From positions 1-43,130 of IMG/VR virus record IMGVR_UViG_3300010397_000026: a DNA stretch of 43,130 bases; one strand, 5' to 3'. The notes beneath the pieces were generated by a model. That model saw only the letters and a program-made list of their open reading frames with translations, was not told where the DNA came from and ran no database searches. Below, piece by piece: positions 1 through 43,130 of the stretch. How positions within the stretch are numbered: position 1 is the first letter of the stretch; each line of letters starts with the position of its first letter. This DNA comes from a virus. The position numbers and the translations under genes were made by a program.

Positions 1-123
1 AATCATTATCTAAATGTTCATTCGTTTGCCCCAAAAACAGAAAAAGACAAACAATTAGGGGGCACTTATGGACGCATAGCTGTGTTTAGTAAAGTTGATG
101 AAAAAACGAATCATACAACAATA
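1..123. repeat. Terminal overlap, left copy (circular genome junction)
   Basis: Bases 1-123 are identical to 43008-43130. The reading frame of the broken gene continues perfectly through the join. The overlap is therefore either an assembly overlap of a circular or circularly permuted molecule, or a short direct terminal repeat. The sequence alone does not separate the two, but its location inside a coding region favours a permuted genome or assembly overlap. Confidence 0.95.
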
Positions 124-297
124 ACTGAACACCCGGTATTAACTACAAAAATTATAGAAGAAGCAACAAGGGAAGAAATTTTGAGCGCAAAACCGATAAG
201 CAACTTTGAATCGCAAATGTTGAGCGGCGCCGCTTTTTCAGCTGATGAAATAAGTCAATTAAAAGAGTTGTTAGGTACTAAAGGTAATAAAAAATAA
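1..297 (+). CDS. Hypothetical structural-region protein, C-terminal part (continues from 42924)
   Basis: This is the 3' part of a gene whose true start is the ATG at 42924. Frame 1 is open from base 1, and joining the ends gives a 126-aa protein without stops. A GTG at 82 is an internal codon, not the start. The protein is polar; its C-terminal third (ISNFESQMLSGAAFSADEISQLKELL) looks helical. It sits between the capsid/exported-protein genes and the tail sheath. It overlaps the next ATG by one base (TAATG at 295-299), so the two are probably translationally coupled. The position suits a head-tail connector or small tail protein, but no family was recognised. Confidence 0.85.
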   Translation, partial: NHYLNVHSFAPKTEKDKQLGGTYGRIAVFSKVDEKTNHTTITEHPVLTTKIIEEATREEILSAKPISNFESQMLSGAAFSADEISQLKELLGTKGNKK

Positions 298-503
298 TGG
301 ACGTTTTAAAAGCAAAACATATAGCAAGGGAACACTTACACAGAGATGTTGTGATTGTTGATTTTGACGGCAACCTATATGTTAATTGCGACACCGAAAC
401 GGTTTGTTCTAAATTAGAAAAAGAAAAAAAAGAATTTCATCTTTTAAAAGGCGAAAGAATTAAAAAGGTTATAAAAGACAAAGAAGATGCAAAAGCTGAA
501 TGA
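297..503 (+). CDS. Small hypothetical protein upstream of tail sheath
   Basis: A 68-aa protein, acidic-basic mixed with a Lys/Glu-rich C-terminal half (KLEKEKKEF, IKKVIKDKEDAKAE) that looks helical. It is joined to the upstream gene by a TAATG overlap and overlaps the sheath gene start (487) by 17 bp. This tight packing in a structural operon supports a real gene. No family recognised. Confidence 0.7.
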   Translation: MDVLKAKHIAREHLHRDVVIVDFDGNLYVNCDTETVCSKLEKEKKEFHLLKGERIKKVIKDKEDAKAE

Positions 504-2109
504 TATAAATTTTACACTTGGGCAAGGTGGCTCTGGGAGACAAGCTCCGGGGTCAGATTATATTTCAGGACTAATGTTTTTTAATAGCACTCGTCCTGCT
601 GCCTTGCTTGCTTCTTTACCTGGAGGAGTTGATAACTTTTCTACAGGCTCCGTTGTTCAGGTTAATTCTACCTCTGATGCAGAAGCGTTGGGAATAGTAG
701 ACACCTACACTGACGAAACAAAACCAACATCTACGGTATTGGTTACCGCTGTAGGATCGGATGGGGACACAATTTCGTTAAATGTAGCGGAGTGGATGAG
801 CGGAGTTGCCGGAAGAGGAAACATTCTGCTGGGCACTTATACCAAGGTTGCGGGCGACACCACAACTGGAAATGTGGCCACAGGTATCGCAAATGCAATA
901 AACGCAAATACAAATACACACGGTTACGTTGCAACTGTCGGATCAAGTACAGTAACAATAACAGCTCGTCCGGGTATCGGAACTTATTTCAACACAGGAA
1001 CACCTTACACTACTACTATTGTAGGGACAATTGCGGTTACATTAACACAAAATGTAGTTGCGGGCGTAGCTTCAAAATTAGCTGTATATCACTACCATAT
1101 AGATAGGTATTTCAGACAAAAACCTGATGGAACATTGTTTATCGGAATGTTTAACGTTGGTGGAGCGACTGGCGCATCAGCATTTTCAGATATTGCAAAT
1201 ATGATGTCATTTTCAGATGATTCAATTGTTCAAATTGGAATTTGGGATGACACACAAACATTTGCCTTGGCAACATTAACAAAGATACAAACTGCTATTA
1301 CTGCAGTTCGTGTAACAAACTCTTATTTATCAAATGTCACTTATGCAGCCGATATTAAAGCAATAAGCGGTGCGCTTACAACAGCGTTGCCGGGAGTTTC
1401 TTATAATCTTGCTACGTTAACAGCTAATAATGTTAGTGCATTAATTGATAATGACGGAAACGGTACCGGATTCGATTTATTCAAACAGGTTGGTAAAACA
1501 ATCAGTTCGTTAGGAGCCTGTATAGGTTGTATTTCTGAGGCTGCTATTTCAGAAGATTACGGAAATTGTATTCCTCGTTTTAATACCGATGACGGAACCG
1601 AGTTTGACACGCTTATGTTTGGCGATGGAACACCTTACAAACAAGTACAAAAAAACACATTAGACGCACTGAACAACAATCGTTACGTTTATTTATCTAA
1701 GATAAAAAACAACACCGCAAACTCTTGGTATTCTGATGATCATTGTGCTGTTGCATATACGAATGATTATGCTTGGGTGCATGATAACAGGGTTATTGAT
1801 CGCGTAATTAAAAATTCATTCGTAGCATTAACACCTGTTCTAAAATCGAAATTATTGCTGAATACAGACGGCACAATGACCGCTTCTACTATTCAATACA
1901 TTACATCTGTTGAAGGAGATGTTATAAAACCGCTTATTGCAAGCGGTGATTTAGCTGGCGATCCTAACAATTTTAATGCAAGCAACTGGGTGTTGATCAG
2001 CGCAACTCAAAAGCCGAATGTTGCCGGCAAATTAATTATAGGTGTGAAGCTTGCCGAAAACGGTATAGCTCACTCAATAAGTATTCCTATTGGATTTGGT
2101 ACTTTTTAA
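487..2109 (+). CDS. Tail sheath protein (DUF2586-like, contractile tail)
   Basis: A 540-aa protein followed immediately by a tube-sized gene, a chaperone-type gene and a tape measure, the usual order of contractile-tail modules. Residues about 75-190 are a Thr/Val/Gly-rich beta domain that looks inserted. The following part, from about residue 195, contains the sheath-like core. The C-terminal 110 residues (RVIDRVIKNSFVALTPVLKSK, then IQYITSVEGDVIKPLI and a closing beta segment) resemble the conserved end of sheath proteins that binds the tube and makes the arms of the mesh. I place it nearest the DUF2586 sheath-like family of Bacteroidetes phages from memory. If correct, the virion is a myovirus. 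Confidence 0.8.
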   Translation: MQKLNDINFTLGQGGSGRQAPGSDYISGLMFFNSTRPAALLASLPGGVDNFSTGSVVQVNSTSDAEALGIVDTYTDETKPTSTVLVTAVGSDGDTISLNVAEWMSGVAGRGNILLGTYTKVAGDTTTGNVATGIANAINANTNTHGYVATVGSSTVTITARPGIGTYFNTGTPYTTTIVGTIAVTLTQNVVAGVASKLAVYHYHIDRYFRQKPDGTLFIGMFNVGGATGASAFSDIANMMSFSDDSIVQIGIWDDTQTFALATLTKIQTAITAVRVTNSYLSNVTYAADIKAISGALTTALPGVSYNLATLTANNVSALIDNDGNGTGFDLFKQVGKTISSLGACIGCISEAAISEDYGNCIPRFNTDDGTEFDTLMFGDGTPYKQVQKNTLDALNNNRYVYLSKIKNNTANSWYSDDHCAVAYTNDYAWVHDNRVIDRVIKNSFVALTPVLKSKLLLNTDGTMTASTIQYITSVEGDVIKPLIASGDLAGDPNNFNASNWVLISATQKPNVAGKLIIGVKLAENGIAHSISIPIGFGTF

Positions 2110-2122
2110 TAAAAAATAAAAG

Positions 2123-2536
2123 ATGGGCTTAGTTTTTAAAAACGGAAATGTTGTAGGAAGTGCCAATATTACTACCACTATCGGCGGCGTAATAGTTACA
2201 GGTATAAAATCTGTAAACTTTAAATTTGGACGCAAAAAAGAAAACGTACAAGGCTTTCAGGCGCAGCCTATAGGGCGCGGGCGCGGTGCATATACCTATG
2301 ACGCTTTGACTTTAGAAATATTGCTCGAAGAATATAAGGCAATTTGCGCAGCGGCCCCCAACAATGATCCCACACAAATTTCAGCGTTTAATATCCCCAT
2401 TGTTTATGATGGAAATATTTTACCTCCTGAAATATTAAACAATGTCGAATTTACAGATTCTACCTACAATCCAAAAGCCGGCGATATGGCAATATGGATC
2501 ACTGTTGAGTGTATATTCGCTGGCATTAATCAATAA
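2123..2536 (+). CDS. Tail tube protein
   Basis: A 137-aa protein directly after the sheath, with the size expected of a tail tube subunit. The sequence alternates short beta strands (ITTTIGGVIVTGIKSVNFKFGRKKE) and closes with a strand (MAIWITVECIFAGI), as in tube proteins that form a beta-barrel ring. The start is the ATG after an A-rich leader (AAAAAATAAAAG). The family call rests mainly on gene order and size; I do not see a diagnostic motif. Confidence 0.7.
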   Translation: MGLVFKNGNVVGSANITTTIGGVIVTGIKSVNFKFGRKKENVQGFQAQPIGRGRGAYTYDALTLEILLEEYKAICAAAPNNDPTQISAFNIPIVYDGNILPPEILNNVEFTDSTYNPKAGDMAIWITVECIFAGINQ

Positions 2537-2551
2537 ACTAAAACTAAACTA

Positions 2552-3067
2552 ATGAAAGAGGAACTAACAGCGAAAATTGATTCGCTTAATGAGCAGTTGA
2601 AAACGGCTACCCCCGATGAAATTGCAGTAATACAAAAACAGATTTCCGATGTCGAACATGAGTTAGATGTTCTTGAATGGATTGAGGATATTCGCGAAAA
2701 GGCTGACAAACAGGCCAAAGATTTAAGCAATGTATTTGGAATTGATATTGTGCCAGCAATATTCGTAGTAAAAGAACTTGAAGATATTGCAGTGGCATTT
2801 ATCAAACAACCTGACGCAAAAACGGGTATGAAAATTCTGCGTATTTATTCCGAAAACGAAGATCTAGGGCTTGAACTTGCAGCAAAAGCGCAGCTTGTAC
2901 GTGACTCAGATTTAAACGCAAAAGGCTTTGACGGATCGGCATCTGATAGCCGCTTTATGGATGCAAACGGAAAGTATGATCTTAAATATTCAATGCTTAA
3001 TATGTCATTGATGTTACGGATGAATGGTTTGATACAATTATTTGCAGACGTGTTTAAAAAAAAATAG
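2552..3067 (+). CDS. Tail assembly chaperone, short (G-like) product
   Basis: A 171-aa mostly helical protein located between the tube and tape-measure genes, where tail assembly chaperones sit in long-tailed phages. It ends in KKK-stop inside a run of nine A, and the -1 frame is open beyond it, as in the lambda G/GT arrangement. The N-terminal 60 residues are predicted coiled coil (SLNEQLKTATPDEIAVIQKQISDVEHEL). The start follows an ACTAAAACTAAACTA leader. Confidence 0.8.
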   Translation: MKEELTAKIDSLNEQLKTATPDEIAVIQKQISDVEHELDVLEWIEDIREKADKQAKDLSNVFGIDIVPAIFVVKELEDIAVAFIKQPDAKTGMKILRIYSENEDLGLELAAKAQLVRDSDLNAKGFDGSASDSRFMDANGKYDLKYSMLNMSLMLRMNGLIQLFADVFKKK

Positions 3068-3255
3068 AAACCGCAAGGCTTGACGAAAATAAAGGCGAAT
3101 TGCTGCAAATGGATGCGGTAATTCGCTTTTGTTTTAAGGTAGACCCGGAAAGTTTAGAGGTTGATGAATATGCAAAACTATACGGGCAGGGCAAGTGGAT
3201 TTTAGAATATCAAAACTTTTTAGTAGCCAAAAATTTAAGCGGTAACAATGGATGA
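2552..3255 (+). CDS. Tail assembly chaperone, -1 frameshift (GT-like) product
   Basis: A slip of -1 on AAAAAAA at 3058-3064 continues translation at ATA GAA ACC (3064 onward) and adds 63 codons, giving 234 aa, with the stop TGA at 3253-3255. The extension (LDENKGELLQMDAVIRFCFKVDPESLEVDEYAKLYGQGKW) has good codon use and overlaps the tape-measure ATG at 3248. No other gene covers 3068-3247, which the frameshift explains. A 7-bp inverted repeat (GCGAATT 3095-3101, AATTCGC 3120-3126) lies downstream, rather far for a stimulator. In lambda, the GT form recruits tube subunits to the chaperone-coated tape measure. Confidence 0.8.
3058..3064 (+). promoter_or_regulatory. Programmed -1 frameshift slippery heptamer
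   Basis: A AAA AAA in the zero frame immediately before TAG (3065-3067). This is a classical X XXY YYZ slippery sequence, inside a 9-A run (3056-3064), at the only overlap between the two chaperone frames. Confidence 0.8.
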
Positions 3256-4873
3256 AAGTTTAAAGTATAGAATTAGTTTAGAGGATTTATTTTCGCGCGG
3301 AATTGCTACAGCAGAACAAAACGCAAAGAAATTTGAAGGCTCTGTAACTGGCATTGATAAAGCCGCGCAAAGTCTTAAAAGCACTTTAGCGACTGCGTTC
3401 AGTGTTTATGCTATTACCGCCTTTGGCAAATCTGTACTGAATACCGGAGCCTCATTTGAACGTGCAGAAATTCAATTAAAAACACTGCTTAAAAGTGGCG
3501 ATGAGGCAAACGCAGTATTTAAAGATTTACAAACAGAATCAACAAAAAGCCCGTTTACTTTTCAAGAATTACTTAAGGGTAATGCAGCTTTAATAAGTAC
3601 CGGGATAAGCGCAAAAAAAGCAAAAGAGGACTTTAATGCATTAGCCAATGCTATTGCGGCAACGGGAGGAACAGGTGATGATCTTTCTCGAATGACATTT
3701 AATTTACAACAAATAAAAAATGTTGGAGCGACTGCTCAGGATATTAAACAGTTCGGAATGGCGGGTATTAATATTTACGGATTACTCGATAAATATGCCA
3801 AACAGTATAATATAACAATTGACAAACATCACATTACTTATGAGCAAATCATAGGCTCTTTAAAGCTTGCTGGAAAAGAAGGGGGGCAATATTTTAACGC
3901 TTTAAATAATTTAGCCGATAGCACTTCCGGAAGGCTATTAAACTTAACAGATTCGTTTGATGTATTTAAGGATAAAATTTTCAAAGATGCAAAACCGGCC
4001 ATTAATTCAGTAATTGAAGGATTGACTGGAATATTAAATCACGCCCCAGACATAATACGAGGCTTTAAAATGATGGCCGTAGCTGTTGCAGGGTTTGGGG
4101 CTGGCTTGTTATTGGTAAAAGGGTATATGATAGCCACAAATACTATTGCTAAAACCATGTTTGTTGTAGACATGGTTAAATATGTAGCCGCAACCAGAGG
4201 GATAACAGGAGCAACATCGGCGTGGCAAATAATACAAGCCTCTTTAAATACAACACTTTTAGCAAATCCTTACATTTTAGTTGGCGCGGCCTTGGCGGCC
4301 TTGGCGGTTGGAATTTACAATGTATATGCAGAAAACAAACGATTAAAAGAACAGATCGAAGGAAGTATGCAGACGGCCGCGCAAGCTGAATTAAAAACTC
4401 TGGATGCAAAAATAGCGCGTTATAAAGAGCTTGGAAAAACAGCAAAGCAGGCTTATGAAGATGAAAAATCGAGATTAAGGGTTGAAGTTGCAAAAGCTAC
4501 AAATGAAGTTGCCGCTGCAAAAAGAAAAGTTCCAATAGTGGCCGATCTATTCGGAGACAATCAGTTGAAAGTTGATTATTTAAAGAAAAAACAACTGTTA
4601 GATGCCTTAAGTCGTCAACAATCAGCTTTAATGGGCGCTTCTGCAAAAGTTTTAAAAGGAGACAAAGGAGAAGTTGGGGCGGATTTAGGCAGCGGCCTTT
4701 CAGAACCAAAGGCGAGTAGTATAAAAAACATTACAATTAACATGAATAACCCATTTCAAAACATGAAAGTAACACCGGCAACTATGGAAATGGGCATAGA
4801 TGATTTTATGGGTAAACTTTCAGAAGCGTTAAACAAAGTTGTAACTGATGCAGCTATTTTAAGTACAGAATAA
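3248..4873 (+). CDS. Tape measure protein
   Basis: A 541-aa protein after the tail chaperone. Its N-terminal third has the tape-measure domain pattern: SFERAEIQLKTLLKSGDEANAVFKDL, a region with KSPFTFQELLKGNAALI, then GGTGDDLSRMTFNLQQIKNVG. Hydrophobic segments occur near residues 272-296 and 338-360, as is common for tape measures that reach the host membrane. Residues about 365-460 are coiled coil. At about 0.15 nm per residue the tail would be near 80 nm. It overlaps the frameshift extension by 8 bp, and its last base is shared with the next ATG. Confidence 0.9.
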   Translation: MDESLKYRISLEDLFSRGIATAEQNAKKFEGSVTGIDKAAQSLKSTLATAFSVYAITAFGKSVLNTGASFERAEIQLKTLLKSGDEANAVFKDLQTESTKSPFTFQELLKGNAALISTGISAKKAKEDFNALANAIAATGGTGDDLSRMTFNLQQIKNVGATAQDIKQFGMAGINIYGLLDKYAKQYNITIDKHHITYEQIIGSLKLAGKEGGQYFNALNNLADSTSGRLLNLTDSFDVFKDKIFKDAKPAINSVIEGLTGILNHAPDIIRGFKMMAVAVAGFGAGLLLVKGYMIATNTIAKTMFVVDMVKYVAATRGITGATSAWQIIQASLNTTLLANPYILVGAALAALAVGIYNVYAENKRLKEQIEGSMQTAAQAELKTLDAKIARYKELGKTAKQAYEDEKSRLRVEVAKATNEVAAAKRKVPIVADLFGDNQLKVDYLKKKQLLDALSRQQSALMGASAKVLKGDKGEVGADLGSGLSEPKASSIKNITINMNNPFQNMKVTPATMEMGIDDFMGKLSEALNKVVTDAAILSTE

Positions 4874-5640
4874 TGGCAGAAGAAAATCAAGCGCCAGCGA
4901 CTAAAAATTTTCAATTCAAACCGATATCCCCCGATTTGTCTCTAAAATCGCTACAACCAAATTTCACAAAAGTCGACATTGGCAATCCGGAAAAAAACTT
5001 AAAAAAGTTTGATGATTTTTTAGTTAATGCCGGATTGCAGGCGGCTCGAAATATTATCCTAAAAAACACGTTATCTTTTTTTCAAACACCTGTAAAAAAA
5101 CAGGATTTGAATAGATATAAACAGGATTCAAATTTTACTCAGGCTTCACAGCAAATGACTCCCGTGGGTTATGGTAAATTCGGATTCCCTATACTGTCAA
5201 ATCTTTTTATTTATGGCGACACTTATTATGATAATTACGGAAAACCTATCGCCAAGTTTAACGACATTAGAATAGATGCTATTTTAATGGATGTTGAAAT
5301 TGATAAAAATATTATTGTTACGGATGTGCAGGGCCGGAATGGTAGCTTTATCGAATATGTAAGTTCTAAAAGCAGGAGGATAAGTTTTTACGGTACATTT
5401 TTAGCCGACACAATGAATATTTACCCTGAGGCCGATATAGCTGAATTTATACGTTGTGTAGATTCCAACAGAGCCGTTAAAGTTGATTCGTGGTATCTAA
5501 GAATGTTTGGGATTTATTACATATTCATAAAAAAAGCTCGCATCTGGCAAGAGGAAGGAAGCCAAGAGTACCAACGTTTTGAATTTGAAGCAATATCCGA
5601 CACTCCGGTACAACTTAAAATAAGTAGGTCAACACAATGA
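4873..5640 (+). CDS. Baseplate/tail-tube initiator-like protein (DUF6046-like)
   Basis: A 255-aa protein between tape measure and hub. The first 60 residues are polar and probably extended. Residues about 95-250 form a beta-rich domain (FGFPILSNLFIYGDTYYDNYGK, then IRIDAILMDVEIDKNIIVTDVQGRNGSFIEY). I associate this with the DUF6046 family found in tail modules of Bacteroidetes phages, from memory. Its place corresponds to LysM-type or tube-initiator proteins that link tube and hub. It overlaps both neighbours (TAATG at 4871-4875; ATGA at 5637-5640). Confidence 0.65.
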   Translation: MAEENQAPATKNFQFKPISPDLSLKSLQPNFTKVDIGNPEKNLKKFDDFLVNAGLQAARNIILKNTLSFFQTPVKKQDLNRYKQDSNFTQASQQMTPVGYGKFGFPILSNLFIYGDTYYDNYGKPIAKFNDIRIDAILMDVEIDKNIIVTDVQGRNGSFIEYVSSKSRRISFYGTFLADTMNIYPEADIAEFIRCVDSNRAVKVDSWYLRMFGIYYIFIKKARIWQEEGSQEYQRFEFEAISDTPVQLKISRSTQ

Positions 5641-6848
5641 GTTTTCGTGATTATACATTTATAACCGTACAACAACAAGCTAATAGTGCAACACCTAATA
5701 GGGTGCTTAACACTGTTGAATTTGATTTTGTAAACCATGGCGAAAACGTAAATTCGTGGCAAAATTTAAGCGACACTGCAAAATTAAGATTACCTCATAA
5801 TATTTACGCCGTTACCGATAAAGGACAACCTTATGACATAGGCGCAAACCCCAACACAAGCGGAGCTACAATATATGACGGAAATAACCCTATATTTATG
5901 CGTGGGGATAAAATCACGATAGATCTAGGGTTGTTTATGGACAATATGAACGGTACTGAATATCTGGAAAAACAAACCCGGTTTACCGGTTATATCACCA
6001 AAATAAAACCACGCGTACCCATTGAGATTGAATGCGAAGACGAAATGTGGATATTGAAACAAATTCGGGTTCCGGATAAAGTTTGGAAAGATTCACAATA
6101 TACTGTACAATCAATGTTAACAGAAATGTTGCAAGGTACAGGAATAACAGTAGTTGACGGCAATTCCGGCACTATAAAAACAAATATCGGGGATTTTAAA
6201 ACTAGAAACGAAACTGTTGCACAGGTGCTCGAGCGGCTTAAAAAAGATGGTAGCATTTATTCTTACATGAGAAATGGAGAGCTTCGTTGTAGCGGCCTTG
6301 TTTATTATCCACAGGACCGGGTCGAAAACGTATTTAGATTTCAAGAAAATATTACAAGTGACAATCTCGAATATACTCGAAAAGAGGACATAAGCCTTGC
6401 AATACGTGCTTATTCCGAATTTCAAAGTGTTTTATCTGAAAAGAATTTGGACGGTACCGCCAAAACAAAACGCACACGATTAGAAGTAACAATTGATAAA
6501 ACAGGGCAGTTAGACGATGCCGCCGCAAAAGCATTTGTAGGTGATATGATTACGCTTCCTATTTTGGGTTGCAAAACAAAAGAAGAATTATTGCAAAGAG
6601 CCTTGGCGGCGTTTCCTAAATTTTATTACACAGGTTATCGAGGTTCATTTACTACATTTGGATTGCCATTTGTAAAACATGGAGATGCCGTAATAATAGA
6701 AGATAATGTGTTCCCGGAACGAAACGGAACATATCTTGTAAAACAAGTAACAACCACTTTTGGGCTTTCCGGATTGCGTCAAAATATTTTGGTTCATTTA
6801 AGGATTGACCAAGGTTACACGACCTCACAATTAAACGCGCCAATATGA
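5637..6848 (+). CDS. Baseplate hub protein (gpD / gp27 / Mu P-like)
   Basis: A 403-aa protein placed before the spike. The N-terminal half is a beta-barrel-like region (FMRGDKITIDLGLF, then TRFTGYITKIKPRVPIEIECEDEMWILKQ). It is followed by a segment with the hub-type motif NETVAQVLERLKKDGSIYSYMRNGELRCSGLVY. The C-terminal half is a second barrel (FGLPFVKHGDAVIIEDNVFPERNGTYLVKQVTTTFGLSGLRQNI). This matches the two-barrel plan of phage late-control-D hubs, which form the ring at the end of the tube that carries the spike. ATGA overlap with both neighbours. Confidence 0.75.
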   Translation: MSFRDYTFITVQQQANSATPNRVLNTVEFDFVNHGENVNSWQNLSDTAKLRLPHNIYAVTDKGQPYDIGANPNTSGATIYDGNNPIFMRGDKITIDLGLFMDNMNGTEYLEKQTRFTGYITKIKPRVPIEIECEDEMWILKQIRVPDKVWKDSQYTVQSMLTEMLQGTGITVVDGNSGTIKTNIGDFKTRNETVAQVLERLKKDGSIYSYMRNGELRCSGLVYYPQDRVENVFRFQENITSDNLEYTRKEDISLAIRAYSEFQSVLSEKNLDGTAKTKRTRLEVTIDKTGQLDDAAAKAFVGDMITLPILGCKTKEELLQRALAAFPKFYYTGYRGSFTTFGLPFVKHGDAVIIEDNVFPERNGTYLVKQVTTTFGLSGLRQNILVHLRIDQGYTTSQLNAPI

Positions 6849-7405
6849 ACGATCACGAAATAATCGCATCGAAACAACAGATAAAAACAGCAATAAAAAA
6901 AATTGCAGGGGTTTATAATGTCGATGTTGTAGAGCTTTTAGATGCTACTGTTAATTCTGTTGATAAACCGAATAGAAAGGTTAATGTAACACCTATAAGC
7001 GGTAAAGGCGCAACTCCGTTTGATGTCGGATTGATGCCTGAGTGCAATGATGGAGAATTTAAAATCCCCGCTATTGGTTCAACGGTAGGAGTTGTGATGT
7101 CCGACAAAATTGATCCATATATATTTTCATGGAGTGATTTAAGTGAATGGTATTTGGTAATTGGAACTACAACTATCGATGTTTTGGCGGGAACTATAAA
7201 ACTGGGGGATGGCTCATTCGGCGGAGTGATAAAAATATCTCAATTAACCAGCAAGCTGAATGCATTGGTAGCTCAAACGCAAGCTCAATTAGTTGCTATA
7301 TCTGCCGCAATTGTAAGTTTGGGCGGCTCATATGCGCCTGGGACATTGTCAACATTTTCAAATTCAGATTACGAAAATAGCAGCATAACTCACGGTAAAA
7401 CTTAA
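6845..7405 (+). CDS. Baseplate central spike (gpV-like OB-fold protein)
   Basis: A 186-aa protein after the hub. Residues about 20-95 show the spike OB-fold pattern (YNVDVVELLDATVNSVDKPNRKVNVTP, PFDVGLMPECNDGEFKIPAIGSTVGVVMSD). A short beta stretch then leads to a helical/Ala-rich tail (QLTSKLNALVAQTQAQLVAISAAIVSLGG). It would form the trimeric membrane-piercing tip. The ATG overlaps the hub stop by 4 bp. It is the last gene of this transcriptional unit, followed by 227 bp without a gene. Confidence 0.7.
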   Translation: MNDHEIIASKQQIKTAIKKIAGVYNVDVVELLDATVNSVDKPNRKVNVTPISGKGATPFDVGLMPECNDGEFKIPAIGSTVGVVMSDKIDPYIFSWSDLSEWYLVIGTTTIDVLAGTIKLGDGSFGGVIKISQLTSKLNALVAQTQAQLVAISAAIVSLGGSYAPGTLSTFSNSDYENSSITHGKT

Positions 7406-7579
7406 CACCTCCACGATAAAAAGTTGCAATGTTTTCGCCTCCGCAATCCACGCTCCCGAAGCTAAGTAACATAAGTCTATTATAAGACACGCTACACTAT
7501 CGTTTCGCTGTCGTTATAATTAATCCTTATGTTAAATAGCGGCTCGTTTTTCATAGTTTCTTTTATAAGGCAAATATAT
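7406..7579. other. Intergenic segment, unexplained C-rich upper strand
   Basis: Part of the 227-bp gap between spike and gp25-like genes. The first 110 bases have a composition unlike the neighbours (runs such as CACCTCCACG, CGCCTCCGCAATCCACGCTCCCG). There is a short dyad GTCT-ATTATA-AGAC near 7474-7487 and a 6-bp dyad CCTTAT/ATAAGG (about 7526-7571). I see no convincing gene; a minus-strand frame entering from 7490 is mostly antisense to the spike gene. Confidence 0.5.
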
Positions 7580-7632
7580 AAAAATATACTATAAAAAAAA
7601 ACATTCCTAAATGAATAATTTACTTTTGTTTT
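7580..7632 (+). promoter_or_regulatory. Late promoter region with AAAAATATACTATAAAAA box
   Basis: An 18-nt block at 7580-7597 is identical to one at 31928-31945. After a 23-nt gap comes TACTTTTG (7621-7628), a match to the Bacteroidetes -7 consensus TAnnTTTG, and 4 nt later the ATG of the gp25-like gene. No TTG-type -33 box is visible, so the shared block may take its place as an activator or phage-specific recognition site. The transcript would begin at or next to the start codon. Confidence 0.65.
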
Positions 7633-7953
7633 ATGTCAACCCCTGTAGTAGACTTTAAGCAAATTGACGATGACTTATATTGGGACAATGTGAGAGGCGA
7701 TTTTGTTTTCGCCCCATCGGACAATCAGCACATACTTGACATTTTGCGCTCGTTCCCCGGATGGTGGAAAAATTCGCCGTCAACAGGGGTGGGAATAGCA
7801 ATAAATTTAAAAGGGAAAGTAAATATTAGCAGTATAGAGAATCAGGTTAAACTGCAATTGGAAGCCGATAATTATCAAGTCAACAGGCCTTCTATAAAGC
7901 TTGATTCTAATGGCAATATGACTGTAATACCAAACGCATCACGCTTACAATGA
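7633..7953 (+). CDS. Baseplate wedge protein (gp25 / Mu gp46-like)
   Basis: A 106-aa protein with the features of gp25-like wedges: small, with VVDFKQIDDDLYWDN at the start, a segment NQHILDILRSFPGWWKNSPSTGVGI resembling the conserved region before the wedge turn, and a C-terminal strand-rich end. It is the first gene after the promoter at 7621 and overlaps the next gene by ATGA (7950-7953). It probably helps join sheath to baseplate. The family call is moderate; location in the baseplate module supports it. Confidence 0.6.
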   Translation: MSTPVVDFKQIDDDLYWDNVRGDFVFAPSDNQHILDILRSFPGWWKNSPSTGVGIAINLKGKVNISSIENQVKLQLEADNYQVNRPSIKLDSNGNMTVIPNASRLQ

Positions 7954-8258
7954 CACCATACACAATAAGGCAAGGACAAACAATTTATGATGTATGTTTA
8001 AATACATACCAATCATTAAATTATTTATTCAAGCTGCTTGTTGACAATTCAATTACAATATCCAGCATTTTAACGCCCGGTAAAACATTGTTATTTGACA
8101 AATCATTTATAAATAACAATTCTCTTTTTAACGCAACAACAAACAACAATATTTTTTATACAACAGAAACAGACGAAGGTGAAGTTTTTGGAACAGAAGA
8201 TTTTCAACAAATATTTATATCAGAAGATGAGGCAACAGAATTTATACCGGAAAATTAA
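7950..8258 (+). CDS. LysM-like tail protein (gpX-like)
   Basis: A 102-aa protein. Residues 3-48 have a LysM/tail-X layout: YTIRQGQTIYDVCLNTYQSL, a middle helix and ILTPGKTLLF at the end. The C-terminal half is low-complexity, Asn/Thr/Glu-rich. Small LysM proteins sit in baseplates and bind hub or peptidoglycan. Its 3' end overlaps the start of the next, exported protein by 32 bp. Confidence 0.6.
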   Translation: MTPYTIRQGQTIYDVCLNTYQSLNYLFKLLVDNSITISSILTPGKTLLFDKSFINNNSLFNATTNNNIFYTTETDEGEVFGTEDFQQIFISEDEATEFIPEN

Positions 8259-9579
8259 GTTATTTTCATTTTTAATATTTCTATCTGGTTGCGTATTAGC
8301 TCAAAGCAATGTGATACCGTTTTCTACATTGCCAACTTTTTCTACTTGCGATACGGCAAAGGATAGGATTGTTGGCTTACATTGGAACGGATCAAAATAT
8401 GTAAATGCGATAATGTCGCCGTCAACATTATTAGCATCTACAAAATCAAGCGGAAACGGTTCCCCTGTATTTTTTGCAACGGCAGCCACAACATCTGCAT
8501 TATCTACAACATATTCATCAGGAACATTAACTGCAACCACAAATGGCAAGATACCGCTTCAAGACGGAATAAAATTAACTATTGGCGATGTGTTACTTGT
8601 TAAAAATAATGTAGCACAATTACAAAATGGTTTGTATGTTATTTATGATACCGGTGGGCTTGGCTTTACTTATAAGATGTATCGCGATAGCTCATATAAT
8701 CAAACATCTCAAATATATCCATCACAAATAAATGTTTTAAAGGGCTCCGTGAATGGAGGGAGTTTTTTTTTACAAACAACAATTAATCCGATTATAGGGA
8801 CAGATCCGATTGTTTATATATCTATTCCTGCGCCTACAAATGCTGTTTCTTCTGTGACATTTGTTGATGTTGTAGTAAACACACCTTTAACAAATTCACC
8901 GGTATATGCTTCGGGTGCTATAACAGGATTTCCCGGACAAAATGCAACCTATACGGCAGCTACTAATGGCAGATTTCCAACAATTAGCGGAGTTCCGTCA
9001 TTTATTAATCAAAAAATATTAGTAAGAGGACAAATTGATTCAACTAAAAATGGGGATTATGTTTTAGTAAGCACAGGGTCATTCGTTTCTCCATATAAAT
9101 TGCAACGAATATCTTATACCGCATCTGCTTTTTATCCACATTTATGGGAGGTTTTACAAGGTACTGATAAAGGGAGTATTTATCAACAAAATTCAAAGTT
9201 TGTTACTGATATAGGTATTGGAGTTTCAGATTATCTTTCATTTACAAATATAAATCCTTCTGTAAAAACAACACCCTCTCTTCAAACAATAAGCTCTTCA
9301 ACAATAACACCTGATCCTAATTATAATGGCGGTTATTTAGGTTCCATATCTACAAGCATTGTAATTAATAATCCAACTGTTGCATTTTCAAATTTGCAAA
9401 GTTTTTTATTGATGTTAAAAGACAACGGTAGCGTAAGAGCGATTAGTTTTGGGACATCTTATGTCGCAGAAGCTGGTGCGCTTCCGTCATCCACCACATC
9501 AAGTAAGACGATAACACTTTATTTTATTTATAATCCTATTGACTCTAAATATCACGTTTGGAGTAGCAATGAACAATAA
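8227..9579 (+). CDS. Exported tail-fibre-like lipoprotein with two fibre repeats
   Basis: I place the start at ATG 8227 (450 aa) because the residues that follow form a signal peptide with the lipobox LSGC (residues about 18-21); an in-frame ATG at 8179 would bury it. After the signal come two copies of a phage tail-fibre repeat: one with ATTNGKIPLQDGIK...GDVLLVKNNVAQLQNGLYVIYDTG, and one with AATNGRFPTISG...KILVRGQIDSTKNGDYVLVSTG. The C-terminal 90 residues are a beta domain ending FIYN...YHVWSSNEQ, related to the two exported proteins at 42026 and 42494. Virion fibres normally have no signal peptide, so either the protein acts on the cell surface or the signal has another role. Confidence 0.75.
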   Translation: MRQQNLYRKIKLFSFLIFLSGCVLAQSNVIPFSTLPTFSTCDTAKDRIVGLHWNGSKYVNAIMSPSTLLASTKSSGNGSPVFFATAATTSALSTTYSSGTLTATTNGKIPLQDGIKLTIGDVLLVKNNVAQLQNGLYVIYDTGGLGFTYKMYRDSSYNQTSQIYPSQINVLKGSVNGGSFFLQTTINPIIGTDPIVYISIPAPTNAVSSVTFVDVVVNTPLTNSPVYASGAITGFPGQNATYTAATNGRFPTISGVPSFINQKILVRGQIDSTKNGDYVLVSTGSFVSPYKLQRISYTASAFYPHLWEVLQGTDKGSIYQQNSKFVTDIGIGVSDYLSFTNINPSVKTTPSLQTISSSTITPDPNYNGGYLGSISTSIVINNPTVAFSNLQSFLLMLKDNGSVRAISFGTSYVAEAGALPSSTTSSKTITLYFIYNPIDSKYHVWSSNEQ

Positions 9580-10328
9580 TGAAAAAGCTTAAATATATAT
9601 TAATTTTCAGTTATTCTGTTTGTATTGGACAGGTAGACAAGTATTACACCTTAATCGGTATGATGTCTAAATCGTCTACTTTGAATGACTCTCTGATGGC
9701 TGCTTATAATGCTGATGGAAACCCTTATGATTTTACCACTCACTATAACGGAACGCTAACAAACGGGGCAACCGCAGCCGGTTCACCTAAAATAGGCTCA
9801 GCCTCCTTTACCTTTGACGGAATTGACGACTATGTTGCATTGCCTGTCAATACATTTACATTTACATCTAGTTTTTCTGTATCCGCATGGTATTATGCTG
9901 TAGATGTTTACGATTGCGTTATTTTTTCTACACAAGATGGCGTTAATGGAGGGTTTAGAATAGGAGAAGGGGCGAATGGTATTGGGTGGATTCGCGTTTT
10001 CTATGGTGGTGGTTCTTTTTTTGATTTAAATTCACCTACATCAGTTATTCCCAACGCTTGGACGCATTTGGTAATAGTTCACAAAGCCGGTGTAGGTACA
10101 TACATGTATGTAAATGGAACACTTGACTGTAGTGTATTGAATGGATTAACTGTCGCATCATCAGGAGTAAACTTTCCGACCATAGGAATAGACGAATACG
10201 GGTCAGGGTCTTACGTATATCCGTTTAAGGGCAGAATAGACGCTGTTCAGGTTTGGAATAAGCCATTAACAGCAACAGAAATAACGAGTCTTTATAATTC
10301 AGGATCAGGAAAACAACCACCTTTTTAA
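9579..10328 (+). CDS. Exported LamG/concanavalin-like lectin domain protein
   Basis: A 249-aa protein. The N-terminus (MKKLKYILIFSYSVCIGQ) looks like a short signal peptide cut before Q, or possibly lipidated at C15. Residues about 40-245 are a LamG-like jelly roll: FDGIDDYVALP, FSVSAWYY, WTHLVIVHKAGVGTYMYVNGTLD and FKGRIDAVQVWNKPLTATEITSLYNSG are classical positions of this family (PF13385 type). It should bind glycans. The ATG overlaps the previous stop (TAATG). Context says tail-tip or adhesion protein, but the signal suggests export. Confidence 0.8.
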   Translation: MKKLKYILIFSYSVCIGQVDKYYTLIGMMSKSSTLNDSLMAAYNADGNPYDFTTHYNGTLTNGATAAGSPKIGSASFTFDGIDDYVALPVNTFTFTSSFSVSAWYYAVDVYDCVIFSTQDGVNGGFRIGEGANGIGWIRVFYGGGSFFDLNSPTSVIPNAWTHLVIVHKAGVGTYMYVNGTLDCSVLNGLTVASSGVNFPTIGIDEYGSGSYVYPFKGRIDAVQVWNKPLTATEITSLYNSGSGKQPPF

Positions 10329-10340
10329 TAAATAAAAAAT

Positions 10341-10760
10341 ATGAAAACAAAATTAATTTTATTCGCATTGCTATTGTCGGCAAATATTTTTGCTCAAACA
10401 ACTTATGCAATACAATCAAAAACAGCACTTACTTTTAATAAAGTAGGCGCCGTTGTAGGTACAGACACATCACATGTTGTTGGGATAATAATATCTGAAA
10501 CAGCATCCTCTAGCTATCAATCATTTCAGTTTGAATATATCTGGTACAAAAGCGATTATAGTACAGCTATTAAAAGCGGGTTCTTCACCATAAAAGGCGC
10601 TATGATAGACAGTCTTTATACATTAGTTAAACCATCATTGCCCGACCCTATAACTTCGTGGAGGGATTATAGGCAAAAAGCTGCGTATATAGGAATGATA
10701 CTGCAAGGCGCTCAAACATGGAGTGTTTCACCTAGCAATTTTGAATTAAAAGTAAGGTAG
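10341..10760 (+). CDS. Exported hypothetical protein in tail-fibre cluster
   Basis: A 139-aa protein with a textbook Bacteroidetes signal peptide (MKTKLILFALLLSANIFAQ, cleavage before Q). The mature part is beta-rich at first (SKTALTFNKVGAVVGTDTSHVVGIIISETASSSYQSFQFEYIW) and mixed later. No family recognised. It follows the lectin gene by 12 bp after an AAATAAAAAAT leader and closes the exported trio before the lysis genes. Confidence 0.75.
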   Translation: MKTKLILFALLLSANIFAQTTYAIQSKTALTFNKVGAVVGTDTSHVVGIIISETASSSYQSFQFEYIWYKSDYSTAIKSGFFTIKGAMIDSLYTLVKPSLPDPITSWRDYRQKAAYIGMILQGAQTWSVSPSNFELKVR

Positions 10761-10787
10761 TGTTTACTTAATTGGTAAAATAAATTT

Positions 10788-11027
10788 ATGGAGATGAGCC
10801 ACGAGCCACACGGCAACGTTTTTAATTTAATTGCAACGGTTATATTAGTTGCCACGGGACATGCTTTCGATTGGTTTAAAAGCAACGATCCACTAATTGA
10901 ATTTATTACTTGGATAGGTCAAATGGGGGCTTGGGGGTCTGCTTGGGTTGTTGGCGCCGTTACTGTACTCAATCTTTTGCATAATCACGGGTGGATTAAT
11001 TTAAAAAGAAAATCAAAAAGAAAGTGA
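10788..11027 (+). CDS. Holin candidate 1 (two membrane segments)
   Basis: A 79-aa protein with two hydrophobic segments (VFNLIATVILVATGHAFDW; GAWGSAWVVGAVTVLNLL) and a strongly basic C-terminus (KRKSKRK), the usual plan of a small class II holin or antiholin. A second ATG at 10794 is an alternative start. Its stop overlaps the endolysin start (GTGA at 11024-11027), the coupling typical of lysis cassettes. Confidence 0.6.
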   Translation: MEMSHEPHGNVFNLIATVILVATGHAFDWFKSNDPLIEFITWIGQMGAWGSAWVVGAVTVLNLLHNHGWINLKRKSKRK

Positions 11028-11509
11028 AATTAATAACCTACACAAATCCTGTTTTGGTAAAATCTTACGGTGGCGTTGCTGCTAAAGATTGCATCGTTGA
11101 CGAACTTTTTGTGCCACACATGGATAGATTGTGTGGTTATGCTTTGCAATGTAAATTTGGATTGTTTGTTAATTCATCTGCACGATATTCAACTGATGTA
11201 AAAGGCGCTATTGTTATACCGGCAGAAATGAGTAATCATTTAGTGGCCCACGCAACCGATGCGAATATTATTGATTCTAACGGTAAAATGTGGAACTCAC
11301 ACGAATTGCTGGATAACGAAGGTAAATTATCGTTGCCACCTATTTTATTGCCATTTATAGAATTAATTAGAAAAGATGAAGTGTTAAGATACGGGGGTGA
11401 TTTTAAAAAGCCAGATGTTGTGCATTTTGATGACGGATTAAATATTCGCAATCCGGCATTATGGCAACAACTTTTTAAAGCGCAACCGCAAAACAGGTGT
11501 TTATCGTAA
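11024..11509 (+). CDS. Endolysin, M15-type (D,D- or L,D-)peptidase
   Basis: A 161-aa protein starting at GTG 11024. The zinc-site pattern of M15 peptidases is visible: H72 and D79 in NHLVAHATDAN (H-x6-D), and H134 in DVVHFDDG (the SxHxxGxAxD and final H motifs). SSARYSTD at 51-58 fits the substrate-binding SxxR position. It should cut peptide bonds in peptidoglycan stem or cross-bridge. No signal peptide is seen, so export depends on a holin; the GTG overlaps the stop of holin candidate 1. Confidence 0.8.
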   Translation: MKLITYTNPVLVKSYGGVAAKDCIVDELFVPHMDRLCGYALQCKFGLFVNSSARYSTDVKGAIVIPAEMSNHLVAHATDANIIDSNGKMWNSHELLDNEGKLSLPPILLPFIELIRKDEVLRYGGDFKKPDVVHFDDGLNIRNPALWQQLFKAQPQNRCLS

Positions 11510-11516
11510 ACAAAAA

Positions 11517-11542
11517 AGCCTCACCGATACAACGGCGAGGCT
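11517..11542. terminator. Hairpin after endolysin
   Basis: AGCCTC (11517-11522) pairs with GAGGCT (11537-11542), with an inner CCG/CGG pair and a 6-nt loop. On the minus strand it is followed by TTTTTT and would be a good intrinsic terminator in that direction. On the plus strand only CTGAAATTT follows, so it may merely protect or pause the endolysin message. Confidence 0.6.
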
Positions 11543-11645
11543 CTGAAATTTCAATTTAATGTGCAGGTTCGGCGGCGGACTACACTGTTTTATATTCCGA
11601 TAATGTACATGGCGTAAAATTAGTAATTAATTAATAAACAACAAA
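11543..11645 (+). other. Short gap before lipoprotein gene
   Basis: About 100 bp with no gene I can support. The last 30 bases are AT-rich and supply the A-rich leader of the next gene. A 14-codon frame from about 11557 is not convincing. Confidence 0.4.
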
Positions 11646-11951
11646 ATGGGTAAGGTTTGGTTTACAATTGGATTAATGATATTGATTTTTTCGTGTTCGG
11701 CGAAGGCGCAAGTTAATTGCTGGGATAGCATATTTAAAGTAGCAGATAAACAGGCCTCGATAAAATACGCAGCAAAAATTAAAGAATTAACAGAGGCAAA
11801 AGATATTTTTAAGATGATTGACGAATCTCAAAAAGACGTGTTTAAGGTTCAGTTGTTGACTTATAGCGGGCTTATAGACATTTGCTTTCAATCATATATA
11901 AGCAGAAGAAAAATTTATAATTGTATTTCTAAAATAAACATTAATAAATAA
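11646..11951 (+). CDS. Exported small lipoprotein, spanin candidate
   Basis: A 101-aa protein with signal peptide MGKVWFTIGLMILIFSCSAKAQ. Cysteine 17 is in a weak lipobox (IFSC), while AKAQ offers an ordinary cleavage site. The mature part is mostly helical with a Lys/Glu-rich segment (YAAKIKELTEAKDIFKMIDESQKDVF). Small exported helical proteins between lysis genes are often spanins. There is no direct motif, so this is a context call. Confidence 0.5.
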   Translation: MGKVWFTIGLMILIFSCSAKAQVNCWDSIFKVADKQASIKYAAKIKELTEAKDIFKMIDESQKDVFKVQLLTYSGLIDICFQSYISRRKIYNCISKININK

Positions 11952-11955
11952 AAAC

Positions 11956-12195
11956 ATGGAAACAAAGTCAATATTAAAAAGCAAAACAATGTGGTTAAAT
12001 TTGGCTACATTAATAGTAGCTTCTGCCACTATTGTAAACCCTGAACTACTTGCTTTAATAGGGGTAAGCCCGGAGGCTGAGCCAACTGTTTTAAAAATTG
12101 TTGGTATTGTTGTTGGTGCCGCAAATATGTATTTAAGAAAAAACACAAATACAGCAGTTGCGATGCCGACTTTAACAAAAGAGCAACCAAAATAA
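11956..12195 (+). CDS. Holin candidate 2
   Basis: A 79-aa protein with the layout of a common holin family: SKTMWLNLATLIVASATIV as the first membrane helix, a short loop (PELLALIGVSPEAEP), a second helix (TVLKIVGIVVGAANMYL) and a polar tail beginning RKNTNT. The NxxLR-x-T signature at the end of the second helix is typical. Of the two candidates this has the better family resemblance. It lies 4 bp after the lipoprotein gene and 1 bp before the next. Confidence 0.65.
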   Translation: METKSILKSKTMWLNLATLIVASATIVNPELLALIGVSPEAEPTVLKIVGIVVGAANMYLRKNTNTAVAMPTLTKEQPK

Positions 12196-12196
12196 A

Positions 12197-12589
12197 ATGG
12201 ATAAGCCAATTCATGCAAAACCAAGTTTATATACTTTTTATTTTGAAGTAATAAAAGAAATTGGTTTAAAATATGGATATAACATTGTGCTTCACGGTTC
12301 TTTGAATAGAGATTTAGATTTAATTGCGCTTCCGTGGCAAGAAGAGTTAAAGCCTTATAAAGAAATGCTTGAAGAAATTGCTGGTTGTATTGGAGGTTAT
12401 ATTATGGGTGAAAGGGCTGGAATGAACGAAGAAGACCGTATAAAATTTAAAAATAAACATCACGGTAGAGAACAATGGGTTATAAATATAAACAGAGGGA
12501 TAACAGCTAAATATGATGGCATGATTCCAAAATTTACAGAACATAACGACCCGCAATATTATATTGACATTTCAATTTTTACAACCTGA
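12197..12589 (+). CDS. Nucleotidyltransferase-fold phage protein (HGSL..DLDL)
   Basis: A 130-aa protein. Residues about 33-45 read VLHGSLNRDLDLIALPW, the GS-x(n)-DxD core of the minimal nucleotidyltransferase fold; this exact form recurs in a small, functionally unknown phage family. The rest (EELKPYKEMLEEIAGCIGGYIMG) fits the following helix. What it modifies, if anything, is unknown. It sits between holin 2 and the patatin gene in the lysis region. Confidence 0.6.
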   Translation: MDKPIHAKPSLYTFYFEVIKEIGLKYGYNIVLHGSLNRDLDLIALPWQEELKPYKEMLEEIAGCIGGYIMGERAGMNEEDRIKFKNKHHGREQWVININRGITAKYDGMIPKFTEHNDPQYYIDISIFTT

Positions 12590-12592
12590 AAA

Positions 12593-13450
12593 ATGGACAT
12601 ATCCAAAATAAAATTCTGGGGGCTTAAAGGTGGCGGAGTTTGCGGGCAGGCTTACATAGGCGCAGCAAAAGCGGCCACAACTTTAGGAATGTATCAACGT
12701 TTAGAAGGCGTTGCCGGTTCCAGCGCAGGAGCTATTACAGCTATGTGCATCTGTTTAAAATATACCGCAGCAGAATTATACGACATCTGGACAAAAGTAG
12801 ATTACAAATCATTTAAAGACGGTTTTAATCCAGTTTCCGCATTGACTACCTACGGTATTTATAAAGGCGAAGTTTTATTTTCCTTCATTAAAACTCAAAT
12901 CAAAAATAAAACCGGTAACGAATTAATCACATTTGGCGATTTAAAGCGTTTAGGATACCTGGACTTAGTTGTTTATGCTTGCGATCACGATACCGCCGCA
13001 TTGGTTAAATTTTCAGCAGAGTTAACCCCTAATACGATAGTTGCTGAGGCGGTGAGCGCAAGTGCGGCAATACCTGAATATTTCAGACGAAGAAAATTAA
13101 CCGCCGGGGAATATGCCGGACACCATTTTATAGATGCCGGTGTTATGTATAATTACCCAATTGACGCTTTTCCTGACAATGTTTTAGGGTTATTTCTGTA
13201 TGATGTAAAAACAAAAGCTGTTTACGACCCAATCCCGGAAAACGAACCTGTAAAAGCAATCGAAAGAACTGTTTTAATGTTGGCCTCTGCTCAAGATGTT
13301 GGAGTTTTAAACAACCCCGACATAATGAAAAAAACTATCGTTATTGATACCAAAGTAATTTCGTCTACCAATTTTGATATTACACCGCAAGAAAGCCAAC
13401 GGTTAATTACTTCCGGGGAATTAGCTTTGTTGAATTATTTTAAAAAGTGA
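12593..13450 (+). CDS. Patatin-like phospholipase
   Basis: A 285-aa protein with all patatin landmarks: oxyanion loop GGGVCG (13-18), nucleophile elbow GSSAG with Ser44 (42-46), the helix AVSASAAIP (153-161), and the catalytic Asp in DAG (181-183). It should hydrolyse phospholipid acyl chains. No signal peptide is seen. It is the last gene of the late transcript, directly after the holin and nucleotidyltransferase genes. A role in breaking the membranes at lysis is likely by context. Its end is only 8 bp from the convergent minus-strand block, with no clear terminator between. Confidence 0.9.
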   Translation: MDISKIKFWGLKGGGVCGQAYIGAAKAATTLGMYQRLEGVAGSSAGAITAMCICLKYTAAELYDIWTKVDYKSFKDGFNPVSALTTYGIYKGEVLFSFIKTQIKNKTGNELITFGDLKRLGYLDLVVYACDHDTAALVKFSAELTPNTIVAEAVSASAAIPEYFRRRKLTAGEYAGHHFIDAGVMYNYPIDAFPDNVLGLFLYDVKTKAVYDPIPENEPVKAIERTVLMLASAQDVGVLNNPDIMKKTIVIDTKVISSTNFDITPQESQRLITSGELALLNYFKK

Positions 13451-13458
13451 AATAATTA

Positions 13459-13842
13459 TTATTTAATTTCCAACTCTTCGCCTGTCAGCGCGAAATAGAT
13501 GTTTTGCAGTTGATGAATATACTTACATTTAATATCCATTATTGTATCTTGAAATTCATCCATTTGTCTGGCTTTAAATTCAATGCTAACAAATTCCGAA
13601 TAACACCAACAAAATTGACGATTAAGCACATCTTTATACCATCCATACTGGTTAGAATTATTTTTAAATTCAAAACCTAATTTCTCCAACCACTCTTTGG
13701 TTAATGATATTGGATGAATTTCTTCATCATAAAAAGTGTTAACATCTATTTCTCCGTCTATTTTTCTTATAGAAAATACAGCATCTATACCAAGAGGGGT
13801 TGTTATATAATTACCAATCCTTAATTCGTTTATTTGTATCAT
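13459..13842 (-). CDS. Bacteroidetes phage small protein (LQNIYFALTGEEL family)
   Basis: A 127-aa protein of a family often seen in Bacteroidetes phages and prophages: MIQINELRIGNYI at the start, HPISLTKEWLEKLGFEF in the middle and IHQLQNIYFALTGEEL at the end. Function unknown. Its ATG overlaps the stop of the upstream 41-codon gene (ATGA). It is the last gene of the long leftward block. Confidence 0.75.
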   Translation of the reverse strand: MIQINELRIGNYITTPLGIDAVFSIRKIDGEIDVNTFYDEEIHPISLTKEWLEKLGFEFKNNSNQYGWYKDVLNRQFCWCYSEFVSIEFKARQMDEFQDTIMDIKCKYIHQLQNIYFALTGEELEIK

Positions 13843-13964
13843 TTTTTCAGTTTATTAATTATTTCTTCATTCTCCCTCGCAATACTATCGCTTTTAGCTG
13901 TCATTTTTAGGCAGTACCAAAACATATTATAACTAAATAGTAGTTTGTTGTAGAGGATTTTCAT
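13839..13964 (-). CDS. 41-aa coupled small protein
   Basis: Starts MKILYNKLLFSYNMFWYCLK and ends ENEEIINKLKK: a hydrophobic first half and a charged second half. It joins the DUF1643 gene upstream (ATGA at 13961-13964) and the next gene downstream (ATGA at 13839-13842). The double overlap is the main reason to call it real. Function unknown; possibly a small membrane-associated protein. Confidence 0.65.
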   Translation of the reverse strand: MKILYNKLLFSYNMFWYCLKMTAKSDSIARENEEIINKLKK

Positions 13965-14443
13965 TTGTTTGTAAATTTTACAAATTCACTGTTTAATGGG
14001 CAATAAAGCGGATGCTTCGGTGATCCGTTTTTATTTATTTTTAAAGCAAAAGCATTAGGAAACATTGCGATTAATTCTTTATCCCTAAGCGTCTCTGAAA
14101 CTATTTTAAAGTTTCCCCATGCAAACACTACATCTCTACACACTTTAGAATTTATGTATAACCAATGTTCGTTTATTGCATTATTGCCAAAATCTTTTAA
14201 ATCGTCAGGATTTGTAGAAATAAAAGGAAAGCAATTCATCATATAAATTCCGCCATAACCTAAATTTTTAGCAATACCCATAACCCTTTTAATTGTATTG
14301 TCATCAGTAGATTCATTAGCCGTAGAAGGATTTAATCCAATAAACATTACTAACGGCTTTTCTTTATCCCAAATGCGCCAAAGGAAATATCTGTATTTTC
14401 TGCATTCGCTAAAATGGGCGCCATTATTGTCAAATAAATTCAT
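13961..14443 (-). CDS. DUF1643 protein
   Basis: A 160-aa protein with the DUF1643 pattern: RYFLWRIWDKEKPLVMFIGLNPSTANESTDDNTIKRVMGIAKNLGYGG near the N-terminus, FAWGNF in the middle and NGSPKHPLYC near the end. The domain is common in phages and mobile elements and has no settled function. It is preceded by an intergenic hairpin (14476-14504). Confidence 0.85.
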   Translation of the reverse strand: MNLFDNNGAHFSECRKYRYFLWRIWDKEKPLVMFIGLNPSTANESTDDNTIKRVMGIAKNLGYGGIYMMNCFPFISTNPDDLKDFGNNAINEHWLYINSKVCRDVVFAWGNFKIVSETLRDKELIAMFPNAFALKINKNGSPKHPLYCPLNSEFVKFTNK

Positions 14444-14475
14444 AGTTTAATTTATTAAAGTGCGGTTGTTGAGTA

Positions 14476-14504
14476 GTTAGGCAACATTAAAACGATTGCC
14501 TAAC
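14476..14504. repeat. Inverted repeat GTTAGGCAA / TTGCCTAAC
   Basis: Nine-bp perfect arms at 14476-14484 and 14496-14504 with an 11-nt loop, in the 169-bp gap (14444-14612) between DUF1643 and the methyltransferase gene. GTTAGGC and GCCTAAC also match the GTTRRRY / RYYYAAC core of integron attC ends, although the spacing is short for that. The hairpin may instead be a processing or attenuation site. The rest of the gap holds a possible 24-codon minus-strand frame (14477-14551) that I do not call. Confidence 0.6.
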
Positions 14505-14612
14505 AACAGCTTGGCAAAAGGCTTAGGTTCGTATTTCATATTTTCCTTCATCGGTTAAGTCGGTTTTATTTAATTAAAAATCCAACGCACTCTTAATTTT
14601 TTTTGCAAAAAT

Positions 14613-15128
14613 TTAAAAGGTTGTTTTGCGTTCAACAGTTACAATCGTATCATTTTTACTTCCTCCATGTGGCACTAATAGTATCTCTACCATTTCAAAC
14701 TTTCTTGTTAATCCAATTCCGTTACTACTCCATCCGCAAATGATACAAATTCCATTCGGTTTTAAAATCCTTGCTACTTCACTTTTGCAATTACCCCAAT
14801 ATCCCATATTTGAAACATGTATTTCTAATTTATCTTTCCCAAAACTTTTATACATTTCAGTTGCCTGTGATATTGAATAAGGTGGGTCATATAAAACAAC
14901 ATCTGCTGAGTTATCGGGTTGTAATTTTAAAAACTCCAAAGCATCTAAATGAAATTGCGTATCCATTTCAGGATTTAAATCATTTCTAATCGTCCCTATT
15001 TTTGAGTTATTTGCCCACGGGTCAATTATTATATTTCCATCTGAAATATACCGTTCGATCAATTCTTTTATTGGCTTAATTGTAAATGTTAAGCTGTGAG
15101 GCATTGCCCAAATTCTGTTAATCTTCAT
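14613..15128 (-). CDS. DNA methyltransferase-like protein (DPPYS)
   Basis: A 171-aa protein starting MKINRIWAMPHSLTF at ATG 15128 (an earlier TTG at 15158 is less likely). Motif IV is DPPYS at 81-85, preceded by ADVVLY; the S-adenosylmethionine region is shorter than usual (IIIDPWANNSKIGTIRNDLNP). The C-terminal part has GICIICGWSSNGIG. It resembles small phage methyltransferases that modify adenine or cytosine amino groups; target unknown. It lies in the accessory cassette-like tract. Confidence 0.7.
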   Translation of the reverse strand: MKINRIWAMPHSLTFTIKPIKELIERYISDGNIIIDPWANNSKIGTIRNDLNPEMDTQFHLDALEFLKLQPDNSADVVLYDPPYSISQATEMYKSFGKDKLEIHVSNMGYWGNCKSEVARILKPNGICIICGWSSNGIGLTRKFEMVEILLVPHGGSKNDTIVTVERKTTF

Positions 15129-15245
15129 AGTCTGTGTTTTTCTGCCAGCACACGCCAAGCGATTTTTTTAAATTAAATAAACCCTTATTTTAGTTTTTCA
15201 TATTTCAGATTGTGCGGTAATTCGCCCTTCGCCAAGCCCTGTACG
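15129..15245. other. Intergenic spacer with TTGGC and GTTATAGGTAA motifs
   Basis: Contains CGCCAAGCG and CGCCAAGCCC on the plus strand and ACGTTATAGGTAA (15243 onward), the last shared with the element at 15643-15655. It separates two accessory genes and looks like a degenerate copy of the repeats around the DUF7574-like gene. Confidence 0.45.
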
Positions 15246-15587
15246 TTATAGGTAAGCATAACGACCGTAGTTAGCGGACATCTTTACTTCTCTATCAGTT
15301 GTAATTGGATTATCCATTTCAATTTCGTAGCAATGTAAAAAGAACGGAATATCGTTTGCAAAATATGTTCTTTGCTTAATATCGGTTCTATCTTCGCATC
15401 TACAATTTGACTTTATAAAATTTTTAAGTTCCATTCTATTTTCAAACTCAAATCCTTTTCTTTTAAGTCCTTCAATAATATAATCTTCTAACTGCTTATT
15501 AAGTTGAGAAAAAAGCCTACCTATAACATCCGCTATAAGTAATGGCGGGTCTTGTGGTAAGTCAAAGTTTGTGCGTTCTAATTTCAT
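15246..15587 (-). CDS. Hypothetical accessory protein
   Basis: A 113-aa protein. I choose ATG 15587 (MKLERTNFDLPQDPPLLIADVIGRLF) over a GTG at 15626, because the extra residues run into the spacer repeat. It has a helical middle (LNKQLEDYIIEGLKRKGFEF) and a Cys pair (NCRCED). No function recognised. Its 3' end overlaps the ACGTTATAGGTAA motif. Confidence 0.65.
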   Translation of the reverse strand: MKLERTNFDLPQDPPLLIADVIGRLFSQLNKQLEDYIIEGLKRKGFEFENRMELKNFIKSNCRCEDRTDIKQRTYFANDIPFFLHCYEIEMDNPITTDREVKMSANYGRYAYL

Positions 15588-15681
15588 TTGTGCTAAATTT
15601 AAATAGAGTAGTTCTAAATCCGCCACTACTCATAGCGGAATCACGTTATAGGTAATTGTTTTAAAAATTCCCACCGAACGG
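15588..15681. other. Intergenic spacer with nested dyads
   Basis: On the minus strand this reads ACCTATAACGTGATT, then CCGCTATGAGTAGTGGCGG (a dyad) and a further GAGTAGT/ACTACTC pair. It contains the left 25-nt inverted repeat at 15645-15669. Confidence 0.6.
15645..15669. repeat. Left 25-nt inverted repeat around DUF7574-like gene
   Basis: Starts GTTATAGGTAATTG. Its reverse complement occurs at 16030-16054 with one mismatch. The pair brackets exactly one gene (15682-16002). Confidence 0.85.
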
Positions 15682-16002
15682 TTACAATTTCAAATAGTCT
15701 TTTACCTTTCTACTAATATTGTTTATATCTTCTTGCGTAATTTGATAATGGTTTTTTAGTGCTTCATTAAATCCGTGCAATGTTTCTTCTGTAATAGGCT
15801 TTAAATCGTGTCCGTGGTCGCCATTATCAAATGGGCTTAGGCAACTACAACCGCTATCAGTATCAAACCAAAGCGTATTGTCATCAAGTTTTTTCCAAAT
15901 TACGAACATATCAAATTCGTAACTTCCTGCGGTGTCAATACTTTCAAATATTTCCAATCCGCATTTCTCAGGTGAGTAGTAAGGGTTCTCGTTAAATTTC
16001 AT
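15682..16002 (-). CDS. DUF7574-like protein
   Basis: A 106-aa protein resembling a family found in phages of quite different hosts: PYYSPEKCGLEIFESIDTAG, SYEFDMFVIWKK, WFDTDSGCSCLSPFD and the end KPITEE. I recall this as DUF7574 from actinobacteriophages. Function unknown. It is enclosed by 25-nt inverted repeats, which suggests that it moves or was acquired as a unit. Confidence 0.7.
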   Translation of the reverse strand: MKFNENPYYSPEKCGLEIFESIDTAGSYEFDMFVIWKKLDDNTLWFDTDSGCSCLSPFDNGDHGHDLKPITEETLHGFNEALKNHYQITQEDINNISRKVKDYLKL

Positions 16003-16029
16003 CTTTTTAGTTATTTAATGCCAAACGCT

Positions 16030-16054
16030 AATTTTTAAAACAACTACCTATAAC
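16030..16054. repeat. Right 25-nt inverted repeat around DUF7574-like gene
   Basis: Ends CAACTACCTATAAC; 24 of 25 bases match the reverse complement of 15645-15669. It runs directly into the attC-like palindrome. Confidence 0.85.
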
Positions 16055-16140
16055 ACAGTATTGGCAAAATGCCACAGATAGTTTGTGCCTAATTTGAAAG
16101 TGAGTAGTGGTGGCACTTCGCCAATACTCAACCGTTATTT
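16048..16140. repeat. attC-like imperfect palindrome
   Basis: Outer pair ATAAC (16050) / GTTAT (16134), then AGTATTGGC (16057-16065) / GCCAATACT (16120-16128), a 4-nt bubble AAAA/CTTC, then TGCCAC (16070-16075) / GTGGCA (16110-16115), and a 34-nt variable loop. Two stems with a spacer bubble and RYYYAAC/GTTRRRY-like ends are the architecture of integron attC sites, though the ends are not canonical. No integron integrase is encoded here. Confidence 0.55.
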
Positions 16141-16196
16141 ACTTTTCAAATTTCCTTTGTCTTTTTTAACCGAACTTCTAAAAATTCGGATTGGGT

Positions 16197-16934
16197 TTAT
16201 GTGCCAAACACTTTTTTCATTCTTTGACCTAAAGTTTCTCGCCCAAGCGTTGTTTTATTTTGAGCTTCTTGTTTGGATTGCTCATACCATTCTTTAACCC
16301 ATTTTGTTTTTTCATCTTCTTTTTGTTCATGCAAAACAGGTGGCAATGCAATAAAATTTTTATATTGCCTGCGATCAGTGTAATTTACTGATCCACCCAA
16401 AACAACACGCTCACACATCTCATTTAATCTCGAAATGCAACGCATGCCGTACCGGTTATTCATTTCTTCTTTCGAAAGATTGGTTGTAAAATGAGTTTTT
16501 AATTTAAACTTTCGAAACAATTCATACCGGAATTGGATAAATTTTTCGAACACCTCCACTTTTTCCCCAAACAAATAACCCTTATCCTCGGTTCCTAAAT
16601 CATCAAAAAAAACGTTTTTACTTTCCCACTTTCGAAACACCTTATGCCCAACTTCTTTATTGTTGAAATCTAAAACAACATCAAGCACATTAACCTTAAT
16701 AAACATTTGAGATGATTTTGGGTTAATAATTTTTTGAATCATATCAAAAAATAAAGTTTTGCCGCTCCCTGGATTACCAACAATTGTTAATCCGATTTCA
16801 TTTTTATCAAAAACTTCAATACATGCGTTTATAGCCTCTTTGTTTTCTAAATCATACATTAACCCATTTTTAAGTACGAACGTTCCGTATTCGTTAAATT
16901 TATCGTACAAGCTACCTTCTTTTAGTTTTAACAT
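16197..16934 (-). CDS. DnaC/IstB-like helicase loader ATPase
   Basis: A 245-aa AAA+ ATPase: Walker A GNPGSGKT (53-60), Walker B VFFDDLG (107-113), sensor region THFTTNLS, and the box VII-type RYGMRCISRLNEMCERV. The C-terminal 40 residues are charged and helical. It probably loads the host replicative helicase. It follows the replication-organiser gene with a 7-bp overlap, a pair common in phage replication modules. Confidence 0.85.
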   Translation of the reverse strand: MLKLKEGSLYDKFNEYGTFVLKNGLMYDLENKEAINACIEVFDKNEIGLTIVGNPGSGKTLFFDMIQKIINPKSSQMFIKVNVLDVVLDFNNKEVGHKVFRKWESKNVFFDDLGTEDKGYLFGEKVEVFEKFIQFRYELFRKFKLKTHFTTNLSKEEMNNRYGMRCISRLNEMCERVVLGGSVNYTDRRQYKNFIALPPVLHEQKEDEKTKWVKEWYEQSKQEAQNKTTLGRETLGQRMKKVFGT

Positions 16935-17509
16935 GTTAAATCTTTTGCTTGGGTTGTAATTGTTGATTGTTTATCGGAAGCCTTAGATTGATTGTCGTTT
17001 ATTAAAAAAGTATTTAATCGTTTTTTAAAATCAAAGAATGTTTGCCCTTCAAACCTGAATTTAGTACGGCTTTTATTCATTTCAAGCCAATAGCTTTTAA
17101 AAGAAATTAAAATTTTTTCAGAAAATTCATTTTTAAACTCATCCACTTTTTTAATAAACTCTAATCTTCTTTTTTCATTTTCATTTTCCATATGGGAGCC
17201 CATATGGGTAGAACCTTCTAAATTTTTTCTTCTACTTTTAGAAAAATCTTTACGCTTTATAGACTCTGTTAATAGCTTTTCATTATAAAATAAACCGTTA
17301 GAATCTACTTTAAACTTTTTTTGAAGGGTAGGCCAAGTTTGGCCAAAATCCGATCCAAGAACCGTTTTTATTTCGTCTAACGATAAACTTCCATTATTGA
17401 ATTGGGCTACTAGTAAATCAATGTAACAACCTTTTAAATGACGAGAAAACGTAACTGTGCCGCCTTGCCAATCTCCTGGGTAAAATAAAAATGCTGGGTC
17501 CTTTGCCAT
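16928..17509 (-). CDS. Replication organiser/initiator (DUF1376/DnaD-like)
   Basis: A 193-aa protein. Residues 1-85 (AKDPAFLFYPGDWQGGTVTFSRHLKGCYIDLLVAQFNNG, then VLGSDFGQTWPTLQKKF) have the pattern of DUF1376-type phage replication proteins, which carry a winged-helix DNA-binding domain. The middle (STHMGSHMENENEKRR) is a linker encoded by a 20-bp palindrome (17188-17207). The C-terminal half is helical and may contact the DnaC-like protein encoded next. Confidence 0.7.
   Translation of the reverse strand: MAKDPAFLFYPGDWQGGTVTFSRHLKGCYIDLLVAQFNNGSLSLDEIKTVLGSDFGQTWPTLQKKFKVDSNGLFYNEKLLTESIKRKDFSKSRRKNLEGSTHMGSHMENENEKRRLEFIKKVDEFKNEFSEKILISFKSYWLEMNKSRTKFRFEGQTFFDFKKRLNTFLINDNQSKASDKQSTITTQAKDLTC
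17188..17207. repeat. Palindrome inside initiator gene, origin candidate
   Basis: CCATATGGG (17188-17196), AG, CCCATATGG (17199-17207): 9-bp perfect arms. It lies in the linker-coding part of the replication organiser gene, the same place where lambdoid phages keep their origin iterons. Only one dyad is seen, so this is a candidate only. Confidence 0.4.
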
Positions 17510-17645
17510 AAATCAATTATTAAACGTTAAAAAATAGCCCGAGTCCCGACCACCGGAACTCACTGAGTAATGTTAAATCATCACCACGGGCTCTTACTGC
17601 CTGCTTCAAAAAAATTTAAATCGGAATTTAAAGGCAGCGTAATGA
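17510..17645 (-). terminator. Structured intergenic region with terminator-like hairpin
   Basis: On the minus strand AGCCCG (rc of 17587-17592) pairs with CGGGCT (rc of 17536-17541), followed by ATTTTTT. An inner hairpin GAGT-CCG/CGG-ACTC occupies 17541-17561. A second pair CTGCC (17597-17601) / GGCAG (17633-17637) encloses two AATTTAAA copies. The 136-bp gap lies between the Nmad1 gene and the replication genes, so it could attenuate transcription into them, or be a small structured RNA or origin element. Confidence 0.5.
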
Positions 17646-18143
17646 TTAAAATATAGTTAATACCTTTTCTTTTATCAAAGCTTCTTGAAGTATTACATAT
17701 ACTACTATATCCCCAAATTTTTCATCTACCGTTTCTTTAGTAGGAATTTTACCAGAATCAATATCATCTAATATATCTAACATCGAAACAAGGTGTTTTG
17801 TTAGCATCCCATGCAATGACCTGGTGGGAGTTTGGTTATTCATTTTAGCGGCACGATTAAAGTTGTGGAATCTATCATTACCTCGTACATATTCTTTCCC
17901 TTTTACTAAAATTAAACGGCGTGTTTCTTCTAAACGGTTTTCAACACATTTTTCAAATGGGGTTGCGGGAACAGGTTTTAAAAATACACTCAATTCATTT
18001 TTAAGCTTTAAATTTTCACTTTTCAAATCTATAATTTCTTTAGCAGCCTCGATCCGTTTCGCCTTTTTCGTATTCGCAGCTTTTTGAGCCGGACTTAATT
18101 TTGCGCTCGACACTTTTTTAGCGGAGCTTTTTTGGTTTTTCAT
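17646..18143 (-). CDS. Nmad1/DUF1599-like protein
   Basis: A 165-aa protein. The first 55 residues are Lys/Ala-rich with a coiled-coil end (IIDLKSENLKLKNEL). Residues 60-160 match the nucleotide-modification-associated domain 1 pattern: KGKEYVRGNDRFHNFNRAA, LHGMLTKHLVSMLDILDDI and DEKFGDIVVYVILQEALI. The family is linked by context to phages with modified DNA bases but its reaction is not established. It is also common in phages without known modification, so the inference is weak. Confidence 0.75.
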   Translation of the reverse strand: MKNQKSSAKKVSSAKLSPAQKAANTKKAKRIEAAKEIIDLKSENLKLKNELSVFLKPVPATPFEKCVENRLEETRRLILVKGKEYVRGNDRFHNFNRAAKMNNQTPTRSLHGMLTKHLVSMLDILDDIDSGKIPTKETVDEKFGDIVVYVILQEALIKEKVLTIF

Positions 18144-18166
18144 GGTGTTGTGGGTTTATTGTTAGG

Positions 18167-18964
18167 TTAAAATAATATTGATTGGGTTTTAGATATTTCA
18201 GTTTTAGCGTATCCAAGCTCTTTTATTTCTTTCTTTTTAAGACCGTTTTCGTTGATTAATTTCGTTGCCTCTTTAAAGAAATTTTTCTTAATCTCAAATC
18301 CAAAACATTTTCTATTTACATTTTCTGCGGCAATTAAAGTTGATCCGCTGCCCGCCACCGGGTCAATTACGACATCGCCCGGGTCTGTGAAAATTTCAAT
18401 TAGTTTTTGAAGCAATTCAACAGGCTTTTGAGTTGGGTGTATCTTTTCTGTTTTACCATCCTTCACCCAATCAATGCAATTAAATACCATTTTACCCTTG
18501 TTGTTAAATTTTGGCAGCTTATCCCGGTAAAGCAGAATAGCATATTCACAATTTCCCACTACTCGCATATTTGCTTTTAAAACTTGCGCTGAAAAGTTTT
18601 TACGGAAAACTAAATTTATATACCGTGTTAATCCGTATTTCTTTGCCTTTTCAATTAATTCAAATTGCTGTTCAAAAGCGCAGAATACAATCATACAGGG
18701 TGCTTTTCCTGTTTCTTTAGGCTCCTTTAAAAGCATGGTTGAGCAGAAGTGCAAGAATTCTGTTATTTTAAAATCTTTATCGGTGTCAAAAAATTCGGTG
18801 TTTGCTAATTTGCTTTCTCCATTTTTATTATCACCGTCAATGTACCATGACGGATTTGAGCCGTAAGCATCTTTACCAACATTATAAGGTATATCCGCTA
18901 TTATAAGCTGCGCCTTTGGAATTGCGTAACGTTTGTAATTCTGAAAATGATCGTTTATGAGCAT
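18167..18964 (-). CDS. DNA methyltransferase (N6-adenine/N4-cytosine class)
   Basis: A 265-aa protein. Motif IV is DIPY (24-27), a variant of DPPY, within LIIADIPYNVG. The SAM-binding motifs come late: HPTQKPVEL (176-184) and DPVAGSGSTLIAAENVNRKCFGFEI (201-225). This order (catalytic before SAM motif) is that of beta-class methyltransferases. No restriction partner is adjacent, so it is probably an orphan enzyme that protects phage DNA. Confidence 0.9.
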   Translation of the reverse strand: MLINDHFQNYKRYAIPKAQLIIADIPYNVGKDAYGSNPSWYIDGDNKNGESKLANTEFFDTDKDFKITEFLHFCSTMLLKEPKETGKAPCMIVFCAFEQQFELIEKAKKYGLTRYINLVFRKNFSAQVLKANMRVVGNCEYAILLYRDKLPKFNNKGKMVFNCIDWVKDGKTEKIHPTQKPVELLQKLIEIFTDPGDVVIDPVAGSGSTLIAAENVNRKCFGFEIKKNFFKEATKLINENGLKKKEIKELGYAKTEISKTQSILF

Positions 18965-18966
18965 AA

Positions 18967-19287
18967 TTATAATTCTAAAAATGATAAATCTTTAATTGTT
19001 TCTTCTGTAAACCAGTATTCATTTACGCTTGTCGATTCCCCGCGAAGATTGGCAACTTTTATTCTTTGGCGTTCGATTTTAAAATCGCCAAATGTTTTAA
19101 TATAATCCTGTATCTCAGGAATTCTCGAATGTAAATCGCCTACTCCATAAAGCTGCAATGCGATGTATCGGTTTATCTTACCAATTCTTACTAAATGCCC
19201 TGCAATAGATTTGTTCTGTTTTGTGAGTTTCAGCGTATTAATCGGGCTTTTAGAAACCAAATCAATTTGTTGTGGTTGTGTTTGCAT
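18967..19287 (-). CDS. Helix-turn-helix protein (HTH_39-like)
   Basis: A 106-aa protein. The middle (TKQNKSIAGHLVRIGKINRYIALQLYGVGDLHSRIPEIQDY) fits a winged-helix/HTH domain of the HTH_39 type, often found beside phage methyltransferase genes. The C-terminus (VNEYWFTEETIKDLSFLEL) is short. Two bp separate it from the methyltransferase gene, and it may act with it or in DNA replication. Confidence 0.7.
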   Translation of the reverse strand: MQTQPQQIDLVSKSPINTLKLTKQNKSIAGHLVRIGKINRYIALQLYGVGDLHSRIPEIQDYIKTFGDFKIERQRIKVANLRGESTSVNEYWFTEETIKDLSFLEL

Positions 19288-19289
19288 GG

Positions 19290-19463
19290 TTAAAGATTTG
19301 CGTTAGTTAAAAATTCATTTAATTCATTGTTTTTCTTAGCATTGTAAATAGATTCCTCAACACAGGCTTTTAAATAATCATAATCAAATTCAATGCTTGG
19401 TAATCTTTGAATTATTAAGTCTGTTGCGATTTCTGAAACTTCTTTTATTGCTTTATCGGGCAT
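19290..19463 (-). CDS. 57-aa hypothetical protein
   Basis: ATG 19463 to TAA 19290. Starts MPDKAIKEVSEIATDLIIQR and ends LNEFLTNANL; predicted all-helical and acidic. Fills the gap between the Zn-ribbon-like gene and the HTH gene, ending 2 bp before the latter's ATG. Leader is A-rich (TAAAATAAATACAAA). Confidence 0.65.
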   Translation of the reverse strand: MPDKAIKEVSEIATDLIIQRLPSIEFDYDYLKACVEESIYNAKKNNELNEFLTNANL

Positions 19464-19511
19464 TTTGTATTTATTTTAAGTAACCTAATTGTCTTGCTTC
19501 TAAAGGGTGCG

Positions 19512-19748
19512 CTATTTTTGTTTTTCAATTCTTAAAACAAATTCGTCTTCTTCATTAAAATAAAAACAGTCGGGGCAATAGTGTTTATCTTCTTCTCCTT
19601 TTGTTTCAATTGTTTCCCATGAATCCTCCATTAAACATTCCGCCATTGTGGATACATCTCCCATATAAGAAAAGTCATTTATGTCGTCAATCCATTCCTT
19701 TTTGCAATTATCGCATTTAGCTGCGAACACTTCTACTTTGTAAATCAT
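19512..19748 (-). CDS. Small Cys-rich (zinc-ribbon-like) protein
   Basis: A 78-aa acidic protein with CDNCKKEW near residue 12 and HYCPDCFYF near residue 57: two CxxC pairs that should bind one zinc. ATGA overlap with the HNH gene upstream. Function unknown. Confidence 0.7.
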   Translation of the reverse strand: MIYKVEVFAAKCDNCKKEWIDDINDFSYMGDVSTMAECLMEDSWETIETKGEEDKHYCPDCFYFNEEDEFVLRIEKQK

Positions 19749-20095
19749 TTCGCGTTTCTTAAAAGTGAATAACCATTTTCATAAGCCCACTGAGGTCGTT
19801 TTTCGATCTCTGAATGGCAGCCCATACAGGTAGCAAGCCAAAACCGTATATCGCATAATAACTTGCCTATACGCCCTTTTTTATGGTGGACGGAAGTCGA
19901 AGCGTTTTTACAACCTTTAACTTTACACCATGGATTGTTTTCTAAATACACCTTGTTTAATGTCAAATACTCTTTATTTTCCTTCTCCCTCTTTGCGCTT
20001 AACTTTTTAATTGGCGCGGGTTTTTTCTTCTCGGCTTTAATGGGCTTCGGTTGCGGAGAAAATTGCGTGCAGGTTAATTTAATATAGTTTGTCAT
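19745..20095 (-). CDS. HNH-type endonuclease/recombination protein
   Basis: A 116-aa protein. A Lys/Pro-rich N-terminus is followed by an HNH core: C57 and C62 (WCKVKGC), STSVHHKKGRIG with H70-H71, then CMGCHSEIE (C90, C93, H94) and a tail PQWAYENGYS. The zinc-finger HNH arrangement is like small phage nucleases of the recombination/packaging type. It sits in an ATGA-linked chain with the exonuclease gene, so a recombination role is more likely than homing. Confidence 0.75.
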   Translation of the reverse strand: MTNYIKLTCTQFSPQPKPIKAEKKKPAPIKKLSAKREKENKEYLTLNKVYLENNPWCKVKGCKNASTSVHHKKGRIGKLLCDIRFWLATCMGCHSEIEKRPQWAYENGYSLLRNAK

Positions 20096-21165
20096 ACATT
20101 AAATAAATTAACGTTTATCCATGCCAAACTTTCAATTATCCTATTTTTAAGCCTTTCAATATCATTTTCATTGCGTTCAAATGTGAACTGAAAAACACGT
20201 TTCTCTTTAGGTATATCATAATTCCATTGACTTAAATCATTGTGAAAATCAAAGTATGGGTTATGCGATTTGAATAATTCCAAGTCAAAAATGTGGTTGA
20301 TTTCAATTTGTTTGCACTTGTTTTTAAAATCTTCGCTTTCATTTCCTTCACCGTCAACCATTCCGTGTTTATAACCTAATTTCCTTTTCTCATCCATAAT
20401 TGCCTGCGCTGTTCCGTTTACCAAACAATATGCAACCGTGTGTTTTGTTGCCCCTGTAAGCCACATATATGTAATTCCTTGCCAATAATAGATCGAGTTT
20501 AATTCTTTGAATTTTGCCCGTAAATGAGTATTGCGGGAGAAACTTGTTTTTATATCAATAGTTTCTGCTATTTTTCCGTTTTCTTCAACACTTAAATCCC
20601 ACTCCCCGCTTACAAATTCATTGCAGAGCCTAACAACATTCTTTTTAAATATCTTTTTGGTAACCCGAGAAAATAAGGTTATAGAATCTTCCTCACACTC
20701 GTTTCCCTTCCTTAAGAATTTACTATCAACCTCTTCCTTTCTTTTTTCAATTTGAGCAATATAAACATCAATAAGGTGGGTAATAACGGTTTCGGATAAT
20801 GATGTGTCATTTTTGGCAGCCTCTAAAGCTGGCAACGCGTCTTTTAATTGCTTTATTTGTTCGAGTTTTTTAATTGCGCTTTTGCAATTTTTATCTTTAA
20901 AATTTTCATATTGAGATTGCCACATGCCGAGGTTTATGCAGGCGTCTTCCCATTTTTCAAAATTGCTCTTACCTTTTGGTTCCACCATTAAATGACCATT
21001 AGAAGATGCTCTGAATAATATAATATCAGCGCCTGCCGGTTCATATTGGTGTTCTTTTGCGTGAACAATATCGTTTGCCATTGCTAAATTTCCATCCATT
21101 TTTATTTCAGATAATAACCGTTCGTAATATTTGTTTTTTGATTTTATTTCTTCGATCGAAAACAT
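20092..21165 (-). CDS. PD-(D/E)XK exonuclease (RecE/YqaJ-like), partner of RecT
   Basis: A 357-aa protein just downstream of recT. The nuclease core is visible: LRKGNECEEDSITLF (G154, E158), GEWDLSVEENGKIAETIDIKTS with D190 and D204-x-K206, and a following helix near YYWQGITYMWL. The N-terminal 145 residues are coiled and charged. It should degrade 5' ends of duplex DNA to give single strands for RecT annealing. Confidence 0.8.
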   Translation of the reverse strand: MFSIEEIKSKNKYYERLLSEIKMDGNLAMANDIVHAKEHQYEPAGADIILFRASSNGHLMVEPKGKSNFEKWEDACINLGMWQSQYENFKDKNCKSAIKKLEQIKQLKDALPALEAAKNDTSLSETVITHLIDVYIAQIEKRKEEVDSKFLRKGNECEEDSITLFSRVTKKIFKKNVVRLCNEFVSGEWDLSVEENGKIAETIDIKTSFSRNTHLRAKFKELNSIYYWQGITYMWLTGATKHTVAYCLVNGTAQAIMDEKRKLGYKHGMVDGEGNESEDFKNKCKQIEINHIFDLELFKSHNPYFDFHNDLSQWNYDIPKEKRVFQFTFERNENDIERLKNRIIESLAWINVNLFNV

Positions 21166-21167
21166 TG

Positions 21168-22049
21168 CTATTTCTTTTTAGCGTTAATAACCTCTTTTTG
21201 TGCTTCAAATAGTTTTGTATCAATATCAGGGTTTGAAGATTGCAGCAACTCTAAATCTTCGAGCGTTTCGCAATCTTTAATCATAAGGGTAATGCGTTCG
21301 GCTTCTTTGTCGATTACAACAGCGTCTTCTATATTGTCAGAATAAGTAACACTTTCGCCTTTATCATCATTAATTACAGACTGATCTATGATAGCAGCCT
21401 TTTGCATTTCAATTGAAAGGGGGGCATATTTTGAGAGTAGTAATTTCAAAACTGTTTTTTTTCCCATTGCATTAAATCCATCTTCTCCATCCGCCCACAC
21501 ACCGAAATTCTTTTTATAGGATTGGGAATATTTTTTTGCGTGTTGCTCCATTTGCGCTTTGGTCATATATAGAGACTTTTCAAATCCATTAATTAGCTTG
21601 AAATATGCGATATAGCCAACTATTTTGCCTTTTGGCTCTTCGCTTTTCAAAATTGTTTCGCCAGTTAGGTAGTCAATTTTATCAATTTGATTTTCGTAAA
21701 CTTCAATTGAATTAATAGTTTTAAATTGCCCGCTTCGTTGTGCTAATTGAACAAACCCTTTCCAGCCCATTTGAAACTGTGCGGCACCTTTGTAAGGAAC
21801 TATATAAGCATACCCCAGGTTTTGATTAATTGGCAAATCGAGTGTTGCCGCCAAAGCCGCCGAATTATAAATAGTCATCGGGTCAGCCTTTTTTAAAAGC
21901 TCATTAGAGTTTACTATTTGCAGGATAGAAACAATAAACCCTTGAGATTTTTTTCCAAGCAATTCGGCGAACTTTTTTTGAATATCTTCCCGAGAAAATA
22001 AGGATTTTGTCGTTAATGGTTGTTTTTGAACTTCTGTTGTTATTTCCAT
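21168..22049 (-). CDS. recT: RecT-family single-strand annealing protein
   Basis: A 293-aa protein with the RecT pattern: SREDIQKKFAELLGKKSQGFIVSILQIV, DPMTIYNSAALAATLDLPIN, LGYAYIVPYKGAAQFQMGWKGFVQLAQRSGQFKTIN, and later ALYMTK-like LYMTKAQMEQHAKKYSQSY with NAMGKKTVLKLLLSKYAPLS. The acidic C-terminal 80 residues are variable. It pairs with the exonuclease encoded 2 bp downstream for annealing recombination, which can also restructure the phage mosaic. Confidence 0.95.
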   Translation of the reverse strand: MEITTEVQKQPLTTKSLFSREDIQKKFAELLGKKSQGFIVSILQIVNSNELLKKADPMTIYNSAALAATLDLPINQNLGYAYIVPYKGAAQFQMGWKGFVQLAQRSGQFKTINSIEVYENQIDKIDYLTGETILKSEEPKGKIVGYIAYFKLINGFEKSLYMTKAQMEQHAKKYSQSYKKNFGVWADGEDGFNAMGKKTVLKLLLSKYAPLSIEMQKAAIIDQSVINDDKGESVTYSDNIEDAVVIDKEAERITLMIKDCETLEDLELLQSSNPDIDTKLFEAQKEVINAKKK

Positions 22050-22054
22050 TTTAT

Positions 22055-22252
22055 TTAGTTGTTAGTCGTTTGCATTAATTCAAATATTTTATTTTCAATT
22101 GTTCTTAACTCAATAGTTATTCTGCGTTTTTTTAAAAAGTTTAGCGCGTATTTTTCAGCGCTATTTCTAAAGTTTGACAAAACTGAATGATAATTTTTCC
22201 AGTAAATAATTTTACCGCCATCGCTCAGCATTTCATAAGGCGTAGTTGTCAT
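22055..22252 (-). CDS. Small basic helical protein
   Basis: A 65-aa protein (YHSVLSNFRNSAEKYALNFLKKRRITIELRTIENKIFELM), predicted all helix. ATGA overlap with the upstream gene (22249-22252). No family recognised. Confidence 0.6.
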   Translation of the reverse strand: MTTTPYEMLSDGGKIIYWKNYHSVLSNFRNSAEKYALNFLKKRRITIELRTIENKIFELMQTTNN

Positions 22253-22464
22253 AAACTTTCTTTTGCCGATTCAATTAAATTTTCAATTTCATTATCGAGA
22301 TAAAAATATTCAGGCAGTTTTAGCAATTCTTTTATTTCCCTTCTTAACCTGTAAACTTTCCAGCGACTAACCTTACCGTAATTTTTTAATGTTTCAAGAA
22401 TTTGCTTTGCATCGCATTCTATTAGCGGGTCGGGCTTTTCTAATCTATCTGGTGTGTGGCTCAT
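22249..22464 (-). CDS. Small hypothetical protein
   Basis: 71 aa from ATG 22464 (MSHTPDRLEKPDPLIECDAKQ). An earlier ATG at 22518 would overlap the upstream gene by 41 bp and is less likely. Basic helical middle (KVSRWKVYRLRREIKELL). Possibly nucleic-acid binding, by charge only. Confidence 0.6.
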   Translation of the reverse strand: MSHTPDRLEKPDPLIECDAKQILETLKNYGKVSRWKVYRLRREIKELLKLPEYFYLDNEIENLIESAKESL

Positions 22465-22477
22465 TTTTGAGTTGTTT

Positions 22478-22684
22478 TTAATGGAGTGCTTCGTTTGCAA
22501 TCCTCCAAATGTTTTCATGGCTTAAATTATCATTATCACATAAATTGTAAATACCGTGTAGGGCTTGTTTTAATGCTTCATTTTGTTTTTCAACCGATTC
22601 AAGCTCTTCAACTAATTCGTCAATTAAATCAGTAATCGCTCGTTGGCTAGAATCTATCTTTTTTGCTAATCTTTGATTTTCCAT
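22478..22684 (-). CDS. Small coiled-coil protein
   Basis: A 68-aa protein with a clear coiled coil (SSQRAITDLIDELVEELESVEKQNEALKQAL), then HGIYNLCDNDNLSHENIWRIANEAL. A family of this type is frequent in phage early regions; function unknown. Confidence 0.65.
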   Translation of the reverse strand: MENQRLAKKIDSSQRAITDLIDELVEELESVEKQNEALKQALHGIYNLCDNDNLSHENIWRIANEALH

Positions 22685-22686
22685 AA

Positions 22687-23112
22687 TTATTTAATAAAAA
22701 GTTCAACAATGATTTTAAACAACCAAAGACCAAAGGCAACGAAAGAGGCGCAACACATACATACACCTATAAATGCGCTCATTTTAACTCTATTATTTTT
22801 ATAATCTATATTCGCAAGCCATTCAAATACTTTTGCGCTCCAATACATAAACAAAACCGTAGTAGCCCCATTCATTAATTCCCAATTTTGCGGCTTTAAT
22901 CCCTGTCCGATATTGTATTGTGCATTAATTAAAGCTAATACTGCCCATATACACGCGGGAACAACTATAACATTAAACCATTTAGCTGTTTGAGGTTTTG
23001 GAAAGTTTGGGTGTTCGTGCGGCTCTTCTGTTGATCCGTCGTAAACAGTTGATTTGTCATAACTCCTGTTTTCTAAATTCTTTTTGGCGTAATATTCTGC
23101 GTGGTGGGTCAT
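22687..23112 (-). CDS. Three-helix membrane protein
   Basis: A 141-aa protein. A polar, His-rich N-terminus of 40 residues is followed by membrane segments near 46-64 (VIVVPACIWAVLALINA), 80-97 (NGATTVLFMYWSAKVFEW) and 113-138 (AFIGVCMCCASFVAFGLWLFKIIVEL). An inner-membrane early protein; superinfection exclusion is one possible role, without direct evidence. Confidence 0.65.
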   Translation of the reverse strand: MTHHAEYYAKKNLENRSYDKSTVYDGSTEEPHEHPNFPKPQTAKWFNVIVVPACIWAVLALINAQYNIGQGLKPQNWELMNGATTVLFMYWSAKVFEWLANIDYKNNRVKMSAFIGVCMCCASFVAFGLWLFKIIVELFIK

Positions 23113-23116
23113 AGGG

Positions 23117-23569
23117 TTAAGGTTTTAAAGTTGTTTTATCAATTGCTTGTCCAGATTCAATGAGTCCGAATAAATCGAAACCGCGTTTTAAGAGGAATAG
23201 AAATTGTTTTTGAGTGAAAGACTGAAATCCATTACCAATCCCAACTTCTGAATAAGAAAAGCTGTCTTGATTATTGCTGGCATATTTAGGATTTACCCAT
23301 TTATAATTAAATGATATTGATTCTGCGTACACATTCTTTTTTAGAATAATTGATTTTAACGGCAGAGAAAAATATATTAAAGCTTCTTCCTCTGTCATAT
23401 CCGATAACGGGCGAAGGATTGGTTTAAATCCAATTACATTGCACCAAATTAAATTAAGTGTCCTAGATGTTAAGTCTATTGTTTCTCCATTATGGTTTTT
23501 GCCTTCACATCCCAAATACAAATGCAGCACATCAACTAATTTAATTTGCATATTCCCAATAGTATCCAT
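23117..23569 (-). CDS. Phage hypothetical protein (GFDLFGLIESGQA family)
   Basis: A 150-aa protein of a Bacteroidetes phage family: KLVDVLHLYLGCE near the start, KPILRPLSDMTEEEALIYF in the middle, FTQKQFLFLLKRGFDLFGLIESGQA at the end. The start at 23569 has an A/G-rich leader; ATG 23551 is possible. Either start overlaps the HNH gene end, consistent with that gene having been inserted just upstream. Confidence 0.7.
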   Translation of the reverse strand: MDTIGNMQIKLVDVLHLYLGCEGKNHNGETIDLTSRTLNLIWCNVIGFKPILRPLSDMTEEEALIYFSLPLKSIILKKNVYAESISFNYKWVNPKYASNNQDSFSYSEVGIGNGFQSFTQKQFLFLLKRGFDLFGLIESGQAIDKTTLKP

Positions 23570-24095
23570 AAGCCTTTTTCTTTTTTTTGGTTAAAACTAA
23601 ATTTATATTTGAATAGTTAAATCCTGTTTTTCTTTGCGCATCCATTCCCGAAAGAAATTTTTCGACTACCTCTCCTTTGTCGTTTATTTGGTTTATGGGT
23701 TTGGATAAATCTTTTCTGTTCTTTGGCATAAATGGCGTTAACCCATTAGCAAAAGCGTGATTTATGTTTTCTTTTAATGTAGCCCACTCTAAATTATTAA
23801 CATAATTATTTTGACAGTCTCCGTCAATATGATTTACTGTTTCTTTGTTTTCTGGATTTGGGATAAACGCTTGAGCAACTAATCTGTGAACCCTAAAATT
23901 CTTACATGAATCATTTTTATATAATGACACATAAAGCCTGTTATCTAAAGCTGTTTTATTTTTTAATTTTCTAGACGGAAGCGTGTAAAATCCGCTGTTT
24001 CTTTTTACTTTTCTAGGATAAGAAAAAACCTCGCCACTTGGTGTTATTTGATATAATCCTTCATAACCCGAAACGTCTTTTAATTCTGTTTTCAT
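23541..24095 (-). CDS. HNH homing endonuclease (NUMOD4-HNH-NUMOD1)
   Basis: A 184-aa protein. The N-terminus is NUMOD4 (KDVSGYEGLYQITPSGEVFSY), the HNH core is FRVHRLVAQAFIPN...VNHIDGDCQNNYVNNLEWAT (H70, H89, D91, N97, N101), and the C-terminal 60 residues are a NUMOD1-type helix-turn-helix (KPINQINDKGEVVEKFLS...AYGYYWEY). Free-standing homing endonucleases of this kind cut related phages that lack the gene. It is probably a selfish element in the early block. Confidence 0.9.
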   Translation of the reverse strand: MKTELKDVSGYEGLYQITPSGEVFSYPRKVKRNSGFYTLPSRKLKNKTALDNRLYVSLYKNDSCKNFRVHRLVAQAFIPNPENKETVNHIDGDCQNNYVNNLEWATLKENINHAFANGLTPFMPKNRKDLSKPINQINDKGEVVEKFLSGMDAQRKTGFNYSNINLVLTKKKKKAYGYYWEYAN

Positions 24096-24097
24096 CC

Positions 24098-24241
24098 CTA
24101 ATTCTTTAAATGATTAATAAAAAACAAATTACATTCTGCTGCAAACTTTAATGAAGCAGGAACCTTTGGCGCTTGTTCAATTAGTGTTATTTTGAATAGA
24201 TCGCCTTTAACTGAGATTATTTGGGTTGTTGTGGTTGTCAT
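24098..24241 (-). CDS. 47-aa hypothetical protein
   Basis: ATG 24241 to TAG 24098. Starts MTTTTTQIISVKGDLFKITL and ends CNLFFINHLKN. ATGA overlap (24238-24241) with the Cys-Ser repeat gene makes it probably real and co-translated. Confidence 0.6.
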   Translation of the reverse strand: MTTTTTQIISVKGDLFKITLIEQAPKVPASLKFAAECNLFFINHLKN

Positions 24242-25203
24242 TGGTTCTGAGTATTAAGTTTTGTTTCTTCTTCGGCACAACGTTTTATATCAGCCATCGC
24301 AACTTCATTTGATTCAAAAAACCTTACAGGGCTTACCCGTATATCAGGGCAAGAACTGTGATATATTTGCATTGCTGCATGAAGTGTGGATGTTTTTGAT
24401 TCTAATTCCCTGCCTGCCTTTCCTGCCAATGTTACTACCCATCCAGCGCGGCAATGTGTGGTTCCGCAATAAGCGCCATTTTCGCCTATCTCTCCTGATT
24501 TATGCCATACGCCCATATCTAATGCGTTAGGTTGGGAAACGGCTTCTAAAACCTTTGTGTGAATATTTTTAATTTTAGGATATTCGTATTTTTCTGTTGA
24601 TTCAATAGGTGAAGCCTGTTTTAAACCAGAGCAATCAGAGCAACGAGAGCAACCAGAGCAACGAGAGCAACGAGAGCAACCAGAGCAATCAGAGCAATCA
24701 GAGCAACCAGAGCAACCAGAGCAATCAGAGCAATCAGAGCAACGAGAGCAACCAGAGCAACCAGAGCAACCAGAGCAACGAGAGCAACTAGAGCAACGAG
24801 AGCAACGAGAGCAACCAGAGCAATCAGAGCAATCAGAGCAACCAGAGCAATCAGAGCAACCAGAGCAATCAGAGCAACGAGAGCAATCAGAGCAACGAGA
24901 GCAACGAGAGCAACCAGAGCAATCAGAGCAACCAGAGCAACCAGAGCAATCAGAGCAACCAGAGCAACCAGAGCAACCAGAGCAATCAGAGCAATCAGAG
25001 CAACCAGAGCAATCAGAGCAACCAGAGCAACGAGAGCAACCAGAGCAATCAGAGCAATCAGAGCAATTCCAGCACCCTTCATTACTTAAATTTTCTTTTT
25101 CAAAATCTGGATTTTGGGCGGCAAAACTTTCGCTTACTCCATTTTCTTCTTTGTTTTCACGACTATAGAAATCGTTAAAGTTTTTGTAAATTTTAGTTAT
25201 CAT
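24238..25203 (-). CDS. Cys-Ser-x tandem-repeat protein with conserved C-terminal domain
   Basis: A 321-aa protein in three parts. Residues 1-46 are polar (MITKIYKNFNDFYSRENKEE...) and end CWN. Residues 47-193 are 49 perfect Cys-Ser-x tripeptides, with x only D, G, R or (once) S. Residues 194-321 are a separate domain with MGVWHKSGEIGENGAYCGTTHCRAGWVV, LHAAMQIYHSS and RFFESNEVAMADI; I have seen this C-terminal domain behind other repeat types in phage and bacterial proteins. A 49-rung cysteine ladder could make a thin beta-solenoid or a metal-binding rod. Function unknown. Confidence 0.85.
   Translation of the reverse strand: MITKIYKNFNDFYSRENKEENGVSESFAAQNPDFEKENLSNEGCWNCSDCSDCSGCSRCSGCSDCSGCSDCSDCSGCSGCSGCSDCSGCSGCSDCSGCSRCSRCSDCSRCSDCSGCSDCSGCSDCSDCSGCSRCSRCSSCSRCSGCSGCSGCSRCSDCSDCSGCSGCSDCSDCSGCSRCSRCSGCSRCSDCSGLKQASPIESTEKYEYPKIKNIHTKVLEAVSQPNALDMGVWHKSGEIGENGAYCGTTHCRAGWVVTLAGKAGRELESKTSTLHAAMQIYHSSCPDIRVSPVRFFESNEVAMADIKRCAEEETKLNTQNQ
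24625..25065 (-). repeat. 49-copy 9-bp coding tandem repeat
   Basis: Unit on the minus strand is TGC TCT NNT. Seven of nine bases never change; the variable codon is GAT, GGT, CGT or AGT, so only its first two bases vary. The order of units is irregular, with blocks such as D-D-G-R-R at units 26-30 and again at 41-45, showing past duplication. All three minus-strand frames are open through the array. Confidence 0.95.
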
Positions 25204-25208
25204 AGTTT

Positions 25209-25412
25209 TTATTTATTTTTCATTAGTTTAATTTCTTCCTGTATTTCCCTGCGAAACTTCGCCGTTTTAGCATCCATTAACATTATATCGCTCTCTCGCT
25301 TAATTTGGCGGTCTGTGAGCGGTTTATTTGTATTTGGCTTGGCAGAATATATCTCGATGAGTTTTTGGTTCATCTGAGAGAGCAATTCGGCGGCTTGGGC
25401 TTGTTGGGTCAT
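25209..25412 (-). CDS. Small helical hypothetical protein
   Basis: A 67-aa charged protein (AAELLSQMNQKLIEIYSAKPN, then IMLMDAKTAKFRREIQEEIKLM), probably two helices. ATGA overlap with the YopX gene upstream. Confidence 0.6.
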   Translation of the reverse strand: MTQQAQAAELLSQMNQKLIEIYSAKPNTNKPLTDRQIKRESDIMLMDAKTAKFRREIQEEIKLMKNK

Positions 25413-25822
25413 TTTAGCAGTTCTGGGTTTTCGTAAATGTTTCCGATAATTTCATATTGCGATAAACGCTCTTCTATAATCATATTTATAGGGAATTTCC
25501 AATCCGTTTTAATAGCCATAAACCAAAAGCCCCCCTTAAAATGTTCGATTTTTCGTAGAGGAGTTGCGCCATCATCAGATATTCGCACAACATCCCCCTC
25601 ATAAATTTCTTTTCCGTTTTTATCCTTTAATCCGGTGAATTCCATTAATTGGCAATCTCTTTTTATGCCATCTTCAAAATCGGTGTATGTTTCATAAAAT
25701 ATAAATGGAGCATGCGCCTTGTTTTCTTCAATAAACCCACTCCATGGCTCCCATAAGAATATATCGTGAACAATTCTTTTGTTTGAAATATCGTAAACCC
25801 TAAACTTTATTTCTCTTTTCAT
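25409..25822 (-). CDS. YopX family protein
   Basis: A 137-aa protein with the YopX pattern: MKREIKFRVYDISNKR at the start, QLMEFTGLKDKNGKEIYEGDVVRI in the middle, YEIIGNIYENPELL at the end. YopX proteins are widespread in phages of Firmicutes and Bacteroidetes and have no defined function. Confidence 0.9.
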   Translation of the reverse strand: MKREIKFRVYDISNKRIVHDIFLWEPWSGFIEENKAHAPFIFYETYTDFEDGIKRDCQLMEFTGLKDKNGKEIYEGDVVRISDDGATPLRKIEHFKGGFWFMAIKTDWKFPINMIIEERLSQYEIIGNIYENPELLK

Positions 25823-25823
25823 T

Positions 25824-26009
25824 TTATTTCTCTGTTATTTTTGTTTCCACTTCATGCGCCCATAGTCTATAAGGAACATCTAAGCTGATTGATTTGAATT
25901 TGTAAAATGTTAAGCCTTCAGATTCGATACCATCATAAATCACATCTACATCTATAAGATTAGAGCTATATGTGTATGTTTTACCAACTCTAAGGCTGTC
26001 TGTTTTCAT
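25824..26009 (-). CDS. Small beta protein, paralogue of the gene at 27987
   Basis: A 61-aa protein. It aligns along its length with the protein at 27987-28172 (shared: L-x-x-G-x-T-Y-x-Y, GL-x-FY-x-F, VPY-x-L, HEV, ITE). One copy is on each side of the early control region, on opposite strands. Function unknown; the fold may be a small SH3-like barrel. Confidence 0.7.
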   Translation of the reverse strand: MKTDSLRVGKTYTYSSNLIDVDVIYDGIESEGLTFYKFKSISLDVPYRLWAHEVETKITEK

Positions 26010-26025
26010 TCGGTGGCTTGTTTGA

Positions 26026-26505
26026 TTAATTACTTTTCATAAATGCTAACCAAATTGTTTTACCATGCTTTCCTGTTACATGGCCGAACAATGGTTTATA
26101 ATCAATACAAGCCAATACTTCGTTTAATTTCACCTGCGATTCATTCCATTTAAAAATAAATGTGCCGCCAGGTTTTAAAACCCTCATCGCTTCATTCGTG
26201 CCTGCCTTTATATCTGTTTTCCAAGAAGGAAGCAAAACCCCATATTTTTGAGCCATCCAAGTATTTTTACCTAATTTATTCATGTGCGGAGGATCCATAA
26301 CGACCATTTGAAAAGTATTGTCTTTAAATGGCATGTTTGTAAAATCCATTACTACATCAGGTTTTATGTGTAATTCCCTGCCGTCGCACAGTGTAAGACT
26401 CTCGGTTCTTATATCTGCAAACAACACATTGGGATTTGATTTGTCAAACCAAAACATTCTGCTACCACAACAAGCATCAAGTATTATTTTATCAGTATTC
26501 ATCAT
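26026..26505 (-). CDS. Class I SAM-dependent methyltransferase-like protein
   Basis: 159 aa from ATG 26505; an earlier ATG at 26526 lies inside the upstream gene. SAM site ILDACCGSRMFWFD (8-21), a following acidic strand (VLFADIR), and motif IV DPPH (71-74) with VVMDPPH. The end has VLKPGGTFIFKWNE. DPPH rather than DPPY and the lack of a target-recognition domain make the substrate uncertain (DNA, RNA or a small molecule). Stop-to-start gap to the upstream gene is one base. Confidence 0.75.
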   Translation of the reverse strand: MMNTDKIILDACCGSRMFWFDKSNPNVLFADIRTESLTLCDGRELHIKPDVVMDFTNMPFKDNTFQMVVMDPPHMNKLGKNTWMAQKYGVLLPSWKTDIKAGTNEAMRVLKPGGTFIFKWNESQVKLNEVLACIDYKPLFGHVTGKHGKTIWLAFMKSN

Positions 26506-26506
26506 T

Positions 26507-26650
26507 TTACTTTTTAAAAAACTCATTAACTTTCTCCAATCTCTTAACAGAGCTTTGAGGACTTGTAGTAAGACCGAATCTTATTGTTTTGGATAGCATC
26601 ACAAACTCGTTGAGGGTTGTGGCCGCTGATTTGTAGGTGGAGGTTTTCAT
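26507..26650 (-). CDS. 47-aa hypothetical protein
   Basis: ATG 26650 to TAA 26507. Starts MKTSTYKSAATTLNEFVMLS and ends VNEFFKK. One base separates it from the methyltransferase start. Its presence explains why the longer methyltransferase start is unlikely. Confidence 0.6.
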   Translation of the reverse strand: MKTSTYKSAATTLNEFVMLSKTIRFGLTTSPQSSVKRLEKVNEFFKK

Positions 26651-26654
26651 AGGG

Positions 26655-26969
26655 TTAAGCAGTTAAGTTTTTTCTAACATCTAACTTTATAAAGCTTTCG
26701 TATTTTTGCTCGAAGTCAATAATTATTTGATGCGCCTTTTTAACATTTGCGCCGGTATGGTTATCCGCATCTTTAATTATTTCGTGCGCTTTTATATAAG
26801 AAGGCCTATCATTTTGGAAAGTGTGAGCCTTTTCAACAAAGTCAACCATTTCAAAATGCGCTTTAACTGGGTCTTCACCCTCTGCTAATTCTATTTCAAT
26901 TCCGATTTTTTCATTAGAAAAGTTGCCGAGGTTAAATACCTTGTGATACTGTAATGTTTTAATTTTCAT
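26655..26969 (-). CDS. Bacteroidetes phage early protein (KVFNLGN family)
   Basis: A 104-aa protein. N-terminus TLQYHKVFNLGNFSNEKIGIEIELAEGEDP is a pattern I know from several Bacteroidetes phages; the rest is helical. Function unknown. Encoded near the start of the leftward transcript. Confidence 0.7.
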   Translation of the reverse strand: MKIKTLQYHKVFNLGNFSNEKIGIEIELAEGEDPVKAHFEMVDFVEKAHTFQNDRPSYIKAHEIIKDADNHTGANVKKAHQIIIDFEQKYESFIKLDVRKNLTA

Positions 26970-26982
26970 GGTTTCTTAGTTT

Positions 26983-27231
26983 TTATGATAATTGTTGCGG
27001 AAATCTTAAGTCTTCCTTTTGTTTTTTCTTAGCTTCCATTAGTGCCTCATGAAATATTTCTACAAATAGCATACATTGCGAGCGCGAAAGCTTTGATTCA
27101 ATCGGAATAGTCATTATAGTTGTCACATCATTTGTTTTCGACTCTATGTGCCAATTTTTATTATCCCGCGTGTATTGGGTATTGCTACATTTATAAGTCG
27201 TACCGTTTAAGGTTAATTCAAATCCTTCCAT
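26983..27231 (-). CDS. Small hypothetical protein
   Basis: An 82-aa protein: beta-rich first half (FELTLNGTTYKCSNTQYTRDNKNWHIES) and a helix at the end (FVEIFHEALMEAKKKQKE). No family recognised. Confidence 0.6.
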   Translation of the reverse strand: MEGFELTLNGTTYKCSNTQYTRDNKNWHIESKTNDVTTIMTIPIESKLSRSQCMLFVEIFHEALMEAKKKQKEDLRFPQQLS

Positions 27232-27279
27232 TTAATTATTATTTAGTAAGTGGTTTGCTTTTGGGTTTATGTTTAAGCT

Positions 27280-27525
27280 TTATTCTGTTCTAAACAATCT
27301 AATACCTTTGCTATCTTTATTTGTAGTACACTTCCATTTTGAGTATTTAGGATTTCTCAAAGTAAAACTTTTAAAGTTGGAATGGATTTGACTTTGAAGA
27401 GACTTTATGTTTTTACCTTTAGCCAATTCAATATAAATACTATCCCCTACTTTCATTTTTTCAAAAGGGTATATTGCACCTTTTCTCTTTAGAGTAACAC
27501 CAGAATCTATTTTAATGTCTTTCAT
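27280..27525 (-). CDS. First leftward early protein (DUF7303-like)
   Basis: 81 aa from ATG 27525 (MKDIKIDSGVTLKRKGAIYPFEKMKVGDSIYI). A longer frame to 27660 would run through the promoter, so I reject it. YPFEKMKVGDS followed by a helix and a basic end (KWKCTTNKDSKGIRLFRTE) resembles the DUF7303 group of small phage proteins, which may bind DNA. About 25 nt downstream of the predicted start of transcription. Confidence 0.7.
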   Translation of the reverse strand: MKDIKIDSGVTLKRKGAIYPFEKMKVGDSIYIELAKGKNIKSLQSQIHSNFKSFTLRNPKYSKWKCTTNKDSKGIRLFRTE

Positions 27526-27535
27526 TTTGTTTGTT

Positions 27536-27685
27536 TTGTTAATAATAATTTCGATACAAACATACGAATAATTTTTTATTGTCAACATAAAGTTGTTAAC
27601 AATAATCAATATCTCAATTAAATCAATGTGTTTAGCTGATAAAAAACCATAAACCAACACGTTATTAACATAGTCGTGTTAATAA
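27536..27685. promoter_or_regulatory. Operator-like half-site cluster
   Basis: Related sites are TTGTTAATAA (27536-27545), the perfect palindrome TTGTTAACAA (27593-27602), and TTATTAACA (27662-27670) facing TGTTAATAA (27677-27685) with 6 nt between. AACACG (27656) / CGTGTT (27675) add a second dyad. The sites flank both early promoters, as operators of a regulator would. Confidence 0.55.
27557..27585 (-). promoter_or_regulatory. Leftward early promoter
   Basis: On the minus strand TTG (27585-27583), 18-nt spacer, TATGTTTG (27564-27557): a close match to the Bacteroidetes -33/-7 consensus. The gene at 27525 follows after a short A-rich leader. Confidence 0.8.
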
Positions 27686-27700
27686 TATATAAATAATATG

Positions 27701-27731
27701 TTGGTAATTACGAAATGTTGTTGTATGTTTG
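27701..27731 (+). promoter_or_regulatory. Rightward early promoter
   Basis: TTG (27701-27703), 20-nt spacer, TATGTTTG (27724-27731). It would drive the operon starting at 27797 with a leader of about 60 nt. Confidence 0.75.
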
Positions 27732-27796
27732 TCCTGTCAAATTAATAAATCGTAGTTCCCGGATAGCAGGGGCAAAAACTAAATACAATAAACAAC

Positions 27797-27982
27797 ATGA
27801 CACTAATCATTATTAAACTAATCATTTCAGCCGTATTGATCGGCGTATCATTTAAGCTTTACACTGACTTTATATTTAGTCGGGGGACGATTATGAAGCC
27901 CAGCGCAGCATTATTGTTATTAGCGCTAACAGCAACAATTTTAGCATTTATAATATATTTTTTATTCACTTATCAATCTTAA
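27797..27982 (+). CDS. Two-segment small membrane protein
   Basis: A 61-aa protein with segments IIIKLIISAVLIGVSF and AALLLLALTATILAFIIYFLF. First gene of the rightward early operon. Possibly a host-membrane modulator; no family recognised. Confidence 0.65.
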   Translation: MTLIIIKLIISAVLIGVSFKLYTDFIFSRGTIMKPSAALLLLALTATILAFIIYFLFTYQS

Positions 27983-27986
27983 AACT

Positions 27987-28172
27987 ATGGAAACATCACA
28001 ATTAGTAATAGGCAACACCTATTCTTACAAAGGAAACGAAGTTATTTACAAAGGCTTTAAACCCGGCGGCCTCAATTTTTATGAATTTGAAGGCGAATAT
28101 GAGGGTCAAAAAGTTCCTTATTCCCTTTTTGAACATGAAGTTAAGGAACAAATAACAGAAATTAAATCATGA
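27987..28172 (+). CDS. Small beta protein, paralogue of the gene at 25824
   Basis: A 61-aa protein aligning with the one at 25824-26009 throughout (TYSYKGNEVIYKGF, GLNFYEFEGE, VPYSLFEHEV, ITE). Its stop overlaps the next ATG (ATGA at 28169-28172). Confidence 0.7.
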   Translation: METSQLVIGNTYSYKGNEVIYKGFKPGGLNFYEFEGEYEGQKVPYSLFEHEVKEQITEIKS

Positions 28173-28264
28173 GTAAAATAATAAAACAGCAGCAAAGAAA
28201 AGAACGATTGCTTAAAATGCTGGTCCTTATTTGTAAAATAGAAGCCAATCTTAATAAACTATGA
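28169..28264 (+). CDS. 31-aa coupled small basic protein
   Basis: MSKIIKQQQRKERLLKMLVL, then ICKIEANLNKL. ATGA overlaps at both ends (28169 and 28261) link it to the neighbours. The last 15 codons resemble a second copy at 29162-29209 after the protease gene. Confidence 0.55.
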   Translation: MSKIIKQQQRKERLLKMLVLICKIEANLNKL

Positions 28265-29160
28265 AAAAAATAATTTTATTCGGATTTTTATTGACCGTTA
28301 CCTTAAGGGGTAACGGTCAATCTTACGCCGATCAACAAGCGCAATTAGCAATTTATAATATTGTATTTAATGGTATAGTTGGTGGGGCAAGTGAAATATT
28401 GAATAATCCTCGACACGTTAAGCTATTAAAAGCGTTTGCACACGGCTTTAGAAATGGTGCCATTGGAGGCGCTGCGATTGTTACAGGCAAATACCTAGAT
28501 GGAATTTATGCGTACCACGAAAGACTAACTAATTGGCCATCACGAATAATTACATCACTCGGAACATCTATTGTATATAATATCGGATTTTCCAATAAGT
28601 TTCTGCAATATTACAATTTTGATGCTTTTGGAATAAGTATGTTGCGCTACGATTTTATAAATAAAAAACTGTGCGCTAAAATAATGCCGGCAGGTTCTGT
28701 CGGAGTTGTAATAACGGCCATTAATTCTGACAAATTTAATTTTCGTCACACCTTACAAACTGGATTTCCATGTTTTACAACAAACACAATTATTTCAAAT
28801 CCTAATGTCGCGTTTGTTTTAGGATCCACACGTATAACCTCTGTAAATATAAATCATGTTACATTGCCGAATGGCACATTTCAAAAACAGGATGACGAAA
28901 ACATTACTCTGGCACACGAAATCGTTCATTGTAATCAATATTTGGAATACACCAATTTAAACAATATTTTTATGTCCAAAATAAAAAGCTATAAAGCCGA
29001 CAAAGGAATGTTTAAATACATTTATATTGATTTTCCTTATTCCGATATGGCTTACGAATTGAATGATTTAATTGTGGGTAAAAACGCGCCTCATTATAAA
29101 AACCTCTTTGAATTTGAAGCCGAATCCTATTCCACAAAACAAAAGGTTGACAGGAATTAA
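28261..29160 (+). CDS. Exported HEIVH metalloprotease-like protein
   Basis: A 299-aa protein. Signal peptide MKKIILFGFLLTVTLRGNGQ (cleavage near 19-20). Residues 30-110 are hydrophobic and Gly-rich. The zincin motif HEIVH is at 219-223 (ITLAHEIVHCNQYLEY), with E286/E288 in FEFEAESY as possible third ligand. It should be a periplasmic or surface metallopeptidase, or an inactive relative. Made early from the rightward operon. Codons for residues 11-20 form a 12-bp perfect inverted repeat. Confidence 0.7.
   Translation: MKKIILFGFLLTVTLRGNGQSYADQQAQLAIYNIVFNGIVGGASEILNNPRHVKLLKAFAHGFRNGAIGGAAIVTGKYLDGIYAYHERLTNWPSRIITSLGTSIVYNIGFSNKFLQYYNFDAFGISMLRYDFINKKLCAKIMPAGSVGVVITAINSDKFNFRHTLQTGFPCFTTNTIISNPNVAFVLGSTRITSVNINHVTLPNGTFQKQDDENITLAHEIVHCNQYLEYTNLNNIFMSKIKSYKADKGMFKYIYIDFPYSDMAYELNDLIVGKNAPHYKNLFEFEAESYSTKQKVDRN
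28291..28320. repeat. 12-bp perfect inverted repeat in signal-peptide codons
   Basis: TTGACCGTTACC (28291-28302), loop TTAAGG, GGTAACGGTCAA (28309-28320). Thirty nt after the ATG. In RNA it is a strong hairpin; in DNA it could be an operator. Confidence 0.9.
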
Positions 29161-29161
29161 A

Positions 29162-29209
29162 ATGTTGTTAATTTTGTGTAAAATCGAAAATAATTTGAAT
29201 AAGTTATAA
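29162..29209 (+). other. Partial repeat of the 28217-28264 coding segment
   Basis: Encodes MLLILCKIENNLNKL, against MLVLICKIEANLNKL at 28217. The frame is open upstream to about 29072 without a good start. It looks like a decayed or relocated copy of the small gene's end, directly before the terminase-operon promoter. Confidence 0.5.
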
Positions 29210-29227
29210 TTTTCGTATATTTGCCTT
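29194..29227 (+). promoter_or_regulatory. Promoter of the packaging operon
   Basis: TTTG (29194-29197), 18-nt spacer, TATATTTG (29216-29223), then 4 nt to ATG 29228. A full -33/-7 match; transcription would start at or beside the ATG, so the message is probably leaderless. Confidence 0.75.
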
Positions 29228-29389
29228 ATGGCAAAGAAAGAAAACAACAAACCAATATCGTATTCGATAAAAATCATTAATCTCGATAAATTTCAGAAGC
29301 AATTAAAGATAGTTACAAAGCTGGCCGATAAGTTAGATTCTGAAATGGCAAAGTTGCGTAAAATAGAAATGGATGTTGAGGTAGAATAA
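29228..29389 (+). CDS. 53-aa first protein of packaging operon
   Basis: ATG 29228 to TAA 29387-29389: MAKKENNKPISYSIKIINLD at the start, then a Lys-rich helix (DKFQKQLKIVTKLADKLDSEMAKLRKIE). Two bp before the terminase small subunit. Small, basic, helical: perhaps a DNA-binding or regulatory protein. Confidence 0.7.
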   Translation: MAKKENNKPISYSIKIINLDKFQKQLKIVTKLADKLDSEMAKLRKIEMDVEVE

Positions 29390-29391
29390 CT

Positions 29392-29907
29392 ATGGCTAAA
29401 AAAATAATTGAGGCCACGCAAAAAGTAAAGCCAAAGCCTCCAATCAAAAAGAAATACATTGAAACTCCCGAATTGCTTTGGGAGCTTTTTTGTGCTTATC
29501 GGGATGAACTAAAGGAAAACCCTATAACCATTATCGAACAAAAGAAAGGCAATACAATACTTCCAAAAGGGCTAACGGCGGAAGAATTTAAAATGTATGC
29601 AAATACAATAATCGAACTTCCGGCACAACGGCCCTTAACATTTGAGGGTTTTCAAAACTATCTGGAAGAAAATGAAATAATTACTGATGTTACTGATTAT
29701 TTTGAAAATAAAGGCAATCGTTATAAAGCCTATATCCGTGTCTGTAAGCGCGTTAAGAGAGTTATACGCCAAGACCAAATCGAAGGAGGTATGGCGGGTA
29801 TTTATAATCCAAGCATAACACAACGTTTAAATGGGTTGGTTGAAAAGACCCAACAAGACACAACTATTCGTCTTGGTAAAGATTTAGAGGAGGAGAAGTA
29901 TGAGTGA
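29392..29907 (+). CDS. terS: Terminase small subunit (gp3-like)
   Basis: A 171-aa protein. ETPELLWELFCAYRDELKENP near the start, LTFEGFQNYL in the middle, KRVKRVIRQDQIEGGMAGIYNPSITQRLNGLVEK near the end: the pattern of the small-terminase family GP3_package. It recognises phage DNA and feeds it to the large subunit. An A-rich leader is not needed because it lies 2 bp after the preceding gene. Confidence 0.85.
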   Translation: MAKKIIEATQKVKPKPPIKKKYIETPELLWELFCAYRDELKENPITIIEQKKGNTILPKGLTAEEFKMYANTIIELPAQRPLTFEGFQNYLEENEIITDVTDYFENKGNRYKAYIRVCKRVKRVIRQDQIEGGMAGIYNPSITQRLNGLVEKTQQDTTIRLGKDLEEEKYE

Positions 29908-30145
29908 AATAGATGTTCAAAAATGGAAAGCGGCATTAGATAATGCAGAGGGTATTTATTACTCTTATAGCCAACGCAAAGCCGTTTGGAATAATACAAC
30001 ACAAGGTGCATTTTGGCAATTAGGCCAAGAGTGGAAAAGGCTTGTAAAACATATTAAAAGGGCTATAAAAGGTAAACCCGGAACAGTAATACGCTTAGCG
30101 CATGAATTTGCTGAAAAGATGAAAAGCGAAATTCCTAAAAAATGA
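29900..30145 (+). CDS. Small helical hypothetical protein
   Basis: An 81-aa protein (DVQKWKAALDNAEGIYYSYSQRKAVWNNTTQG, then KRLVKHIKRAIKGKPG). Basic and helical; overlaps the small terminase by 8 bp. Function unknown. Confidence 0.6.
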   Translation: MSEIDVQKWKAALDNAEGIYYSYSQRKAVWNNTTQGAFWQLGQEWKRLVKHIKRAIKGKPGTVIRLAHEFAEKMKSEIPKK

Positions 30146-30212
30146 TTGATTTTGCATATCCACACGCGGAACAAATCGTATAAAAACACAAATAACTGAT
30201 TGATATTGCATA
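30143..30212 (+). repeat. Direct repeats TGATTGATWTTGCATA near terminase genes
   Basis: Copies at 30143-30158 and 30197-30212, 16 nt, one mismatch (T/A), 54 bp apart, in the only non-coding gap between the two terminase genes. Candidate packaging-recognition site. Confidence 0.5.
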
Positions 30213-30214
30213 AA

Positions 30215-30376
30215 ATGACTAAAGCGGAAGGGTTAAAGAAAAAATTAGATGCGATGTTCAAAAACACTCCTTTTGAAGGAATTGTTATTCATACACCATA
30301 TTACGCGTTCATGTTCGAGATAAAAGACGAAAAAAAGTGCGAAAAAACCAAAAAAATAAATAGCCAAAACCAATAA
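30215..30376 (+). CDS. 53-aa hypothetical protein
   Basis: ATG 30215 to TAA 30374-30376: MTKAEGLKKKLDAMFKNTPF, FEGIVIHTPYYAFMFEIKDEKK and a Lys-rich end. Mixed alpha/beta; function unknown. Explains most of the gap between the terminase genes. Confidence 0.55.
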   Translation: MTKAEGLKKKLDAMFKNTPFEGIVIHTPYYAFMFEIKDEKKCEKTKKINSQNQ

Positions 30377-30393
30377 CGACAAGTCTTTCAAAA

Positions 30394-30468
30394 ATGTGTA
30401 TTCCAAAATATATTTACGGATTCGACCATACAAAACCAATCGGAATTGCCTATTACGATATTAAATGA
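30394..30468 (+). CDS. 24-aa leader peptide coupled to terL
   Basis: MCIPKYIYGFDHTKPIGIAY followed by YDIK and TGA 30466-30468. Its stop overlaps terL's ATG (ATGA at 30465-30468), so it may serve translational coupling. Very short; moderate support. Confidence 0.4.
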   Translation: MCIPKYIYGFDHTKPIGIAYYDIK

Positions 30469-31928
30469 TTCGCTTTGACAAAAAATGGTTTAACCCGCTT
30501 TACTTCATTTTAAATGATCTCATTAAAGATGAAAGTATACGCACCATTTTAGTTTACGGAGGCAAATCAAGCTCAAAAACCTTATCAATAGCTCAAATAC
30601 TTTCAAAAGAATCAGCCGTTAAAGGAGCTTCTTCAATTGCCTTTCGTAAAGAATCAACAACAATAAAGACCACATTAAAAGAATCGTTTAAGCTCGCATT
30701 AAATACCTTGCGATTAGAACCCGGCTTTGAAAGATTGGATTTTATATTTCGGTGCCGTTTAAATAATAGCTCAATAGTTCTCAAAGGTCTTGATGATGAA
30801 GAAAAGGCAAAAGGTGTTGAATCTTTTAAATATGTTTACCTTGATGAATTAAACCACTTTGAAGAGGGCGAATATTCTCAATTTCAATTATCATTACGAG
30901 GTATACCCGGACAAAAGATATTTGCAAGCTGGAACCCGGTTGATGAAAATAGTTGGGTGAAAGTTAATTTAGTGGATAAATACGAATGGGTTGATACTGA
31001 TTACAAATTACCCTGCGAACATTCATTTGTTAAACGTTCATCATGTGGCAAGATGGTGCTGATTAAAACTACCTATGAAGATAACTATTGGATATCCGGA
31101 AGCCCCGACGGTAGTTATGGATACCGCGATGAAAACCTAATTAACGAATATAATCAATTAAAAAAAACAAACTACAACCGGTACCGCATTAACGTACTCG
31201 GCGAATGGGGCAAGGTTACATATGGCGGCGAAATCCTTAAGAAATGGAAATCTGAGCGCGACGTGATCGATTCGCCATATACTTCCGGATTGGCAATATA
31301 TCTATCGTTTGATGAAAACGTAAATCCTTATTTCCCTTGCGGTATATTTCAAGTATTGGATGATCAGAAAACAGTGCGAATGATTACCTGTATAACGGCA
31401 AAGAACCCAAATAATACAGTGCGCGGCATTTGCAATGAAATAAAGTTTAAGCTAAAACAATGGCAGCACACAGGGCGGGTTTATATAACCGGTGACGCAA
31501 CTAGCCAAAAAGAGGACGTGAAACAGGAAAAGGGGCATGATTTATTTGCGCTGATCATTTCAGAATTAAGAGAATTCAACCCTATTCGTAGGGTAATGAC
31601 TTCAAACCCATCCGTTGTTACTTCATTCGAGTTTTTTAACTCAATTCTAGATTATAATGCCGAGGGAATAGATTTTAAAGTTGACAAATCCTGCAAAGTT
31701 GCGATAAGCGATTTTGAAAACACTAAAGAAGATAAAAACGGAAAGATCGATAAAACAACTATTAAAGATACAACTACCGGAATAAGCTATCAGCCATACG
31801 GGCATATTCTTGATTTAACACGTTATATGCTTTGTTCAACATTCCAAAGTGAATACGCTAAATTTCAACGCGGAGGTGTGGTCCACGACATTACAATGGG
31901 TCGCGCTCAGTCCAAAAACTCATGGTGA
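30465..31928 (+). CDS. terL: Terminase large subunit
   Basis: A 487-aa protein of the PBSX/SPP1-like terminase_3 group. Walker A GGKSSSKT (32-39), Walker B YVYLDEL (123-129), coupling region near IFASWNPVD. The nuclease domain has D283 in LSFDENVNPYF, D344 in YITGDATS and a late Asp in GHILDLTRYM. It is the motor that packages DNA into proheads and cuts it. It ends 53 bp before the next promoter and gene. Confidence 0.95.
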   Translation: MIRFDKKWFNPLYFILNDLIKDESIRTILVYGGKSSSKTLSIAQILSKESAVKGASSIAFRKESTTIKTTLKESFKLALNTLRLEPGFERLDFIFRCRLNNSSIVLKGLDDEEKAKGVESFKYVYLDELNHFEEGEYSQFQLSLRGIPGQKIFASWNPVDENSWVKVNLVDKYEWVDTDYKLPCEHSFVKRSSCGKMVLIKTTYEDNYWISGSPDGSYGYRDENLINEYNQLKKTNYNRYRINVLGEWGKVTYGGEILKKWKSERDVIDSPYTSGLAIYLSFDENVNPYFPCGIFQVLDDQKTVRMITCITAKNPNNTVRGICNEIKFKLKQWQHTGRVYITGDATSQKEDVKQEKGHDLFALIISELREFNPIRRVMTSNPSVVTSFEFFNSILDYNAEGIDFKVDKSCKVAISDFENTKEDKNGKIDKTTIKDTTTGISYQPYGHILDLTRYMLCSTFQSEYAKFQRGGVVHDITMGRAQSKNSW

Positions 31929-31981
31929 AAAATATACTATAAAAACGACATAAAGGTATCGCGAAACAATATATTTGCGAT
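31928..31981 (+). promoter_or_regulatory. Late promoter region, second AAAAATATACTATAAAAA box
   Basis: The 18-nt block at 31928-31945 (its first base is the last base of the terL stop codon) is identical to 7580-7597. TATATTTG at 31970-31977 follows after 24 nt and the ATG (31982) after 4 more. No TTG -33 element visible. Confidence 0.65.
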
Positions 31982-32863
31982 ATGTCGTATTTAATCACAT
32001 CTGACTATCAAAGGGTTATTCAAACTAACGAGTTAAACGCTATTACAACAAATAGCGTATCCATTCGCCAGTTGGTAGAGAATGGCCAACAAACATACAT
32101 CCGCGCTAATCTTATTCAGGAGTTCGATATTGACAGTGAATTTATTGATATGAATGCGTTTGATCCGACTGTAATTTACAAAGGAAATCAACGGGTTTAT
32201 TTAGATGCTGCAGCATACAATCCAGCATCTACATACGCATTAAGCGCACTCACATTACAAGGCGGAAAGGTTTACATTTGCACAACACCAATAATGGTAG
32301 ACGAACCTTTTAATTCCGCACACTGGACATTGTTAGGCAATCAGTACGATATGTTTTATGTATCATTGCCACAGCCTTTATTTGATTCAATGCAATTTTA
32401 TAATAAAGGCGATCAGGTTTGGTGGAAAGATAGTGTTTACACAGCTATACAAGATTCTTTAGTTACGAGCCAACAAGACGTTTTGCAGTCATCGCAAAGA
32501 CAAGATGTTAAATTCGGTAACGGGGTTCCGGGCACATATTCAGGTAAGAACATGTGGGGAACCGGAACACCTTATTCTGTGTCTGCTGGAACCTTGCCAA
32601 CGAATACAACCTATTGGACCAAAGGAGACAACAGAAATCAAATGATAGTAAATACCATGCTTAATATGGTAGTTTATGAACTTTCTAAGCGTATCGCTCC
32701 TGGAAATGTGCCCGAAGTAAGACATAATGCATGGGTGAAAGCAAACGATGATTTAAAGCGTATTGCAAGCGGCAATATTAATTCATTGTTAAACAGGTTG
32801 GAGCCGTTAAAAGGTGACAGGATAAGATCGGGCGGTACACCTCAAGAAATAAATGTTTGGTAG
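31982..32863 (+). CDS. Head-tail adaptor (DUF1320/Mu gp36-like) with inserted domain
   Basis: A 293-aa protein. The ends look like a Mu gp36-type adaptor: YLITSDYQRVIQTNELNAITT at the start and NTMLNMVVYELSKRIAPGNVPEVRHNAWVKANDDLKRIASG near the end. Residues about 70-215 interrupt it with modules of the carbohydrate-binding type (YNPASTYALSALTLQGGKVYICTTP...FNSAHWTLLG; FYNKGDQVWWKDSVYTAI). The insertion doubles the usual size of about 140 aa. First gene of the head operon. Confidence 0.7.
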   Translation: MSYLITSDYQRVIQTNELNAITTNSVSIRQLVENGQQTYIRANLIQEFDIDSEFIDMNAFDPTVIYKGNQRVYLDAAAYNPASTYALSALTLQGGKVYICTTPIMVDEPFNSAHWTLLGNQYDMFYVSLPQPLFDSMQFYNKGDQVWWKDSVYTAIQDSLVTSQQDVLQSSQRQDVKFGNGVPGTYSGKNMWGTGTPYSVSAGTLPTNTTYWTKGDNRNQMIVNTMLNMVVYELSKRIAPGNVPEVRHNAWVKANDDLKRIASGNINSLLNRLEPLKGDRIRSGGTPQEINVW

Positions 32864-32882
32864 AAACTAACAAAAACTAAAT

Positions 32883-33116
32883 ATGTATTATCGAATAGTT
32901 GAATTTACAAATAAAATAAACGACAAGTCTTACTTTGTTGAAACCGGGCAAAAGGTGAGAGAAAAATGGTTCTCTATTTTCTCAAAAACCAAAACTGTTT
33001 GGTCGCCCGATATGAACGAAAAGGGCGAAGCGATTGAGTATAAAGAATTTTCAGAGGCCCTTAAAAGAGTTAATCAACTTAAAGAAATGCAACCGGTTTA
33101 TCACGTTATTAAATGA
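32883..33116 (+). CDS. Small hypothetical protein before portal
   Basis: A 77-aa protein (MYYRIVEFTNKINDKSYFVE, WFSIFSKTKTVWSPD, EALKRVNQLKEMQP), beta then helix. Leader ACTAACAAAAACTAAAT; ATGA overlap with the portal gene. Confidence 0.65.
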   Translation: MYYRIVEFTNKINDKSYFVETGQKVREKWFSIFSKTKTVWSPDMNEKGEAIEYKEFSEALKRVNQLKEMQPVYHVIK

Positions 33117-34564
33117 GTGGAGGCGTAGCAAAATATAAAACACAGGCAAAGAATTTTACTTTGTTTTATCCTGTTCCAATCACAGGCATGCAAGGTGCAA
33201 TACCTCATTTTCCGTCGGTAAGAAATGATGTACACGATGCTCGCCAATATGTTATTCCGCTACAATTACAGCGTATTCGTGTTGACATACAAAGCTGGCG
33301 CGATGCAGTGGATGAAGCTGAAAACGCATATTACCCTCACCGGTTTAAAATGCAGCGCATCTTTATTGACAAGATTTTAGAGGGCCACACTTTCGCATGT
33401 ATGAAGAAACGTAAAGCGTTATCTCTTCAAAAAAGCATTTGTATCGGTAAAAAGAACGCAGATGGAAAATATATAAAGAACAAAGCCGCTTCATTATTAT
33501 TTGAAGAAAAACAATGGTTTAAAGAGCTTTGCAATAATATTTTGGATGCTCAATTTTTTGGATACTCCCTTATTCAGCTTGGAAGCCTTGTAAATAAGAA
33601 AAAGGATTTTAATTTTAAAAATTTAACTATATTAAAACGTTGGCACGTATCCCCGGACCGGTTGCAATACGTTCAAATACCCTATTCAACTACAGGCCTT
33701 AATTTTACTGATAGAGTGCAAAAAGACGAAGACGGCGAATATTTCTATGATTGGCTGATTTATGTAAGCACTCCATCAGACACTGGCTCCTCTATTTGTG
33801 GGTTTGGCCTACTTTACAATGTGGCTCTTTATTCGATCATTTTACGCAATAACTTAAGCCATAACGCTGACTTTAATCAACTTTTCGCGTCACCTTTCAG
33901 GCATGCAAAAACACCATATAAAACCAGCGATTCCGAGTATAATAATCTGGAGAAATCAATGGCCAATATGGGTAATGCGAATTATATCATAACCACCAAA
34001 GAAGAGGAAATTGAGTTTATACAATCAGCTATTGGAACAGGATTCCAATCTTATGGAGACTTAGAAAAACGGTGTCAAGAAACAATAAGTAAAATTATTT
34101 TAGGTCACGCCAATGGTTTGGATGCTCAAAAAACAGCATTAGGGGGAGGAGGTGCCGGTAAGAAAATAACAGAGGACGATTCCACCCCGGAAGGGAAAGC
34201 GCTGTTAATGGTTGAAAAAGAGCAGGACGACTTTTTGTTAAACGCTCTTAATAATACTGTTCGGGAAAAATTTAATTTGTTAGGAATTCCAATTCCTGAT
34301 GATGAATGTTTTTACATGCCGAACGACAAAGAAGAGTTTGAGGTGCGTGTTAAAAATGACGAAGCAAATCAGAAAACGGCAGAAGTTTGGAAGACGGCTA
34401 AAGATGCAGGACTTAATTTAAGCGCTGAAAAATTTACAGAAATAACAGGAATAGAAGCTGAACAAATAGAAGACGCAGCAAATGTTCTTAATGATGAAAA
34501 GGTGCCTGTAAGATTGAAAAATAAACTAATTTCGTTGTATAAACACAAGCATGGATCAGTTTAA
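33113..34564 (+). CDS. Portal protein (DUF935, Mu gp29-like)
   Basis: A 483-aa protein with the DUF935 pattern: ILEGHTFACMKKRKALSLQ, ILDAQFFGYSLIQLG, LKRWHVSPDRLQY, FGLLYNVALYSIILRNNLSHNADFNQLFASPFR, ISKIILGHANGLD. It forms the twelve-fold ring through which DNA enters. Followed, with 14 bp overlap, by the gpF-like gene, the Mu order. Confidence 0.9.
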   Translation: MSGGVAKYKTQAKNFTLFYPVPITGMQGAIPHFPSVRNDVHDARQYVIPLQLQRIRVDIQSWRDAVDEAENAYYPHRFKMQRIFIDKILEGHTFACMKKRKALSLQKSICIGKKNADGKYIKNKAASLLFEEKQWFKELCNNILDAQFFGYSLIQLGSLVNKKKDFNFKNLTILKRWHVSPDRLQYVQIPYSTTGLNFTDRVQKDEDGEYFYDWLIYVSTPSDTGSSICGFGLLYNVALYSIILRNNLSHNADFNQLFASPFRHAKTPYKTSDSEYNNLEKSMANMGNANYIITTKEEEIEFIQSAIGTGFQSYGDLEKRCQETISKIILGHANGLDAQKTALGGGGAGKKITEDDSTPEGKALLMVEKEQDDFLLNALNNTVREKFNLLGIPIPDDECFYMPNDKEEFEVRVKNDEANQKTAEVWKTAKDAGLNLSAEKFTEITGIEAEQIEDAANVLNDEKVPVRLKNKLISLYKHKHGSV

Positions 34565-35375
34565 TTATTCAGATGCGGAACTTGAAAAGATTATACACGG
34601 TTTATTTATAGGGACAATTAATCCTTATTCATTACCGCAGGATTTATACCAAGAAACTGCAAAATATTTACTTGGCGGAACATTTGACGGGTTTGGAAGT
34701 TCTTTGACAACGTTTACAATGGGTGAAACTGATTATGAGTTATTATTATCTCTTAAGGATAATGTGTACTTATTCTCAGGGGCTAAAACCTTCAATTTTG
34801 TACTCGAAGCTGACGGCGCTATTATAAATGAAGCCGGAGAGATGCGAACCTTTGGCGAGTTTAAAACAATTGCCGAACAAATATTTTCAAAATATTACGG
34901 TGAAAGTGAAAAAGGTAAATTTAAAGGAGGGTGGCTAGAGGCTGAATACAATACGGCGCAAGCGCAAGCGAACAATGCTAAAAAATGGAACGCAATTGAA
35001 AAACAAAAAAGCATTTTACCTTATTTGATTTATTCGACAGCAGGTAGGGCCTGTGATATTTGTTCGCATTTAGAAGGGGTTTGTTTGCCGGTTGGTCATA
35101 AATTTTGGCTAAAATATGCACCTATTAATCACTACAACTGCCTATGTGTGTTATTGCAAGCTGACAAAGAAGAGGGTGTAACATCAGAGTGGAGCGAAAA
35201 GGAAGTAAATAAAGCATTAAAAAAGGCAAAAGTTCCAGAAGGATTTCAATTTAACCCGGGAATACAAAAAGAAATATTTAGTACCGAGGGCGTAACAAAA
35301 CACCCATACTTTGAGGTGCCAAAAGAATACATAAAATTCGCGCAAAACAATTTTTCATTATCAATACCAAAATAA
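34551..35375 (+). CDS. Mu gpF-like minor head protein
   Basis: A 274-aa protein with the head-morphogenesis Cys box: TAGRACDICSHLEGVCLPVGHKFWLKYAPINHYNCLCVLLQ. N-terminal half helical with GGWLEAEYNTAQAQANNAK. It probably sits at the portal vertex and helps start head assembly. Confidence 0.85.
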   Translation: MDQFNYSDAELEKIIHGLFIGTINPYSLPQDLYQETAKYLLGGTFDGFGSSLTTFTMGETDYELLLSLKDNVYLFSGAKTFNFVLEADGAIINEAGEMRTFGEFKTIAEQIFSKYYGESEKGKFKGGWLEAEYNTAQAQANNAKKWNAIEKQKSILPYLIYSTAGRACDICSHLEGVCLPVGHKFWLKYAPINHYNCLCVLLQADKEEGVTSEWSEKEVNKALKKAKVPEGFQFNPGIQKEIFSTEGVTKHPYFEVPKEYIKFAQNNFSLSIPK

Positions 35376-35393
35376 ACTAAAAACAAAACTAAC

Positions 35394-35672
35394 ATGAAAG
35401 TAAAAGAAGTTCATTTTATCGACACGGTGCCCGGGCAACCTGTGTACATTATGGAAAACGGAGAAATGAGATTACCGTTTCCAAGTCAACAAATAGGTGG
35501 GCTAATGTGGTTAACCGAAGCCGAATTTAAAAAGGCGGCAGTAGATCAAACACCCGAAAATCTTAAAACTGTTTTACAGCACTTTGAAAATGCACGTAAG
35601 ATAATTTGTAAGGTAATTGTGCCAGTTGATAAAAAAGAAGAAAAGCCCAAAAAATTAAAATTGGTAAACTAA
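35394..35672 (+). CDS. Small hypothetical head protein
   Basis: A 92-aa protein (VHFIDTVPGQPVYIMENGEMRLPFPSQ, LTEAEFKKAAVDQ) with a Lys-rich end. Leader AAACTAAAAACAAAACTAAC. Its last base overlaps the next ATG (TAATG). Function unknown. Confidence 0.65.
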   Translation: MKVKEVHFIDTVPGQPVYIMENGEMRLPFPSQQIGGLMWLTEAEFKKAAVDQTPENLKTVLQHFENARKIICKVIVPVDKKEEKPKKLKLVN

Positions 35673-36130
35673 TGTCGCGTTTCCGCTTTAATAAAATGCT
35701 CGAAAAGATGTCTGCTCTGAAAAGGGAGTTACCTATTGAGTTGGGTAACATGGGGCAGCGTTTTTTTGTTGACGCATTTCGTAAGGAAGGGTGGACAGAT
35801 AGGGGGTTTATAAAATGGGCACCGAGAAAGGATAAAAGTAATTTACGCCCGTTGTTGATCGGCAAAAGCGGAGGCACAAAAAACGCAGCACATATACACT
35901 TAAGACAAAGCGTAAATACTTCGCTTAAAAAATCAACATGGGATGAAATATTGTTCATGGCTCCACAAAAGTATGCGGCTATTCACAATGAAGGTGGCGA
36001 AGGTTTGGCGTTCGGTAAATACAAATTCACAATGCCGCAACGTAAATTTATGGGTAATTCCCATGTGTTAATTGGCAATATGTCGAAGCGTGTTAATTTA
36101 AGAATGAATCAAGTTTTAAAAGCGAGATGA
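35672..36130 (+). CDS. Phage virion morphogenesis protein (Mu gpG / P2 gpS-like)
   Basis: A 152-aa protein. LGNMGQRFFVDAFRKEGWTDRGFIKWAPRK at the start, LRPLLIGKSGGTKNAAHIHLRQSV in the middle, YAAIHNEGGEGLAFGKYKFTMPQRKFMG at the end: a strong match to the tail-completion family. It connects tail to head. Confidence 0.9.
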   Translation: MSRFRFNKMLEKMSALKRELPIELGNMGQRFFVDAFRKEGWTDRGFIKWAPRKDKSNLRPLLIGKSGGTKNAAHIHLRQSVNTSLKKSTWDEILFMAPQKYAAIHNEGGEGLAFGKYKFTMPQRKFMGNSHVLIGNMSKRVNLRMNQVLKAR

Positions 36131-36306
36131 AAAAGCCATACAGATTTGGAAAAACAATTGGGTTTTATCCAATACCATTTATAGAGTTAACGGCATGGAG
36201 AAAAGTTGGAAGTTTGGCCATGACTTTAAAGAATCCTAATACACTGACAATTCATTGTGGGGTTTTTAAATGGGAAGCTTATTTTTTTATTAAATACAAA
36301 AGATGA
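36127..36306 (+). CDS. 59-aa coupled hypothetical protein
   Basis: ATG 36127 to TGA 36304-36306. MKKPYRFGKTIGFYPIPFIE, then LTAWRKVGSLAMTLKNPNTL and a hydrophobic end (WEAYFFIKYKR). ATGA overlaps on both sides (36127-36130 and 36303-36306). A conserved-looking structural-operon gene just below usual size cut-offs. Confidence 0.7.
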   Translation: MKKPYRFGKTIGFYPIPFIELTAWRKVGSLAMTLKNPNTLTIHCGVFKWEAYFFIKYKR

Positions 36307-36860
36307 AACAGTTTTTTATATCCATACAAACACTTTTAAAAACAGTTTCCGGTGTTCAGCTTGTCAATAAATGGAAACAGCAGCACCAATTGGCCGCTGA
36401 AGGTAAAATGGAAAGCTTTCAATTTCCGGCTGTTTTCATTGAAATTGTTAGTTGTAATCCGACTAATGAAATGTCGATGGGCGGTGGAACGCAGATTTAT
36501 GAAGTGCAATTTAATTTACACCTGCTTTCTTGGATGCTTGATTCAGGGGACGGGGATTTTGAAAAGAATTTAGAAATTTACGATTTACAAGACGCTGTTT
36601 ACCAAGCGTTAAATAAATATAATGACAACACAAAAAATGTTTCATTTTGTATTCGCACCGGTTACGAAGAAGATTATGAATGGAGCCATTTTGGGGTAAC
36701 ACACATGATTCAGCACTGGAAAGCGATGTTTGTAGATATATTAACTTCTGAACCAATAAACGGAATTGAAATGACAAGCCCTATGCCTGTTGAAATTCAA
36801 CAAACAACACAGGGAAGTGTTGATACAAATGAGCCTTATAAATACGAGTTTACGCCATGA
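36303..36860 (+). CDS. Tail terminator-like protein (Mu gp37-like)
   Basis: A 185-aa protein. FPAVFIEIVSC, TQIYEVQFNLHLLSW, LEIYDLQDAVYQALNKY and GVTHMIQHWKAMFVDI follow the alternating layout of tail terminators. Position after the gpG-like gene supports this. ATGA overlap with the baseplate J gene. Confidence 0.65.
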   Translation: MKQFFISIQTLLKTVSGVQLVNKWKQQHQLAAEGKMESFQFPAVFIEIVSCNPTNEMSMGGGTQIYEVQFNLHLLSWMLDSGDGDFEKNLEIYDLQDAVYQALNKYNDNTKNVSFCIRTGYEEDYEWSHFGVTHMIQHWKAMFVDILTSEPINGIEMTSPMPVEIQQTTQGSVDTNEPYKYEFTP

Positions 36861-37681
36861 TTAACGAAAAGATAGAGGATATACAGTTAAGGTTGACTAC
36901 TTATTTTAAAAGTATTCCGCCTTTTAATGCATTAAATATTTCCCCTTCCAATGTTGCGGACTGGTTAAATATGTTGTCGGTATTCTCTACTGAACTGTTT
37001 ACAATGGAACAATTAATGAACGCCTTTGAAACAGAAATAGAAGCATTTACCAATCAAGATGTAGCCGGGACCGCTTTGTGGATTCAAAATAAATTATTGC
37101 AATTTCAGGATGGGGACGTTGTTCAGGTTAATCCCGACTTTACGGTGGGATACGCAACTATTGATACGTCTAAACGAATAATAACAGCCGCCGCCGTAGT
37201 GCCGTTTAATGGGGTTGTGAATTGCAAAATAGCAACAGGTAGCCCACTGGCCCCTGTTTCGTCTATTCAATTAGTAGAAGTGGCAAGTTATTTAGATGCT
37301 TTGTTGCCTGCTGGGATGAGAGTAAATTTAATTTCCATACCGGCTGACGTTATAAAAATAATTGCATCAATTTATTTTAACGGCCAGTACGATGTTGTCA
37401 TACAAGCAAATGTTATAGCTGCCTTAAATTCTTATTTGTCATTGCTTCCCTTTAATGGAGTGGTAAAAATATCAGATATTGAAAAAATAATATTAAATGT
37501 CGCAGGCGTGACCGACGTTGTGTTTACAGAAATAAGCGTAACTCCTAACGGTGGATTATCTATTTATCTCGTACAGTCAGGAACAACAATTGCTCGTAAC
37601 TATCAAACATACGCAGGATATTTAATTAACGCGTCAGCACCCAACGATTTTGCAAATACGCTAACATTTACAGTAGGATGA
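36857..37681 (+). CDS. Baseplate J-like protein (Mu gp47-like)
   Basis: A 274-aa protein. A helical start is followed by WIQNKLLQFQDGDVVQV, IITAAAVVPFNGVVNCKIAT, VEVASYLDALLPAGMRVNLISIPADVIKIIASIYFNG and ISDIEKIILNVAGVTDVVF, the typical order of the C-terminal part of J-like wedge proteins. It is shorter than P2 gpJ. Wedge component of the baseplate. Confidence 0.8.
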   Translation: MINEKIEDIQLRLTTYFKSIPPFNALNISPSNVADWLNMLSVFSTELFTMEQLMNAFETEIEAFTNQDVAGTALWIQNKLLQFQDGDVVQVNPDFTVGYATIDTSKRIITAAAVVPFNGVVNCKIATGSPLAPVSSIQLVEVASYLDALLPAGMRVNLISIPADVIKIIASIYFNGQYDVVIQANVIAALNSYLSLLPFNGVVKISDIEKIILNVAGVTDVVFTEISVTPNGGLSIYLVQSGTTIARNYQTYAGYLINASAPNDFANTLTFTVG

Positions 37682-38403
37682 GTTTTTATGATTACAATGT
37701 AAATTTTGAAACAAAACGCCTTTTGCCTCCGCCAAAAAGGAAGCCGATGCGTTTGGCGCTTATGAGCGTTCCGGGATTTGTTTTGCAATTTTATCACGAT
37801 TTATTTTTTACTGATTACGCAGAGGGGGCGGTAGGCTTCACAGACTGGACAAGCGGAGGAACATATACGTACTTGCAAAAGGTAAGATATATTGACAATG
37901 CGATTTACCAATTAAAAAACATAGTAGGAATAACGGGAATTACAACTGCGCCAGATGTAGACACAGCCAATTGGAGCAAGGTTGTTAATCTGTTTATCGG
38001 CGTAAGGGAGCGCATAAAATATACAGGCAACAAACTAATGATTGAATACGCTTTGAATAGGTGGTTTAAAACAACATTCAGACAGCCGACAACATTTGTT
38101 ACTTCGCCCGATATGTATGTACCTAAAAGCGATATTTATATTCAAAATACAAACAAATCAATCACAAATTTTTGGCTATCTAATGGCAACGGATTGAATA
38201 GTTACATGGCCAACAATAGCAAGTATCAGAATTTCTTTTTAGGAAACTCATATACATATAGCCAATACGATTTCGTTATATTTATTCCTGTAGCTGTTTA
38301 CAATGCTTTAAGCGCCGATTCAACAAAAAGAGACGGCATAATACGAGTTTTTGCCGACAAATATGTGCAATGCGATAAAACCTATAAAATACAAACATAC
38401 TAA
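37678..38403 (+). CDS. gpI-like baseplate/tail protein with inserted module
   Basis: A 241-aa protein between J-like and fibre genes, where P2 gpI lies. KRLLPPPKRKPMRLALMSVPGF at the start; a short module YAEGAVGFTDWTSGGTYTYLQKVRYID...TAPDVDTANWSKV resembles carbohydrate-binding inserts; RERIKYTGNKLMIEYALNRWF follows. Connects wedge to fibre. ATGA and TAATG overlaps at its ends. Confidence 0.6.
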   Translation: MSFYDYNVNFETKRLLPPPKRKPMRLALMSVPGFVLQFYHDLFFTDYAEGAVGFTDWTSGGTYTYLQKVRYIDNAIYQLKNIVGITGITTAPDVDTANWSKVVNLFIGVRERIKYTGNKLMIEYALNRWFKTTFRQPTTFVTSPDMYVPKSDIYIQNTNKSITNFWLSNGNGLNSYMANNSKYQNFFLGNSYTYSQYDFVIFIPVAVYNALSADSTKRDGIIRVFADKYVQCDKTYKIQTY

Positions 38404-39203
38404 TGAACACTATAGACACATTACAAATTGTTGACCCAAATGCGCAACAGCCATTCACGGGTCCATCGTTAAAATTTTTACAAGACGCATTTAAAGATGC
38501 AATAAATGGTGTTGCGGGTGGAATTGTTGGGAACTCGTATTCTCTCGGAGTGATTTATGTGTTAGCTGGTTGCCAAAGAACAGGAGCTGCAGATGGAGAC
38601 GTAAGCGGCGCAGTATCCGTAACCCAAGGGTATATTATTTATAATAAAGAGGTGTATTTTGTTCCCGCGTTTTCAACTACAAACATAGCTGGAAATACTT
38701 TGTATTCTGCACTTGCAAGCACAAGTGTTGCTCCCGACCCTGTTTTATTCAGCGATTTAAGTAGTAAAAATGTTCATTTACAACGCCAATGGAATATTTC
38801 GCAAGCTAACAGCGGAAGTAACCCTCAAAGCGGTTGGGTGTATTTATATGATTCGTGGCATTATGTAGGAACAACAGGGGAGCCGGCATTTCAAAATTCA
38901 TTTGTAAATATAAATTCAGGGACTGCCAGGTTGAGATACAGAACAGAAAAATTATCAAATTTGATGGTTAGCGGATATATAACGAATAGTGGTGGCAATT
39001 TTACCGCTGAAACCACAATATTTACATTGCCTGCCGGATATAGGCCAAATACAGAAAGAATAGTAACCGCAAGCGGAACAGATGACGCCGGAGCTTACTT
39101 TGCTTGTTTTTTACGATTTGCAACAAATGGAGACGTCTCTATTAAGCCGTACGGATCAAGTAAATCTTTTTTCTTAACCGGAATATTGATCCCATTAGAT
39201 TAA
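38403..39203 (+). CDS. Tail fibre protein without signal peptide
   Basis: A 266-aa protein. N-terminal QPFTGPSLKFLQDAFKDAINGVAGGI is a typical fibre attachment start; the middle is beta-rich with SVTQGYIIYNKEVYFVP; the end has FTLPAGYRPNTERIV and a final strand FFLTGILIPLD, as in fibre tips. It is the only fibre-like gene that lacks an export signal. Followed by an intrinsic terminator. Confidence 0.75.
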   Translation: MNTIDTLQIVDPNAQQPFTGPSLKFLQDAFKDAINGVAGGIVGNSYSLGVIYVLAGCQRTGAADGDVSGAVSVTQGYIIYNKEVYFVPAFSTTNIAGNTLYSALASTSVAPDPVLFSDLSSKNVHLQRQWNISQANSGSNPQSGWVYLYDSWHYVGTTGEPAFQNSFVNINSGTARLRYRTEKLSNLMVSGYITNSGGNFTAETTIFTLPAGYRPNTERIVTASGTDDAGAYFACFLRFATNGDVSIKPYGSSKSFFLTGILIPLD

Positions 39204-39245
39204 GATAATTAAAATAAAGGGTTTGTTAGTTTCTCCCTTGTTTTG

Positions 39246-39270
39246 GCTCGATGAAAATCGGGCTTTTTTT
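39246..39270 (+). terminator. Intrinsic terminator after tail fibre
   Basis: GCTCGAT (39246-39252), GAAA tetraloop, ATCGGGC (39257-39263) and seven T (39264-39270). One G-T wobble. A strong plus-strand terminator closing the head/baseplate operon. Confidence 0.9.
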
Positions 39271-39493
39271 ATTTGCTGGATTTGGGCCTTTTCTTTTCTT
39301 CGTCAGATAACGAATTGTAAATATCAATTAGCTTTTTCTTTTCATCTTCTCCGAGCGAATCTTGATGTTTTTTAACTATCATGTTTACCCGTGAACTCTT
39401 TGATAATCCAAGGAGATAAGACTCCGCTATTATCAACTTTTCTGAAAAATCATTTGGATAAAATGATATAAGATTAGGACTTCTGCTTACCAT
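39269..39493 (-). CDS. Divergent small protein, putative regulator
   Basis: 74 aa from ATG 39493 (MVSRSPNLISFYPNDFSEKLI). A TTG at 39511 lies inside the promoter and is rejected. Helical middle (LGLSKSSRVNMIVKKHQDSL) and a Lys/Glu-rich end. It is the only minus-strand gene in the late region, transcribed away from the protease/scaffold gene. A possible ribbon-helix-helix or small helical DNA-binding protein; no family match claimed. Confidence 0.6.
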   Translation of the reverse strand: MVSRSPNLISFYPNDFSEKLIIAESYLLGLSKSSRVNMIVKKHQDSLGEDEKKKLIDIYNSLSDEEKKRPKSSK

Positions 39494-39508
39494 GTATTTT
39501 GAGTTTCC

Positions 39509-39577
39509 CAAAAGTAAAAAAATGTTTTTATACTATACTATACTACAAAGGCATATTTGCAAAAAAGGTATAGTATA
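39509..39577. promoter_or_regulatory. Divergent promoters with TATACTATA operators
   Basis: Minus strand: TACTTTTG at 39516-39509 for the gene at 39493. Plus strand: overlapping TATACTATA at 39529-39537 and 39534-39542, CATATTTG (39552-39559) as -7 candidate, and the inverted copy GTATAGTATA at 39568-39577 just before ATG 39588. TATACTATAC and GTATAGTATA form a 10-bp perfect dyad across the rightward promoter. Confidence 0.65.
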
Positions 39578-39587
39578 ATTTCACGTC

Positions 39588-40766
39588 ATGAATTATTGCA
39601 TTAACCCGGAATCTGACGAACCAATTTTTACGCTCTTTGACCAGATCGGTAAGGACGAAGATAAACCTTTCGACGCTTTCATTGATGGAAACCTATTTGC
39701 CCGTGAACTTCTTTATATGGATGGTGAGGGTAAAAAAAGAATCCAAATTTGGATAAACTCAGAAGGCGGTTCTGTAAAAGATGGATACAGCATTATATCG
39801 GCAATCTTAAAAACAAAAACGCGTGTTGATGTTTTAGTAATGGGTATAGCCTACTCTATTGCTGGGGTAATAGCGCTGATGGGTAAAAAAGTGGAAGCGA
39901 TGGATTATGCTACATTAATGTATCACAATCCATTCAATCCTGATGGGACAAAAGATGAAGGACTTGAAGTTATAAAAAAATCACTTGTAATTGCAGTTGC
40001 GTCAAGAACCGGCAAAAGCGAAGATGAGGTAATAAAAATATTCGACGCTACTACATTTTATACAGCAGAGAAAGCGAAAAAAGAGGGGTTTGTAGATGTA
40101 ATAATATCGGCAGGGGATGTAAATGCTCCCAAGACAAATGACAGTAAAGAGGCAAAACAAAAATACGCAGTAAGTTACTTAAACAAATTTAAAAATCCAA
40201 AAAATAAAGAAATGACACCAGAAGAAATAAAAGCGCACATAGCTGATGGTATCGCTGCCGGCATTGCTGCCTTAGAAGCTAAAAACAAAAAGAAAAAAGA
40301 CGAGGACGAGGACGAAGATGAGGACAAAAAGAAAATGAAAAAAACTTTAGCCGAAGCTGAAGATAAAATAAAAGCTTACGAGGCCGATGAAAAGGCTCGC
40401 CAAAAAGCAGAGGATGAGGATAAAAAAACAAAAGCAAAAGCGCAAGCAAAAGCAAAAATAGAATCTGTCTTGAAAACAAAAAACCTTTCAATAGAAGAAA
40501 AGGTTGTTAATAATTACGTGGAAATGGCAGGAGAAACAGAAGAAGGGTTAAATAAGGTCGTTGAAACAATTGAAGCGATACCAACAACAAAAACAGCCGC
40601 TAAAATGACGTTCACGAGTGAGGTAGATGCAAAATTGGGCATCCCTTCTCTTAAAAGCGCAGGCGCAAATCCTGATGGAACACCCATTGCGGGAGACACA
40701 AAAGAAGTTGTTAATGCTATCAATGCTTTCGACTTTAAAGCGTATAACAAAAGAAAAAAGTTTTAA
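39588..40766 (+). CDS. ClpP-type prohead protease fused to scaffold
   Basis: A 392-aa protein. The N-terminal 175 residues are an S14 protease: IWINSEGGSV (oxyanion region), Ser90 in MGIAYSIAG, His113 in TLMYHNPF. Residues 209-392 are scaffold-like: charged coiled coil with poly-acid (KKKKDEDEDEDEDKKK), then a C-terminal capsid-binding end. In lambda and similar phages the protease removes the scaffold after head assembly. Confidence 0.9.
   Translation: MNYCINPESDEPIFTLFDQIGKDEDKPFDAFIDGNLFARELLYMDGEGKKRIQIWINSEGGSVKDGYSIISAILKTKTRVDVLVMGIAYSIAGVIALMGKKVEAMDYATLMYHNPFNPDGTKDEGLEVIKKSLVIAVASRTGKSEDEVIKIFDATTFYTAEKAKKEGFVDVIISAGDVNAPKTNDSKEAKQKYAVSYLNKFKNPKNKEMTPEEIKAHIADGIAAGIAALEAKNKKKKDEDEDEDEDKKKMKKTLAEAEDKIKAYEADEKARQKAEDEDKKTKAKAQAKAKIESVLKTKNLSIEEKVVNNYVEMAGETEEGLNKVVETIEAIPTTKTAAKMTFTSEVDAKLGIPSLKSAGANPDGTPIAGDTKEVVNAINAFDFKAYNKRKKF
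40212..40766 (+). CDS. Possible internal-start scaffold protein
   Basis: In-frame ATG at 40212 (residue 209, MTPEEIKAHIADG) follows an A-rich leader (AATAAAGAA). It would give a 184-aa scaffold without the protease, like lambda Nu3 inside C. Inferred from the plan of the protein; not proven. Confidence 0.45.
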   Translation: MTPEEIKAHIADGIAAGIAALEAKNKKKKDEDEDEDEDKKKMKKTLAEAEDKIKAYEADEKARQKAEDEDKKTKAKAQAKAKIESVLKTKNLSIEEKVVNNYVEMAGETEEGLNKVVETIEAIPTTKTAAKMTFTSEVDAKLGIPSLKSAGANPDGTPIAGDTKEVVNAINAFDFKAYNKRKKF

Positions 40767-40785
40767 CAATAAATAAATAAAAAAG

Positions 40786-42006
40786 ATGAAAAAAGTAAGT
40801 TTATCGGGGTATGTAAAGGCAATTGCGATGTTAGCTATTCAGGCTACAATCTATTCGTATGCTTTGGGTTTTTTAGGTGTTAACGTTTCATTTACCGGCG
40901 TATTTGTTTCGCTTTTTGCTTTAAATATTGCAATAGGCTTTACAAAGTCAGTTTTAAAATACAAAGCAATGTCAGGGTTGTTGTATGATGACACACTTGT
41001 TATTAATGATACGTCTTATGCCGGAACAGTTGCGCCGTATTACATTATACCCGCACTTTTCAGTTTTGATTCGATCATTAAAAAAGTAGTGTATCTAAAA
41101 GATGGTATCAAAAAACAACACACCATCCCTACCATGGATTTTTCAGGGCCATTGCAACCACGCGTTGCAACTCCTACACAATCCGGCGGAAACATCACAA
41201 TTGACAAACGTCAATTGGTTCCTAAAGACACCATGGCTTTTCAATTGGTTAACCCTCGTAATTTTGAGGTTCATTGGGATGCAGAAAATTTATCACAAAC
41301 ATTATTGACCCGCCAATTGCCTGCAACAGCAGAAAATTACATTATGTTATTGCTTTTAGGGCGTTCTTTTGAGCAATTTGAAGTAATGACATGGCAAGGG
41401 TCAACACAATACGCTAATAACGTAAATGTACCTCAATTTAACCCTGATGGAAGTGTTAACCCATACTATCAATTACAATTTGTTGATGGTTTAATTAAAC
41501 GTATGATCGCTGATTCGGCTGTGTATAAAGTTGCTTCGCCGGTAGCATTGACAAGCTCAAATATTGGCGCTTCTTTGTTAAGCTTATACCAATCAGTTGC
41601 AACAAACAACCGCGCATTGCTTGCTCAGGCCAATTCTTATCAAAGAATGAAATTCTTAATGAGCTGGAATACTAAGCTTATCTATGAGGAGTATTTAACA
41701 AATCAGCCATACAAAAACAACGATACTACCGAAGCTGGTATTATGCGTTACAAAGGTTGGGAAATTGAAGTTCTTGCCGGTATGCCTGACAATACAATTG
41801 TTTTCACCGAAGCGATGGCAACACCTGAGGGTAACTTATGGGTGGGAATGAACAGCACTTTAGATGAAAACTTTATGTTGCAACGTTTTTTACCAGCATC
41901 AGAGCTATTCTTCTTCAAAATGTTAATGAAAATTGACGTTAACTATGGACGTTCTGAAAAAGTGTTTTTATACACAACTCTAACAGCAAACAGCTTTATT
42001 CAATAA
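40786..42006 (+). CDS. Major capsid protein with hydrophobic N-terminus
   Basis: A 406-aa protein after the protease/scaffold gene, with the size and layout of an HK97-fold capsid: LVPKDTMAFQLVNPRNFEVHWD, EYLTNQPYKNNDTTEAGIMRYKGWEIEVLAGMPDNTIVFTE, and a final strand MLMKIDVNYGRSEKVFLYT. Residues about 9-56 contain two very hydrophobic segments (AIAMLAIQATIYSYALGFLG; GVFVSLFALNIAIGF) instead of the usual charged delta domain. Leader AATAAATAAAAAAG. Confidence 0.8.
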   Translation: MKKVSLSGYVKAIAMLAIQATIYSYALGFLGVNVSFTGVFVSLFALNIAIGFTKSVLKYKAMSGLLYDDTLVINDTSYAGTVAPYYIIPALFSFDSIIKKVVYLKDGIKKQHTIPTMDFSGPLQPRVATPTQSGGNITIDKRQLVPKDTMAFQLVNPRNFEVHWDAENLSQTLLTRQLPATAENYIMLLLLGRSFEQFEVMTWQGSTQYANNVNVPQFNPDGSVNPYYQLQFVDGLIKRMIADSAVYKVASPVALTSSNIGASLLSLYQSVATNNRALLAQANSYQRMKFLMSWNTKLIYEEYLTNQPYKNNDTTEAGIMRYKGWEIEVLAGMPDNTIVFTEAMATPEGNLWVGMNSTLDENFMLQRFLPASELFFFKMLMKIDVNYGRSEKVFLYTTLTANSFIQ

Positions 42007-42025
42007 CCTTTAAAATAAAAAAGAA

Positions 42026-42475
42026 ATGAAAAAATTATTATTTGCTGCTTTGTTTGCAGTATCAACATTAACAGTATCGGCGCAACGTTTTAGTGCAACA
42101 GGGTTAAGTGGTGGAAATACCGGGGCCGACCTAAATTATTTTTCTTATACAAGAACACTGGCCAGCACGGATTCTATTCGTCCAAACGCTTTTAGATCAT
42201 ACTACACGTTTGATACTTTAAAGGCTGCAAAAACGCTTATTATAAAAACGTTTTCAGCTAAAAAGTTTGACGAAGTTTCTTTAGAATTTAAAGCAGACAC
42301 ATTAACCGCTGGGCGCGTTGTTACGTTTTCATCCGGTTCATCTGCTAATAGCTCTTTATTGTGGACCACAACTAGCGGAAACACAATAACTGTAAAGAAA
42401 CAAAAAAGCGCTATCGTTGTATTTATGTTTGACGGGACTTATTGGTGTGAAAAAAGTAGAAGTGTTCAGTATTAA
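42026..42475 (+). CDS. Exported beta-domain protein 1 (head/fibre-like)
   Basis: A 149-aa protein with signal peptide MKKLLFAALFAVSTLTVSAQ. The mature protein is beta-rich and ends with a domain (LEFKADTLTAGRVVTFSSG...AIVVFMFDGTYW) of the kind found at the tips of phage fibres. It is related to the next gene and to the end of the protein at 8227. Lies 19 bp after the capsid gene, where head decoration proteins usually sit, but a decoration protein would need no signal peptide. Confidence 0.75.
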   Translation: MKKLLFAALFAVSTLTVSAQRFSATGLSGGNTGADLNYFSYTRTLASTDSIRPNAFRSYYTFDTLKAAKTLIIKTFSAKKFDEVSLEFKADTLTAGRVVTFSSGSSANSSLLWTTTSGNTITVKKQKSAIVVFMFDGTYWCEKSRSVQY

Positions 42476-42493
42476 TTTTCTATAAAATAAACA

Positions 42494-42898
42494 ATGAAAA
42501 AAATATTTAGCTTCTTATTTGTACTTAGTTTTTGCGTTTCATTTGCTCAAAACACTTACAGATATACAGTTGTTCCGGGTAGCGACAATACTTATGCTAT
42601 ACCTCATAAAGCAATAACATATACGGCATATTCAGCTACTTTGACGGTTACACCTCAGAACGAAGAAACTGTATTTGATTTCGCTTCTTTAACAGGAAAC
42701 CTTACTTTAAATGTAAATAAAGTAAATTCTTTTTGTGGAGATAAGATGTACTTTATTTTAAGAGCAACTACATCTACAAGAACCGTAACGTGGGGTACAA
42801 ATATAACTGGATTAGCAAGCACATTAAGTGTAGCAACGACAGCTACCAAAGTTGTTATTATGGTATTTGATGGCACCAATTGGGTTCAAGTTCAATAA
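42494..42898 (+). CDS. Exported beta-domain protein 2 (head/fibre-like)
   Basis: A 134-aa protein with signal peptide MKKIFSFLFVLSFCVSFAQ (cut before Q or after). The mature part (FDFASLTGNLTLNV...MYFILRATTSTRTVTWGTNITG...VVIMVFDGTNW) matches the tail/head-fibre beta domain. Paralogue of the upstream gene; a tandem duplication is likely. Leader TATAAAATAAACA. Confidence 0.75.
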   Translation: MKKIFSFLFVLSFCVSFAQNTYRYTVVPGSDNTYAIPHKAITYTAYSATLTVTPQNEETVFDFASLTGNLTLNVNKVNSFCGDKMYFILRATTSTRTVTWGTNITGLASTLSVATTATKVVIMVFDGTNWVQVQ

Positions 42899-42923
42899 AA
42901 AAAACAAACTAAAAACTATAAAA

Positions 42924-43130
42924 ATGAAATCAAAAGTATCACAAGATTTGCAAAATACAGTCGCCGAGCATGCGCATATTGACAAAGTTTATTTTGATAA
43001 AGATGGTAATCATTATCTAAATGTTCATTCGTTTGCCCCAAAAACAGAAAAAGACAAACAATTAGGGGGCACTTATGGACGCATAGCTGTGTTTAGTAAA
43101 GTTGATGAAAAAACGAATCATACAACAATA
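42924..43130 (+). CDS. Hypothetical structural-region protein, N-terminal part (continues at 1)
   Basis: ATG 42924 after the leader AAACTAAAAACTATAAAA: MKSKVSQDLQNTVAEHAHID, then a beta segment (KVYFDKDGNHYLNVHSF). The frame runs off the end and continues at base 124 of the window. Complete protein 126 aa. Confidence 0.85.
   Translation, partial: MKSKVSQDLQNTVAEHAHIDKVYFDKDGNHYLNVHSFAPKTEKDKQLGGTYGRIAVFSKVDEKTNHTTI
43008..43130. repeat. Terminal overlap, right copy
   Basis: Second copy of the 123-bp overlap; removing it gives a unique genome of about 43,007 bp. It lies inside the gene that starts at 42924 and ends at 297. Confidence 0.95.

Follow-up and report, generated by a model that had tools for sequence, protein, structure and literature searches.

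The window, a 43,130-nt stretch of viral DNA (IMG/VR record IMGVR_UViG_3300010397_000026, positions 1 to 43,130), carries three consecutive genes with predicted export signals in its tail module, behind the baseplate genes. They lie directly behind a LysM-like gene that marks the same fibre slot in relatives, and occupy the slot of lotta8-1 gp046, a 'structural protein'. With two signal-bearing genes behind the capsid gene, the window total is five exported virion-type proteins by predicted signals (8227, 9579, 10341, 42026 and 42494, named by their first positions). The features are as follows, a slash marking the predicted cut.

7950..8258, + strand, LysM-like tail protein (weak LysM match), final conserved gene ahead of the fibre slot
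8227..9579, + strand, signal-bearing fibre-type protein, 450 aa, with two phage virion repeats and a C-terminal beta domain
8227-8301, predicted signal peptide of the 8227 protein, 25 aa, VLA/Q, with a lipobox LSGC too
9579..10328, + strand, signal-bearing LamG/concanavalin-type lectin protein, 249 aa (PF13385, 1.1e-25)
9579-9629, predicted signal peptide of the 9579 protein, 17 aa, CIG/Q
10341..10760, + strand, signal-bearing protein, 139 aa, family not recognised
10341-10394, predicted signal peptide of the 10341 protein, 18 aa, IFA/Q
11646..11951, + strand, signal-bearing 101-aa protein of the lysis region, spanin-like, following an M15-type peptidase at 11024
38403..39203, + strand, short protein of the ordinary tail-fibre type, lacking a signal (phrog_3285 minor tail protein, 2.6e-4)
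40786..42006, + strand, major capsid protein, extended at its N-terminus by ~70 aa (40786-40995)
42026..42475, + strand, signal-bearing beta-protein of the capsid region, 149 aa, immediately following the capsid gene
42026-42082, predicted signal peptide of the 42026 protein, VSA/Q
42494..42898, + strand, signal-bearing protein, 134 aa, second member of the 42026 protein family
42494-42547, predicted signal peptide of the 42494 protein, SFA/Q

Signals were called with our own rule-based caller, not SignalP. Bacteroidota signal-peptidase-I substrates have a positively charged start, a hydrophobic core, small residues at -3/-1 and Gln at +1 (the Q-rule; PMC5837995), and by this caller all five window proteins carry Q-rule signals ending in A/Q or G/Q. 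The fibre-slot N-termini are MRQQNLYRKIKLFSFLIFLSGCVLA/QSN (8227, with an alternative GTG start at 8179), MKKLKYILIFSYSVCIG/QVD (9579) and MKTKLILFALLLSANIFA/QTT (10341). An earlier note on this DNA had reported export signals on these three genes and placed them in the fibre region; all three were called with Q at +1, and their module is confirmed by the slot behind the LysM-like gene and by virion-type domains in 8227 and 9579. The earlier note missed the two signal-bearing proteins at 42026-42475 and 42494-42898.

The two repeats that it had described in 8227, at approximately residues 104-209 and 265-360, have their matches in head-decoration and virion families of phages (phrog_17264, 4.2e-10; phrog_2647, head decoration, 6.1e-9); the protein also matches phrog_24595 (virion structural). 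Its C-terminal domain is common to a signal-less fibre (L168:6710-7690, E 8e-16). A search of viral contigs with the protein's own peptides returned zero direct relatives, and its matches among phages extend only over the shared repeats and this C-terminal domain. The LamG assignment of 9579 is borne out by PF13385, and this protein matches phrog_8510 (virion structural, 7.7e-9). Family and relative searches with 10341 found no relatives and no virion-type domain match, and here alone the signal may be a meaningless start or a host leftover. The signal-less 38403 belongs to a baseplate J - I - fibre cassette (36857, 37678, 38403), with homologues in Peternella ('tail fiber protein') and lotta8-1 ('structural protein'). 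The 11646 protein is an ordinary exported phage protein, and serves as a contrast to the fibre proteins.

The LSGC lipobox noted earlier in 8227 is real as a motif ([LVI][ASTVI][GAS]C where the hydrophobic core ends). It lies four residues before A/Q, and L014/L237 has LISC. Since nearly all other fibre-slot signals lack Cys and have A/Q, cleavage by signal peptidase I is likelier than a lipoprotein, though 8227 itself may be either. A lipoprotein reading for all three fibre-slot proteins was rejected, as the lipobox occurs only in 8227 (and L014/L237).

Signals across relatives and protein classes

In the fibre slot of related phages, 29 of 66 distinct ORFs carry a signal, against 0.50 expected from shuffled N-termini, as do 23 of 50 distinct sequences of the capsid-region beta-protein. 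Among the remaining structural proteins there are 3 in 807 (2/730 other structural proteins and 1/77 capsid proteins). In held-out contigs, 43 signals fell in the fibre slot and 15 in the capsid region, compared with 3/530 elsewhere among structural proteins, and the A/Q cut site is strictly kept in relatives. Signals in related phages are confined to the outermost, last-added virion proteins, and the signal-plus-fibre fusions that the earlier note proposed to seek there are present. With the shuffles and the signal-poor structural classes as controls, chance or mis-called starts are ruled out at the family level. The trait is not universal, because signal-bearing fibres are absent from Winoviridae, Hankyphage and gut relatives; the Cellulophaga phi18:1 fibres examined also lack signals, and the Hankyphage paper reports none on phage DGR targets.

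Meaningless hydrophobic starts, or leftovers of captured host genes, are therefore a very improbable source of the pattern. Phage fibre genes do recombine with host adhesin genes, but the excess over shuffled expectation is replicated in held-out contigs, the signals survive deep divergence, and signal-less kin show no enrichment of the sequon considered below.

Fibre and capsid-region families each occur both with and without a signal, and the mature N-terminus of the signal-bearing proteins falls where signal-less homologues have their start Met (alignment A4). Residue 2 of the signal-less L168:7693-7950 aligns to residue 21 of 9579 (E 2e-13), and a further case is given by L287 (QVKISDMPTFTGNP) and L293 (MSKKISELPEYTGVP). 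As signal-less homologues start where the mature protein starts, the signal appears to be an added front piece. Attachment domains accompany it: a phrog_677 baseplate wedge/fibre connector lies directly behind the signal in L162:16524 (residues 20-60, 1.8e-10), and the signal-bearing L144:17824 has a K1-lyase C-terminal domain (1.7e-22).

In the capsid region, L012, L013 and L014 have a protein with the same signal at the place of 42026, and in L118, L142 and L149 the gene sits between the protease and capsid genes. The signal is kept across the deeply divergent tree of this family, and signal-bearing members occupy the position of a signal-less version instead of accompanying it. The predicted model is all-beta (pLDDT 87.9). 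Gene position and small beta fold make 42026 and 42494 candidate capsid decoration proteins; the fold matches are phage tail-fibre proteins and one capsid spike (E 7.8e-3), so that they could equally well serve as fibres or spikes. In tblastn searches against phages, 42026, 42494 and the L100 protein gave zero matches.

Glycosylation sequons in signal-bearing proteins

The periplasmic O-glycosylation sequon of Bacteroidota is D(S/T)(A/I/L/M/T/V) (PMC6120980). It is enriched 2.6-3.3x in the signal-bearing sets (fibres and capsid-region protein, two independent samples), compared with 0.93-1.1x in clean signal-less sets and about 1.0x for the reversed motif in fibres, and the third-position preference for A, I, L, V, T (M) re-emerges from the data. 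The first hold-out 'no signal' set gave 2.0x and on inspection contained missed signal and membrane proteins; after their removal it gave 0.93x and the removed group alone 3.1x, a cleaning made after the 2.0x result had been seen and to be weighed accordingly. Signal-bearing Cellulophaga fibres show no enrichment (22 observed versus 33.7 expected). The five window proteins hold 7 sequons in total: DTA42 and DST271 in 8227, DSL37 in 9579, DSL90 in 10341, and DSI49, DTL63 and DTL91 in 42026, with zero in 42494. This enrichment at the level of the clade suggests periplasmic passage of the signal-bearing proteins, and since sequons occur all along the mature fibres, whole fibres and not just their front ends would see the periplasm.

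The capsid protein itself behaves differently. Its added N-terminal stretch has two to three hydrophobic segments and no A/Q site, the Hankyphage and BS-TP1 capsid proteins align to the window's capsid protein from residue 71 onward, and 25 other distinct relatives have capsid proteins with at least two hydrophobic segments ahead of the normal start. Such segments would suit a scheme in which signals anchor the proteins in the inner membrane while assembly proceeds there and are cut late, with the capsid hydrophobic hairpin acting likewise; signal peptides on capsid proteins have been noted in Porphyromonas phages (PMC10367356). We regard this as decidedly improbable. Capsid proteins with hydrophobic N-termini lack A/Q and show no sequon enrichment (0.93x), and so differ in kind from the exported set, and sequons run throughout the mature fibres. 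'Assembled on the membrane' was, of the three options offered in the earlier note, the one nearest to our preferred reading; a route of export, modification in the periplasm and late attachment is the better fit.

Probable virion location and a proposed route by export

Nine signal-bearing Cellulophaga phage proteins are recorded as virion proteins by MS/MS (phi10:1 gp091-094, KC821618; phi19:1 gp101-104, KC821607; phiSM gp08, KC821616), in GenBank notes on virion preparations that may hold contaminating envelope fragments. The same pectate-lyase spike occurs on a signal-less adaptor in phi17:2 and phi14:2, and is MS/MS-recorded in the latter. The MS/MS records and the sequon enrichment stem from different phage groups. 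The premise of the earlier note, that virion proteins should not be exported, does not survive these records or the existence of families with and without a signal. We consider export well supported by the predicted signals, and membership of virion protein families supported by sequence matches; location in the virion is likely, the MS/MS records coming only from Cellulophaga phages, which belong to other families.

Exported proteins could instead act on the cell envelope, as adhesins or by masking or blocking the phage's own receptor, for superinfection exclusion or to keep progeny off debris, with fibre domains recruited to bind surface sugars. A receptor-binding domain (LamG) joined to an export signal suits a decoy directly, the periplasmic passage suggested by sequons is explained equally well, the window retains its ordinary signal-less fibre 38403, and exported Q-rule phage proteins have been proposed to modify the host outer membrane (PMC10367356). 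Nevertheless, virion records exist for nine signal-bearing relatives, the proteins retain baseplate-connector and spike-chaperone domains, and the capsid-region proteins have no obvious envelope task and take the place of signal-less ones. The decoy, receptor-masking and adhesin roles raised earlier are thus not favoured, and we judge them unlikely.

Under dual use, a share of each protein would fold in the cytoplasm too early for Sec to take it and enter virions in the usual way, and the exported remainder would act on the envelope. This would account for MS/MS records together with export marks, and fast-folding beta trimers can escape Sec. It seems improbable, as inspection of the window proteins by eye showed no internal start for a second form, a form left in the cytoplasm would retain the hydrophobic front piece, and A/Q is strictly kept.

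In the textbook view, tailed phages assemble in the cytoplasm until lysis. Our preferred reading, to which we assign a probability of about 0.5, is that outer appendages undergo export and cleavage, probably receive O-glycans in the periplasm, and become attached to virions at lysis or later. The window's five would be beta-proteins of fibre and capsid-surface type that acquired a Sec signal peptide. Made late, appendage proteins would pass the inner membrane unfolded, be cut before Gln by signal peptidase I, have this Gln cyclised by the host, and fold in the periplasm, where many of those of the clade would probably be O-glycosylated by the host general system. Once lysis has broken the inner membrane, they would encounter completed heads and tails and bind to them externally, a step that decoration proteins and fibres of other phages can perform in vitro. 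The attachment route, its timing, place and benefit, and glycosylation of the exported fibres, which the sequons point to, are the parts that we infer.

A group of Bacteroidota viruses appears to equip the outermost proteins of its particles, tail fibres and a small capsid-region protein, with secretion signals. More tentatively, and at somewhat less than even odds, Bacteroidota tailed phages would complete their particles from outside with Sec-exported, cut, cyclised and O-glycosylated appendages, kept separate from the heads and tails in the cytoplasm and loaded at lysis, so that the virion carries sugars made by the host and its receptor-binding parts are never present in the cytoplasm as folded proteins. 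If outer virion proteins are exported as a conserved trait, part of assembly takes place in or through the periplasm, and disulphide, pyroglutamate and glycan chemistry is open to them. This would offer an explanation for how host-type glycans could come to be carried by phages of sugar-coated gut and freshwater bacteria, with immune and receptor consequences. Signals mentioned only in passing by earlier authors become a testable question, and a Q-rule signal with sequons offers a practical mark for Bacteroidota phage receptor-binding proteins missed by sequence similarity.

Comparison with known systems

We know of no description of virion proteins passing via the periplasm in tailed phages. 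The earlier note knew of no such system, and we found no published explanation for signals on these fibres in the literature, nor any text discussing signals of MS-detected Cellulophaga phage proteins. Nixviridae phages of Porphyromonas gingivalis have Q-rule proteins, and their major capsid proteins also have signals (PMC10367356); the Q-rule genes are of unknown function there, with no tie to fibres, decoration proteins or glycosylation. In Ingeline and Nekkels, signal peptides are also stated for proteins with lyase domains (Bartlau et al. 2021, PMC8776804), a single unexplained remark in a paper whose discussion places the lyases on the tail. The structural and lyase genes of the Ingeline region checked here all have SP/Q.

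Cellulophaga phi10:1, phi19:1 and phiSM resemble the window in having fibre-region proteins with Q-rule signals, in the first two as runs of consecutive genes, and add MS/MS virion records; they differ in phage family, in their pectate-lyase spikes and in lacking sequon enrichment. Streptococcal phage SM1 PblA/PblB are phage tail proteins that act on the cell surface without signal peptides, and phage T5 Llp is a phage lipoprotein that blocks the phage's own receptor and is not a virion protein. The coat proteins of filamentous phages (M13 pIII and pVIII) are virion proteins made with Sec signals, but filamentous phages assemble in the membrane, whereas tailed phages fill their heads in the cytoplasm.

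Export signals in the window and its relatives

The 43,130-base record is a Bacteroidota phage with a contractile tail, and its main features are as follows.

Features of the window, in order
One end: tail sheath, tube, tape measure, baseplate hub, gp25-like gene, LysM-like gene
8227-9579, 9579-10328 (LamG) and 10341-10760: signal-bearing genes after the LysM-like gene, followed by lysis genes
12593-13450: patatin-like phospholipase (PF01734, 3.7e-24), behind the lysis genes
24238-25203, minus strand: 321 aa, long C-S-[D/G/R] triplet repeat (CSDCSGCSRCSGC...)
28261-29160: 299-aa signal-bearing protein (cut between GNG and Q), ahead of the terminase genes
Opposite end: terminase, portal, baseplate J-I-fibre cassette, ClpP-type protease, capsid protein
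42026-42475 and 42494-42898: signal-bearing genes directly behind the capsid gene

The ORF positions given in the earlier note for the three fibre-region genes are exact. It had read an export signal on each, and a rule-based caller written for this analysis found one in all three, always with Gln at +1, the residue by which Bacteroidota signal-peptidase-I substrates are recognisable (PMC5837995). The same scan added the two genes behind the capsid gene, absent from the earlier list; the signal observation is confirmed and extended.

Capsid and sheath alignments yielded relatives at ~160 viral loci and at 57 loci in Bacteroidota genomes. In the closest (capsid protein 64% identical), a homologue of 42026 holds the same position with its own signal, cut between Ala and Gln. 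Throughout the set, signals concentrate at two sites: a ~140-aa protein adjoining the capsid gene (the capsid-region protein) and the fibre slot, meaning the genes that come next after the LysM-like gene. Counting distinct sequences, signals cut before Gln (Q-cut) occur in 23 of 50 capsid-region proteins (0.20 expected from shuffled N-termini) and in 29 of 66 fibre-slot ORFs (0.50 expected), compared with 2/730 other structural proteins and 1/77 capsid proteins. The Fisher value for this clustering, 1.6e-48, overstates independence because the sequences are related. Fresh held-out contigs, found via the baseplate hub, gave 43 fibre-slot and 15 capsid-region signals versus 3/530. The predicted signals are shown by this distribution to be confined to the outermost proteins.

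Sequons as a mark of periplasmic passage

Exported Bacteroidota proteins are O-glycosylated at D(S/T)(A/I/L/M/T/V), the glycan being flipped to the periplasm before transfer (PMC6120980). We chose this sequon as a test of periplasmic passage because it is usable only there. Signal-bearing fibres hold 194 sequons against 66.7 ± 7.8 expected from shuffling, and signal-less fibre-slot ORFs 46 against 42.9; for capsid-region proteins the values are 38 against 14.6 with a signal and 19 against 19.3 without. The reversed motif and E/N substitutes showed no excess in the same test. With redundancy removed, the ratio for signal-bearing fibres is 2.6; only D stands out at the first position, while at the third A, I, L, V and T lead and D, E, F, P, Q and W never occur. 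Signal-less fibres show no such preference by position. Ratios at genome loci were 2.0x for signal-bearing proteins and 1.00x for others. Among held-out contigs, new non-redundant signal-bearing fibres reached 3.2x, and capsid-region proteins 3.3x with versus 1.1x without a signal; signal-less fibre-slot ORFs gave 2.0x at first and 0.93x once those with a hydrophobic N-terminus (overlooked signals, spanins and membrane proteins) had been removed, a step taken after the first result. Capsid proteins with hydrophobic N-termini gave 0.93x. Two results limit this evidence: the window's five signal-bearing fibre-region and capsid-region proteins have just 7 sites in total, and Cellulophaga fibres show no sequon excess. 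Judged by these motifs, the signal-bearing proteins show marks of periplasmic life.

Spanin-like and other proteins of the lysis region whose N-terminus is hydrophobic or lipoprotein-type (L249:16752, L290:15201, L263:15321, L268:15466 and others, as locus:position in related phages) are also sequon-rich (group 3.1x); D(S/T)x may therefore be a general mark of periplasmic proteins in Bacteroidota phages.

Signal-bearing and signal-less forms of virion-type proteins

An AlphaFold2 model of the capsid-region family is all-beta (123 residues, mean pLDDT 87.9). In PDB its first eight hits (best E 3.2e-3) comprise phage tailspikes, one capsid spike and one baseplate interface, and it has 105 matches among viral models at E <= 1e-3, the named ones often tail-fibre or minor tail proteins; from these matches, the predicted fold is that of a virion appendage, on head or on tail. 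The family has both signal-bearing and signal-less members: the signal-less start MATTSRF..DNTGR corresponds to QSTTPRF..DNTGR after the cut, and in the alignment the two starts lie one or two residues apart at most. Signal-bearing members group together in the tree (fewest changes 2 versus a shuffled mean of ~18), where the signal persists over deep divergence with its letters varying. A third branch (L118, L142, L149), its gene lying between the protease and capsid genes, has a signal too.

At locus L168, a signal-less fibre sharing the 8227 C-terminal domain precedes a signal-less LamG gene, residue 2 of whose product aligns with residue 21 of 9579. The fibre slots of L287 (signal followed by QVKISDMPTFTGNPSG) and L293 (MSKKISELPEYTGVPQPTG) hold the same adaptor, judged by eye. 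L162:16524 has a baseplate-connector domain (phrog_677, 1.8e-10) immediately after its signal; L144:17824 carries a K1-lyase C-terminal domain (1.7e-22). In a split fibre (L237:6071-8942 and L014:20190-21033), a short adaptor gene lacking a signal (MYIKDNKISELDLSNPLTG...) overlaps the signal-bearing fibre gene, whose product (813 aa in L237) has collagen-like repeats. These alignments show the predicted signals as additions to otherwise ordinary virion proteins.

GenBank notes of Cellulophaga phages list virion proteins detected by MS/MS. All four of phi10:1 gp091, gp092, gp093 and gp094 are so recorded and start with Q-cut signals; phi19:1 gp101-gp103 (Q-cut) and gp104 (signal without Q) are likewise recorded, as is phiSM gp08, with a signal. 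The checked portal, capsid, tape measure and tube proteins of phi10:1, phi19:1 and phiSM have no signals. In phi17:2 and in phi14:2, counterparts 44-50% identical to the pectate-lyase spike of phi10:1 gp093 sit on adaptors that lack a signal; the one in phi14:2 is MS/MS-recorded. Membrane contamination of virion preparations may underlie these notes; taken as they stand, the outside records show that proteins related to the signal-bearing set occur in virions. The earlier interpretation stands in part: the signals are real, and its premise that virion proteins are not exported fails on MS/MS-recorded relatives with Q-cut signals.

Of 129 distinct capsid proteins, 26 have an N-terminal extension of ~35-75 aa in which two or three hydrophobic segments precede the normal start; the window's own (40786-40995, where the capsid gene begins) is one of them, beside 25 others. 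The extension spans several unrelated lineages, including lotta8-1 and FPSV-S1, and Peternella has one segment. Extended capsid proteins have no Ala-Gln cut site and no sequon excess. The extension looks removable and may serve as a membrane anchor while the prohead assembles.

A proposed route and known systems

Export of the signal-bearing fibre and capsid-region proteins is very likely, and they probably reside in the virion. Exported appendages would attach to particles once the inner membrane opens; to the whole chain, export and then attachment, we give a probability of about 0.5. With T4, P22, lambda and phage L, it is possible to add fibres and decoration proteins to particles in vitro. 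To our knowledge, late addition is impossible for tube, sheath, portal and tape measure, and these proteins lack signals. The signal-bearing set coincides with the proteins addable last, from outside, a telling match. That glycosylated virions are completed outside-in is a tentative idea, which we consider somewhat doubtful. Possible gains are appendages folded and modified outside the cytoplasm, a particle carrying host-type glycans, and receptor-binding parts kept from assembly until release.

A literature search, with subscription journals mostly outside its reach, returned two reports of such signals and no further one. Bartlau et al. saw that the lyase proteins of two Cellulophaga phages bear signal peptides (PMC8776804). 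For Porphyromonas phages, capsid proteins with signal peptides are described, as are uncharacterised proteins obeying the Q rule, and the authors proposed that the host outer membrane is altered (PMC10367356). Neither paper ties signals to fibres plus capsid-surface proteins, virion MS records or glycosylation; here, virion appendages would take the Sec route.
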